Source: Opisthorchis felineus
Lineage: Eukaryota > Platyhelminthes > Trematoda > Opisthorchiida > Opisthorchiidae
Direction: 5' to 3'
NCBI GenBank assembly: GCA_004794785.1
Contig: SJOL01003826.1
Location: 13,849-77,848, forward strand
DNA length: 64,000 bases
In this document: in pieces, positions 1 through 64,000 of the stretch
How the letters are laid out: every line of letters starts with the position of its first letter
Numbering within the stretch: the stretch's first letter is position 1
The notes under the pieces: generated by a model
The model's database searches: none
Told to the model about the DNA's origin: nothing
Seen by the model: only the letters and a program-made list of their open reading frames with translations
Position numbers and translations under genes: made by a program

Positions 1-905
1 AATCCTGGACTTCTAATGCCAGTGCCTTTCTAATGGATGTAGACGCTGCAAAACCGTGGTCGTTGGACAGGCACCTTCCTCTGAATGACGAAAATGGCGT
101 CTACATGTCATTCGGAGGAGACTTAGCGAACGCCTATGTCATGCATTGTGAGAATGGACCAGAATACGTCACGAAGATAGATACCAAAAAGGACTTGGGT
201 ATCTGGCTCTCTTCAAACATGTCCTTCTCAATGCGCCATGAGAAATCGGCCCAAAATGCATTCGCGGTCCTAAGAATGATTCGGCGCACCTTCTCCCGTA
301 TTATTCGCAAGGACCTCCAAATATCCTATGGGGCCCACGATGGACAGCTTCTTGAATATGCCAACCAAGTTGTCCACCCAGGACGCGCGAAGGACGTAAC
401 CTTCGTTGAGCGTGTCCAACGACCTGCTACGAAAATTGTTGCCGGCCTTAAATCCGTGGGCTATGAAACGCGTCTCGTGGTGTTTGGCCTCTTTCCCTTG
501 GAGCATCGTCACCCCCGGGGAGACCTAATTCTTACTTATTCCCTGTTTGAACAAGGTTTAGCCAACAGTTTTTTCATCGTTGACCCAGCAAACACACGGC
601 GAAGACATGATAGGAAGGTTTCCATGTTCAAAGTGCACACTTTCATCGGGCAAAATGTTTTCTCATTCCTAGTATTTGCTTCGTGGAATAACCTTCCTCC
701 AAAGGTTGTCCACGTTGCACCTAGAACCCAGTGCAAAGCATTATTGGACAATTTTTTATGCGAGTCCTCGTGTTGGCAAGCTTACTGCCTCTCGCTGAGA
801 ACTTAAAGAGCAGTTCTACACCCTTTTTTCGCTTGTGCCTTCCAGGTGAACGACAACCGTAGAACAACAAGAACACAACCGACCCGGGAAACTTGGGAAA
901 AAGCC
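1..905 (+). mobile_element. Non-LTR retrotransposon (LINE), 3' fragment with RT C-terminal region
   Basis: The open frame from 33 to 806 reads as the region after the catalytic palm of a LINE reverse transcriptase. Recognisable stretches are [67 protein letters not shown] and [15 protein letters not shown], followed by a WNNLP motif near the end. This pattern is very common in fluke LINEs (probably CR1/Jockey-like; the clade is inferred). The catalytic motifs would lie before base 1, so the copy is cut by the window edge. The frame is fully open for 257 codons, so it is a fairly young copy. About 100 bases of 3' UTR follow (786-905), and the same UTR recurs at 63865-64000. The exact 3' end is not visible. 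Confidence 0.82.
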
Positions 906-1278
906 TCAATCCTTTGTATCAATCCGTGACTCCGTGTAACGGCCAACCAACCTGTCTGAACTGAAAGGCAGCTGAGGTCGTTGCCCCAGTGTACGGTAGA
1001 TTGTTTAACCGCACACTTCAAGTGACTCTAATTAAGTGCCAAGATGGACACGATTGTGTTCATGATACACTTGGTTTACGACACACTGAAAACAGCCCAT
1101 TAGGTAAATACCTATAAGTCGACAACATAGGTCGACAACACATATGCCTCAGTCGCTAAAATTCATTCCGTGTTGAAACACTGGCGAGATAAATGCGAGA
1201 AAACTGGAGCCTTTTAAAGAAGCTTTCCTATGAGACAAACAAACGCTTGAAGTAATCGGTGAACAAAGAATTTTTCAG
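906..1278. other. Short spacer upstream of the first candidate exon
   Basis: No recognisable gene. The last bases are a good splice acceptor (run of T then CAG, ending at 1278). An upstream exon with a matching phase-1 donor was looked for and not found with any confidence. Confidence 0.4.
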
Positions 1279-1446
1279 TGCTTTATTGTAGGCAGCACGT
1301 GGCGAGAGCTCAAAAAATTGAGGGTGAAGAACTGGCGAGAATAGAACGAATTTCACTAATAAAGCGTGTCAATCGCAAACAACAGATTGAGTATCTCAAG
1401 AAAAACTTCCATGATCCAACGTATCCACTGAGCGGAGAGGCATCAA
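1279..1446 (+). CDS. Candidate exon A of an unrecognised charged, helical protein
   Basis: The open frame here reads YCRQHVARAQKIEGEELARI and then ERISLIKRVNRKQQIEYLKK, rich in Lys, Arg and Glu and probably helical. It is bounded by an acceptor (TTTTTCAG, ending 1278) and a GTGAAC donor at 1447. The donor splits a codon after its first base (phase 1). The acceptor of the next exon is also phase 1, so removing the 41-nt intron 1447-1487 keeps the frame open. Introns this short are normal near the 5' ends of fluke genes. I do not recognise the family. The true start codon would be further upstream. Alternative: a chance open frame, since GTGAAC is a moderate donor. Confidence 0.5.
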
Positions 1447-1487
1447 GTGAACTTATTCATTATTTTGGTGCTTATTTTTAATGCCAG

Positions 1488-1669
1488 AATGTTCTGCAAA
1501 TAACGCACCCGACGTGAATGAAGACGTTGGCAAATGTAAAGAAGGAGTACATATTTTGGTAGGAAAATCATCAAAAAATGTGGTGGGCAATTTATTGGAA
1601 GAAACATTGAGGATGGTCAAGGCGTCGCCTCTGATTCCACATATATGTGTTTATAAACACAATGACGAG
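1488..1669 (+). CDS. Candidate exon B, same gene as exon A
   Basis: The acceptor is strong: a T-rich tract runs into ATGCCAG just before 1488. The donor is GAG|GTAAGC at 1670, phase 0. The product reads CSANNAPDVNEDVGKCKEG, then VHILVGKSSKNVVGNLLEET and LRMVKASPLIPHICVYKHND, with codon and amino-acid use that looks coding. It joins exon A in phase 1 over a 41-nt intron, and exon C2 (1788) in phase 0 over a 118-nt intron. No domain is recognised. Confidence 0.52.
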
Positions 1670-1787
1670 GTAAGCATCCTGAATACTTTGCCTGTCACCA
1701 GACTGTTACTCCACTGATTTTCAAGATAAAAAGCGGATCATAACCAGATGAAAACTATACTTACCCAGCTTCTGTTCCGGGATCCAG

Positions 1788-1889
1788 ATTTCAGCAAAAA
1801 CACGACGTTTGGGACACATGTACCTTCAGAAGGAACTTGCCGCTACTGAGACACACCAGAAATACTCCGAGCTAATGGAAAAATTATGA
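1788..1889 (+). CDS. Candidate terminal exon C2 of the 1.3-1.9 kb gene
   Basis: A phase-0 acceptor (a CTTACCC...TTCC tract, then CCAG ending 1787) matches the phase-0 donor of exon B. The frame reads ISAKTRRLGHMYLQKELAAT then ETHQKYSELMEKL and stops at TGA 1887-1889. The helical, charged composition fits exons A and B. If right, this is the protein's C-terminus. No AATAAA was seen close behind, which weakens the call. The alternative acceptor 10 bases later gives a different phase and a short frame. Confidence 0.4.
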   Translation: MSAKTRRLGHMYLQKELAATETHQKYSELMEKL

Positions 1890-4800
1890 CAAGTATAGAA
1901 TCGTGTCTTGATATACTAGTAGGATGTAGCTTGATGACTCACCGGTGATGGGTACCCATCATTGAATCATTTTCATAGATGGAAAATTGGGACATGCGGT
2001 ATTCTCCCAAGTTACATTCTGCCAGCAAGCGATTATTCCCTACAGCACTCTGCGAACATCAAAATCTACTGGTTCAAATGGTTTTCACGGATATCGAAAA
2101 TTTCGATAACTCTAATCCACGGTGAAGTGACCATGAGGGCCTTTTGTAGAAATCCACGTAATATAAGCAGGGGGTAGATCAGATATCACTGTCATAAATG
2201 ATAGACCAAGAAGAGCACATTCAATTCAAGAGAGCGGTCTTCATAACTCAGGAGCTTTAAGCCGAAAATATCCGTAAACCTTCTTCAAAGACACTGAATG
2301 ATTTTTAGTCAGAGAAAGTAAGCAGGCTACTTAGATTTAAGAATTAGCCCTGTGAGGGAATTAACAATGCCTGAATCTTCTTGAGAGTCGCTGGAGATCA
2401 CCAGTTCTAATTTACTGGAGGCGCAAAAGGCAAAGTTAAGACCAAGAGACATCTTTATGCCAAGATGATTTTCTTAATTCCGTACTAGTTCCCACCAGCA
2501 TGGAACACAGCTTGACTACAAGGCTACAGCATAACGGCGTGGACCGTTGGAGAAGTTGATCAGGAGTTTCACATAATCTCTTTGTGCAGACCATCAAGGG
2601 ATTTTGCGAGGTATCGGGTTCTTTGAAGGAGATTACGTAAAAGGTTTAAGGGGGGTCTGTGCAAATCAAGCGATCTGGAAAAATGGAGCTGGCGGATCAC
2701 TTACGCATATCTTAAAGGGATTTAGATACAGCGTTGAACCTCGAGAACTACCACCAGAAGCGAAAGCCTGTTACGACGGTTTGTCGTTACTTTCACATAA
2801 ATCTAGCGGTCTGCAAAAAACTTGACGATCTAACTCTGCTCTTATTGCCCTCATAGAAGCAGAGTTTACAAAGAAGTCGCTTGGGCATAGCCCGTTTTGC
2901 GGCCCTGCCAAAATCCATGTAGAATAAGTTCACTTACTTCCTCTGACTGATGGTTTTTGCTTATTATCGGCGAGCCACATGAAGGTTTGTAGCAGATGAT
3001 TGATATCTGCGGTATCCACGCTGAGCTAGGGGGAGTCCCCCTATGTAATATTCTAGTCTGCGTCTGACAAAACCCTGGGTGTCTTATATAATTTAGAGAT
3101 ATGACTGAAATATACCTACACATATGCATATATGAACATGTAAGTAAATGAATATATGTGCTTCCTGGCATTTCAGCAGAGTGGGTTCACATATAGGACG
3201 AGGTTTGCATCAAACCTCCCAAATCTCAAATTGTCAGTGTAATATTTATACACAAAAATGTGCCCGAAAATATGGATTTACTTACGTAATACGCAACCTG
3301 ATGTTTCGTGGCGGCAGAGGTACGTAGTTTAGAATATTGAATTAGCATAACGGCAGACACAGAAGCCTTAAAATGACTGTTGGGTAGGATCTCAAAGTAT
3401 GCTACAAGTTAGACAATTTTAGAATTGCTTGTATTGGCATCAGTGAACTGCAGACGTAGTGAAGAACTACTTTGTCAGGCGCCTTTCAATTATTGAAACG
3501 GTGCGATGCAGTACCCCAGCAAGAACTATCTGAGTCGCAGCGGAAACAACATGATCCTTGAGTATTCAATGGACAAAGTTCAGCCGCAGTCTAAAACATT
3601 TATCGGTGTTGTGTACACTAAAAATTCGAATTCTCTAGAATGCTCCTATCATTAACTGTTCAAGCGAGTAACGGACGCCGAAATGAACTCAAAATCTCTC
3701 TACTTAACCACATTCAGACATAGCGTCAATCTGATCCATCTAAGTTTACCTGGGAAAAATCATGGCGCATCGCATGGTTGTTCTTCTAGATTGTAGTGCA
3801 AAAAATGTAGGTCAAAGGATGGATTTATTTATTGGAGTTGAATACGGTTAGATAAGGCATTCAGTGGCAAAACAGCATCAAAGCTACCACCTTGAAAAGT
3901 CAGACTTTGTGAAAGGATAGACAATTGGTAGTCCACACTTTGGGACTAAATGCACTTGGGGGGCAAAATAGAGTTTAAAAATCTCCGAAGTTACTCGAAA
4001 CAGAAACAGTGTGGCACAAAATAATGCTTGAGGCTGACAACCTTCTTAAGTTAGTTCAGGTTTTTCATGGATTCCTGAGAAAATAGACAAGTTTTTCTCC
4101 GGCAGCAAACTTTGACAAGAAACTGACAGAGGCAAACTAACTCAACAGCCTTGATTTGGAAGACCAAACATTTATCCTGACTTACAGAACGTCATCAGTT
4201 GGTGGATAATTTACGCAACTTGTCTTGTATTCCGTCGGATGGATGGCTTTTACAATAGTCTTTGACAGTAGCCGTTGATTGAGCAACCCTTTTGAAGAGC
4301 ACTAGGAAGGCCGCATGTAAAATCCTTAGAAAGCTCCAGGAACGGAGCCAATTGGAATACCACTGACAGTAAGATTAGGCCTAAAATACGCTTGATTAAC
4401 CTTCACTTGCATGATACAAAATCAACAGACAAAGGTTTTTTGACAATAATGGTTTATCGAGTTTCTGAAAAATACTTCGTGTGGAGCCTTGTAGAACGCT
4501 TCCCTGAAAGTGAAGGAAACAGCGCTTAGGTGACTGACAGCTTCATATTGATTTTCAGTTTTTAGCGGCTACAAGTGAGTTGGAGATACAGAAACGCGCA
4601 CGTTGCTAGTAGTGTTGAGCAAAAAGGATAACAATATGCTCCACAAAGCAGAGGTGGGAAGGAAAATAATGAATCTTACTGCCGAATTTACTGGAAAACG
4701 GTTGGAGAAGGCTGTTATATAGTTCACAGGATCCTGATGATTCCTTCTTTGTATACAGGCATAGCAGGACCTAGGTTCTGGTCGAATGGGAGATGGACGG

Positions 4801-5461
4801 GGGCGGCAGTGTACCCAATCACCATCTTGAGAATCAAGAGTTGCACACAACAATGGGCTCTTGAAAAACCCGGATATAATTGAGGAAGCTTCAGGCACCG
4901 TGTCAATATCAGTATGTTTCAGAGAGATAGAGTGTACAAGCATATACCTATTTGTCAGAAATGCTTTTGCCACACATACCAGGGAGACACTAAGAGCGAA
5001 CAGACTACTTTTGGCATCATTCTCGTAACGCACGATGTTCTTCCCAAGGAGTCCTCCTCAGATAAGTCGTTAACAGCTTGAGTATTCATCCTGCGGCAAG
5101 AAAGGAGTTCTTATAGGTTTGATGCAGGCATGTTTAATCAAGTGAGGATTGTATTGTAAAACAGTGCATTTTTAGTGTACAGCCCTTTTAGCCCTTTCAT
5201 GCTTCTACTGATCTAGTGGCATTTGAGCGACCTTGAATAGTTTTCAGGGATCGCATCGATTATCCATTAAGTGCCTTGATTTGCTGCTAGCCCAAATAAA
5301 TCTTTAAAAAGGGTTTTCTTATAGAATGGAATGATCTAATAAATTGGTAAAATGATTTTTTTGGGTACGGTGGTTCATATTTTATCAAGATACAGGTATC
5401 GTGATCTTTTTTGTTTCACGTTTTTGGAGCTTTTATTTCACCAACTCCACCGATATTCCAG
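1890..5461. other. Long stretch without an established gene
   Basis: Mostly AT-rich sequence with scattered stops in all frames. Two things stand out: a possible minus-strand exon at 2938-3074 (listed separately) and a 154-codon open frame on the minus strand at 4569-5033. The latter has a hydrophobic tail but no splice or family support, so it is not called. The rest shows nothing I can name. Confidence 0.5.
2938..3074 (-). CDS. Weak candidate exon, minus strand
   Basis: On the minus strand an acceptor (ACACCCAG) and a consensus donor (GAA|GTAAGT, phase 0) enclose an open frame reading FCQTQTRILHRGTPPSSAWI and ending SPIISKNHQSEE. The acceptor is phase 1. A second minus-strand open segment just upstream (about 3290-3377) also ends in GTAAGT, but in phase 0, so the two do not join. 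Chance is a real alternative. Confidence 0.22.
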
Positions 5462-5678
5462 AATGTTTGATCACAGAGAGCCAAATGGTTTGGGAGAAGA
5501 TGCACAGAGAATAATTTCACAGATTAGTGGAATAATGTTCATACCAGCGACAACGTACTTCAGTGAGCTTAATATTCATGACGGTAGGCGGGTTGGTGGG
5601 AATTATTCCAGTGTGTACTGTAAACTGACAAGTGGAATAAGATTTGACATAACTTTCAAGAGAAGAATATATAAATAG
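5462..5678 (+). CDS. Weak candidate exon or small ORF beginning at a strong acceptor
   Basis: A long pyrimidine tract (TTTTATTTCACCAACTCCACC) ends in CCAG at 5461, and an ATG begins one base later (5463). The frame then stays open to TAG at 5676-5678, with coding-like content such as GLGEDAQRIISQISGIMF and FSELNIHDGRRVGGNYSS. An internal GTGAGC donor near 5558 could end it earlier in phase 1. An ATG immediately after an acceptor would also fit a trans-spliced first exon, which flukes use. No family recognised. Confidence 0.28.
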
Positions 5679-6948
5679 GATGAGAGAACAATTAATTAGA
5701 CAGGTTTAGGCTTCCAGTAAAGCTAGGAAAAACGGAACCTTCTATTCTTCCACCTTGTTTTCCTATTGAACCCGATAAGCGAGTTCCAGGACTTCTTGCG
5801 GATCTACAGACAGCAGAAAATGTGGGCGTCATGATAATGCCAGAGAATTTCCAACTCATAATTGTTCTCACCTCTAGAATCAACAGGGTGAGCTTTGAGC
5901 TTTGCCTTGCAGTATAGAATTAAATCGCACTCCAAAATCATGACCGAATGATCGGCCCAAGAACGTTGATGCGTTGAGATAATCACCTGTGAGTTTATAA
6001 TATTCAATAGTGCCTGATCCCCAGTAAAAGCTTTTAGGTTCTGTTTGTGCCGTAGGACAACAAAGCAGATTTAATTCATTGTGCATATCGAAAAATATGT
6101 CATAAGTTTGCTAATGAGGTCTTAGCCAGTTTATTTCTATGGTTGCGCACATATCGATTCTGCTTGTTTCTTCAGTTTTAGTGCATAGTTAGGATAAGTA
6201 TAAACTTCCAGCAAACGCTACGAGCTTTTTGGGCCATACACAGTCTGCAAAATGCGGATTGTCATTTTCTCGTTCTATTTCAATTTCCCCAACTTCTTTC
6301 TCATTTATATTCTAAATCTAGGGCCTTTTAGAATACAGAGTGACATCTCTTAAGCTGTGAGGTTTATGTTCACATTAATCCGTTTGTGATCACCCGTAAT
6401 AAGGGTAAAATCGCAGGTATAATGACGTCTTTGTGCTTAAAAATAGATTTTTACTGACATCAGGGGTTCCTGAACGACTGTATTTGGAGTAGGCAAAAAG
6501 AGGTAGATTGGCAGAGGACCTACTTTGTGCACCAGACCTGAGATAGTCAGTATGGTGGGTGCGGGGAATGAACTCTCATTCAGGTAAAATAACATGATCT
6601 TTCGGTTAATCTTTAAGGAGGTAATCTGTGGCTAAGTTTGTATTGACCGCCGTTAATTTGCTAGCATCCACCGACTTCCACTATGAATGTTCTTACTGGG
6701 GCTGGAAGGTCCGTAAATCCAATCATTTAGCCCGGAAACAAATATGATGAGACTTTATCCGCCATTTAATGGCAATGGATTTTTGTTTCTGGCACTAAGT
6801 CACTCATCATCCAAAACGCACCCCAGACTGGCACTCTGAGAGCAAAGCTTTTCCAGATATGTATTTTGGCATAGTTCCTATATTGCCTTAGGCAAACTTC
6901 CGTACAAGCGCTGAATGTGACAGATAAATAAAACTCTTTAACAAGCAG
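5679..6948. other. Stretch with nothing recognised
   Basis: Overlapping short frames on the minus strand (5692-6086) have no splice or family support. No repeat, RNA gene or domain was recognised. Confidence 0.45.
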
Positions 6949-7044
6949 ACTACTACCATTAGCAAATCCTTCAACGCAGACTGCACTTTATTATCCGTTG
7001 CTGATGCCACTGGTGAATTTGCCCTGCTAAATGATTCCATAAAG
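6949..7044 (+). CDS. Candidate exon, WD40-blade-like
   Basis: Thirty-two codons run between an acceptor (AACAAGCAG) and a consensus donor (AAAG|GTAAGT), phase 0 at both ends. The peptide contains SFNADCTLLSVADATGEFAL followed by LND. The spacing hydrophobic-x-VADATGxFxLL is what the last strands of a WD40 blade look like, as in the final blade of CTF4/WDHD1-type proteins. This resemblance is by eye and weak. The next candidate exon follows after a 98-nt intron in the same phase. An upstream in-frame stop at about 6923 means the exon cannot start earlier than that. Confidence 0.38.
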
Positions 7045-7142
7045 GTAAGTAGAGTGAAATCGGCCATAACATATGTAGTAAAACTGAATTTCTATCAATC
7101 CAAAAGGGATTTTCCTATAATAAGGGCATAGCGATTTCCTAG

Positions 7143-7247
7143 AAAGTGACCGCAATAACCAAAGTGGGAGCGCTTCCACGGTCTCTGGGACACCTTTCGT
7201 GGGAGCCTGTTGGGCAGCCTATAATGCATCATACGCATATATCGTTC
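7143..7247 (+). CDS. Candidate exon, possibly WD40-like
   Basis: Thirty-five codons begin after TTTCCTAG (7142) and end at TTC|GTAAGT, phase 0 at both ends, so it joins the 6949-7044 exon without a frame change. The peptide includes KVGALPRSLGHLSWEPVGQP; LSWEPVG resembles the start of a WD40 blade (hydrophobic-W-x-P-x-G). The open frame continues past the donor to 7379, so read-through instead of splicing is possible. Confidence 0.35.
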
Positions 7248-7505
7248 GTAAGTTTTTGGAGTTCTCACAATGACTTTATTTTCGGCATTAAATACTTATT
7301 CGACAACCATTCTTATTCTACTGATCCCAAGACGGCCAAAAAGTGTGTTGAGTTGTTAACTACACTGATGACGGTATAACAGCAGAGTCAGTAAAACATA
7401 GCAAATAATCTGGAGTGACAAAGTGAATCTTATTTTGCATGAAAACAGAAGAAAGCTGAATGGTCGTCCCAGAGGCTTATTCTAGACGCAAAACTTACTC
7501 CACAG

Positions 7506-7556
7506 CAGGAGAATGATGTGGGCGAGTTTCTCGGCCTTTGGGATGTGTGCGGGCCA
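7506..7556 (+). CDS. Candidate small exon with a WD motif
   Basis: After TTACTCCACAG the frame reads QENDVGEFLGLWDVCGP and reaches a GTGAGC donor at 7557, phase 0 at both ends. GEFLGLWDV is a plausible D-x-G-x-hydrophobic-x-L-W-D strand of a WD40 blade. It is only 17 codons, so this would be weak alone. It is supported by two neighbouring WD-like segments in the same phase. The open frame continues to 7802, so the donor may not be used. Confidence 0.3.
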
Positions 7557-9256
7557 GTGAGCAGTCTGGCTTGTTGCGACAATGATAGACCATTTGGAGG
7601 AATAGTCAGCTTGTTATTGGGATTTTTTGTTCAGACGAGTGGCTTTGTAGGTGTAAAAGGTCCACACTACACTGTGGTTTTGAGCAACTTTGACAGAGAT
7701 TTAACTGACAGATTTCAAGTCCTCGTGCACAGTCATAGTGGTGTAGTGGGCACCGGAGGTGCTTGCAAAATTGCCTTAATCCGTAAAAACAGCTGCCCCT
7801 GACTGAGTTTTCAACTAAATTTGCTCTGCATTGGTGAGTCATACGTTGCAGACAGAAGCAGTCTACATTATACCAGTTTCCGCAAAACACGTCTTGGACA
7901 ATTTTTAAATAATATTTGAGAGAAGAAGCTTTTATTAGTAAGCCTTGCCGTAGTTTTTTCCAAAGACGCATACATTTAGAGGTTTAAGAGGTAACAAAAA
8001 AGTCAAACACTAGTGACCATCAGAAATTCTAAAATGATGATATGTCTAGATATCAACCAAGCAACATGCCTCTTTTTTGGGATTCATGATATGTGCAACA
8101 ATTATGGGAAGTAGTTCTTTTGAGTTAGCGAACTGATAAGTTTCAAATAAAGGCAATAATCATTTGAGATCAGGGAAGGACTCTATTTATCCCCTACATA
8201 ACCACTTCTAGAGTGCTGAAAAAAACAGTAACGTGCATTTGTTGGAACTATTTCGAAAGATTTCAAATAACTCAAGTAGTTGAGTGTCATGAGTGGTTTT
8301 ATCTTGAATGTGAACTGTCACGCTATTCTGGTACGGCCTAACTTTGTGTATTGAAATTCCCAAAAAGTGTCTGAATAGCTATTGACAAAAACGAAGCTCA
8401 GTTGAAAGAAAATTATGTTTAACAGGCCAAAACGATGGTTTGGGACGGTCGTAGCTTCAAAACCAATACGGAGTAATCCGCCGATGAGCTTCCGTAAGAT
8501 AGGACTCTAAAGGGAGCCTGACTCCAGAAAAACTCTATGGCGTATTCAGTGGCAGCTTCCGAGTCTACAGGTGCTGTGACATGTGAGGGTTGGCACTCAA
8601 CAGATTTACTTGATGTTAGTGGTGTTCTGATAAGCGTCGTTCGGTGCAAGGATCCAACTAGGATCAGGAGAATTTTCTCGAGCAGTGACTTTATTGTTGA
8701 GCAAATAGGCTGGTGGTTGTACGCACAACCGCCGACCCATCGCTACGCTCCACTACGCACTCTAACAATGCACTGATGATGTCACCTCGATTGGCGATGA
8801 AACGTTTGCAATCGAATTGCCCAGCTCAGTGAACAAACCAACGACCATATTTGTTTGACTGTTTCCTTCTTTGCCAACGTGGTGTTTGATCCAGAGCGGA
8901 GCACCTTTAAGGAATAATAAATTGTCTCCCCGACAGTTGATGTATACTGCTGTGATCAGTGATGAGTGTAGATGAGTATTCTGTATCTAGCTGTTGAAAA
9001 TTCCAGTATGCTTAATTATTCTCAGTGGCAGACAGCAAAGTGTAATAAAACCAGTCCTTTTAATCACAGCCAATTTGAGCAAATGTTCATTAACCTTGAG
9101 TGTGTGGAACTGAGACGTCCTGATGCGCCAGTAAAGAGCTCCTGTATGCATGCTATTCAAGCGTGTCATCAGTGTCAAACTAATATTGCTGTAATGGCTA
9201 GCTAGGTTCGAGTAAAACGTTATGTTATGTTGACATTATTTTATGGGGTGTCACAG
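7557..9256. other. Stretch without an established gene; possible repeat at 8420-8775
   Basis: An open frame on the plus strand (8537-8776, with TRIRRIFSSSDFIVEQIGWW and APLRTLTMH) and an overlapping one on the minus strand look like translations of a dispersed repeat rather than a gene. I could not match them to a second copy in this window. The rest (7800-8400 and 8780-9250) shows nothing recognisable. Confidence 0.35.
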
Positions 9257-9389
9257 GTTTCTGGAACATAGAATCACTCTTCTTGTGGGCGGAACCGCTT
9301 TCAGTGATGATTTGCGGAACTCATTGGTTTCCCAGTGTTTTCTGAGGCTTTGTGACATCGACAGTGGCAAGCTGCGAACTACTCCTACG
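9257..9389 (+). CDS. Weak candidate exon, WD-like
   Basis: After GGTGTCACAG the frame (entered in phase 2) reads HRITLLVGGTAFSDDLRNSL then VSQCFLRLCDIDSGKLRTTP, ending before a moderate donor GTAATG in phase 0. LCDIDSGKLR resembles the closing strand of a WD40 blade (WDxxSGK). Its entry phase does not match the phase-0 donors of the exons before it, so at least one exon would be missing between them, or the call is wrong. Confidence 0.27.
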
Positions 9390-9935
9390 GTAATGGTTTT
9401 AAATTGGTGAACTTATTCCTGACTATTACATATTTGTTTTATGTTCATTGGTAGTAAGTTTAGCGTGGTAAACTCGTACACAAATATTGTTCAACAATTG
9501 CTAGTAGTCCCCAAATATCGTTTAGCACGCTTAAAGAAACGCCTTCTGGCACATTTGCGCATGCCAGTTAGTCAATTCTCACACGCAACTTGAACACATC
9601 TTACGTACCACATGGCCAACATTCCACTCCATTAGAAGTTTAGGTCCTTTTAATTCTGATCCCCTCCGAACTGGTCTTGTTCTAGTAAAAATTCACCTAG
9701 TTATGTCTACTCACCAGCACTTTTGTGAATTTACGCGAACCCATTTTCGCTGATTTCAGCTACGCTCAGCTGCAAACAAGATCTTAGTCACAACCACAGT
9801 GTAGACCATTGGCTATGTTTCTGAAATTTATTCGTTAATCAATTCCTGATTGCCTCAGGATTTCATTCAGACTAGATTCAGCTATTTCTCCATAATGAGG
9901 CGGTGATGCTATAAAGCATTATAACTTTTGAACAG
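9390..9935. other. Spacer with nothing recognised
   Basis: No open frame with splice support, no repeat and no RNA gene was seen. Confidence 0.5.
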
Positions 9936-10062
9936 TTTAAAATCTGCGTGCTCGAGAAGTGTTACTGGTTCGCCCAGTTCCATGGAAGTCGGCCCAGCAA
10001 CTGCCCTGACTGATCTGGTTTTCACTTCCCGTGATCTCGACTCACATCGTCAAAAACACTGG
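9936..10062 (+). CDS. Weak candidate exon, Ser/Thr-rich
   Basis: An acceptor (TAACTTTTGAACAG) and a consensus donor (TGG|GTGAGC, phase 0) enclose a frame with SVTGSPSSMEVGPATALTDL and VFTSRDLDSHRQKHW. The composition resembles the large exons further downstream, and the donor phase fits the phase-0 acceptor at 13853. The entry phase is 2 and has no matching upstream donor. The frame remains open to 10152, ending in a short His run and stop, so the exon could instead be longer. Confidence 0.3.
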
Positions 10063-13000
10063 GTGAGCACTCCCGCTCAGAATGATCATAGTACTCAAGG
10101 CGGGAGCGATGACCTGCCGGGTGAACAGAGACATCATCATCATCAGCTGTAAAGACTGCGTACTGCAGTACGCGGTAGTACAAAGCTTGGCGTGCATAAA
10201 CCTGTGAAAGGACACCGCAGGCTCAAAAATAACTATATAAGTTTATTCTTTTCTGACTAAACATGTTACCTGAGTGCCAACAGGGTGACTTTTGGGCCGA
10301 TTAATTTTTGCGTAGCCCCAACCAGACTCAAAACGGATGAGTGCTAAAGAACCAATGACAGGATTTAGAACTATGCAAGTCTTGACTGGAACGTTTTGCA
10401 AGACTGGTAGACATTGTCTGTCGGGATAAAGACGAGGTATCAAATCTCACTGATGCTCGGATATACTCTCCAAAATGCTAAAACGCCGCGGTCATTCCCA
10501 AACCTTTACTGAAATTCCAGTTAGTTTACTAAAGGGGATCTATTCTTCAAGCTGCAAGCTTTAGAATCTAATTCACGAGTTTTGCGTTCTATGCTCTAAT
10601 TTTACTTTTGGACGTCTTTCTTCCCTTCCCCCATTATTCGAATCAGTGACTACATGAACTAGTGTCACCGTTCGGTGCTTGTGATGACAATGTTGATAAT
10701 AATAGGGCTGACAGAAAGATGGAGATGGAGAGATGCTGGGCCTGTGCAGTGTACAACTAATTAGACCAACAATGAGACAAGAGTAGCCTTGTGAGTACGT
10801 TGTTATTAGAGAGATAAGATGGTTGGGACCGTTTCTAATTTGCCAGAGGAGACTTACAAGCTTGTAAGGACTATAAAGTCGTTCTTATATTTCCCGATAC
10901 CAATATCCTGAGCACATTAATACATGTTTTGCTCTTGAAAGTCGATTTATTTAAATTGCTTTTTGGATAACCCTTTAGCGTAACTTTGAGTTGGTTGTTC
11001 AGGTGGCTACCAAATGGAGTCAGTTTTTGACTGAAACCAAGGGGAATGCTTTCCCAGGATATGATAGCATGTCAGTATCAGACGACGGAGGCACTTATTA
11101 GAAGAGGACTGTTTTCCAAATCCTGTCTTGCTGTTTCGGGATATAAGATTTCAGGGTATGAATTAGGAATTAGCGAATGATCGAGGTGGTTGCGTATCGG
11201 AAAAATATGTGCGTGTGCATCATATTTTAAAAGGATGATATTCTTATTTCGTCGCTGATGGTCGATCCCACCGCAGAAGCCAGTAGCCGTAAAATTAGCA
11301 CTCCGCTGACAGAATACACTGGTTTGAAATTAATTGCTGCATCATTTGTGAGCGACAAAACAAATGTGTAAATCTGAGTTGGATGACGTTCAATCAGTGA
11401 CTTTATACGTTTTAAATAAAAAATCCAACGTTCAAGCGTTCAAATACTAACAGCTTTTACCGTAGTTGCACCTTCATCTTTCGTAGGTGGGCAAATGCAG
11501 GTCACTCTTTTTCCAACGTTAACAGGTGTGCATAAGTTACATTTTACACATATGAGGGGAAGAATCTGCAACCTCGATGGTGGAGTGCACCTCTTTCGTC
11601 GTTCTTTCAAAAGCAAGAACGCACAACTATTGCATATCTCTAGTATGAATTTTCTAGCTATTTAAATGCTCGTCAGCAAAATACCTTTCTCTTTTCCGCA
11701 TACTTTTAAAGATAACGATGACCATTGACAACACATTCCAACAGACGCATACCGGACTACCACCCACTACACCAACGTAACAATCCAAGCCTTTTACTGA
11801 AGAGTGCAGTATAAATTTTTTGTGGTTTAACTAACTGAGCAAATAGCACTCATGCTTTTGTGAAGAATTCGCAAGTTTACAAACTATAAGGGTGAGACTA
11901 TCTTTGTGTATCTCACTTCCATAAAATCGTCTGCTTCACCTGGTTGCTGAAACTAGGCAGTATGAATTTGGCACCTTGTTCACTGATGAGCGGCCGTAAG
12001 AAGTTTGCTGGGCAACTGTCCGAATTTTTTAAGCCAACATGGACACTTTGCTGGACACTGCATAGGTATGAGTGGATGAGTAGCCCTAGCAATGTGACTG
12101 AAGTTCATACCAAAATCCCAGATCTAGATTATCGAAGTGTGTGGTTAGAGGTAAAGGTACTTCCGTAGAAAATGGTAGGCCAGCATTTCCCCCTATTTTT
12201 TCTAAACAAAGTGATGTGGTCTGTCCTCCTGCGACTCTTGGCCGTTGATTCTTCTGTCCAAAACTATTTCACTATCAGTAACAAAGTAGCACAAAGAATG
12301 TTTTTACAACCTACTTAGTCCTTAATATTTGACTAAAGATTGGTTATGAAAAAGTTTGAGATTAGTTGCTGATTTAAGGAGAATTATCCTCCACGTGCGT
12401 ACCAGTAAGCATATTTTACTTCACTTACATGGAACGCGCACTGTCGAAATTTCGCATTAAGTGGTACTTCGACTCACTAGTACTTTGTAAAAAAGAGAGT
12501 GCGGATACGAAAATGGCTTACAAAACAAGGCAATGCGGAACGAAAATTGGTTCACAAGGCTTTGTCAAGATTCACAGAGAACGACGTACTTCTATAATCA
12601 GATCTTTTGGAAGAAACTGAGGTGCGCATAAATCTTTTCCTGACTTGACCTGAAAAAGTACGGAGGGTACACAATCCCAATAGCTGAAAATACGGAGGTG
12701 GCAAATTGTATGGGATCTTATTGCAGGATGATTGCCAGTGCTGTAAGCTGACCAAAAATTTGGATTGCACGGAAAGCTGAAGGTGACTGTCAGGGTGTAA
12801 GGCACATAGCAAGTTCGAATAGTATAGCTTTCAAGCTTGAAGGCACAAGCAGCCACATAATGTTCATCTGCTTTGCTGTGGAAAAGCCTCGGGTGGAAAA
12901 AATTGGGTATGCGGCATGACAAGAGGGTGTAATTAATGTCCAATTCAATGTTGCCGAAATACTAGACCCTAAGGTGTCACCATTCACATGGTGGAGTAAC

Positions 13001-13485
13001 TTAGAAAGTTGCTTGTCCGGATATCTTTTCAAAGTCCTGTGCCTACAGTCTCCATTACTTGCAAGGCAGTGGTTGGCTGTACACTCCCTTGGTGAATAGT
13101 AGTTTTTCTACAGTGCTTGTCCACACTATGGAATTGACAAGAATCTTGTCGAGCGTGGACCTTAACCAAAGTGCATATTGAAAAAAAGCAAATAGAGACT
13201 TCTAAAATACAGGTAACTGAAAGTTTTGCCGCTTTCTGTTATCACCATGCGCTGATTGGTGATATTTTCCCGGATAAATCAAGCAAAGTCTTTTAACGTG
13301 CTAGGATTTAACAGAGGTTTGTGTTTGCATGGCCAACAGAACAGGATAAGCAACATCCAACGCATCCGTATATTTTATATGAAAGCTTTTGAATCAGGCA
13401 TGAACACAATCGCCTGTTTAGGCGTCATCATCTTCATCATCAAGGACAGCAAGGCGTCAGTGTTTAGGCGTGCTAATTCAGGTGT
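10063..13485. other. Long non-coding stretch, nothing established
   Basis: Several frames of 60-123 codons (for example 11944-12168 plus and 12552-12943 minus) show no domain, no good splice pair and no partner in phase. No repeat family was recognised. It could be intron of the gene whose exon begins at 13853. Confidence 0.45.
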
Positions 13486-13665
13486 GTCCAGCGTGCGCTG
13501 GTGGGGCAGTGGTACTATGCTTGCCTTGTATGTCAGATGTTCGCAGTTCAAACCTCGGCACGACCAAGGATATGCACTGCTGATGGTCAAGTCCAGTGCT
13601 CTCTCCGTTTAGTGTGGAATCACCAAAATAATTGCGCCAGGAGAGGGGGAGGACTGTTCAAATTA
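13486..13665 (+). mobile_element. tRNA-derived SINE copy (hammerhead family), ribozyme stem II deleted
   Basis: The head is tRNA-like: GGGGCAGTGGTACTATGC resembles an A box and D arm, and CAGTTCAAACCTC an internal B box about 40 bases later. The body holds GCACTG-CTGATG at 13574-13585 and GTC-CAGTGC ending 13599. These are the two helix I arms, most of the core and the cleavage triplet of a hammerhead ribozyme, but stem II and the GAAA segment between them are missing. The tail AAAATAATTGCGCCAGGAGA recurs in the copies at 57.6 and 61.3 kb. Boundaries are estimated from the shared blocks. Confidence 0.72.
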
Positions 13666-13852
13666 GGATAGTGTAAATGCGAGTTCCAATAAAGATTTTA
13701 TATATTTTTCTTGTTTCCAACAAACTGTTATAAAAAGCCGACGGATTAGCTGGATAATTTTGTAGCTCGTGTTAAAGAGTTCCAAACCTGCGTGCACTAT
13801 GGGAGTTTTAAAAACTTCACTCACAATATGGAATATTTCTTACGATATTCAG

Positions 13853-14464
13853 GAGCTTGAGGCAGAAAATGAAATAACCACATCTGAGGCCATTAATGTC
13901 CAATCAGATGGCTTTGGAAATCACATGGATTTCAATGGAGAATCTGTGGTGTCAACCACTGAGCACCAGTTCTTCGCTGGAAGACAACATCAGCTTACAT
14001 CAGAACAGCAACTGACAGAGGGCCCCGACGATGAGAATTTTCCCCATCCGGAAGAGACCAACGAAACTACACCTCCTTCCGCTCTGAATATTAATGAGGA
14101 CCCAACTCCATCAATTTCTGCTGCTCCCTCAAATTCTACTTGTGAAGAATTAGACACAAACCCTACCCTTACGCTGACAAAAGCCAATTCCTTAGACTGG
14201 TTAAGGACTGGGACGCCTCCACTTGACCAGAAGCCCACACAAGCAACATTCGTAAACATGGATCCTCCTGGTTTTGATCTAGACCCGGTGCATGTTGCGT
14301 GCGAAACGCCACAAGCGCAAAAGTTCGCAGCAAGCACTGTTCCGGTAGTGCGAATAGCACCATCATACACAGTTTCACTTATGAGAGAAGCCGAACCGCG
14401 ATCATTTTCCACCAAACGAGATCGGAGGTCGTCTAATCGGATGTCGGGACCCATAATTAATGAA
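13853..14464 (+). CDS. Large internal exon of an unrecognised disordered-protein gene
   Basis: The frame is open for 204 codons between an acceptor (ATTTCTTACGATATTCAG, ending 13852) and a consensus donor (GAA|GTAAGT), phase 0 at both ends. The product is rich in Ser, Thr, Pro, Asn and acidic residues and looks disordered (for example TEGPDDENFPHPEETNETTP, SISAAPSNSTCEELDTNPTL). It has a more ordered, basic end (SLMREAEPRSFSTKRDRRSS). No domain is recognised. Codon use and composition match the exons at 22.4, 29.4 and 35.8 kb, so I place it in the same gene. The phase-0 donor fits the candidate acceptor at 21640. Antisense frames across it are shadows. Confidence 0.72.
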
Positions 14465-17400
14465 GTAAGTACACTTTGTGACGGTCAAACTGGCTGATAT
14501 CCGGAGGAAGTAGAGCTGAAAACACAATCGCATTCAGCGAACATAAGAAGGAGCTCAACCTGGGCTGAAGGACGACGGATTCTTGAGACAGTGTCTTAAT
14601 AAAAAGTCGCCTTTTACGTTGGAGTTTCTGCGCTGCCAAAGAATGCAGCCGGTGGTTAAATCATTTGTCGATAATCAGTGAACATACATTACGTGGTCAA
14701 CAGCCATCGATGTGTTTATATTCATCCTAGGCGATCCTCAAAAACACTAAACTGTGAAGTAGTTAAGACGAGGAAGAATATTCCTGTAAAAGTACCAAAG
14801 AAATATGGAAATTTTTGAAGTCAAAAGAGCGTAGTGATTTGTCTCAGACCTCCGTAGCAGAGATATCTTTGCTGACCTATGCTTATTTCGTCTTATTATT
14901 GGTTCGAAAGGTAAAATCGATAAGATTACACTTATATGTTAGCGAAGCGCAGTGATAGGACCTGTTCTGCACTAAAAGCTGAGATTTGGGCTGTTTTGGG
15001 ATTGCGATCATATTGAATACTTAACTAAGCCGGGAAGTTTGCTTTTGTTTTATACAATGAACAACCGTCAACTTACTCGACTGTCGGATAATGTTTACAT
15101 CAGCCAGTGGAGACAGATGTATAAGCAGAATCAAACTTTCAGGAGAAAAGCTGGGAGACTTTTCAGCACTGAGTAACTTCACTTGCGGAACAAAAACTCA
15201 GTTGAAACTTTTCAAACCTCCTCGGACTACCAAGAATATCTAAGTTGCTCAGGAGACGAATAACTCCACAAGGCGAGCAGGATTTTCATCTGAGAAGTCT
15301 CCAGCGGAAGCGCTGGTAAATACGTGTCCATGTGATGTGTCAATGTATGTATCTTCAGAAGTCGCTACAACGACTTGGCGGACTTACTAGGGTTCATTTG
15401 TAAGGCTTCAGCTAGAAGGCACGGAGTACCAAACGTGTTAGTGTATGGATCGGTTACTAACAGTAAACGTTTGTTATGACCTAATGCTGCAGTTTATCGA
15501 TCGTCATATCAAAGAATTGCTCTTCAAAACTCCTCGATACTTTCGACAGAATTCTGAACCGCCAGCATCCCATTTTCTCCCAGCACAGTGTGAGACCAGT
15601 TACTGTTCGTCGCCAAGACCTATTCGTCCACCCGCACGAGGGATTTTCTCTGAAACATTAAATGTTTCAAACAGATATTACTGAGCTAATTTAATGTTCC
15701 AGATAAGTGCATATACTGGTAATTACTGCATTAAAATAATCATTGCTAAATTCCTTCTCCCGACGCCTGACAAGGTTATAGGAAGGCTGTCCGTAGAGGA
15801 TAATCTTTCAAAGTTGGATATACGAAGTGCTTACTTATACGCACCTCTTACGGACAATTAAGAACATTGGTCAGGTTTCCTTGCGCACTTTAGGCTTTAC
15901 CAACACATGTTTTTCATCTGGAGCCTCCGCTGACGTGGCAAAAGTTCTCTAAGTGCGTCTTTGTTGATCTGAGAGGGTTCATAACTAATAGGTCTAAAAT
16001 TCGCATTTGGGTTTTCGACAGAGGATCGATGAATGGCCAGTATATGCGACTGATACGTAAAACAGCAAAGCTGCGGTCCACAAAATGGATTTTCTGTCAT
16101 ACGAGTTCAAAGGATGGAGTCAGACCATGCACAAAAAGTGAACATGTGTTTCTCTAGTGTTGGCTGTTGGTGATGTTAACGCAGTCTGCGTTCCTATTAC
16201 TTGCGCCCTCTAAAAAAGCGCTGCTGCTATTTCTGCACCATTAGGAAAGCCTACGTTACAAGAGGAGAAGTTCCTACGTTTCTTATTCTGAGCGAACTGA
16301 TTTCTATTCAGCAGTTTTGTTAATGATTTTTCACAAACCAACTTTTACTTTGATGTGTCATACCCAGCTACAATGATGCACTAGATGTGTGCTTCGAGGC
16401 AGTGTTGTCGCAGCTCCAAAATGGTCAAAGGAAAGTTGTAACATCCGCATTTAGGTAGACGTCCAAAACGGGGATGCCCTGCCCCACGGAAAAATAAGAA
16501 ATTGAATGTATGTGGCAAAAGGTGACATTTTCACTAATTCTAGCCATCTGTCCCTGTACACACAAGTCATACAGTCCTCACGGCGCTACTCAGCCGAAGA
16601 ATTAAAGATCGACGAGCCCTGTGAAATAGCCAGTGGTGCTCAAGATTGATGAACTAAACTTTTAATACACAGTTCCTCCCAAAAGCACAAAACCAAGTGC
16701 TTGACGCCCTTTATCGACTGTCGCTGAACAGATGCGGTGAACAGGGAGACTTAGATGAAATAAAATGATGGCAAATACTAATGTGTATTGTCCATCGGTA
16801 GTCATGTGGTCCAGAATTCACAAGCCAACACAGCTCTTTCAGCTGTTCGTGAGTGCTTGTGTACTGCTTGACCGCGTATAGAAAACATTCAACCAGGTAT
16901 GTTATCGATTTGATATCAAATGATGAATTTTCATTTGTAGGCTGGCGTTTCGTGCGTGGGGATCGCATTGTGGTGATTCGGTGGTGACTGTGGTGATTTC
17001 TTGTTTTACCGTCGTTAAGTGTCCGTAATGGTCACCTTGGAGCTGTGTGGATGAAAGCTCATGTTCTGCAGTTCCAGCAGGGGCTGCAGCTGGACTCTTT
17101 TATCGAACAGACGATCCGAGAACTTGCTTCTTAGCAGCACCCAGATAAGCATTAAGTTAATTCCAGCTCCATTTCAGACTGCCGAATACCATGTACGACC
17201 GTGGTCACAGTCTTCAGCCGACACTGGAACACATCGCCCAGGTTTTTATCACGAATACTGATTGCCTTTCGTTTTTATTCAAAGTGGTCTTAGAGTTTAC
17301 TCTGTAGGAGGTTATGTCATATGTTGCGATAAGTAGTTTTACTACTTCACTGCTCATTTTAAATCACCAAAAACTAGTTATCCGTAATGGTGCATAGCTT

Positions 17401-20400
17401 TAGAGCAAGGATATTGCGGGTTAACTGAGAAGCATTGGTAATAAGCATGTTAGAACGGTGCCCTCCCTAGCTGTACACACACCAGCAGTACAGAATGTGC
17501 AAGCTTTTCGAGTCGTTTCCAAGCTTCGCAAGTCCGCATGGAGCTGCTAAGCTATCCAGATAACATTCATTATCGTTCGATCGAATTCCAGCGGCTACGA
17601 TGGGATTGTTGCAGCAAAACGGCCTTGTTTATGGATTTGCAAGAATGAGCGCAACATCGTATTTCAGTGTGCTTATTGAAGGGGCTTGTCACCGGGTGAT
17701 CTATCGCTGTTTTTTTTCCACACAGACGCACAGTGTAGAAGTTGCGTCGAGTGCGGTGTATTTGTGCAAAGAATCAGACTTTCCGGACGTTCGGCAGTAC
17801 TGCATCGTCTAGCCCCAGTTTTAGCAACGCCAGTTTCAGTACTACTTAACGAGTGGATTCAGACAGATTTGGCACCATAGCCTTGGAAGAAGGCCGTGAT
17901 AAAACTATTTCACGGGTAGGAGCTTAGCATATCCAAAAAAAACTACCGCTTGATCGCGGGACTGAGAAACACAGAAAAAGTCTACTTCGCCTACGTGAAG
18001 GCCAGCACGACAACACTGGTTCACAACAAGGCGTTAGCTGCCAACGCTCTGCTGGCTTGAGATGAATGAGCTAGACAGGTGAACGAAATAATAAGGGCAG
18101 AAAAGGAATTCAGTAACTTTGCCCACAACTGTGTGGACAAGAGAAGATTGGTCTCTCACCGACACTGTGAGATGGATTCGGACTTTTCATCTAGATCATC
18201 GTTTCAGGGATAGAGTGGATGAGGTGCTATGCCAACCGAAGTCCCTAGCCGTTTACTGCGGGGTTTGTCGTAGGATACTGTTAAGCATGGAAGTGCGTAA
18301 GATTCCTGATGCAATGAACTATGAGTTTGCAGACGATCTGAGGAAAACGGTGAGAGCCAACTAGGGCAAGCGGAGACAACGGTAAGGGATAAAAAACTCT
18401 TGGTTATTTCGACGACGCTCAGACTGGCAATGAAAGAGGCCAGATGAGGTCACATTTTATTCTCCCGGGACAGAGGCCCCTAGCGACGTAGCAAGTAGTC
18501 CGAGATCTCGAAGTGAAACTAAATGTTAGACTTGAGCAGAAGCAGACGATCTCTTTATGCAAACTGACGTTCATTCCTCTTTGCGAGGAAGGATTCTGTG
18601 TTGAGGTATTTATACACGCTCATTGCTGGACTACTTGAGACCAAACTACTGTCCCGGTAGCAAAGGAGAATGCTGTGTAGTAGACAGAATTCAACATACA
18701 GCCAGTCGATTGTTTCCTGATCTGCGAAGAAAGACCATACATTGCAAGATACCTCACCTTAAACACAAGTACGATAGAGTAACAAAAAATTTGTATGAAC
18801 CTTATTTGTGCCTGTAAAGAAAAAAAACTACCAAGGATGGACGAATAATTCTTGGCAAGGAAACCTAAAAAACACCAACTGCAGAAAAGTTCAGTAGCCA
18901 ATTCATTTTCAACAAGGTTGGTAAATATGTGGATCAACCCAACAGACCATATAGTGGAGGCGTCCACACTCGATAGATTAACACCTATGGTACAGTTTTG
19001 AAAAATGGAAGAGCGGCTAACCTCCTTCCCATCAGGCACGGTGTCAGATTTGAGCGGAGCTAGCAAACACCAATCGCCTTCTGCTCCCACTCATCTAAAG
19101 CTGGACATGGAAGAACGGACACTAATGAAATAAAAACTGGCTGACAGAGAAACCTATGAATTTTGCTAACAAAGCTCTAATGAATGTTAGCATTTCACGA
19201 AAATACGGGATTCAAAAATGCACGATATATGCCATCTAGAGGAACTGGTGTTTATGCGTCCCGATTCTCATGGATCTGTGCATTACCATTGTTATTCATA
19301 ACAGAAAAAATGCCACCGGGAATGTTTCAGCAGCCATCATTTTTGGTTTGTTCATTTATTTTCGTCAGAAGGAAGTGCCACTTACAAATCGAGTTAATTA
19401 GCTGCTGGAAAATCGAGAAAATCTGGAAATTCACATACCTTAAAAGTGGTGGTCTCGTGGTTGTCCGGGAAACTTAACACTCAGTGGAGTAAAGTATGCT
19501 GCTAAATGGCTTCAAGAAGGGCGAGACCAGAGTTCGGTGCATCCATTTTTGGTGTGGACTGACCTCAATACGAGCATGAGTAAAGGCGAAGGTGATATAG
19601 AAATTTCAGTGGAGAGTTCCTCTAGGCCGAAGGACCAAGAAAGACTGCGTAAGACGTTCAGGAATACAATATCCCTGGAGTTTAATGGGGTGCGCACCGC
19701 TGATGATTTTCATAGGGGTGCAACACCCATGCAGTGCTTTTTGGGTTTTGACGTAGACATACGTCACCCGCAGGATGAAATCTCCATGGGAAAGGAGGAC
19801 TTTACAATCACAGCATTGTGAATATGAGTTTAATAAATCTTGAAATCACAAGCGAACAACCTGTAGTCGGAATTCGTGGCAATTACTGCTACAGGTGATC
19901 ATATGTACTGTGCCAACTACAAAGATAGGCGTATCATTTAATGCGAGCGTTCCCAAACTCACGGATCATCGTTGATATTCTTCTAAAACAACCACTGCAA
20001 CTATCCAAACAACCTGGTTTCTTGTAAGGGGTGAAGTTTGGTTATGTCGTTTGACTCCATTTGATTAGGAATCCCTTGTGCGGAAATGAGCATAAGCAAC
20101 CTACAACACTGGCCAAGTGTGTTATTCACACATTCAAAATGCATATTTTATCGAATAAATACGTCACGTTAGGTGATATCTTGCTCTTAACCACAACATT
20201 TCAGGAAGCAGCAGTGTTTACATCAACAATCTGCTTAATTTTAAACAGACTCTTCCTATTTGGTGCGTGTTACGGGTTGCTTGAATAAGTTGAAACCCAA
20301 GTTGGCAGCTAAACAACGCCTTATTAATGTGCCAAACTACCTATAGAGGAGTTTCTGGTCGATTCGACCGCAGTTTATTTAAAGTTTATGCACAGTTTGA

Positions 20401-21639
20401 GCACGTCGGATAGTTTGTTGTGTTTCGCATAAAATTTGTGTTCATAACAGCGGAGCGGTATCCAGCCAAGTCGTGCGACTCACTGTCTGCAGGTGGGCTT
20501 ATTGTGTAGCGTATCCGTAAAAGCCATGTGCACAAACGACTGGGAGAACGATCTAAGTTGTCAATACCTGAAAGTAAGCGGTGTTGTATAAAAAAAACAC
20601 TAGTTTGACAAAGCACTATGATACGTCATTTGAAAAAGTTTTATTTGCAGTTCCGTCCTTTTTCCTAATTTCAAGATGGACCATCGCTCAAAGAATATAG
20701 CATACTTCGAAGGCGTGCTTCTGAACGATGATTGTGAATATAAAAAGTGGAAAACACGCATGAATGCAGTCACAGTTTTAGTGTCAAGGTTCAGTAAACT
20801 AAGCCAAAAGACAGCGATTGTTGAGAATTCTGAGCATGGGTTTAATGGATAATGTTCCTCGCGGAGGTAGTTTTTGCACTGTGTGATGCATTCATGCTCC
20901 AGTACAGATTCGCCGGCATCGAGGTTTTTCTTGAGAGTAGTTATAATCAAATGCCAAATCTAGCACTGACGAAACACTCTTTTCACTAATGTTACCAGAT
21001 CACTACCTTCATTTTTAAAGGTTGTCATTCAGGGCTCCTTGTGAGCATGTAAATTAGTTGACTTATCGATTCCTTTGAAGAGTATATTTACAAATAGGTG
21101 ATCAAATAAGGTGACAGGCATACACTCCATTCTCATTACAGGAAAAACTGTGAAGCATGTGAGCATTTCTAGTAAAAAATGCCTTTCCTGATTCATTACC
21201 GTTAACGTAACTGAAAGCAGTATACCGGTAATACTGACCGTAGGCAAATGGTTTAATTTCGCAATTTACACATAAGCGTTATGTTGATGGAGCTAGTTGG
21301 AGCTACCATGACTCTGAGGGGAATACGTTGCAACGGTGGTAGCAAAGCTTGGATACTGATATTTTCCTGACGAGCTTCCCGTTTTGTAAATTCGGAGGAC
21401 AATTTATGGGCTCTGAAAATCGCTTACTGGACGTAATTTTTAAGCATCACTGATCAAGTGATATGTATTTTCCGAAAAGTGTTCCTTGAATAACTTTAAC
21501 GTAAACTTTTCAGTCTTAGCTCACAGATTAGTGCAAATGGATAGAATGTCAGGATTATCAAGTTTCGGAGTCCACAATTCGGAGCTGAAGTCCGGCCTTC
21601 CGAACCTAATTGTGTAATCTTCGCTGGTTTGCTAATCAG
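14465..21639. other. Putative long intron; several unexplained open frames
   Basis: Nothing is established. A plus-strand frame at 18119-18364 contains RDRVDEVLCQPKSLAVYCGV and SMEVRKIPDAMNYEFADDLR and ends near a GTGAGA donor. Together with 17880-18120 (which includes ASTTTLVHNKALAANALL) it may be a decayed retroelement, but I cannot name it. A plus frame at 19537-19821 ends in TGA followed closely by AATAAA (about 19831), so it could be a real 3' end. A frame at 15445-15684 follows a good acceptor. The 156-codon minus frame at 18620-19090 looks like chance. Confidence 0.35.
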
Positions 21640-21789
21640 GTCAAGAACGATTTTTTGGAACTTGTCTTAAAGGAGCTTAGTTGGCTGAGTAAACAATGGC
21701 AAAGATCTAAACTGGCGCGAAAGCAAAAGACTTTGAAAACTATTCAAGCTTTGATCCTAGAATCGTCTACCGTGGTCTCTATATCACCT
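21640..21789 (+). CDS. Candidate exon encoding a basic helical segment
   Basis: After GCTAATCAG the frame (phase 0) reads VKNDFLELVLKELSWLSKQW then QRSKLARKQKTLKTIQALIL, a strongly helical, basic and aromatic stretch that looks coding. By eye the pattern VLxExxWLxxxWxxxKxxRK resembles the HSA helix of chromatin remodellers of the EP400/SRCAP type, but this is only pattern similarity. The proposed donor CCT|GTGCGT at 21790 is weak; the frame stays open to 21837. Entry phase 0 fits the donor at 14464, and the proposed exit phase 0 fits the acceptor at 22396. Confidence 0.45.
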
Positions 21790-22396
21790 GTGCGTAGTTT
21801 CTACTGTGTGCTCACTGTCCAGCCTATAAGTAGTTAACTTTGTCAATTTTCCACTTGTCTTGATTCTGGAGATGTAAAAAGATGACCTGACCTTATATTT
21901 GTATACACCAGAACTACTAAAATGTGTTTCTTTTGAAGATCGTTACGCTTATATCATCTATTTATTTAAGTGTGCCAATTGTGTGCTCCAATGTGCACAC
22001 CATGAAACAGCTGTCAATTAAGTGTGCTGTAACATGGAACGCCATGATTATCGCAACCATACCAACCTGCATCTGTCTAGTAGCGTGTAAGAGCACAGCA
22101 CAGCATTGCATTGGTGGAATGTATCCACCCGTCGTATACGGTGTGATCTAGAGCGTGTGTTGGCAGAAACATCAATTAGTTTCCAAAGAACTTGATAGCT
22201 GTTGGTTTGCTGACACCGTTGCAGTTTATTAATTCGTTGTGCACATAGCACAAAGTTCTGTTCATGACAGCTGAACGAAATATAAATTTCTCCTCCATTT
22301 TCAACCGAAAAGACGAATGAATGGAATGACGAAGTGGAGTTTGCTGCAGAGTTACTGATCTCTGGAATGAATGTGTTACCAGCACAAATCAAGCAG
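21790..22396. other. Putative intron
   Basis: No gene recognised. Two other possible acceptors for the next exon lie at 22352 and 22381 (CTGCAG and TTACCAG). Both would enter in phase 1 rather than phase 0. Confidence 0.4.
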
Positions 22397-23060
22397 ACAG
22401 ATGATCTGTTCTATCCAGATACTGCGGCCAATAAATTCCAGTTTTCTGATCCTCAGTCCACTCCGATGGCCCATTATGGTACCAGTACCACAGAAAGAGC
22501 CCATCAAAACGGACTTTTCCACCCTGATTCCATCCATATCACTCTGTTATCCAGCCCCCACACTCCGGTTCGTTCGAGCTTGGAAAACCTGAAAGTAACG
22601 GTAAATGACTCTTCCAGTAACGATGTCGCAAATTTGTACAAACGACGCTGCACCAGCCCATTCAGAGGCATACTGAAATCTAACTATTCACCGAGGTGTA
22701 CTAGTCTGGAGCGACCCAATGGGCATCCAAGCATGATTTCTGAGTTGAATGTGGAACTTGCTAGAAACAGTATAGAACAATCCCCATCGAGATTTCAAAA
22801 CGGATCAAATGGGAAGGATATTTATTCCTCAAATGGTACAAAGCACAGCGTCTGTGACAGTCCGGACAGCTTTTGTTCTGTGTCGCCACGCTCTACCGGG
22901 AAGTCGGTGCGCTTTGCAGATGAAATTCTGACGAACGGAAGGATTTCCTCATCCGTAGATCTTAGTCGAAAGCCAGGAGACCTTCAGCGGAGGGGAGCAT
23001 ATCAGAAAGAAATAGTACACTCTGAAGGACCGATGGTTTCTGTGATGTCTCCCAAGCCAA
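22397..23060 (+). CDS. Large exon with SILK and RVxF-type PP1 docking motifs
   Basis: The frame is open for about 221 codons and ends at a strong donor (CCAA|GTAAGT, phase 1). The product is Ser/Asn/Pro-rich and looks disordered. GILK (22667-22678, in TSPFRGILKSNYSPR) fits the [GS]IL[RK] SILK motif. KSVRF (22901-22915, in TGKSVRFADEI) fits the [RK]x[VI]xF motif, and 74 residues separate them. In known protein phosphatase 1 partners such as inhibitor-2 and KNL1 the SILK motif likewise lies N-terminal to RVxF. PP1 binding is therefore inferred, not shown. The start is uncertain: 22397 (phase 0) fits the upstream candidate exon, while 22382 is also possible. It joins the 29442 exon in phase 1. 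Confidence 0.75.
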
Positions 23061-26000
23061 GTAAGTGATAAGACGCTTGAAAGTTTGTTATACTATATAT
23101 GTTCGAAAACTAAAAATCCTGCCGAGTGCCGAGTACATCCTCTAATAACCGCGTATACTCCAAAGGTCAAATTCTATTGGCTCTGTCCCTTTACTTCCCG
23201 TAACTTGAGAAAACTGCTATTTCTAAAATCGACTTCATACAGCACCCACTCATTTGGATCTCATTTAAATTGACGTCTTATGGTGCTAGAGTCTAAGTTC
23301 AGCCTTTCAACCTTGTTGTGCATTTTATTCTGAGCATGCGGAAGCTCCATGAGTTTATTCTACAGGTCGAATCCATGAACTAGTTTGTTTTGCATTCCCC
23401 GAAGGAGCACAGTGGAATTTGTACCATGGAAAGCATAGACTAGGAAATATTTTTCCTTGGCCTCTTCCGTCAATCAGACCTCCGTTTTTAAGAGCACAAC
23501 TGTTTCAATCCAGTTATCCTGCAGGTGGGCTGTCGTAATTGTAGAATTTATCTTAGTGCAGCATAAGCAAAATGTTTTTCAATCAGTATTAACGGAGCTT
23601 CTGCTATTGGAGACGTCCTTGTTTGGGGATACGCCGCTTCTCTTTACTCTAAAAAAACGTTGAGAATTTTGATTACTTCGCTCTGCTCCTAAAAGTAGTT
23701 CTTGCGGCAGCATTGCATCCGATGACTATTCCTGTGTTCGCATACTGGTCACATTTACTTAAAAAATTGGCCTCTGTTTCCACGATCAACAGTACATTTG
23801 TGCTGACAAGTGATAGATTTTTGTAATACAGCGCTCTTTATCAGGTTTCCTTAATATATATCGTTTCCAGATGAAGACCGATACAAAATTGATTCCAATA
23901 TACGAAATAGAATACGGGTAGAGTGCAGCTTCTCCAACGTGACAGAAGATTTTATATACGTGGGCAAGTTTTTGAAAACCACGATATTCGCTTGATCCAG
24001 GGAGATGGAGAGTGGATATGCAGTGTGTCGTGGCAGTCACCCACTTGAGTTCCGTATGTGCCAATCAGTACGTATGAACACGTGCACGAAGATACTGTCT
24101 GTCACGATGATTCTACTTACTCGGTTATAGCAGTTGATCTCAACAATTACTTCTGCATGTTGCGGTAGAGATGCAGGCACATGATCGAAGCAACTCTCTA
24201 AGGGTAAAACAGATGCATTTTTCCGGGTTAATCGACGTATTCGGAGGAAACTTACAAGACTGAAGGGGTCCGCAATGAATTTTGGAGTTGTACAAAGACT
24301 AGTTGGGTAGTTATGCCATCAATGCGCCTCATGACATAGTCCAGTATTGCAATTTTTGGGTGAGAAACGTCGAAAGTAACCGAACAAATAGGAAGAAACA
24401 ACAAATCGACATTCGGCATGCGGCGTGACCGCGTAACATTCGAAATATGAGCCCCAGCGAACCACAGCAAGACACAATGGAGGATTCAATAGCAACATGG
24501 GTGAAGTTTCTGCCTATATTCAGACCGATTTGTCGTGAGCGGCTGATCTGAGAGATCGTTGTCTAGATAAAATTTGTCCGTACTACAATCTGTGCCTTGT
24601 GTTGCCTTAGGACAATAGTATCGTCCTAGATTAAGATGAACTAAGCTTATATTCCGTTTTATTAGCATACGCGAGGGTCATCAGTCGGTCTCCGCACTGA
24701 TACTCCTGACCCCATGAAACACAAACCAGTGCAAGTTAACTCTCAAATTTGACTTCCATCCAGCGGTCTAAATGACATAATTGCTTCTTCCCCCCATGTA
24801 GTTAGAGATATCGTCAATCGCAAAAAAGTGACAATCATCTATTCCTGTTACTGGCAACTTCTGCATCCTTACTGTCCAGGGGTGCTTCGTTACAAGAAAG
24901 CAGTGTGAGGTTCGCTAGTGTAACCCTAAAAGAACTAGCACTCATAAGAACTCATGGCAAATTTGTCGGCAATCTATTACTAGAAGTTCTCTTTTATCAA
25001 CTGGTAGGTCAAGCTTACTACACTTGAAAATTTCCGCGTAATCAGCAAATACTTGCCATACAATAGGCTATCCAAATCACTTACAACCGGTAATCAAACT
25101 ATTTGTGAAGAAACCTTTGAGCTATTTATTACCCAGTGTTAATAACACTGCAGTATGCCCAGTAGATTATGTGTTTATTTAACTAGTAGTCAATGCAGTC
25201 ATGCGGAGAAATTTCACAGTTCAAAGGCTCGTGCCAATCAAGGGAGCTTGTCTCCAAGAAGTTCAAGAGTTTCGCTGATCACAATGGTGCGTGCTCCTCA
25301 AAAAGCATCGTACAGTGAGAAAATAATTTTGTTCCTTGCTTGTGCAGAAGGTTTAAATTTCGTAGGCATTATTGATTTGAATGCTGATTGGTGTCCAAGT
25401 ATAGCAGAACGACGTTGAGGCAAACGGCTTCGTCAGACGTTCCATTATAAGCACATGTTTTACCTTAGAAGTATGGCTTTTGTCCAGTGCAGGCTGGTTT
25501 GTTCTGCAAACGGACTATTTCCTGGACCACCTGATAGCTAGTGCTGTCCCTCCGTGCAGGTGATTTTTTGTGTGTTGTTCAAATGTGCTGAGTCTTCTGA
25601 AAATTTTAATTCATCTACGCACGTGGTAGCTGGAAAAGCGTCGCCGTGAAATAAAGGACAGATATGAGAAGACCTGCTGGTGTGGAGCGTGTGCGGCGTG
25701 AGCCATTGTCTGACTCAGTCCATCAAGTTAGATGATAATCCATTATCAGCTTCAGAATGAATTTCTTTCGGTGTCTCAGAAAATTTCAGGAAACAACGAA
25801 CGCTACACCTCCACATTGGGTTACAATATGATTTCACATTTCCGGATCACTGCACGAAGCAGTCGAAAGAATAGGATGAATTTCATTTGGGAAATATTAC
25901 ATGATTGCTTCAAGACCGATCTCTGCGTTAAAAAAGCGAGCAGTAATATTCAGCGGTCAGGTTACTTTTTAGCTCCAAGTAGATTATCTAATCGGCTCTG

Positions 26001-26440
26001 CAATTTGTCTCTGATTTATTTCGTTTTGCATGTGCCGAATAATGCAAAATTATTCTTTACCGTCTCGTTCAACCTGAAGAAGCGATCACATTGTGCAAGA
26101 AGTCGACAAGGTTGAGCTTTAAGTGGAACGCTCAGCTTGGTTGGTTTATGATGATGACATTGAAAAATAGCACATGCCCATTATGATTAAATTTTTTTCC
26201 TTGAAATTGTAAATGCATCAACTCATAGCTATGGCCTATTCAGAATTTGCCCTCTGTTCCTCCCCAGTAGATACAGAGTGGCACACCACTGCTTTATAAG
26301 ATTTCAAACAACCTGCGCATTTGACCCCTGGTTTCAACAACATATCAGAAGGCCCAAGGTAAATGGGTGAAAACAAACAAGTTTCTGAATAATTTCAATA
26401 CACGAACGAACGCGCAGTTCGGCTACTTTTACTTAAACAC
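23061..26440. other. Putative long intron (first part)
   Basis: No domain or RNA gene recognised. The plus frame of 127 codons at 25732-26115 lacks family or splice support and is not called. Confidence 0.45.
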
Positions 26441-26690
26441 TGGGGGCGAGATGGCTCAGTGGTTAGAGCGCGAACTTACTGACCGGAAGGTCCGTAGTTC
26501 CAACCCGACCTCTGCCTCTCGACTTCCCCTGTCTAGGCTTGGGCAACCCGCAGTATCCCAGCCCTCATGCTTCCTTCTGATGGCATGGCAGTTAGGCACC
26601 GAAAAGGTGCTACAGCTGAACGATTTACTTAAACACCTTCCTGACTCAATAGCCTCTTTTACTGTGTTCTGTCTTTGCAGAAGCAACTAA
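26441..26690 (+). mobile_element. tRNA-derived SINE (MAQWLERE-type repeat of flukes)
   Basis: The sequence begins GGGGGCGAGATGGCTCAGTG, an A box and D-arm-like block (TGGCTCAGTGG), followed about 35 bases later by a B-box-like AGTTCCAACCC. Translation gives GEMAQWLERELTDRKVRSSN then PTSASRLPLSRLGQP, a peptide often seen as a false protein in fluke gene sets because this SINE is so abundant. A tail with GGCACCGAAAAGGTGCTACA follows. It is a different family from the hammerhead SINE. It lies within the long intron of the host gene, in sense orientation. Ends are approximate. Confidence 0.8.
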
Positions 26691-29441
26691 CAGTTCCTTC
26701 ATTTACCACCCATTGCTTTGTAATTTAGCTCAGTTTGGTACAGCCCCACCACCCTATTCAGCCAAGCGTTGCCAATATACCAGACACTCAGTATAAGTAA
26801 CAAATGGAATATGTCTGTCCTGAGCTTTTTTCACTTTCTTCACTTGATGGTCACGAATTTATGTTGAGTTTTAAAAGCAGCTAGCTAGTAGTGACAATCA
26901 GTATGATTCGCGACACATGGCTTGACGGGTCACAGCGAACTACTCGTAGGTGTTTTCAGTGGCGCACGGAATTTGTCGTCACCGACGGAAGCTATTATTG
27001 ATCACACGTAAGGCCTGTAACACTCGGAGTTCAAGTTGTTCTTTTGACAACAGAAGGCTGTTTTAAAGTACTAAAGAGTGCTGATGAAAGCTCGCACGAA
27101 CAACGTTTGTTTGATAGCTTCAATTCGAGGAAAAGATCGGAAACAAACTTGTCAGCATAAAAAGTAATGCCCAGAGTACACCTCGTGAGGATCAGCGATA
27201 ATCGAAACCTAAAACTGTCGTTTGAAAGTGGCGGATCTCCATATCAAAGCTGCTAAAAACACCGCGGAAAGTACGATACGTGATTTTGTCACATTCACTT
27301 CAACATCACTTTTATCTGCAAAAGCCGCTTGAAAGCCATAGATACCACAGTTTCGTTCGCCGATGATCTGGGGATTCAGGAGTGGACAGATATGCATTGG
27401 AGGATGCAGTTGATATAATTGCTGGGTGACTAGTTAGGTATCAGTGGACTTTTCTTTCGAAAGATTTGGAGGGAAGCTTTGTACTGAAGGCAAAAGCTTG
27501 GATATAGCGCACGAATGAGGCATGTCTGTCAATGCCTCTACTCATTGGCGTCCCCCGTCTCGGGGTGACGGTTAATTACTTCGCACACGTCTCAGCCAGA
27601 GTTTATCTCCATGCATTCACAATCTTTAATTGCTAACGTTTGTTTCGCCAAATTTATAAATTACATCTTCATATGTCAGCCTTCGGATATCAAAAATGCA
27701 TCTAGTTGGTAGGACGTAACTGATCTTTAGGTTCTTGTTTCACTGTCAGTTGTAATTCGGTCTTGTGTAGCAATCAGCCTAACGATACTTAGTTGTAGAC
27801 TCCATAGTGATTTTACCATTTTTTTCACCTGGGAGTAAGCTATTAGGTAGCATGCTATTTTTGAGATGGTGCGCGGTCAACCAGCCGGCATATTTACCAA
27901 CAATGCATCAGAAAGCCTAGAAAATAATTAATGAAATTAACTAAGGAACAAACACAGCCTTTCGTCTACGATCGGAAAATTGACGACAGGCTTAAATAAT
28001 GCGGCAACAAACCACATAATTAATGCTCATGGGGCTTGCGAAATACTGTTAAATGACCAAACTTTGGCTTTCTGTGGACAAAACGGTATTTTGACAAATA
28101 CAGTCTTGGTCTCTGTGATTCGGCATCAAGATTCACTGCTAAGTTTTTTCACAGGACTTCGCCTCATTAGTTATACGCATTTTATTTGCCACTAAAATTT
28201 TTAAATTTTTCCTTGTGGAGATTCGAGCGTAAACCTGATTCAAAGCGGCAGTTTCTCTAGACTAATATCTTGAGACTTTCGCGGGGATAGTAAACTGTAT
28301 TCTCCCACTGTCTGAAGCTGATTTTGATTATATTGGTGAGACTGAACCTTTCAGTCGCCTGATGATTTTGCCGTGATTTAAGAAGCCGCTCACGTTGTTC
28401 CTGCTTCACTAAAACTAACCTGTTTTGAGGTTACCTTGAATCTCACTACCACAGATATTTTCCTATTTGTGTCAACGTTTAACATCGCTACACAATGTAA
28501 TATCTACAACTACATAGGTACAACGCAGTGTACAAGTTCTTGAAAAGGCTTGAAAAAATGGGTTATATTGCCTTGCACTTCTTCTAGAGACCAAAATACA
28601 CGTGCCAAAATCCAAAGTGGGTTTCTGTTACAGAACTAATCAGACATCTTCACGCCTAGTATATGATAACCGACTGGATATTCTGCCTGTTTTGGCTGGT
28701 TGTCCACACCAAATGTCCTTGTACGTACGTTGCAATATCGTCTGTCCATAATTCTGAATGAGTAGTATGTTCGTTAAAACCCCAAGTGACCACAAACTGA
28801 GTTGTATCAAAAAATTCCTACAGTCTATCGGTGGCATCACGCAAAAACTGGCAGAAAACCTGACTGTCATCTTGTATCGTTGCGCTCTTCATTTGGTGAC
28901 ATCAAGTTAAGTCTCAAGGTTTTGTTTTCTTTTGATAAACGGCTAGTGATACTGACAGCTAAACCAATCAATTTTCAGCTAGATAGTTGATGTATACGTG
29001 GCAACAGCATTCGGATTTTAAATGATGTTCTAAACAGCTTCGTTGAGGATTTTTCACATCTTATACATTATTATACAAGAGCATGTAAAAGACATTTTGT
29101 ATCTTATTATTAAAATTTTTTGTTACATTAGGTTCATACTAGACAAATCAGTAGCATCCATCAATCGTTCTTCATGTGGAGTTCATGGCATATTAATCGC
29201 TCTGATGCATCTTTTCTGAGTTAGGTGAGCATGCCATTATTAATGCTTATGTCAACATTATCTAACAAGCAAATAAGACCACGTAATAAAAATAGTCACA
29301 AGCACTTTAGCACATGACACACGATTGATTTTACTTACTATTACTCTCGATTGAGCGGTTCAGGTTCAGGCATCCTTGATGTTTGTTTTTCCTGACCACG
29401 CAACAAGTTCACCATCTTCGTTGCCTTCACGTATACTGCAG
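26691..29441. other. Putative long intron (second part)
   Basis: AT-rich, with short frames only and no recognisable repeat. The last 30 bases before 29442 are a pyrimidine-rich acceptor (CCTTCACGTATACTGCAG). Confidence 0.5.
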
Positions 29442-30247
29442 CTGACGACGAACAATCGTCGTCCCCCATCTGGAGTGATCAGTATAAGCTCCCCTCCCTT
29501 CGCACTCCTACACGATTGTCCGTTGGTGTCAGAGAGCTTCCAAACAACAACGGTTTTATCAACCTTTTCCAAGAGACAAGAGTACAGAACCTGCCGAATT
29601 CATCACCGTTGGTTTGTGAGATACCCACACTTCCTCCGGCCTCTACATTCAACGGCACGGCCAAACTACGGTATTCCGATCTTCTGGGTGTGCGCTTAAA
29701 GAAACCCACTGAAGGTGACCAGTATGTTCATTCAAAAGAAAGTTCTATTCGGGCCCCATCCGTCAATGCGCACGTTATAGCACCTGCGATATGCTTGGCT
29801 GCCGGAGATACCAGTGGGAATACGAATGGCACCGTACGTACCATTCGGGATAACAAACCGCCTATTCGGACCGGGACTTTGAACTCAGAAAATGTTGACA
29901 ATCACTATTCCCAACCAAACTCAAATCTTGACCGGAAAACTTTCAAACCTAAAGTACTTGACTCCGGCAAACTAAACGAATTTATACAAAACCTCTCGAA
30001 CGCGAAATACATCGGTATCCAGGCGGAAGAATTCGGAACGAATTGCACATCATATCCTGCATATAACCAGTTATCTTCAATTTCTACTTCCAAGAACGCA
30101 GGCCGGACAAGAAAAATCAGCCCTGAGCCACACGCATATAATGAGTCTAAACACCCTGGTTATTGTCCTGGGTTTCAGGGGACACCAGATTATGAGGGTT
30201 TGGATACACCTATATCATGGAATGGCGATTTGAACAATAACCCCTTG
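29442..30247 (+). CDS. Large exon of the same gene, Ser/Thr/Asn-rich
   Basis: This exon of 806 nt enters in phase 1 (matching the donor at 23060) and leaves at CTTG|GTAAGT in phase 0 (matching 35819). The joined codon across 23060/29442 is ACT, and the frame then reads DDEQSSSPIWSDQYKLPSLR. An in-frame stop lies just upstream of the acceptor, so the exon start is well fixed. The product looks disordered, with a more ordered part DSGKLNEFIQNLSNAKYIGI and a Pro/Gly/Tyr-rich end (PGYCPGFQGTPDYEGLDTPI). No domain is recognised. The ATG-less start and splice phases argue against a stand-alone gene. Confidence 0.78.
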
Positions 30248-33200
30248 GTAAGTTTGTTGGTTGATTTAAAGGTAATGTACAAAATTGGTTTGAAAAATTA
30301 ATCATCTATCTCTTCAAATCTAACTGTTAAACATAACAGGCTAATATTAAAAGTGCTGCACCAGTTAACTTGCTGCAGACAAACATCAATCAGACTATCA
30401 TTAGAGACCCCATATCCGGCAGCTTATTAAAGAAGTCAATCTCCACATCCACGCTTTAGATTACACAGAGCTTAATTGCATTAAGTACCCTTTAACGAGC
30501 AATTATTTTCAAACAGTATGGTCCTGCTTACTGAAAACACTTTACAAGAAACTCGAAAATACCGTCATACGTGAAAAATTAGGTGCCATATTACTGAGGT
30601 GTAGCTGAATGATACCATGAAAACCCGAATAGATGAACTTTTGCCCGAGTCTTGAAAATTATGGGATCGTATGAAATTCAAATAGTGGGAGATAGAAACA
30701 TTTCAAGTCTTTCGAAAAATCTTTAAAAAATGTCTGTTCGGGAACGAGTAACTGAAACCATACTGGTGGCTTGAGAAACATAAATAGTTCGATCGGCCAA
30801 ACGATTGTTGGAGTGGGATGGAGTAAGCGATATCAGCGAGGCATTTACTGCTGTACCGGCGAAAAAGCAGTAATACACAGACTACTCCCTGATGGATGGT
30901 AAAAGAAAAGGAGTCAATGGGGAAAGCAACTTTTTAAAACTGCTCTATAGAGGTAAGGGATCTGCATAGGCAGCTCTGCCCCAACTATGGCAACGGCAAA
31001 ACTGGGCGGACCTGGAACATACTTAGGAGTTTGGAGAGCGAGAAATATTTATTGTAACGGAAGCAGTGAACAAATTTTGTGGAGACTGCGGTTGCAACTA
31101 ACGATAACTGCGTGGACGAAATAAAATTTTTCTAACTGGGCGCACCAGCAGGCAAGCAGTTGAGCAGTTGATGAATTTCGGTGAAGTCAATAAAAGCTGA
31201 AAGGTTTGGGAGGAAAAACCGAGATAAAAATATTTAGAAGTTTGGTGGGACTGAATGATGTAACTGAGCTCAGTGGACTCTGAAAATGAATATTTTTGTA
31301 AAGTCAGCGTTCAGCGCAATGAAGTCTCACATGCGATATGAGATGAAGCAAATTTTTTAAGAAGAATAAGTATTAGGAGCCTGATGGTTCGCGTCATCTA
31401 AAAAAAGGGTAGTAATTCTTAGAAGCAGAAGGACGGAGGTCATTGACAATCGTGAGAAACGAGGGATGAAACCATAAAAGTGTATACTGACTTTGCTAAT
31501 TCAAGAGAAAGCACTATCAAAACCACTCAAACCGAGCTTCCGATACCAAGTCAGGATCGTGCACTGGTAGTTTGGCAATCTGTTTGCCGCACCATATCGT
31601 TTAAAAAGCCTTCGAAATGCCAGGGCATATGAATTCGGTTTCGACAAACGAGCCCATTGCAAATGACCATACTTTTGATGAGTATGCCAGTAAGCCGCCC
31701 GTAGAACGACGGTGTCCGAACACCTACTGGTCATCGTTCAAGAGGCTGTTATTTCTCTGGCCACGTAGGATTGGGGTGGCCAATTTTAACTGCAGAACCT
31801 TCGATGAAATGGGGTTTACAGGATTAGCGTGGTAATCGTTCGGATCAGTTAAGATTAGGGAGCCTTCCAGTCAGATGCAACTTCGCCGGAAAAATATGAA
31901 AGGCCGAACAGACGAGATACGATTGGAACAAGTTATGGAGGACAGAAGATGAGAGATGGAGATGACAGAAAAGCGGGAGAAGAACGTTGGGGAGGGGGTT
32001 GTAAACGCAAAAAACGAGAGTGAAACGAGTGTAGGCACAACCCGCAATCTGAAAAATGCTTGAAGAATTTCGAGATGTGTGAAGCTGTCGTTTTCGGATA
32101 TTTCTGCTCTAGTGCCGAAAAGAACCGATGGGGAAAAAGATTTGTGTTCCATTTCAAACCTCTGATGTTTCGGCTTGAAGCTTTTACTTTGGAAGGATGG
32201 TAGCGAGATTGTCCATAATATTCGGCACAAAGCCAGTTTTTGATGCATAATTAAAGGAATACTTAAAATTTCTGATGATTTGAACTGCAGACGGTTGCAT
32301 GAAACCCAACCAGCAGTCTGACCAGTTTTGAATTATAGCATCGTTTTGGACTCAACGTCCAGTCGGCTCGACTTTCACCTTGCCTTCCACAATGTTCGCT
32401 GGGACTACAAAAGTGGGAGTGAAGGTCCGAAAAAATAATCTCAATTGGATATAACTGTTTGAAATCATGCGGACACTTTTATGGGATGAGGAAGCAGCAC
32501 CTAGGAGACAGTTCGCTTGGTAACTTTCCTCCGCTTTGTAGCCTGAGTAAATTATTTTGAGTCTAGTAATGGCAAACTGGATTTTTATATTCTGTAGAAG
32601 GACATATACCTCACGCTTGAAGTGGGAGAAGCTCAGTAGTAGTCCTAAAGAAAGACTTAGCGTTAAATCGAGTTACTTATATTGCCATCATTCAAACCAT
32701 CTAGATAACCGCGAGATGCCTGGAACTGCGTTGTTGTTCTGTGCTAATGAGGCTAGAAGACATTGACCTTGTGAGCCAGTACTGTCTGTTACTCAGAATG
32801 ATATTCATTCTAAGACTAGTCGCCAACACTTTTCAACCTGGCCTTTATTGATTACGTATTAAGCAAATTTCAGTGTGCTCTGCCCAAGATCGCTTATCAA
32901 ACACAAACGTAATTATCGCACCTAAAAGAAACTTAACGTTGTGGAAATTGATTCGTCGATTCATTTTAAGTCACAGTGACCTTAAGCAGAGACCGGACTT
33001 TTAAAATGATCAAATATATAACTTACCAGGTTCAGATACATAAACCGGAATCATCCGAATTTCCCTATTCACAATTTTTACTCTGCTTGAAAATGTTTAT
33101 TTTCCAAACTTAAAGAAGTTTTAGGGGAAAGGGTGTGTCTATGAGTCACCTTGAGCTATTCAGTTCAATGTTACAAAGATAGTAGTCGACCGTTTTGAAC

Positions 33201-33779
33201 CGGCATCCACCTTGATCCAAGAGAGGAATCTGGCGCTCGACAGATACGACTACTAAAAACGACTTGGACATACCAGCCAAAACCTCCTAAACACTCGTTT
33301 ATGTCAAATAATAAACAGCGGGCCAAATATAATACACGGGTCACCGTTATAAGGAGAAACATTTTCTTACTACTGAAAAAGACCTGAACCAAAATTTTAA
33401 TATACCTTGATAGCAGATTTAAACAACCTGGAGTAGATCTGGCGAGCTTGACCAAATTCTAGCGGCTTGGATAAAAAACTCTTCAATGGTATCTAACCGG
33501 TTTGAGCTATGTACAGTACGTCCACCAAAACCAAAGGCAGACATACTAGGCTGATTTGTTAATTTCGGGACCATGAAGCTCCAACAACATGTGTGAGCTG
33601 CAAGACAGGTTGACTTTCCTACAAATCTGCTCAATTTTGGAAGGCCGACACAACAAAATGAAATTTCTTAATTACTGCAGACAGTATGGAAAACCAGCAA
33701 CTTTCCGCAACATTTCACGGAAACATTCATTTGTATGAGGTAAAAGTGGTCGATAGAAGACATAAAGCTATCGTGAATT
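30248..33779. other. Putative long intron, part purine-rich; possible LINE endonuclease remnant
   Basis: About 30.6-31.5 kb is AG-rich without any gene. At about 31760-31835 (plus) the frame WPRRIGVANFNCRTFDEMGF resembles the start of a LINE endonuclease (hydrophobic-x-x-FNCRT). It may be a decayed relative or upstream part of the RT remnant at 33.8 kb, but this is uncertain. Minus frames at 31871-32248 and 33171-33634 are not supported. Confidence 0.35.
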
Positions 33780-34480
33780 AGCCTCATTGGCACAATAGAT
33801 AAGATTGTGGCTGGCATTTTACCTGATCGACTAGTCGTTGATACCATACAAGTAAAAGTCCCTGAAGAACAATGTGTATTTCAAAACAATCGAGGTCCAC
33901 TTTCCGTACTCTTCTTGGCGAGATAAACAGAACAAAAACTTAAAGGGGATAAACCGTCCTAAGGATTAATGATGGGCTTCATAGCTCGATTTGGCTGAAC
34001 AATCTCATCAAAACTTCTCATCCTGGACAAAAGCCAATCTCGAAATTGGTACAAGACTTACGCAGGGTTGTATCATTGACATAGTCGCACTCAACTTTTA
34101 TTTAACAACCATCTGTATAGAGGCTTTTTGGAAATGTGGTGGTATACCAACACAGATCGGAGCTTTTCCTAGCCGATCCAGTTTGCAGATGACTACCTTT
34201 GTTTATGCAATGGCTGAGTTAATCTTTGGGTTTAGCTGTATCTCGCTTTGACTTAAGATAAATGTTCCCATAATATTTGTCGTATATCAGCCCAGATAAG
34301 GAACTCAGCGTGAAGTACCAGCCATCCAAACTAATGGTTTTAATATAGCTTTGGTCATACCGATGAAACTCTTCACAGACCTAACAAGTAACGTGAATTA
34401 GAAGCATAGACTCTGAAGGCCAGCCAGCATTTGGTCACTTGGATGACCATGTCTAGACTAGTCACAACTTGCACATGGTT
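33780..34480 (+). pseudogene. Decayed RTE-type LINE reverse transcriptase
   Basis: Read across shifted frames, the plus strand shows KIVAGILPDRLVVDT then KVPEEQCVFQNNRG, the finger/palm region of a LINE RT. EIGTRLTQGCIID follows (the tGxxQGC motif), then QFADDYLCL at 34179-34205, which is the F-A-D-D catalytic motif in a different frame. GLKIN-like residues come after it. Stops at about 33928 and 33958 and several frameshifts show it is dead. RTE-like LINEs are abundant in flukes; the clade is inferred from motif order. It sits within the putative intron 30248-35818 in sense orientation. Confidence 0.6.
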
Positions 34481-35818
34481 ACCGAGGTTACATTACGTTG
34501 GGCTGGAATGCTATATACATCATTGTACCGCAGTGAAATTTAAACGCTAAAATGAGCATTTCCAGTTTTTCGATCGATTTTACTCGCAACGTCGACCAAA
34601 AGCTGTTCAAAGCTACAGAACGGAATTAGTCCCGTTCACCGAACGTAGATGTCCAGCGGTTCCACCATTGTTGACCGGCAAATTCGATTCAGACGTCTAC
34701 AGTTCATTTTCACGCTAGTAACCCACAACTGTTTTTGACTTTCCAAAGTAGAATAACTTATACCCCACATTTTTCTTATGTTCCGCATGGTTGGTGCACA
34801 GGACGCCAGCTAGGCTTTCCAAAAGCACTGATCTTACCCGAAACTGAATATATTCCCACTGGTCACTATACAAAGCTAAAACCCTTAGACGCCATTACTG
34901 TACAACAATTCAGCAGCTTCTGCAGTATTTCATCCGACAGTATGCGATGGTAGGCTTCCTTCAGCCGGACCCGATTTATGTTGATGGTCTTTTCTCCTTC
35001 CCGTTGTCATAAAAACATCTCCATTTCACATGAATTAGAATAGTGATAATGAATGTGATTCCACCCAAAAACACTCACAACAATTGAACACTTTTATATC
35101 GTTACCCTTATAAGTCTTCCTTAGACGTGGCTTTCGGTTACAGATGCAAAACCCAAATTTCAGGAGCATGCGAATGACGTGATCATTCGAATTAGTAGTG
35201 CTAATCACCTTCACAATGCGGGCCACGGTTACGATTTGATTGTTCTGGTGGCTGTCACTAAATTTTAAGCAAAATTCTAACTACTACTTAAAGATAAAGG
35301 TGTGCGTATGTGCTTGGGGGCATGTGCACTGCTAAACAACCACTGTAATATTATGTATAATTTTACATTGGGTAAGGAAGTGAGCATATTAATAAATCAG
35401 TAAGTTTTATTCACACTAGTTTGCTAGGTGCTGCCGTCGAAATTGTGTAAAATAGTCGGAAGTATTAGGTCAGTTTCACCTAAAAAAACCGGATCAGTGG
35501 GCACTTAATTGGTCGTCTGCTCTCAGAGCGCACTAACAAAATAATATTTTTGTCAAGAAGCAAAACAATTATCTAGAAAACCATTGTGTTACCGAAAACC
35601 TTATTCTTGTGCTTCTAAGAGTAAACAGTGTATTTCAGCCTTGTTGCTAATGTCGCGCGTGAAAAATAAAGCAAGCTTAAGGGCAAAAGTTTTTCATGTT
35701 ATTTCATTGTCTTAAGGTCATTTATGTCCTGGTTTAGCCGTGGTCAGAAGATCATTGCACATGCACACCCTAATGAGACTCAGCTTTCACAAAACCTGTT
35801 CATTTATCACCACTACAG
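34481..35818. other. Rest of the putative intron
   Basis: Nothing recognised except short frames. It ends in an acceptor (CATTTATCACCACTACAG) before 35819. Confidence 0.45.
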
Positions 35819-36227
35819 ACGTCTTTCACGAACAATCCACTTCATTCCGTCACATCTCCGGTCATCTCGATTCAAAAGCCACCAGGCACAAGGAGATTTT
35901 CATCAGTAATTTCACAAACAGCTCCCCATTTGGCGGAACAAGATTTGAACCGACCAAGTTTGTCAAATGCAATTACACACATCAGTTTGGGATCGTGCGA
36001 CCGAGGCCGGGATTCTTCGGGCGATCAGCGTCGTAGAGATAGTAACAGACACCCACAGATGTTGCCGACGCAAGATGTTGGCAAGGCTCCCACAGACAGC
36101 CTTGCTGAATTCATCGAATCCGAGCGGGCTTGTCAACGGAATGATCAAAACCCTACAGACATTTTCAAGCCTGTTTCTTCCCGTCGCTTGCCTGCCTCGG
36201 CGGTCAATTTAAAGAAACCGGGTAGCA
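35819..36227 (+). CDS. Exon of the same gene, Arg/Ser-rich
   Basis: The exon enters in phase 0 (matching 30247) and leaves at AGCA|GTAAGT in phase 1. The frame reads TSFTNNPLHSVTSPVISIQK, then HLAEQDLNRPSLSNAITHIS and CDRGRDSSGDQRRRDSNRHP, then an acidic/polar part and SSRRLPASAVNLKKPGSS. It is disordered in character, like its partners. No domain is seen. The next exon must be entered in phase 1; I could not place it with certainty. Confidence 0.72.
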
Positions 36228-37152
36228 GTAAGTTACAAACATACTTATCGCACCATCGGTTTAAAAGACTTTTATTTCAGAACTACGGGTTTCCAAACCT
36301 GAGGTTTTGTACAAAATACATTATGTTCAGATCATTTGAATAAAGGTGATTTATTGGTAAATGGAACTCGTGAATACAGTATTTTAAGACGATGGATTTA
36401 CCTGTTTGACCTTGTTGGAGAGACTGCATATTACGTTTCGCTACAGTAAAAAATTTCTTGAGTGGTACATTCAGGCATTTTTTCAGGTTTTCACCGGAAA
36501 CGGTGACCGCGTCCATTTCACCTGTTATTCTAACGACTGAATCAAAGGTGATATGTTTGGATCACGATACAATACTGACCCAATTTCCACAGATATGTAG
36601 ACTCTAATTCGTTTCGCTTTTTAATCTATCGGTAAGAAGACTTACTTTTAGTCACCTATTGACTTATTTGCTTAGTTGTATCACTAGCCAGTGCACAGGA
36701 TGTTTTATGTGCACAGCTACTGATCCATAGAATAGGCTTCTCATAGGATGCTGCTCTCCGTCACACAATTCCGAAAGACTTCCGAATTTTCTAATATGGT
36801 AGTACTCTCCCCGGGTATGCCTACAACATACGAGATGCGTTTTTCACCATACACCTTTCTTTCCACATACAGCAGGTTTCAAATAGTGCCGTAGTTTTCC
36901 TAAATGTTAAGTAAAGGTTACTGAACACCGCACTTGATCACCCAGCCCATATAAGGCTTTGAAATAATGCTGCGGTAGTAAAGGTGTTTTACCTTTATGA
37001 TATGCACTATTTTTAACATGATTTCTAATTTTTATTGAATCATTTTAAGTTCATCACCTATTCATTAAGTATGAGATGCGGAACAAAGTGCTCCTAGTGG
37101 AACATCGTCAAACATAGTAAACAACGGGCAGAAATGGCTACATAAGCTGCAG
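36228..37152. other. Putative intron
   Basis: No repeat or gene recognised. Confidence 0.4.
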
Positions 37153-37389
37153 GCCGGGCCGTTTTTTGAAGGCAAATCCACAGAATCTATCCCAGAGCAG
37201 AGGACTTTGGGGTTCATCTCTACATCAAACACACTTATTGACTTTTGTGCCTCGCTCCCAACGCTGCCAACACAGTCTTGTGCATCCTCACGTAATCATC
37301 TTCATTCTCCCGAACAACAACTCAATACCGCCAGTAGCAGCAGCATTACGTGTATGGTCATGCAGTACCACGAACATTCGCTGTTGTAG
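37153..37389 (+). CDS. Possible terminal exon of the long gene, weak
   Basis: After CTGCAG the frame reads AGPFFEGKSTESIPEQRTLG, then FISTSNTLIDFCASLPTLPT and NTASSSSITCMVMQYHEHSL, ending at TAG 37387-37389. The Ser/Thr/Pro-rich composition resembles the other exons. The entry phase at 37153 is 0, but the donor at 36227 needs phase 1. A phase-1 acceptor in this frame exists further upstream (about 37119) but has a poor pyrimidine tract. The exon may therefore be mis-bounded or belong elsewhere. Confidence 0.3.
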   Translation, partial: AGPFFEGKSTESIPEQRTLGFISTSNTLIDFCASLPTLPTQSCASSRNHLHSPEQQLNTASSSSITCMVMQYHEHSLL

Positions 37390-38343
37390 GTGTACTGAAA
37401 TTCGGTAAATGCACCAAAAGGTGATAAATCGTCGGTTCCCCGCAAGCGACATATTGCAGAGCATAAAAATAGCGGTTAATTTTTGAGGAAATTGCGCCCC
37501 ATTGATAGCGCAATAGAATTAGGTTGAACGTTGTTGTTGTCCACATTAATTCTCGAACCTTGTGCGCTGGAATAGATCATGAGTTGCAGCATGTACAATA
37601 TCAGCAGCGAGTAGTAGAATCGTTGGCGCACCACAGCCACTGACCACAAACAGTTTGCAAATAAGGCATCTTATAAAGAGGACAGATGTCATTTTGAACA
37701 AAATGCGGAATGGCGACTTCCTTTCATACCTTCATGTCATACCTTTGATGTAGTTGGGAACCCATGAACAACCGACTAGAATTTTCCCTACGTGTAAAAA
37801 CTCCCTACAGGTGAAAAGATATCAACGCTAGGAGAACGGATTTATTTTCGAGTATATCAAGCCTCCCGTTACCTGGCACATTACAGGTGACCGATATCTG
37901 AGTCCACCATTGAATTGAAGCGTACTTCCGCAATACATGACAAATCAGAAGATAAGAAACTGAATCACAGTCCGTTTCGCAAGCTTACACGTGTTGGAAA
38001 ATCTTCATATTTCTTGCATATTTCTAGATCTTTAAACCATGGGACTCCAAGGGCGCTCAGCTCTAGCTTATCTTTCCTCAGGGGATGCTAAAGCAGTGGT
38101 CGTTGGACGTTACTCCTTACGCGTCTTGCATGTGTTGCACAAGACTGAGGCTAATCGGTTGTTGTTGGTTCATGGAAAAATCTCGTAAATGCTGCAACTA
38201 CACGCATTATAAATTCTGTGAACTCGGTGTGTCACGGCAAAGCCTGGTCTGATCTGGCAAAATTTAGTCACGTTCATGCAAAGCGTGGCGCATAAATTCC
38301 ATTTACCAGGAGCCTTCGGTGATTTACGTCGTATCTTCACCCA
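37390..38343. other. Stretch with nothing recognised
   Basis: Short frames only; no splice-supported exon or repeat. Confidence 0.5.
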
Positions 38344-38344
38344 A

Positions 38345-38387
<43 letters not shown>

Positions 38388-38400
38388 TCATATATACATA
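38344..38400. repeat. (TA)n microsatellite
   Basis: An almost pure TA repeat with a few ACA/TTCA interruptions, about 55 bases long. Confidence 0.95.
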
Positions 38401-38966
38401 ATCCGAAGAACATCTTCAACGTATAAATTTCATCCTGGGATTTCTCAGAATCGCGATCCTGTTTACGGTGAAGATTACAGTGAACTGAGCAATGATTTCA
38501 TGAATGATGTGGTTTGACATAGATATCTTCATTTCTCTCCCGTCTTTAATTGTAAATGCGCGCTGCAATCTGTATAGCTCGGTAGCAGCTTTTTTGCGGT
38601 AATACACCTTACAATCTGACTCTAAGTTGGCCGAACACAAAACCCAAAGTTTGCTGGCAGAGATATAACGTGAACTGCGGATGCATGACTTTTCAAATTG
38701 TATGCCTCAGATTGATTACCTTACTCATGAAACAACTTGACTTCCTACTGAGTCATCCTTAGATTTTATTAGGACACTTCATTATCGTTGTTCACTCTCT
38801 TACGATTAGTCAATCCATGAAAGGCCCCAGCACATTTAAACACAAAATGATTTAGTGGACTAGTTGCCGACTAATATTTCGCGCAATCAACTGTTACTCA
38901 AACGTCTGCGATCGATCAGGAGTATCCCTCGATATTTTTCATCTTTTTAGTCTTCTAAATTTCCAG

Positions 38967-39033
38967 GATGAGGGGCTTAAGTATTTTGCGGACTTATTCC
39001 TTGTCGGAGCTGCGTAAACTGAGACCTGACCGT
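38967..39033 (+). CDS. Candidate first coding exon (possible trans-splice acceptor)
   Basis: A very strong acceptor (TTTTTAGTCTTCTAAATTTCCAG) ends at 38966. One base later an ATG opens MRGLSILRTYSLSELRKLRP then DR, which runs to a consensus donor CGT|GTAAGT in phase 0. An ATG directly behind an acceptor suits a spliced-leader trans-splice site, used by many fluke genes, though an ordinary internal exon is equally possible. RTYSLSELRKLR resembles YxxxxL eIF4E-binding peptides (4E-T-like) but lacks the usual hydrophobic residue after the Leu. The segment at 39943 could follow it in phase 0. Confidence 0.35.
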
Positions 39034-39942
39034 GTAAGTCCAATTTAGTACATTAGTGCCGAGGTGAAAGACTAATCACATATTTACCACCCGAAATGAA
39101 GTATAGGGAAATGGAAGGAACGGCTGTAGGGGATCAGAATATAACTCCCTCTATTTGCAACGCAAGATATCTCGTAAGGATGCATTTTATTTACAGCTCA
39201 GCCATTACCTCTGTGGTGTGACATGCATTCAGTTAGGAATGGCGTGCTCAAAAAAGTTCAAAGGCAATGTTATCTGGATAAGGATGCTCAAGACCCACAA
39301 AACAGTTACTGTGCCGAATAAGAACAGAGGATACCACGCTGGTGGCGAATGGATGGAATGAAGACGACTGGGGGCACTAATGGATGAGAAAAAATGAAAA
39401 TTTATTAGAGGCGAATGCCATTCGTGGTATTGCAAGCAGTAGTACAAGAGGGAATGAAAATTATCTTGAGTAACGAAGAGAAGAAAGCAGCTCATATAGG
39501 CTTAGGACAAAATGTGAGGGCTAAGCATTTGGCTTTCGAGTCAGTGTTATTTTACTATCGGCTTTTTTCTGCGCAAGTAAGGCCCGAAATGAGGACATAA
39601 GCATTTTCAAAGATATTTGAGGATGGGGCACTACTTTGACGTTAATAAAATCTTAAGAGCAATTGATGGGTTTAAAACGTGGTCCGCGGATATTAAGCAT
39701 TTAAGTGTTACTCCGAAGGCTGCCAGTTATGAGGATATTTAGTAACAAGTTCGGCAATACGAATCCCAAGGTGCCCCTATATTTTGCCGATATACTTGGT
39801 TCTACATGCACGATCCACGTGTTGGTCGACGATGACTTTGGCAAGCCGGGTTATCGAGATTTTCACTGAGGATTCTAGCGTACCACTGGTTTATTCACCA
39901 GAAGTGGGCTTTAAAATTCCGTTACTGTGCTGTGTTTAACAG
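39034..39942. other. Possible intron or spacer
   Basis: Nothing recognised; it ends in a good acceptor (CTGTGCTGTGTTTAACAG). Confidence 0.35.
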
Positions 39943-40032
39943 GCAATTGATGATGCAGAATCTGTCATACTTGGAGAACAAAAAAACCATTCTTCCGTCA
40001 AGAAACAGATGACGAAAATATCGTCCAAATAG
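39943..40032 (+). CDS. Weak candidate terminal exon
   Basis: After the acceptor the frame (phase 0) reads AIDDAESVILGEQKNHSSVK then KQMTKISSK and stops at TAG. It would join the exon ending at 39033 in frame. No family and no clear poly(A) signal; chance cannot be excluded for 29 codons. Confidence 0.25.
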   Translation, partial: AIDDAESVILGEQKNHSSVKKQMTKISSK

Positions 40033-41118
40033 ATATTGTCCACCCATAGATAACAATTTCCTGGATTAATGCTGATAGGCAACCTATATAAATGTTCGAC
40101 TAGCCACTGCAACGCCACCTACCTGTCTCTTATACGTATTGATTATTAACCAGCACACAACCTGAGTAGATAGTGAGAATGTTGCAATGGGATTTCCCTT
40201 TCTAAATGATATTGTTTAGCCAAGTGTATAATATGAGTAACTTTACTGATAGAAACATTATTAAAAGCTGACTCAACATCAAAGAAAGATTAGCTTGCTT
40301 TGAGTTTTGACATGTTTCAGTATTCCTACAAACCTTAAATGCCTTTGGAACTAAGAACTCCTAGAATGTAATGTGCTGACACAGGCTTTTCAACCATCCA
40401 AAGACCAGGCCTGTAATTGGGCGATCCTCACATTCAGACAGTAGGATTGAGGGCGCAGTTGGTCATTGGGTCTTAGCCAAACTGCATATCTTCGGCATAG
40501 CGGCACTTTTGTTGTCAGTTGTTGTGATACGCAATTACTCATAAATCCTGTTAGGCTTTCTGTGTATGTTCGAACTGCGCATTACCCACAACGCATTTTG
40601 ATGAGCCCAGCAACACTGGGCAAGTCTTCGAATCCGTCCACGTGATCGATAAGCCTGAAACTATTTCAAGTGGAAGGATCTAGAGTTGGTCCCTCTTTCT
40701 CAGAACTTCGGGTGGTTTATTTTTTCTCTAGTGGATTGATGGATATTCTCTCACAGTGAGGCACACTGCTGTGTCTGGCGATGCTGACACTCAGTATTAT
40801 CGTTGATCGTACAGCTTTTACAAGTGTCTTCGAATTTATTGGTTGGTCACTCATTGCTGGTATGCTAAAGTTAAGCCTCCTTTCTGAGATCCTTTCTGTA
40901 TCACATTCGAAAGTGCAATAAAGTATTTATTACACATCTGAAAACGGAATTTCATCTTGTATGTGAAATCACCTTCAGACGAGGTGCGGTGCCACTCAAT
41001 TTTCAATTACGGGATTCACATCACGTGATCAAATGATGCCTGGCTCCTTGCGTAATGACTTCTCGAACAAAAGTTTAACTCGAAGAGTGAATTATTCTTC
41101 CTCTGAGCTACTTGCAGT
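40033..41118. other. Stretch with nothing recognised
   Basis: No supported exon, repeat or RNA gene. Confidence 0.45.
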
Positions 41119-41232
41119 TTATTGTAGCATAAGGAGACCTGAAAGTTGCAACCGACACATCATCCAGTAAGCGAAACCAGTCCGTGCCGAAAAGCAGAAG
41201 CAGTGTGCAGCATTTGGACAGGATATATCAAT
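41119..41232 (+). repeat. Single copy of the hairpin-repeat family
   Basis: The core ATCCAGTAAGCGAAACCAGT followed by CCGTGCCGAAAAGCAGAAG matches, with scattered differences, one arm of the inverted repeat at 48644-48757 (GTCCTGTAAGCAAAGCCAGT, then CTATGCTGAAAAGCCGAG). It then continues into a CAGTGTGCAGCATTTGGACA block that the inverted copy lacks. Confidence 0.55.
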
Positions 41233-44200
41233 TGATCACATTGCTGATCAGCCGCTCTTGGCTGGATATTTTATTCTTCTTGCCTTCGGGACCAAAGACC
41301 TCAGACTTCCTTAGCAATTCAGTCAGTGGTGTTTTTTTCAGTATAACAACGGCTGGAGTATACCCATAACTGAATAATATGGACCGTAGATAACATAGTA
41401 AGAAACCGGTTCCGGTGACATACATTCTGTCACTTATTGGCTGAGATGCCATGGTGAAGTCTCTCGGTTGTTCAAGTTCTTATTTTTGTTCTGAGTAAAA
41501 ACATTTAACTTGTCGGGAGCTTTTTACTTGAATCCATTCTGCCCTAGCAAAGTTATCGTAAATTTTCTATTCCATAATGCTTAAAAGGTCACACTGTTTC
41601 CTCTTTTGTGTCTACTTTATGAACATATGATTCTGTGCTGTGGGTCCCCATCATTTCCTCCCGTTTTCATCCTTTGTCAGGGCGTTGTGTCACCGTTAGT
41701 TTGCTGCCAAGCAAAATTGCTACTGCTGTTTTATCTTTGCTTATACTAGTAGTGACGAATTAAGAAAGACTCGACTAAAAAAGATTGTAAACGGGTACTT
41801 CTGCTGAAAAATCTTTTAGTTTTTATAGAAAAGATTTCCACACTATGAGTTCCTCCTAATATTGAAATAACTTTTCGCGGTTCCCATCTTCTGTTGCAAA
41901 TAAATTGTGCGAAATACACTGTAAAGTCCCTCAGAGGCTTGACGTATCCAGTGAAAGTAAAACACCCATCTCGTCACTTGAACTGCACTTAGTCCAAGTA
42001 ATGGTCTTTCCTCATATATGGTATCATAAATCTAGGTCCTTAGAGTAGTATGTTCGAGTAATCTGCTCAAGTAATCTGATAGATTCATGTCTTGAAAGCA
42101 TCGCGTCACGATAGAGGAATGTTTTGAACGCGGGTCGCCAGTCAGAATTCTTACCTTTAAATAGTATGTCAACTGCCCCGCAATATTTGTGTGCACCTCA
42201 GTATGAATTATTCGCTGCGACATTGTAAATTTGTTCAACCCACTAATTTAATCGTGGTCTCAACTCAGAATTTCGTGAAGAGCTGAGAGGTTTACCCCTT
42301 TTTAGGACAGTTCGACGTTCTTGGGTGATGGTGCACCATGAATCAGCTCTGCTGGTCTTTCTCTATAGATATTAGATGGGAGCATTATATGAAAAGCAAA
42401 ACTATGGGAGGAGTGTAACAAGTTATTTGTTCAACTATTACTTGGGAATAGTTGGCAATTCATGACTGAGATCCTTAGAACCACCCATTTCCTCACCATA
42501 GGGAATCACATTTTTCCATCCGCCTTCTGACAGAAAGCGAGATCCCTTGGTCCTCTGCCTTAACTGGCATCATCATGAACATAGACAGCAAAATCAAGAT
42601 GCTCGTTGAAATTTAACTCGTGGTCCCATTTCTAAAGAGCTGTTGATTGAATCTCATGCATTTCTGTGACTGGTTTCTACTTACTGTTTCATAGAATACC
42701 GAGGTGGCGCTTCAACGATATCAGTGGAAGAATCACGTCTACTACAATCGCTTGACCGTCTAAACACCCGATTGAACGGTACGTTTTGCAAAGTGATTGA
42801 ATCACATAAGTTAACACTTTCCAAAAGAATCTTGAACAGGATTAGCTCATCTGATACCTCCGCATACGTAGTTAATAAATAATAATGTTAAATGCATTTA
42901 AAATTGTCTTTTTTACACCAAAGCGATAAGTCATCTGGTTGGATGGCTACGTATCATTCATTAAAATATACATAATCCTCTAACCGCTGGTTTGCGCGCG
43001 AAGGTGAGTTGCACGTTTGGAAAGGATTAGAACGGATTGCTAACATTTTACATCCCTTGACTTATCTGAGCAAAGGCTTGCTCTGACTCTGCCAACTTTA
43101 GTCTACCTTGAGTTGAGTCTCTGTAAGATGCTTCATAGACGTCCCCTCTATGGCTACCCATCACAAACCAGTCAATGGGTGCCCTGAAGTTGCAACATTC
43201 GGGGAAAACTAAAGTGAGTTTTCCATATGGTTCAACCGAACGATTCGACCCAATTTATTGTGTGGCTGCACAATTTTCCAAGAATATCCATTGGCTGCTG
43301 TTGGTAGACGACCGAATAGCTGCTGATCTGTTCTTCGAACCTAGCAAGTGATTTGCAAAGGTTCCGTCACCGTTCAGTGAGACATTGTGAGTGCGCAGCT
43401 GGAAGGGTAGTTCCTCTCTTCATGCTTGTGATTATGTTGGTTGTAAATAACATCTTCAAACTAACGTAACTGGCTGCCCATTGTACTCGTGGTTTGATTG
43501 ACCCATCCGCCATCTGCTTTACGTCACAGTTCGCTTTTCTCGTTTCGACCGGTCCACTGGACGTAACCTTTCTGACCACTACTCCCTTGTCCGAATTGAT
43601 GTTGATCTGTGCCCTAACTACCTTATGTTTGACTGGTTGTGATTTACGTTGTCGCTGTCTCCTGCGTATTCTAACTGGTCCACTCTAGACTTGCAATTTT
43701 TATTCTTGTGACGGATTATTATTTGGCTCATTTGCGCGACTTGCTTCTACAGATTTTCCATGATTTTAGCATTTGTTTCTTGAGTTTGCTGGTCCTTGTT
43801 GAGATTTGTATATACGGCTTCAATAAATTTGTCCTCTGAACTTAAACAAGTTTGCTCAATCTCATCGGTTCTATTCCTAATTCCTTTCGTGGCTAAGATT
43901 TTGATGTTTCATAAGTTTCTTTGTTCGCACAGGTTAGTAGACAGTGGCAGTTTCAGTGTCTCATCCATGGAGTACCGCATATACCTAGATTCGCCCTCTT
44001 TCTTTGTTCTTACCTGACCTGGTGTGCCGACACTGCCCTAGTTGAATTCAAGTCCTTCCTGGTTTTCCTATGTAGAAAATGGACGGATGTTAACGGTGTC
44101 CTCCAATGACAGGCTTGTATTAAATTATCCTAGATGATAGCCTGCTCGCCATTTATGGTACAAATGGGGTGCAACTTTTCTGCGTTGTGTCAGGTTTCCC

Positions 44201-46203
44201 TTTGGGTTTTGACAATACTGTTCACAATGTGCTCATGAGTTTTTAGACCTTTCTATATCGTGCTGTCGTGATATTCTTGCAGTAATCTCAGGAACGTTTT
44301 TGATGTACGTCAGTGTAATTTTCCGCGTCGTATTTGGGGTGTCGATCTGGTTTCGCTATAGTTCAACAGAGGTGGAATACGTCGATTTGTTGGAGGACTT
44401 AGTGTAAGAGTTATCAACCGAATAACAGATGCGTAGCAGATTACCGGAGTTCATTTTAGAGGGGAAAGAAAACGACATGTGATGCTCTGTTGAAGTCGGA
44501 ACTCGCATACAATTTTGAATGGGATTTAACTGGATCAATCACCAATAAAAGAGAGGTCAGACGAAAGTGGTGTGGCTGCACAACCAACATTAACCAAGTT
44601 TCATGTTATGGCTATCGTGACATTCCTTGGATTTATCCATGTTTGTAAGTTTTTGTAGTCTGATGCAGTCGCGAGGTAAGTGCAAAAAGCAGTTGGGAGT
44701 TATGCCGTCATTTTTGCCGGCTGACCCGCTGGTTTATCTCGAAAATATCGGCAAATTCGAGTACGTTGATCTTTGTCATCAGTCGAAGTCAGCCTTCTGT
44801 CTATGGACTCTTACGTTTGGTGTCACCACGTGAAAACTTGGGCGTCAATGGGCCGAAAGATATTTGTCCTTTGAAGTACGTATTGGGACAACCGCCTGAA
44901 AAACTGTGAATCCCCGGAAAAGCTGACCCAAAGACGCAAAAGGGGAACTGTTCAGTGATATTTACAGCTCGGTTAGGCACCGTGAACAATCACCAGGCAG
45001 AAAATCGGTATCCTTGAAATATACTTGTTATCAATGTACCGTGTTGCATTGATGTTCGATGAAAGTGATAGTCCTGCATACGCTGCACAGATCCTCTAAG
45101 CAGTGACTGCTATGTGCATGGAATTTTACAGACTCACTAGATTTTATGTCTAAGTACCGAAAACCGACTGGTCAGTTGCCATCTCATGTCCAGTTAAGAC
45201 GACGGTGATACTATAAGCCAGGTTCTACCCAAATTACAACACTTCTCTTCCTCCACCTCTTGAAAAAACCCTTCAGGTTGTTGCAAACATGCATTTTAGG
45301 AATTGCTATTTATCCTGCATTTTCTTCGTTTAAACCTTTAAATTACTGAGGACGTCTTATTTAATTAGTAAACGGTCCACTAAAATGGTATGGGTGGTGC
45401 ACACAAATTATAAGCACCCTATGCAGAAAGAAAAGCATCAGTTGACAGCATCCGATGTCAGTCTAATCGTCATTGGTTACCAGACGGTGAAATCTGAAGT
45501 TATTACTGAAGGATGGGTGGCTGAGCATCTTATCCGGTAATCCACTTGGTAATTAGTCAGCGAAACCAAATACCGGTGTTCAAAACTCTGTATGTTCGTA
45601 ACTCCCCAACCGTTCGTGGGATGTGCACCACAATGATTTCAAATATGGATAAAAGTTAGGCTTCTTGCACTTACAAAATAAAATGCATTTGTAGAGTTTC
45701 TTGAAGTATTTCTTCTGAACTGCTGGCAAACCACTGAAACAATGAGGAGTTGCTGTTGTCCCACCGAAGAACAAATTAAGTATTGTATTTACTCAGTACC
45801 ACGCCAAACTTGATGTTGAAACCATTCAATTTTTCGACAGCAAGAGCAATTTACGGGCTGTGTCCCTGCACTCCCTTCAGAGTAGGACAACTTACGTTAG
45901 CTTTTGTACACCATAAGCCAAGCACTTACAAGAACATTATTGACTCTGAATGTGAAAATTGTCAATCGGCTGCTGCTACTGAAACGAGTATTACCAGTTC
46001 GCTTACTTTTCTTACCACATGTACATTGCTTACGCAGTGCTCAGGCACTGAATGACAGATTCCCGGTCTGGTGATGTTCTTTTGTAATATAAACGAGCTG
46101 AGACTGATACGAGTTAACCCTTAGTGCACACCTTCACCTGTATCATCACGTGGGCCGTGCTTATACACAAGTGCGGTAGATCACACTATTAAATTTCTGA
46201 TAT
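41233..46203. other. Long stretch without an established gene
   Basis: Many short frames on both strands (for example 43494-43688, 43796-44109, 44627-44833, 45783-46055) but none with a domain or paired splice sites in phase. No repeat was recognised. It may be intergenic or intronic. Confidence 0.45.
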
Positions 46204-46270
46204 ATGAAAATTTGTAAGCTAGCCTATATCGATTGTTACGTAAAGCATTTTCGCGATGGTAATCTGAATG
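46204..46270 (+). CDS. Candidate small two-exon gene, exon 1
   Basis: ATG at 46204 opens MKICKLAYIDCYVKHFRDGN then LN and runs to a consensus donor AATG|GTGAGT in phase 1. The following intron (46271-46313) is only 43 nt and ends in a pyrimidine-rich TTACTTTTCCAG. Upstream sequence may hold an acceptor instead of a true start. Unrecognised protein. Confidence 0.32.
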
Positions 46271-46313
46271 GTGAGTATCCAGCTGATCCACTATCACTCA
46301 GTTACTTTTCCAG

Positions 46314-46459
46314 TTGAACTTGCTGGAGAGCATTGGCTTGCAATTTCGGTATACGCTAAAGTGCCGCTTGCAGGACCAACAATTTTCGGCACATTAGATC
46401 TCTATAAAAGCGCCCAATGCCAAGAGGTTTCATTCCACTTGAGAAAACAGATATACTGA
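46314..46459 (+). CDS. Candidate small two-exon gene, exon 2
   Basis: It enters in phase 1, matching the donor at 46270, and reads VELAGEHWLAISVYAKVPLA then GPTIFGTLDLYKSAQCQEVS, ending at TGA 46457-46459. The joined product would have 70 residues and looks beta-rich. There is no signal peptide or recognised domain. The 43-nt intron with good signals at both ends is the main support. Confidence 0.32.
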
Positions 46460-48643
46460 TGGGGCAAGGGCGCGGAACAGAGATAGTAAATAAGTGAAAC
46501 ATAATGGACACCTGATCATTAAACTCAAGTAGCTCATGGGCTGGGTTCTTAGGTAGATTCTTTGTCCTATGAGAGAAAAGAACTCAAGGAAGATCAGTTT
46601 TTGTGTTTCAAATCACCGTCTTTATATCGAGGACGACTGTATTTGGTCCTTTTAAAATAACGCCTTGACAATGTTTGCACATTTGTGCCAAACAGTAAAC
46701 TTTTGGAGTGTTAATGTTTGTGACTCATGTTTGACACTTCAATATGGATCGCCTGGACAGCGGTTTATTAAACAATTAGGAATATATGGCTTGTAGAGGA
46801 TTTATCATCTAAGCCTCATACTTCCAAAACAAACCGTATATTTAGCTCTTTCAGGCTTTAACGTTTCCGCTGCATTTCCATATCCCGGTCATAAAATGGA
46901 GTGTTTTACGATTGCGAATAATGCAACTAATTAAGGTGTTGGCATAAAATATTTTTGCTATCTTGTTGTCACCCCTGATGACGGTGCCCATATTTATTTG
47001 GTCTGATTTTCAACTGGTTTTTAGACCACTATTCTGGCATTCATTGAAAGAAAACGGCTTTATTCCATGAACGATGCTATTGAAAACCATATGCGGGTGC
47101 TAGTCAAATTGTTGAAGATATTTTACGCTGCCCAATTTATTTCAACTGAGCGTTTAAGGTTGATACGCTTAGTTTTAGCGCTTTGTTTCTATGTTTGTGA
47201 CAACGAACGAATTTTCAAGGCAACACAGAACCTTTTGCTCAATACTAATTGGTGACAGTCTCGACAGCGGAACAGCGACAACTACATGATAATCTAGTTG
47301 AAGAAGGCCTCAGCGTTCATCAACCGTAGTGTCGGCAGAAGAACCCACCCTCCTTCAAAATATTCACCCAGAGAATCAAGCAAAACCTGTTATGCATTCT
47401 CAGCCCCCCAATTATTTTAAATAGTAGAATTCATTCTGTCCACTTTTTGTTACCCGTATCGAAAATTCTATGGATTTTCGTCCCTTAGACAAAATATATA
47501 TTCAGAGTATTTGGCAGTGACCACCAATAAATGTAAATAACCAGCTAAAAATTTCATCCGAAATGCGAACAGCCATTACTATATGCTGACAACCTAAAAG
47601 TTTCTAAAGCTTGATACTTTCTCAAGATGTGTTGGCAACACAAACCAATCAATGGATGCTCGATGTGGTTGACATATTCTCAGACAAATTCATGTCATAG
47701 ATGACTCAAGACTAGTGAGTTCGACTTTTCTACCGATAGTCTGAGAACATTAGGAATCCAAATTAAAATGAGGTATGGCGCAATGTTCTTTTGATGCAAC
47801 ACGAAAGACCTGCTCATGTTAGATAACGCCAGGAAAGTGGCTATTTTTTACAAATGCGGTACAAGACGGCGGGTATTTACATAGATGTACTGCGTGGCAC
47901 ACAAAGCCCAGGCAAAACGTACTGGAAAATTTTTTTTTCACATTTCAAAGATGTTCGAGTGAGTGAAGTGTTGCCAAATGTCCCTAATACCTTTGGAAAC
48001 AATTTCTGCACCGCTTTCTTACATGTGCCATATTAGCCTACCAGTGGTCAGACACCAAGTGAAATCCAGAATTCCTCAGCAGGTTACCCTTCTCCATACA
48101 ACTATGCTCATTTATCTATGTACATAGGGGAACCCTTCAACGAGCTACTTTAGAGGAACAAACATCAATTAGGCCCAGTAATACTTCGCTAGAAAGTGAC
48201 ATCCCTGGGAGATAAGCTAAAAACTAGAAACAAACTTCCATCCACGTAACAAGTGACATATACGACTTTCCCTGCAGAAAACATACTTCAGACGAAATCG
48301 ATTCTTGTAGATCTAATAAGTTATTCCTTTGTGGTTGGTCCCCTTATATACTCCATGACGGTAACAGGCCTAGTGCGTATTACGGTTTCAGACGAATCAT
48401 GTAGAGACACTTTAGCACTAAGAATCCATACATATCCAATTGTGATCAACCGGTTTGAGGTCTTCACATTTTCGAGGATTTTTCTTAAGTTAAGTTAACC
48501 ATCATGTAAAGCAGTGAATAAGGGTAAAAAAGATGTTGACAAAATTCTGAAACCTGCAGCACTGACCGCAGCATTTCTCCTGATAACTGCATACTGACAC
48601 GTATACTTCAAAAACTTGTTGGTAGTGTGTGCTGATCTGGGAA
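46460..48643. other. Stretch with nothing recognised
   Basis: AT-rich, short frames only. Confidence 0.45.
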
Positions 48644-48757
48644 TTTTTGTGGAGATTTCGTCCTGTAAGCAAAGCCAGTCTATGCTGAAAAGCCGAGTGC
48701 TTCTCGGCTTTTCAGCATAGATTGGCTTGGCCTACAGGACAAAATCTCCACATGAAA
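48644..48757. repeat. Near-perfect inverted repeat (foldback hairpin)
   Basis: The left arm 48644-48697 and right arm 48703-48757 are reverse complements over about 54 bases with only a handful of mismatches, around a 5-base centre (TGCTT). The innermost 20 or so bases of each arm (CTATGCTGAAAAGCCGAG) pair perfectly. It reads as two head-to-head copies of a dispersed repeat whose single copies lie at 41.1, 49.4 and 52.7 kb. A foldback MITE or a recombination product would both explain it. Transcribed, it would fold into a long hairpin. Confidence 0.9.
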
Positions 48758-50103
48758 ACTCGAAAGCTACAGTTTTTTGCATTTCACTTAAAAATCAGTC
48801 AAATTTTGAAATTCACATAAGACGCTCTTGTGCATCTAACTTGAGACAAATTCTTGACCACGATTACTCAGTATTTCCATGGGTCCAGGAGAAAACAAAA
48901 GGCTTCAAAAATTAGACAGGGTTCCTTCGTCTAAAGGTTACTTTCCTCACGTGTCCGTGAAGCTGGTTCTGATCTGTGACGAATCATCGAGTGGTCCTCC
49001 CAAAATGAAGTAACCCATTAGAATGGTCGACTATTATTCCTCCTAGTTGTTTGTTTTCGGGGGAAAAGCACCGAATTTCCTTAAAGAAGGACTTAGGATG
49101 AGAATTGCTGAATTATCGTATACTATGAACATTGGTTCGTAAACCGCTCAAAGCAAGAATACCTACACACTCATAGAAAACATTAAGTAGCGTATTTACT
49201 TCGGCCTTTCCCCTTAGGTGTACTTTGTTTTATGAGAATTCCATTCATAATTTTTCTGTTCTCTTAAAGCAAAGGACTTCACTCAACCAACAAAACAGCT
49301 GTTCAAACTTTGCCTGGGCATCTCTTGAATGTTGGCAGTATGAAGAGATTCGAAAACTGCAATCGGGATTTCGTCTCATAGTTTAGGTCAGCCTATGCCG
49401 AAAAACCGAGCAGCACTGCATAGCTGTTTCATCCTAAATGGGAGTCACGGAAGTGCCCGCGTAAAGATTCTATAGGGTGATTCAAACTCGGAGCCGTCCT
49501 GTAACAGGACAAAGCCTCCTTTGGAAATTCTCGAATCTCGTCGCACTGCCAACAACTTATGGATAGCTCAGAGAGAAAAACAATTCATATGACGAGTGAA
49601 ACTTTCGCCGGAGAAGACGTTATTCAATAAGTTATTCAACATGAGCTTACGTGAGGTGGATTCCTTGATTGAAGAATGAGTGCTATTCAAGTGTCATCTA
49701 ATCACTGTGCTGGTTACCTACCCGTAGTGGAGCGGTGATGCGTTCAAACAACTAAATGGGAGGTTGCGGTTTTGAAACTCCTTCAGTTTTGTGACTTACT
49801 TACCAGTGATGATTTTCAGTAAGGATGAAACAGTTGTACAGTAGGCTTGTCTTTTTGTCCTATTCTGACTTCACTGAAGGGACGAAATCTCGATTGGAAT
49901 CTGTCGAACGATCCACAGGAGTGACCCCAACGTACGGTAGCATAATATACATACAGCGTATCGGGTGTTAAAGTTTGGCTTATTGGTAAACCCGTGCGCG
50001 CGAGAGAATTGACCAATCAAACTACCGAGGTTTGTGTGACTCCCGAAGAATGTCTCCCAGCTTCTAAACCAGGTTGAATTACTTTATTAGTCCGGCATCT
50101 TAC
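48758..50103. other. Spacer with a further copy of the hairpin-repeat arm
   Basis: At about 49373-49440 GGATTTCGTCTCATAGTTTA then GGTCAGCCTATGCCGAAAAA is a diverged single copy of the same repeat arm. Otherwise nothing is recognised. Confidence 0.45.
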
Positions 50104-50212
50104 CATCAATTTTGACTGACTAAAATCTGGTTGTACTCGTTTACCAGGATTTTGGGCTGAATCTGATGCAGTAAGTGTCTTGGCTTTAGTAAAGTATGAT
50201 TTATTTACAAGT
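50104..50212 (-). CDS. Candidate exon, minus strand
   Basis: On the minus strand a good acceptor (GTCCTCCAATTTCAG) and a strong donor (ATG|GTAAGA, phase 0) enclose 109 nt. The open frame, entered in phase 2, reads LVNKSYFTKAKTLTASDSAQ then NPGKRVQPDFSQSKLM. The composition looks coding. It may belong with the minus-strand candidates at 50881 and 53465, but the phases do not prove it. Confidence 0.33.
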
Positions 50213-50880
50213 CTGAAATTGGAGGACGTCTCAGTGACAAAATTGTTGAATAAGAATTGACGCATACTGCTGCCCTATGACAGACAGGCTGCTTATCGTG
50301 GTTATCTCATCGAGTCAAGTAACCCAATTTTGTCCTGAAATGAGAGGTGTCGTCGTGCAACCATTAAACTAGTGCTGACTTTGATGCGTCCAAAGTTTAT
50401 AATAACATCTGTTGGAGAACTTTTTCATCCACCAGCCGATATTTTCATGATTTTCGCCTCTATTGTTTTTTTCTGTGAAGTTTTGCAACAAAACATGTAA
50501 CGAAGTCTGTAATGAAAACACTTTCAATGGATTCTTGTCATTCTATTTGCAGATCTATGGTCGAGAAAAAGATGACTTTCATCCAGCTGAAATCTAGCCA
50601 TCAGCCGAGTGATGTGATTCCATACTCTCTCGAGAGTGTCGCTTATCCCTATGTGTGATTCATATCGCATGATGTAAATCAACATTTACTATCCGTGTTT
50701 GCAGGCGTTTTACCATTGCCCAGTTGATACTGGTAACAAGTGTTATTTGGTTTTCTACTGGCACGTCGACTGACAACTTATTTTCGATCGTTCGCATTCT
50801 GTTTACCGTGAATCCGAATAAAAGTTTCGGAGGCTCATTTGATTTCTTCGGGCCGTGAACCCTGCTTAATGTGTGGATCG
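50213..50880. other. Spacer or intron, nothing recognised
   Basis: No supported features. Confidence 0.45.
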
Positions 50881-51302
50881 TCAGTTATGTCTTTCTTGGG
50901 ACGACGGAACAGTGGTAATTCTAGGGATGTAATACTCTAGAAAATTATGTTGTTTGTGAAAAACGACAAAAAAATAAGTGGAGCCGAAGTAAACATGAGC
51001 CGGTGCAGTAAAGCATACTCCAAATGTAGTATAGCTTGAAACAGTTGGTGAATTTGCTGGAATACCTTCTAAACCGATGACTGTCCGATCTACTCCAGTT
51101 TTCTCCTGATAGACGAAGTGTGAATGTGCTTCTACGTATACTTTCAAAATTCCATCTGGTTGCGTCAGGAATTTTGGCCATTTTGAATAGCACATGTAGC
51201 AGCGATATTTATACAAAAGAGCCTCACTCAAAGTGATTGTGGTGGATGATAGCAGCAGACAAACAGTAGACGAGTTTACTGTTAACAAGAGTACCCTGTA
51301 AA
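50881..51302 (-). CDS. Candidate exon or ORF, minus strand
   Basis: The frame is open for about 139 codons down to a TGA at 50881. It can be entered (phase 2) from an excellent acceptor on the minus strand (CCCTCACTTTACAG). It reads YRCYMCYSKWPKFLTQPDGI then LKVYVEAHSHFVYQEKTGVD and later GVCFTAPAHVYFGSTYFFVV. It looks like a folded, beta-rich protein end, but I know no family for it. Open frames of this length also occur by chance here. Confidence 0.32.
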
Positions 51303-53464
51303 GTGAGGGTCTTACAATTTATCAGCAGATGTGTTTGTATAACCCACTGAAGAAACGAGAGGAAATCAAGCACGTTGATCTTCATTAGGTACGGTGGGCA
51401 TGATCTTATAGCGCACCGCAAACTTGGTCACCCACTGTTGACTAGGTTCCATTAGTTAAGGCCACCAGACTCCAAATAACATCTGTTTTCAGTGTTTCCG
51501 TGGTGCAAACTACCATCACAAAGAAGACTAGGTTGAGGAATTCCTTCACTGCTCCTTTATGTTTTTACAATAATGGGGGTTTTACTGCTAATTTGAATGC
51601 AGTATTCTTTTGCGTATGCAACTGAGGATCACAGGATATGATTTTTATCTGTATGGCATGAAACCACTGGAATTTCTCCTCTCACTCTTCATAAGAGACC
51701 GCTAGTTGCCTGTTTCTCGCGATTGCTTTAAATGCTTATGTTTCAACTGGAGAAATATCAAGAAGTAGAATTGGAGGTACCCTTCCGACGGTGTTTGGAA
51801 TTGGTATTCGATAACTGCTATGTCTTCGGTTTTATTTGTTCAGAGGTAAACATGCAAACGTTTTACACACATAAATTTGATGTATGGTCATCATGCAGCA
51901 GGCTGAAATAGAACACACATTCATGTTGTCATCAAGCAAATTGGAGGTATTTAATACACTAGGTCTGTACGGCATCGGTTGTAGAGTTATCATCCACTCG
52001 AAAGAAACTCGCAGCCCGTTGAAAACATATGCAATGAGATTACACACAGTTTTAGACCCCAAATGAAACTTTTGACGGTCCTTATACAAGGGTGCTTCAT
52101 ATTTTGTAGGTTTCATCAAAGTGGTTCGCTGCATTAACTCCAGTGTATAATTGTACTTTTACCGGAATGGAGTGTTTGCATTACTGCACAAGCGGTCAAC
52201 TGGGGTTGTCCTCCTCCAGAAAAGAGTCGGCTTCTCTATAGCCACTCGGGCCCATCCCTGTAGGTAGTCTTTGTTCGGGGAGACTACTGTAGATACGTAT
52301 ACTTCGTGTATCCCAAACCACTGCTGGTTTTTATACCTGATGGAGCTTTCCTCTGTAGTACAGCTCTGGTGTTCACCATCCCCACTCACTATTTCCTGTC
52401 CTCCCTTGAGGCAAGTGATTGGAAATGCCGCCTAACTCCATGTATTTCATATAGTCTAATCTGCTCAGTTGGCTGCGTATCAAGATGCTTTTGATTTAGT
52501 ACGTTTTTTCTCTCCTTGAAATTTTCATCTGGCCAGTTTATATGAAAAAAGTTCCGCAGCCACCAAAACTGAAATAGACAGGGTATTAGGACACGAAGCC
52601 TGCTGGGGGCGTTAGGGTATTTTGGAATTTTTCAGTAAAGGTTGTATCTTGTAGTTAGAGTTAATATATGCTGAAAAACCGTGAAACACAGTGCTTCTGT
52701 CTTTCCACCTACTTTTGCTAGTCTGTAACTCACTATTTTATCGCCAAACTTCAGAATTCCGCAAATGTACTAAAAACACTTTTCGCAATCACATTAACAG
52801 GGATGTTTAAGTCGTCCAACACGCGGGAAAACTTCATTTAACATTTGGCATTTCCGAACACAGAAAATTATTATTGAGATCGTCTTCAGCATCACTTTTG
52901 GACATTGACATCTCCCGCCGTCGTTGGCACTGTGCCTTATCGTTTAATACGAAAGCGAAGTGTTCATGAGAAAGGATATTTTTGGACAAAACGTGCAGCG
53001 TTGACATCATCGAGGCTGTAAATTTTCTGCATTAGTACTGTTTGGTCCAAAATTTACGCTTGTGTCCAATCGCGGAGCTTCGTGGTTCTTTCGTTACCCA
53101 TCGAAATCTCTGTGCTTGTTTCCAGGAGTAATGATTCAGCGCTAGTGCATTACCTTATTTACTTGTGATGATGATGACCAATGCTGACCTGAGAAAGATC
53201 TTCCTCATGTTAACTATACCTCTGGTAGGACAATAACGTGCATCCGGCTGTCCATTTGTGCAACGACTTCATGTGCTTCGTCACCAAGTAATTTCTGACA
53301 TGAAGTGGGTTTTCGAGTTTATAATAACTTCAATGAGATGTGCCTCTAACGTCGCTTTAAAAGGTCGCTTTCCAGAACTTCAGTCACGTCTGACGATCTG
53401 ATGTTTCTGAATGGTCCAGTGATTGTTCCACCGTCATGTAGAACAACAATGCTCAAGGACTTAC
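51303..53464. other. Stretch with one more diverged copy of the hairpin-repeat arm
   Basis: About 52650-52700 holds TATATGCTGAAAAACCGTG, a diverged copy of the repeat arm seen at 48.6 kb. No supported gene. Minus frames at 51832-52389 have no splice support. Confidence 0.4.
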
Positions 53465-53710
53465 CCTTTGATGATCTTGGTGCCGATAGAATAGTTTTAT
53501 CAGCCTGTCTTCTTCCAAATGTGTAACCATAACAAATAACTTGTTGTTTACACGAAAAATTGCGACGGCCCCGACTTGTGTACTTCTTCTGAAAGACCGT
53601 GAGCTGTTGGCCACAGTGGTCGGCGTTGTCGAAAATTCTGGTGGAGGAGGCGTTCTCAGAGGCACGAATAATACGGATGAGACGGTCATGGGAATAGAAA
53701 AAGCCAACAT
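53465..53710 (-). CDS. Candidate first coding exon, minus strand
   Basis: ATG (53708-53710) opens MLAFSIPMTVSSVLFVPLRT, a hydrophobic start that could be a signal peptide, followed by a Pro/Thr/Ser-rich part (PPPPEFSTTPTTVANSSRSF). Then comes RSTQVGAVAIFRVNNKLFVM and VTHLEEDRLIKLF. The frame ends at a strong donor AGG|GTAAGT in phase 0. The same frame is open about 70 bases further upstream, so it could be an internal exon instead. No family recognised. The plus-strand frame over the same bases is taken as the shadow because it lacks splice signals. Confidence 0.38.
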
Positions 53711-56285
53711 GTGGCCCACATTGTTAATGTATGTTTTGAAGTTTGAATCTGGGACTGTGTCCACTGGGCTACCAACCGATCTTTTGACTGGTCAGTAAAA
53801 CTTCTACCAGAGAATCAGGTTGACCAGAACCACGATTACCCTCCGGTTCAGATTCCTGCTCAATAGTACAACTGAACGGTATCCGCAAGGAAAGTATTTA
53901 CACCTGACGCTAAATCTATAGCTCTTGCTCAATGCGAAGCTCAGAAACAAATTCATTTGGATCTACAGTCAACAAGCGACACTCTGAGGGCCACCACAGC
54001 GCTGTGGAAACATAGGGGTAGGGATAGCCACAGATTTGTGAAAAACGCGTTCCAGTTGACATAATCATGGCGGCATATCGACTGCTCCTAGCTGATTCGC
54101 TACAATTTAAACACTATCTTGCCTGAGGGCAATATCTGACCAAGACTCCGCAGGCGCTGTGTTTTCAGTTCTTAGACGCACATACGAAATTTCCCAGAGC
54201 CCGCGGTCCAAAACTAGGAAATATTTGTAGAACTGCACCATGTGTTCGCATTTATCCGAAACCCTTAAAACTCCTTAAACATTTACAATCTTGTCAAATT
54301 TATTTTGAACATACTCAAAGCCTAGTTTGGCACGGAGTGCAATTTTTAACGGTCGTCATGACTCACTGTTAGGATGATGGTGAGAACTGGACTGGGCTAT
54401 TATTCAGAGCCAAAGCCCCACACTCATTGACACGCATGAGCACGGACTTAGCAATCACGATAAGCAGCCAATGTGGGTAATATGAAATACAGTTGTCACG
54501 AAGGGCCATCGATGGTCATTGGAATAAGATACATCTCGTAATGTTCCTGTTCTGCCTGACGGGATCGAGTGTTTCTGATGGTGTGCCCTTTTTGGGAAAA
54601 TCTTTCACCAGAAAGATTGCAAACCTTATGCAATTTGTCTGGGGAAGTTGCATTATCCACTGAATATTTGCGCTTTCTTGAGGGTGGGCATCATGGCCAG
54701 AGATCAACAATTGCGTCATTATCACAACACACATAAAGTTATATTTCGAAATTAGGTAACTTTGTAACCTCTGATCAGTGTACCGTTTGTAACAACATCG
54801 TACTGGATGAAATACTTTGCCCGTGGTTTCACTGACGGCCATAGATGTTATCTACGACGTCATATTCCAGCAAACCGCAGAGGAATACGGATGAAATGTC
54901 CCGAGTAGCCCTTCTCCAGCTCCCCTTAAATTGCCTTCATTTGAGCATTATATGTTTGGGAGAATGTGTATTTCATCTGTCAGTCCCGAAGGATAATATC
55001 GGCTGTAAGATTACACCTACATCCCAAGTTGCACTGAGCATGCTGCTTAGAAGCCGAGAATCCCTGTGTGAGGAGCTTAAGAATGAGGTGACAGACGAAA
55101 TGGATGTTCTAGTTTACCATGTCTACCCTAGGTTATGGGAACAGAGGTTTGCCGCCGGTGGTCGGCGTGCCCTAGATTGAAAGAAACGATCCATCTAGTC
55201 CAGAAGACCGACGCGAATGACGGTACGGTCCCGCACAGTCTGTCTTCCGTGTTTACCCGGAGTCCTGTCAAAACCTTATTGAGATCCATGTGGCAGAACT
55301 TGGGATGTTCGCTTAAGTATACCCTTTTGACTACATGTTGCGGAAATCGTAATCGTATTCAAAGATGAATGAAGATACTAGAGTCCAAGAGATTTCTGGT
55401 CATTTTCAAGTCTCGAACACTAAGACCCGGGACGTTGTCATGTGCACTTGGGATGAGAATGAATATAATACCTTATCTTGCCCGAAGATAACAGGTTCTT
55501 ACAGCAATACGACTGTGGTAAGGCCTCTGATAAAATTGTCTTCACAGACCCCAGTGGACCATTGGTAATTTCTTCCCACCTCTTGAGCTAGGAAGTTGTC
55601 AGCCGAGCGATTGACACGAGCCCAGTGGTGGAATTTTGCACGAATATTGCGCCGGGTGCGGTCACGCGCCTGTTCCTCATATTCAGGAAAGCCAAAACTG
55701 ACCGGACGTCCCCAGCAACCTCATCATTTTCACTAGCTCGTCCATCGTAGCCGGCTGATTGACTTGTTCACGGCTGGCTCATGTTTCGCTCTTGGTTAAC
55801 CGACGTCCCATAGACTCAAATTCTTAATGGTTGCCGATGAACGCATCCGCGTGGGCCTTTTCTAACAGGTTTTCAGCGGTGTAGCTTTAAAAAACTTGTG
55901 GACAGGTGATGCAAACTATGCGATTGAGGGCTACATGTGGTTATATGCACTCTAAAGCGAGTCAAAAACACTTCTGATCAACCGCTCCTTGTCAGATAAT
56001 TTAGTCATCAACGACTAGCCTAAAAGCCATAAATTTGAATCACTCCGGAGGTTTGTAACATGCATGCTGCGGTTGATTCCCCATAAGAATGAAGAGCCCG
56101 TGCAGCGCCATTTGGTTTCTTTTGTCTGGATCGCCTTTAGATGTTGAAGTAAACTCAGTCGACTGTTTTGTCGAAAGTCCAGATTCTCCCAACCCTCAGC
56201 TTTTCCACTGCACGGTTTCAGGTTCATGGTAGTCAGTTTACCTAGTCGGTGGACCACAACCATTCCCAAATGCCATTTTTGCATG
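53711..56285. other. Stretch without an established gene
   Basis: Plus frames at 54845-55180, 55135-55368 and 55365-55568 follow each other with small overlaps and look like one frame broken by shifts (for example SMLLRSRESLCEELKNEVTD). This suggests a decayed element or gene that I cannot name. The remainder shows nothing. Confidence 0.35.
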
Positions 56286-56490
56286 TTGTAGTGAGTTCGG
56301 CACGCATATCAGTATAAACAAACAAACTAAAAATTCAGAAGTCAACGTGGCGTATGTATTCAACTTGACATATATATATATATAGATATATATATATATA
56401 TATATAGCACTTGGAATATTGAAACAAGAGAATAGTGAATAGAGCCATGAATAGAGCATCAATTATGTTCATCACATCCGCCACACCTTG
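56286..56490 (-). repeat. 3' LTR of the gypsy element
   Basis: On the minus strand it shares GAACA...ATTGATGCT, then TATTCCAAGTGCT, GAATTCATACG-like and TGAATTTTTAGT blocks with the 5' LTR at 59549-59740. A TA microsatellite is present here but not in the other LTR. Ends are approximate. Confidence 0.75.
56369..56406. repeat. (TA)n microsatellite inside the 3' LTR
   Basis: TA repeat with one GATA interruption. The other LTR has GTGTATGTACG at the matching place, so the repeat expanded after the element inserted. Confidence 0.9.
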
Positions 56491-57627
56491 AATAAGCGTG
56501 TGAACGTTTATAATGTTTATAAGCAAATTGCATGTTTAGTAAAATTTGGAATAAAACGAGAATAATACTGAAGTGCTCCCAGAACAGAACGCAGTTCTTG
56601 TAGATTAGTAGGTGATTTCAGATTCACTAAAGGAGATGGACGGTTTGTATCGGGTTTCAAACTACTGCCATCCACAATGTAGCCGAGACATGCGAGTGAT
56701 GGAACTGCAAAAGTGCATTTACCAGGATGAATGGCTACATTAAACTCAGAAAACCACTTTAGTAAAGACAACAGACGCATATTATGGGTAGCCTTATCAG
56801 CAGCTTGCACTATGACATCATCCTGGTACGTCTCAACACCCTCGAAATCTTTTGTAATAGTAGTCATAAGTTGTTGAAATACAGCTGGTGAAACATTCAG
56901 ACCAAAGAGAAGGAAAACTTATCGGAATAACCCAAAAGGTTTGTTGATCACAGTATTACTAGAGGCTTCATCCAGTGGTATTTGAAGATAGGCATCTTTT
57001 AGATCAATTTTTGAAGACATACTTGAACCTAATAAACAATATAGTACATCTTCGGGCTCTTCTGTAGTGCATGTGCATTGTAGTAACCGCGTATTTAACA
57101 TTAAGTTGTAGTTTCCACAAATTCTTGGAGTAGTACCATTGGCCTTTAGTGGAGTAACTATCGGAGTTGCCCAATTTGATGATTCAACAGGAGTCAGTGT
57201 TCCTTTCTCACACATTGAATTTAATGCTTGACAAACAGGTTCACCTAACCCAAATGGAATAATTTGTCTCTTGAGAAACATAGAATATCCTGTAGCTTCG
57301 AGGTTCACCTTGGGTATTCGCATATCACCTGTAGCCTTGGGACATTTGAGTATCAGTTGTTTGAGTTCACTCTGATTTACAGAAGTCAGTAAAGAGCTAC
57401 AAGTTCGCAATGAGTACAAAACTTTGAGTCCGATAATCGATGGTCCTGAGGTTAGAACTAAAAAATTACAATCGATAAGGGTACCTTGGTGCAATCTCAC
57501 ATGGATGATACAACTACCAATTAGAGATACAGATTGTCCAGTGATAACACGGATATTAACTTCTGTAGGCACTATCACGACACTGGGGTAAAATGCAGTT
57601 ACATTTTTGTTCATATTCACACCACTC

Positions 57628-57800
57628 TCGTTTGAACGGTTGTCCTCCTGTTCTGGCGTAATTATTCCGGTGAGTCCACGCCAAAGGGAAGCACTGGACT
57701 CGAGTTTCACTCTTATTAGAGCTCATCAGCAGTGCATATCCAAAGGCCGTGCCAACATTTGAATCCCGGACATCTGACATGCGTTGGACGTTGGATTTGA
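57628..57800 (-). mobile_element. Hammerhead SINE copy nested in the gypsy protease
   Basis: On the minus strand the order is a B-box-like block (GTCCGGGATTCAAATG), GGATATGCACTG, the hammerhead core, GTCCAGTGC, and the tail GGAATAATTACGCCAGAACA. The same order is found in the copy at 13486-13665. It separates the two halves of the gypsy protease and so inserted after the retroelement did. The upstream border is not sharp (57790-57805). Confidence 0.75.
57691..57735 (-). ncRNA. Minimal type I hammerhead ribozyme, apparently intact
   Basis: Minus strand, 5' to 3': helix I arm GCACTG (57735-57730), core CTGATGA (57729-57723), stem II GCTC-TAATAA-GAGT (57722-57709, four pairs, one G-U), GAAA (57708-57705). 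Then comes a very short helix III with loop, CTCGAGT (57704-57698), the C of the GTC cleavage triplet at 57697, and the second helix I arm CAGTGC (57696-57691). All conserved core bases are present and helix I pairs perfectly. A helix III of only two or so pairs is typical of the minimal hammerheads described in metazoan retroelements and the schistosome SINE-like element. Activity is inferred; weak helix III may need a dimeric form. Confidence 0.82.
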
Positions 57801-57840
57801 CTGCGGAATAACGGACTCAACAGTGCCAGGGTCAACCATA

Positions 57841-59525
57841 AAATCATGTTCTGACCAGAAGCGGATATCGAAGTTTTAAAAACGTGCGGCGAATTTCGGG
57901 ACAAAATAGATGGAGAAAGAGTACAGATATCTTCACTTAATGCTTTCAGATCAGTATTAGAATCATAAGTTAAGTGACACACGTTTTTGGACTTACAGAC
58001 AAGTTGAATGTGTCCCGTGTTCCCGCAGGTCAAACACTCCGTTTGCCTGTGAGGGCGTGAATATCTGGAATGATTTCGTTCACAAAAGTCACATTTCTCA
58101 AACTTTTGAACAGTTGAATTAGAATTACGATCTATGAAGCGACGTATTGATGGATTTGGAGCACGAAAGTCTGTTCGAGGTTTGAATGTGTTGTCTATCT
58201 GCATCCTTGAATTATTTCTTTCAGAGTAATTTAGCAACACTGCCTCATCATCTCCGTTACGTGCTTCATATCTTCATACTGCTGACATATTTTTCGAATA
58301 GTCTAAAATTGTCAATCTAGATAGAGCAGCAGCTTCTGTTGCAATTCGGACAACTGAATACCAGCAACGAGTCCATCACATAATTGGTCTTCCAGTTGGG
58401 CACCGTAATCACATTTGGCTGCCTGTGTCTGCAACTGTAATACGAAGTCACGAACCAACTGAAAATTGGGAGCGCATCATCCTATTGAACCTAGTACTTT
58501 CGGGTGGTCGATTCACGCACAAGCCAAACTCAAGCAAATGATTGGCTGGACCGAGTCACGTGATCCATACCCGAACACACGGCTGCCTAGCCGACGGCTT
58601 AGCCGCTTAACGGATGCTTCCACCAATGGCTGTTCGTGGCTGGGTGGGCTGGTGGGATAAGCTTGAGCGCAGAAACCGGCGTGTTCGCGGTTGAAATCCG
58701 GGGGACGTTGCCCGGCTCCTTTTCGATTTTCCCTGTTAGCACGTTTCTTCACTGGACACCACTGCTTTTGCTGACAGTCATATACAGCATAAAAATATGA
58801 TTAACTAAGACGAAAGCAACTTAAATTTCCGAGTGAGAGAAGTTTTGGATATGTAGTTAAGTTTGAATCGAGATTTCCGAAAACACAAATGTCGAGTTCC
58901 TGCCAAACCTTTATTGGACGAAGTGGTGTGGGTAGACAGAAACAGGTTGTGGGAAGAAAGACAGGTCAATAGAGGGCATTTTAAGGTACGTGGGTACGTT
59001 TTGTGACGTTAAGTTTACGTATTCATTTACTGAACGACAAATTGTACATATTTTACGCGGAGAAGATGAGATCTCCTGAAATAAATTCCTCAAATTGTTT
59101 CAAACTATTTTCTCGCTCGCACTGACAGTCCACCTTTCCTTAATTTGTGCGCATTAACCATTTAACACGTTTTTGGCTTGTGCGCAAATGCAGTTGGAAC
59201 ACACGCGCTTCCTGGCTTGTGCACAACTAACCGACGAAAATGCTGACTTGTGAATGAATCGTATGCACGGCTGCTACGAAATTAATTAGTTTGAAGTGTT
59301 GCACAACTTTCTCCTCCAATGCATTATAAGAAATACTGATTGGAGAGTCAGGATATACTACATTTTTGACCAATATATACGCCGCCCTGCCAACAAAAAG
59401 TAAAAAATACTCCGTGAGTTTTTTATCATCCATATCGGGTTTTGTAAGACACCATATGTCAAACCATTCAACGTAATCTTCTACGTCTCGCGCAGTTGAA
59501 TTAACATTTCGGTGGGCATGATAAA
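57841..59525 (-). pseudogene. gag: Gypsy gag remnant, interrupted
   Basis: The N-terminal part (about 59525-59265) reads RDVEDYVEWFDIWCLTKPDM, then DDKKLTEYFLLFVGRAAYIL, YPDSPISISYNALEEKVVQH and FKLINFVAA. After a 0.7-kb insertion it resumes at about 58462 with VRDFVLQLQTQAAKCDYGAQ then LEDQLCDGLVAGIQL and KICQQYEDMKHVT, with stops and a shift. The nucleocapsid part (58110-57985) has KCDFCERNHSRYSRPH followed by ECLTCGNTGHIQLVCK. The second is a complete CCHC knuckle; in the first the last Cys is an Arg. Confidence 0.8.
58505..59230. mobile_element. Insertion within gag, possible TIR (MITE-like) element with a SINE-like head
   Basis: The gag frame is lost at both edges. CACGCACAAGCCAAACT (58514-58530) and the complement of GTTTTTGGCTTGTGCGCA (59169-59186) form a short inverted repeat, and a second similar GGCTTGTGCACAAC lies at 59214. 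Inside, 58635-58730 has a tRNA-like arrangement (TGGCTGGGTGG, then GGTTGAAATCC about 40 bases on), so a SINE may be part of it. A transposase was not seen. The borders and class are uncertain. Confidence 0.5.
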
Positions 59526-59548
59526 TTGCTCCAATAGCGACGCCAAAA

Positions 59549-59740
59549 TATAGTAATTGAGTTCAGCACGTATGTCAGTATGACCAAACGTACTAGAAAT
59601 TCAGAATTCAGCACGGCGTAACAGGTAGCACGTATGAATTCAAACTGACGTACATACACAGCACTTGGAATATTAAGACCAGAGAAAAATGAATAGAGCA
59701 GTGAATATAGCATCAATCTTGTTCGTCAAAAACGTATATC
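59549..59740 (-). repeat. 5' LTR of the gypsy element
   Basis: Matches the 3' LTR block by block, including ATTCCAAGTGCTGTGTATG, GAATTCATACG and TGAATTTCTAGTACGTT on the minus strand. The sequence just inside (TTTGGCGTCGC) is where a primer binding site would lie; I cannot assign a tRNA. Confidence 0.72.
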
Positions 59741-60839
59741 TTACCGTCACTTGCCATTGGTCCGCATGGTAAACCGCTGGCATAAAGCGTGAGCAAAATT
59801 GTAGATTTATTTATAGGCTCTCAGCAACTTAGATAGTTACGATTTTAGGCAATGGACCAGGCAGCCAATATGGTATTACGAGAGCTAAGTCCAACCAACG
59901 TAGTCCGCACCCAAAAATATACGCTGATCTGGAAAATATCAGCTAAATGTGATACTACTTGTAGAAAAGTGGAGAAATGTCTGATACGTCAAAGAACACC
60001 ACTTATGTACAATGTAACAGGCTAATTTCACGGTAGCTCGACCAATGTGCCAAGACACTTCTTAAGCTGTAAGTTCAGACTAAGCCTTTGAAGCACATGC
60101 TACGCAGCACAGCCGTTTAACACGCAGTAAGAATGTTTGTTTCTATACTGAATTTCATCACGTTTTCAGGTTTTGCTGTGCATAGTTGATTCCTTCTAGC
60201 TGCCCTGTTTTATGTATGGCGGTGCCAAAGTACCATATTTCACCAGAAATTAACGCAATTTTACTACTCGGCTGGTGAGGATTGCATTCAGCTTATCATG
60301 AAGGAAGATCCTGGATCCTTGGTATTTGACCTGGGAATAGAACTTCTGGGGACTTCAAATAACTTCGAGGAACTTCAAGGAAATACAAAACTGCTGTTTG
60401 CCGAACGAAGCGCAGAAAACAATTCTCTTTCATAAGAACGCCAAATTCATAAGGTAAGCTGACGCAAAGAAGTGTGCATGCTACACTTCTTATTCTTTTT
60501 ATGGTGATAAACCTCCGGAACATTTGTAAGATTCGATACCATCCAACCGTTGCGAATTAAGAAACTGGCGTGGAACATTCTATCCGAATTCTTCTGCGGC
60601 TTTTAATATGGTCATCCAATGTTCCTTTAAATGTGGGAAGTTTAACCATACACTAAACTTTTCAACTGTCTTCAGGATCCTGTATATAACTTTCAATTTC
60701 GAGTAGAAGTAACAGCAGTCTCTCATCTTGTGTGCACTGTAATTAGCTTTTCTTAGCATTTAGCGCGCGATCTGGGTGTACAGTGTTTGTTCATTGTGGT
60801 TGCAGGATCCGCAGAAATTATAACCCTCGCACCCCCATT
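59741..60839. other. Stretch with nothing recognised
   Basis: Short frames only (for example 60296-60523 minus). No repeat recognised. Confidence 0.45.
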
Positions 60840-61022
60840 CAAAAAACTCACCTGATATCCTGAAGCAGGTTTTCTCGTGAGTTAAATTAAAGGGGAGAAG
60901 CACTGGACTTCGATTCTACTCGTTATTGCTAACCAGCACTATATAACCCTGCCTTTGAATTCTGGACATTTGAAATGCAAAGCCAGCGTGTCACCGTTAT
61001 TCATCCAGCACACGCTGGACCC
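60840..61022 (-). mobile_element. Hammerhead SINE copy, ribozyme decayed
   Basis: On the minus strand the head GGTCCAGCGTGTGCTGG matches the head of the 13.5-kb copy. CATTTCAAATGTCCAGAATT then CAAAGGC and ATATAGTGCTG follow, and the complement of GAAGCACTGGACTTCGATTC is found at 60898-60917. The hammerhead positions read GTGCTG-GTTAG instead of CTGATGAG, so the core is lost, while GTCCAGTGC is kept. Confidence 0.6.
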
Positions 61023-61144
61023 AAGTAAACAGCCGGATTCGAACGGCCAGACGTGTCCATGCTTCGGCAATGAGCTTGTTTGACCTAAGGCCGAACACAT
61101 CGTCAAAGTGTGAGCAACTTCACTTCTTCGTACGTGATTATTAA

Positions 61145-61345
61145 CGTGCGTCCCCTGTAAGCCTTTAGAGTTGTGGTAAGACACCCGCATCTCCCTTCAA
61201 CTTTTGTGGGTTGAACTCCCATCACGAATAAGGATATGCATCCTCAAAGGGCTCTGATAGAAGCAAAACTCAACCCCACTGACTTCCCGCTTGGTGTGAA
61301 CTCGTGAAAATAATTGCACCAAGAGAAGGACAGTTCCACAAACGC
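61145..61345 (+). mobile_element. Hammerhead SINE copy, ribozyme decayed
   Basis: The tRNA-like head is well kept: TAGAGTTGTGGTAAGACACC and CGCATCTCC, then TGTGGGTTGAACTCCC as the B box. AAGGATATGCA follows as in the other copies, then a changed core (CTCTGATAG...AAAACTC...CCCCACTGAC), and the shared tail AAAATAATTGCACCAAGAGA. It lies about 120 bases from the minus-strand copy at 60840-61022, in opposite orientation. Confidence 0.65.
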
Positions 61346-62859
61346 TGATGCAAGCTTGTCCTAGCAAGTTATCAAAATGCTGATTTCATTTTGCTTATGC
61401 TCCTGTGTTCCAATCTAGAATTCCTAAGGCTCAACGCGTTTTGCTGGCACGAGGTAAGTGGAAGACGGCCAAAATTGGCCCATAACGTGGCCCCAAAATG
61501 TCCACAGATAGATGTGAAGATTTAACGAGGCATACAACGATCTCATAAACTTTCTGCTTGCTGGGATGTATACAGCCTAGATGTGAAACATTCTGGGTTC
61601 TTTTGAGACCTGAAAAACAACAAACAGAACTCAGGATGACGTGATAAACAGGAAAAAGAACCACAGGTTAGATTTGGACAATGACAGACTACTTTGTGAG
61701 GCGCCCGAGTCGAAAGTTGCTCGCCATAGTCCCGGGCCAGAATGCGGGGAGCCGGCAGCCTGGCGTGGGTAGGCTTCGTGACCAAGTTTAGGCATCTTCG
61801 CCTGCTTTTTCTACCAAACCCTCTGGGTAAGCTCCCCTAAAGATGCCAAGCCATTGTCATGAGCAATTCGATGTTGGAGTTTCAGGAGGTCTGAACGTTA
61901 CCCATAAACAGCTTAGTAGCTAACCTCTAGATCTACTTTGCGGATAGCAACACATAAAGTAGAAGATGAATCACAATGGGTCCAGTCAAGCCCAGCACTA
62001 TTTGTCGATACTTGATGGAAGACAAGACACTGCGAAGTGTTCACTTCTCCAGGGATTTGATCACTTCGAAAGTAACGAGTGATTTTTTAACTACAGGGAT
62101 TGAGACTACGGAACAGGACATGAACTGATTGCGAATCGTAGCCCTTGGACGAAAAAGGATAAACCGTCACGGACTAGAATGGGCTGTAGGGACACTACCG
62201 CAGGTCTTTCAGCAATACCTCAACCCCTGTTGGCTGGAGCCCGACGACTACGGTGGAATATTTTTTGGCGGCAACCACAACCGTCACCCAGAATGCTGTT
62301 GAAGTGGTCAAACTAGTGTAACTAGATCCGTCATATCATACCGACGAGCTCGAAATTGTCATTCAGAATACATTTTTGAATCCCCATCCATGCTTTTTTA
62401 TTGCATGAGAACGCCAGGAACCTAAGTAGTCAAGGAGGGACGAGGCATTTTGTATGCAGTACAGGTCAGGGATTCTCTTATTCGGAAAAACGCCCAATAA
62501 CATAGAAAACGTTCGGCGGCGTTTACTACTTCCACCTGGCGAAGTAAGTGGAATTGACCGCAGAAGCATGCAAAAACCTAGTTGTAAACATTGAAGCAGA
62601 AAAATTTGAGAACCGGCCTGATAGGTATACCTATAATCGTCAGTGGTCATACAGGTATCACGGCCCAAAACTCTTCACCTGGTGATTCACCTTGGATACA
62701 ACAAGTAAATTTTGTTGGCTTTTGTGGGTTTGTAAGTGCCTCAAAAGTTTTAATTGGAAGTACGATTTCGTGGAATTATTTATTCATCAGGGTCATGCAA
62801 TCCAGAACTACCTTACAACAGTCGACGTCTCCTATTTCTTATAACCATATACTGACATG
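61346..62859. other. Stretch without an established gene
   Basis: Overlapping minus frames at 61431-61785 and 62363-62668 have no recognised domain and no splice support. They may be decayed repeats. No RNA gene was seen. Confidence 0.4.
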
Positions 62860-63790
62860 TGTCAGCTCGGCTGACCCAAAACCGTTCTGCGCAAGCTTAC
62901 CAGTTGTACGCCTTCTGTTGTATTGACACTGGGATGCTTGGAGATTTCCACCACCTCGGTCATCAAATTGTCCAGCGTGGACCGTATTCTCCGCCTCAAA
63001 AATCAACATTTTCCAAACCTATTTTGTGTCACATGCCCAGTGCATTTTGCACCATTGCTAGAGCTGTCAGTAACGCTCGACGTTCATCTGCGTTTCTCAG
63101 CGATCTGTTTACTTTTCACTTGTGCCCTCCAATTCTGGCGTAAAGTTCCCTGGCCGTCTGTCCTATATAGACCTTAGTGCAGTTGTTACGCCGGAGACGA
63201 TCCTTCAATTGCACCAGTGCCGATCGCAGTGCTTCCCTTCTGGAAGGCTGCTCTTATGTTAGCCGCGTTTAGAATCCTTCCAATGACTTCCGATGTCCCT
63301 GGTTTATACGTAATAACTGCAGTCCCGATGCATTCCCCCTCGGGTTTCGCTACCGGTACCGATACCCTTTGCAACTGATGCCTAATCGAACTAGCCGGAT
63401 ATACACTACGCCGAAGTTTGTTCTTTACTTTAACTTAGGTAGCTGTCCGGTCAACCAATTCTTACTTAGCTCAGCCCTTACTTGGCTAAACACTAAAGAG
63501 GTAAAACTAGCGAAAACCGACCTCGAACGGGCACTGTCAGTTGGCTTCCCATACACGGTGATTTTAGTTTTCCATCGACTTCAAATGCCATGGAGTCTAA
63601 GAAATCTAGTGTACCCGGGGTTGACAGCACCTCCATACTAAACTTGATGTGTAGATTGTGTTCATTCAGCTGGTTAAAAATTTCGCTGACCGTGTCTCGT
63701 TTCATCACGACGAAAGTGTTATCTACGTAACAATTAGGTGTGTATGGGAATCCGACTAAAGCTTTCTACCCAAAATCTTCAATTTATTAT
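62860..63790 (-). pseudogene. Penelope-like element: RT end and GIY-YIG endonuclease, broken
   Basis: On the minus strand CYVDNTFVVMKRDTVSEIFN (about 63740-63680) is the end of the RT palm. The catalytic motif expected as YVDD is YVDN here. INxxLxFLD-type residues follow (HIKFSMEV, GTLDFLDS). After shifts comes KPGTSEVIGRILNAANIRAA, then KDRLRRNNCTKVYIGQTARE followed by LYARI, the core of a GIY-YIG nuclease. Its tail is broken by stops but still shows GLENVDF and KSPSIPVSIQ-like residues. RT plus C-terminal GIY-YIG defines Penelope-like elements. The copy is dead. Confidence 0.78.
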
Positions 63791-63864
63791 TTCCTGGAAT
63801 AAAAAAACCTGGAATATTGGCGTCCCCACCGCTAGAGGTGGGGTTAAACCACGCAGTTAGGAAA

Positions 63865-64000
63865 AAAGTAAGAACCGCTTCAACGCTGAGATCTTAAAGA
63901 GCGTGTCAACACCCTTTTTAACCTGTGTGTTTCAGATGAACCTAGGCCGCTGGACTAAAAGAACAAACCCAACACGGGAAGCTTGGACGAAGCGTCAATT
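63865..64000 (+). mobile_element. LINE 3' UTR, second copy, cut by the window end
   Basis: CGCTGAGATCTTAAAGAGCG then ACACCCTTTTTAACC, the GTTTCAGATGAAC block and AACACGGGAAGCTTGG match the 3' UTR after the LINE frame at 786-905 (CGCTGAGAACTTAAAGAGCA, GACCCGGGAAACTTGG). It has no coding part, so it is strongly 5' truncated or interrupted at about 63865. Confidence 0.75.

Follow-up and report, generated by a model that had tools for sequence, protein, structure and literature searches.

The Sm-alpha and Sj-alpha elements of Schistosoma are reportedly SINE-like, and because they carry hammerhead motifs, trematode hammerheads are already known. In one survey, the schistosome SINE-like hammerheads amount to more than 38,000 (Sm-alpha) and 5,000 (Sj-alpha) motif matches in two genomes (PMC2770079), and self-cleavage is reported for Sm-alpha and related W elements in another paper (PMC8490949). 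A second kind of relative is the metazoan non-LTR retrozyme, for which PMC7229834 describes non-autonomous, short units of 170-400 nt with a type I hammerhead, arranged in tandem; its authors, Cervera and de la Pena, point to co-occurrence and shared features and put Penelope-like elements forward as a strong candidate for moving animal retrozymes. Penelope inserts in rotifers, flies, and fish, per PMC3846280, show a partial tandem plus an adjacent inverted piece, with the head-to-head arrangement most frequent, as well as 8-10-bp duplications in several cases and an optional 31-bp tail; its authors derive head-to-head inserts from self-priming on an antisense template, not from priming on both strands. 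The Penelope protein of the anole, according to PMC11167929, cuts and extends both strands and initiates at two adjacent internal sites (AC-rich stem-loop), and since hammerhead mutants left in vitro insertion unchanged in that system, mobilisation need not depend on the ribozyme.

The window analysed here, 64,000 nucleotides of Opisthorchis felineus, contains a motif that is almost certainly the hammerhead of a short SINE-like retroelement, repetitive in the genome of this fluke. Similar to Sm-alpha and Sj-alpha, the element is short, SINE-like, and highly repetitive, with a type I hammerhead and a trematode host. The schistosome elements belong to another fluke lineage, and activity has been shown for Sm-alpha and is predicted for the present SINE. 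In these traits the family is of the Sm-alpha/Sj-alpha kind. It shares with retrozymes a non-autonomous, short build and a type I hammerhead; its unit is about 433 nt, direct partial tandems occur in 9 of 104 clusters, and its copies are mostly solo and dispersed. Like Penelope-like elements it has a hammerhead, an optional 31-nt tail, and short duplications, and its copies form partial tandems and composites joined head-to-head, yet it is too short for a reverse transcriptase-endonuclease frame. We would regard the family as a newly recognised trematode case of the Sm-alpha/Sj-alpha, retrozyme-like kind. The literature searched, outside of which many primary papers lie, yielded no opisthorchiid hammerhead among the papers listed; for hammerhead ribozymes together with Clonorchis it gave one paper, on Schistosoma japonicum, and together with Opisthorchis nothing.

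The hammerhead motif and the SINE that carries it

On the minus strand, positions 57735-57691 read GCACTG, CTGATGA, GCTC, TAATAA, GAGT, GAAA, CTCGA, GTC, and CAGTGC, so that all catalytic bases of the core (CUGANGA, GAAA, NUH) are present by reading of the letters, and three helices surround that core with helix I at the open end (Table 1). The initial annotation had described every core base in order on the minus strand, six-base complementary arms forming helix I, a stem II of four pairs, and a helix III of about two pairs. Letter by letter all of this holds, stem II gaining a T-A pair within its six-base loop, and the cleavage position it predicted is the right place for a GTC triplet. The GGA/TCC extension of helix I is present in both predicted folds (minimum-energy and centroid) and is paired in 82.5% of cells across 65 family copies; the TAT/T internal loop that it encloses is one place where loop I might touch loop II. 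The minimum-energy fold has a competing hairpin instead of helix II/III and the centroid fold retains helix II, while the fold z-score is only -0.92, with 33 of 200 shuffles folding as well.

Table 1. Features of the window, with positions counted from its first letter.
Feature	Position	Strand	Remarks
Type I hammerhead core and helix I	57691-57735	minus	cleavage predicted between 57697 and 57696
Hammerhead including extension	57687-57741	minus	from predicted folds and family pairing
Core words	CTGATGA 57729-57723; GAAA 57708-57705; GTC 57699-57697	minus	
Helix I, 6 bp	GCACTG 57735-57730 with CAGTGC 57696-57691	minus	
Outer helix I extension, GGA/TCC	57741-57739 with 57689-57687	minus	TAT/T internal loop between
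Helix II, 4 pairs	GCTC 57722-57719 with GAGT 57712-57709		outermost pair G-U
Helix II, extra T-A pair	57718/57713		closes AATA loop
Helix III, 2 bp only	A57705-U57698 and C57704-G57699		loop TCGA 57703-57700
5'-truncated SINE copy, 179 nt	57605-57783	minus	unit positions 222-401
B-box-like motif GGATTCAAATG	57756-57766	minus	by eye
Left flank AATCCAACG	57789-57797	minus	probable target-site duplication, decayed
Right flank AATGTAACT	57597-57605	minus	probable target-site duplication
Second SINE copy	13461-13678	plus	about 20% diverged; 19 nt of hammerhead (helix II, GAAA) deleted
Third SINE copy	60851-61085 (edges approximate)	minus	about 30% diverged, heavily decayed
Fourth SINE copy, fragment	19495-19570	plus	hammerhead decayed
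Gypsy element between LTR-like direct repeats	56293-59730	minus	apparently internally deleted
LTR-like direct repeats	about 56293-56476 and 59560-59730		edges by eye
Gypsy gag zinc-finger region	57851-58111	minus	protein match
Gypsy protease, N-terminal part up to insertion	57789-57851	minus	tblastn, Clonorchis P0001
Gypsy protease remainder and reverse transcriptase	56517-57605	minus	RVT_1 at 56517-56918

At gathering scores, Rfam retrieved no match in the whole window. The best match was Hammerhead_HH9 (RF02275) with 38.7 bits against a gathering score of 52, at an E-value of 2.8e-6 with 64 kb searched and 3e-8 with 701 bases searched. For the 45-nt core alone, HH9 was again the top clan member at 31.6 bits, and thus the Hammerhead_1 gathering score (34) was not reached, nor was it reached in the window copy's own 3-kb locus (L050). 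The HH9 hammerhead was described from amniotes. As the best covariance match, it resembles the SINE family in its consensus stem II letters and equal loop size; in contrast, the SINE scores below the HH9 cut-off and is a mobile repeat. Among 19 sibling loci, which had been picked for intact cores, six exceeded Hammerhead_1 (RF00163) gathering with 35.6-39.8 bits, and as two of the six are one place, this amounts to 5 of 18 sibling copies, a further likeness to the Sm-alpha/Sj-alpha kind. The initial annotation had held that the lack of a covariance match above threshold would speak against the motif, and for the window copy such a lack is literally what was found. Nevertheless, in our judgement the E-value and the siblings over Hammerhead_1 gathering outweigh that sub-gathering score, and the letters confirm the motif as a real type I hammerhead, with self-cleavage predicted.

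We searched the genome (630 Mb, 1848 contigs) for relatives of the window copy. The 179-nt segment is repetitive, with at least 45 matches (40 scored of 3631 first-look candidate places), in line with the initial annotation, which had placed the hammerhead inside a SINE. An exact tail word of the family occurs 490 times (249 and 241 on the two strands) against none (0 and 0) for the reversed control. The same annotation's comparison with the schistosome SINE-like kind holds for this short, repetitive type I hammerhead element of a trematode. A general hammerhead pattern found 874 and 890 places, as opposed to 77 and 73 for the reversed pattern; among about 100 of these places listed, three sequence families were recognised by eye. 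In a viral contig (L001:750-798, minus strand), a hammerhead-like motif with CACTG/CAGTG helix I arms lies just upstream of a small reading frame; this contig was the sole match in the viral collection, and its ORFs resemble, by eye, those of a phage. Kinship between it and the SINE was rejected, since BLAST matched it to none of the window's four SINE stretches.

When 29 similar copies, and separately 38 copies picked through the core pattern, were aligned, the unit came out at about 402 nt with a further 31-nt tail; in it, words resembling the A and B boxes of RNA polymerase III promoters (by eye) are followed by the type I hammerhead and the A/C-rich tail. Where the unit starts was defined by direct joins, in which position 1 comes only a few bases after a tail. 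ARAGORN found no tRNA on 14 sibling loci, so a tRNA-derived origin stays a guess. The window copy, which lacks the family's A-box-like part, agrees with its subfamily consensus, taken from the similar copies, in 172 of 179 positions, in keeping with the initial annotation's suggestion of a young copy, and the other three copies in the window are older. Its flanks AATCCAACG and AATGTAACT are equal at 6 of 9 positions and probably represent a decayed target duplication.

As judged from its letters and protein matches, the sequence that received the insertion is a decayed Ty3/gypsy element, in its protease region. Clonorchis P0001 has an unbroken protease, while in the window the P0001 match is interrupted from 57789 to 57605, split by the SINE segment just as the initial annotation's picture of a SINE nested in a gypsy protease gene would have it. 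The ORF of this region retrieved 23 protein matches, the closest being fluke proteins: the Clonorchis gypsy-like proteins P0001, P0003, P0008, and P0017 (65-74%) and Opisthorchis viverrini P0022 (86% over a short part), with others from schistosomes, Trichobilharzia, and Echinostoma. Four annotated proteins, P0019 (Clonorchis) and P0020, P0021, and P0023 (Opisthorchis), match through the SINE part only, hammerhead part included (amino-acid matches only); as these hypothetical proteins contain SINE translation, parts of them are probably annotation artefacts. A sister of the window insertion on contig C943 (L051) has a common left flank, and its SINE is equal at 149 of 154 positions. Compared with this locus, window positions 56921-57820 are 93-99% alike per 100-base bin and 70-90% alike outside that block, suggesting a mosaic gypsy element with a common SINE insertion, produced by recombination between gypsy copies.

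Decay of the ribozyme core among copies

The initial annotation had also raised the possibility that the ribozyme was kept by function. Among 28 similar copies, the core is changed at 14 of 336 positions and the rest of the element at 120 of 2990, and 17 of the 28 cores are intact against 17.4 expected from each copy's own divergence. This set was ordered by similarity to the window copy, so it is not a random sample; of the 29 similar copies it excludes the window copy and includes its sister, L075 being dropped as the same place as L058. Copies chosen solely by a downstream word provide a second view. Here 47 of 50 loci were kept (L105, L106, and L119 were dropped as repeated or duplicate segments, and L126 of the tail-word set and L059 of the similar set are a single copy), and of these, 31 span the core. 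Eight of the 31 are intact versus 6.1 expected, and core changes (47/372, 12.6%) compared with changes elsewhere (404/2362, 17.1%) point the opposite way, towards the core being less changed, although subfamily differences outside the core may raise the latter figure. Covariation within the family is weak, as expected for neutral copies: in 65 ungapped hammerheads, 31 of them chosen for an intact core, 8 pairs changed on both sides, which 33 of 500 shuffles reach. We rejected it as proof of selection on that ground.

Maintenance by selection of a domesticated ribozyme at the window locus is accordingly very improbable. An intact core amid decayed coding sequence would speak for it, yet the neutral expectation for the similar copies suffices, and the sister insertion has a broken core (CTGGTGA). 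The functional reading of the initial annotation is not supported by these results; the ribozyme in the window is intact because the copy is young, and the hammerhead matters, if at all, to source elements rather than to this copy. That letters of the gypsy coding DNA came to resemble a hammerhead by chance has a still smaller, practically negligible probability. One frame does stay open from 57722 down (ORF 56919-57722), and the core pattern without helices, with 2 places in the window against 0.60 expected, is not rare. A structural descriptor requiring the core, at least 4 pairs in helix II, and at least 5 pairs in helix I, in contrast, finds one place in the window and only 2 across 544.6 Mb simulated with a first-order model (about 0.0002 per 64 kb). 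The segment is, moreover, missing from the Clonorchis P0001 protease and repeated elsewhere in the genome, and the repeat family refutes chance; on the descriptor rate and the family together we rejected this candidate. The window copy is a fairly recent 5'-truncated insertion without a demonstrable role of its own, ordinary and young, and the useful part is the family, whose joins are more interesting than the flagged copy.

Joined copies and the mobilising enzyme

Copies of the SINE are often joined. A first count over 59 three-kilobase loci, which include repeated views of some places, gave 26 loci with a head-to-head join, 11 with a direct join, and none with a tail-to-tail join. Removal of the repeats (L096, L101, L104, L105, and L106, with L085 giving no match) left 53 clusters: 31 solo, 20 head-to-head, and 2 direct only. 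An enlarged set of 128 loci gave 104 clusters of the hammerhead SINE family, comprising 66 solo copies, 36 clusters with head-to-head joins, and 2 with direct joins only; direct partial tandems (any direct join) occur in 9 of the 104, and tail-to-tail joins in none. Here 22 loci had been dropped because they belonged to other families, repeated a view, or were duplicates (L003, L006, L007, L009, L028, L029, L034, L039, L040, L047, L048, L049, L075, L082, L094, L096, L101, L104, L105, L106, L119, and L126), and 2 were unmatched (L046 and L085). As the window copy and L051 share flanks and go back to one original insertion, 103 of the clusters are independent. A recount by selection route, omitting L051 and restoring L068 and L076 (which share only SINE letters with others), found head-to-head joins in 9 of 35 clusters from the core-pattern route, in 11 of 28 from the similarity route, and in 16 of 40 from the tail-word route, with zero tail-to-tail joins in each set.

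The ends of the joined copies follow a pattern. In 20 head-to-head composites, 37 of the 40 outer ends, all of them 3' ends by construction, lie at or beyond unit position 375, and truncation of the inner ends varies widely in position. Two peaks are seen among the 3' ends, at about 390-404 and 425-433, thus at sites about 31 nt apart. Flank words of at least 8 letters common to both outer flanks were found in 6 of the 20 composites (the other 14 had none) and in 6 of 31 solo copies, versus 1.8% of 4000 random flank pairs, so that at least those six composites were inserted as one event. In the 29 composites whose two ends both reach position 375 or further, the tail is present on one end in 19, on both in 2, and on neither in 8, an asymmetry that is not significant (permutation P 0.06).

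Two traits of Penelope-type inserts are thus found in the hammerhead SINE clusters: head-to-head but not tail-to-tail joins (36 of 104 against none) and a single short duplication around the whole composite. Judging from the anatomy of the joins, Penelope machinery probably mobilises the SINE. Transcripts of the family would self-cleave at the GTC and would be reverse-transcribed by a Penelope-like enzyme, which would start at one of the two internal sites; both sides of a staggered cut in the target could serve for priming, and the products would be solo 5'-truncated copies, like that in the window, or head-to-head composites. In the more specific form that fluke hammerhead SINEs are moved in trans, with two cDNAs primed from both strands and joined head-to-head, we hold this a shade less firmly, though we still lean towards it. 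The explanation as a whole, uniting a hammerhead SINE family, the window insertion, and Penelope-type movement, is in our estimation quite likely the best one.

Mobilisation by LINEs is usual for SINEs, and the same ribozyme SINE might have been moved by a LINE through target-primed reverse transcription at the RNA 3' end, which the predominance of solo 5'-truncated copies and the box A/B-like words would suit. We consider this unlikely, if worth keeping in view, as the head-to-head composites have duplicated segments with both 3' ends outward, tail-to-tail joins are absent while direct partial tandems occur, and the 3' ends fall at two fixed sites. If Penelope-type movement holds true, the joins would provide direct evidence from a genome for the Penelope mobiliser proposed for animal ribozyme retroelements (retrozymes) and would explain the recurrence of hammerheads in both element types; as a physical signature, they may help in deciding which enzyme moves animal hammerhead retroelements. 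The combination of retrozyme, Penelope, and head-to-head joins was not found among the literature matches listed.

The SINE unit itself is without reverse transcriptase or GIY-YIG coding; such frames lie elsewhere in the genome (L131). GIY-YIG matches occur at at least six places (150 scored of 553 candidates), of which two were examined. On contig C1143, a GIY-YIG domain is preceded by a frame with a reverse transcriptase-like YVDD motif (by eye), a stop separating the two. The YVDD frame itself gave no Pfam match; of its 57 protein matches, most contain PF26215, some with RVT_1 and one with GIY-YIG, and they include proteins of Clonorchis (77%) and Opisthorchis (72-85%). Downstream of these Penelope-like frames lies a hammerhead of another repeat family, C, without an Rfam match at E 1, and thus the SINE and a Penelope-like stretch with an adjoining hammerhead coexist in one genome. 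The SINE hammerhead differs from it in sequence, and BLAST (E 0.1) of the SINE against 2.7 kb of this one Penelope-like element gave no match. Family C repeats at L003, L007, and L132 match the hammerhead beside the GIY-YIG Penelope-like frame.

A second hammerhead repeat family, B (CTGATGAGCCCCAAGAAGGGCGAAACCGGTCGTC), comprises L006, L009, L048, and L049, and its repeat is 75% alike over 52 bases to the C1143 Penelope-like stretch. Inverted head-to-head pairs, with 8-174 bases between the matched parts, are present in the family C loci L003 and L007 and in two of the four family B loci (L006 and L049). Families B and C were also considered as coding elements and rejected as such, the 10 ORFs of their first loci giving two weak Pfam matches far below cut-off.

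Two further repeats were seen in the window. Positions 26440-26560 contain another tRNA-like SINE, by eye (GGCTCAGTGGTTAGAGCG...), with no hammerhead match. Positions 48648-48752 form a near-perfect inverted repeat, with 50-nt arms that are 92% complementary and a 5-nt loop, which scores below gathering as MIR862 and MIR2646 and is likely a foldback element.
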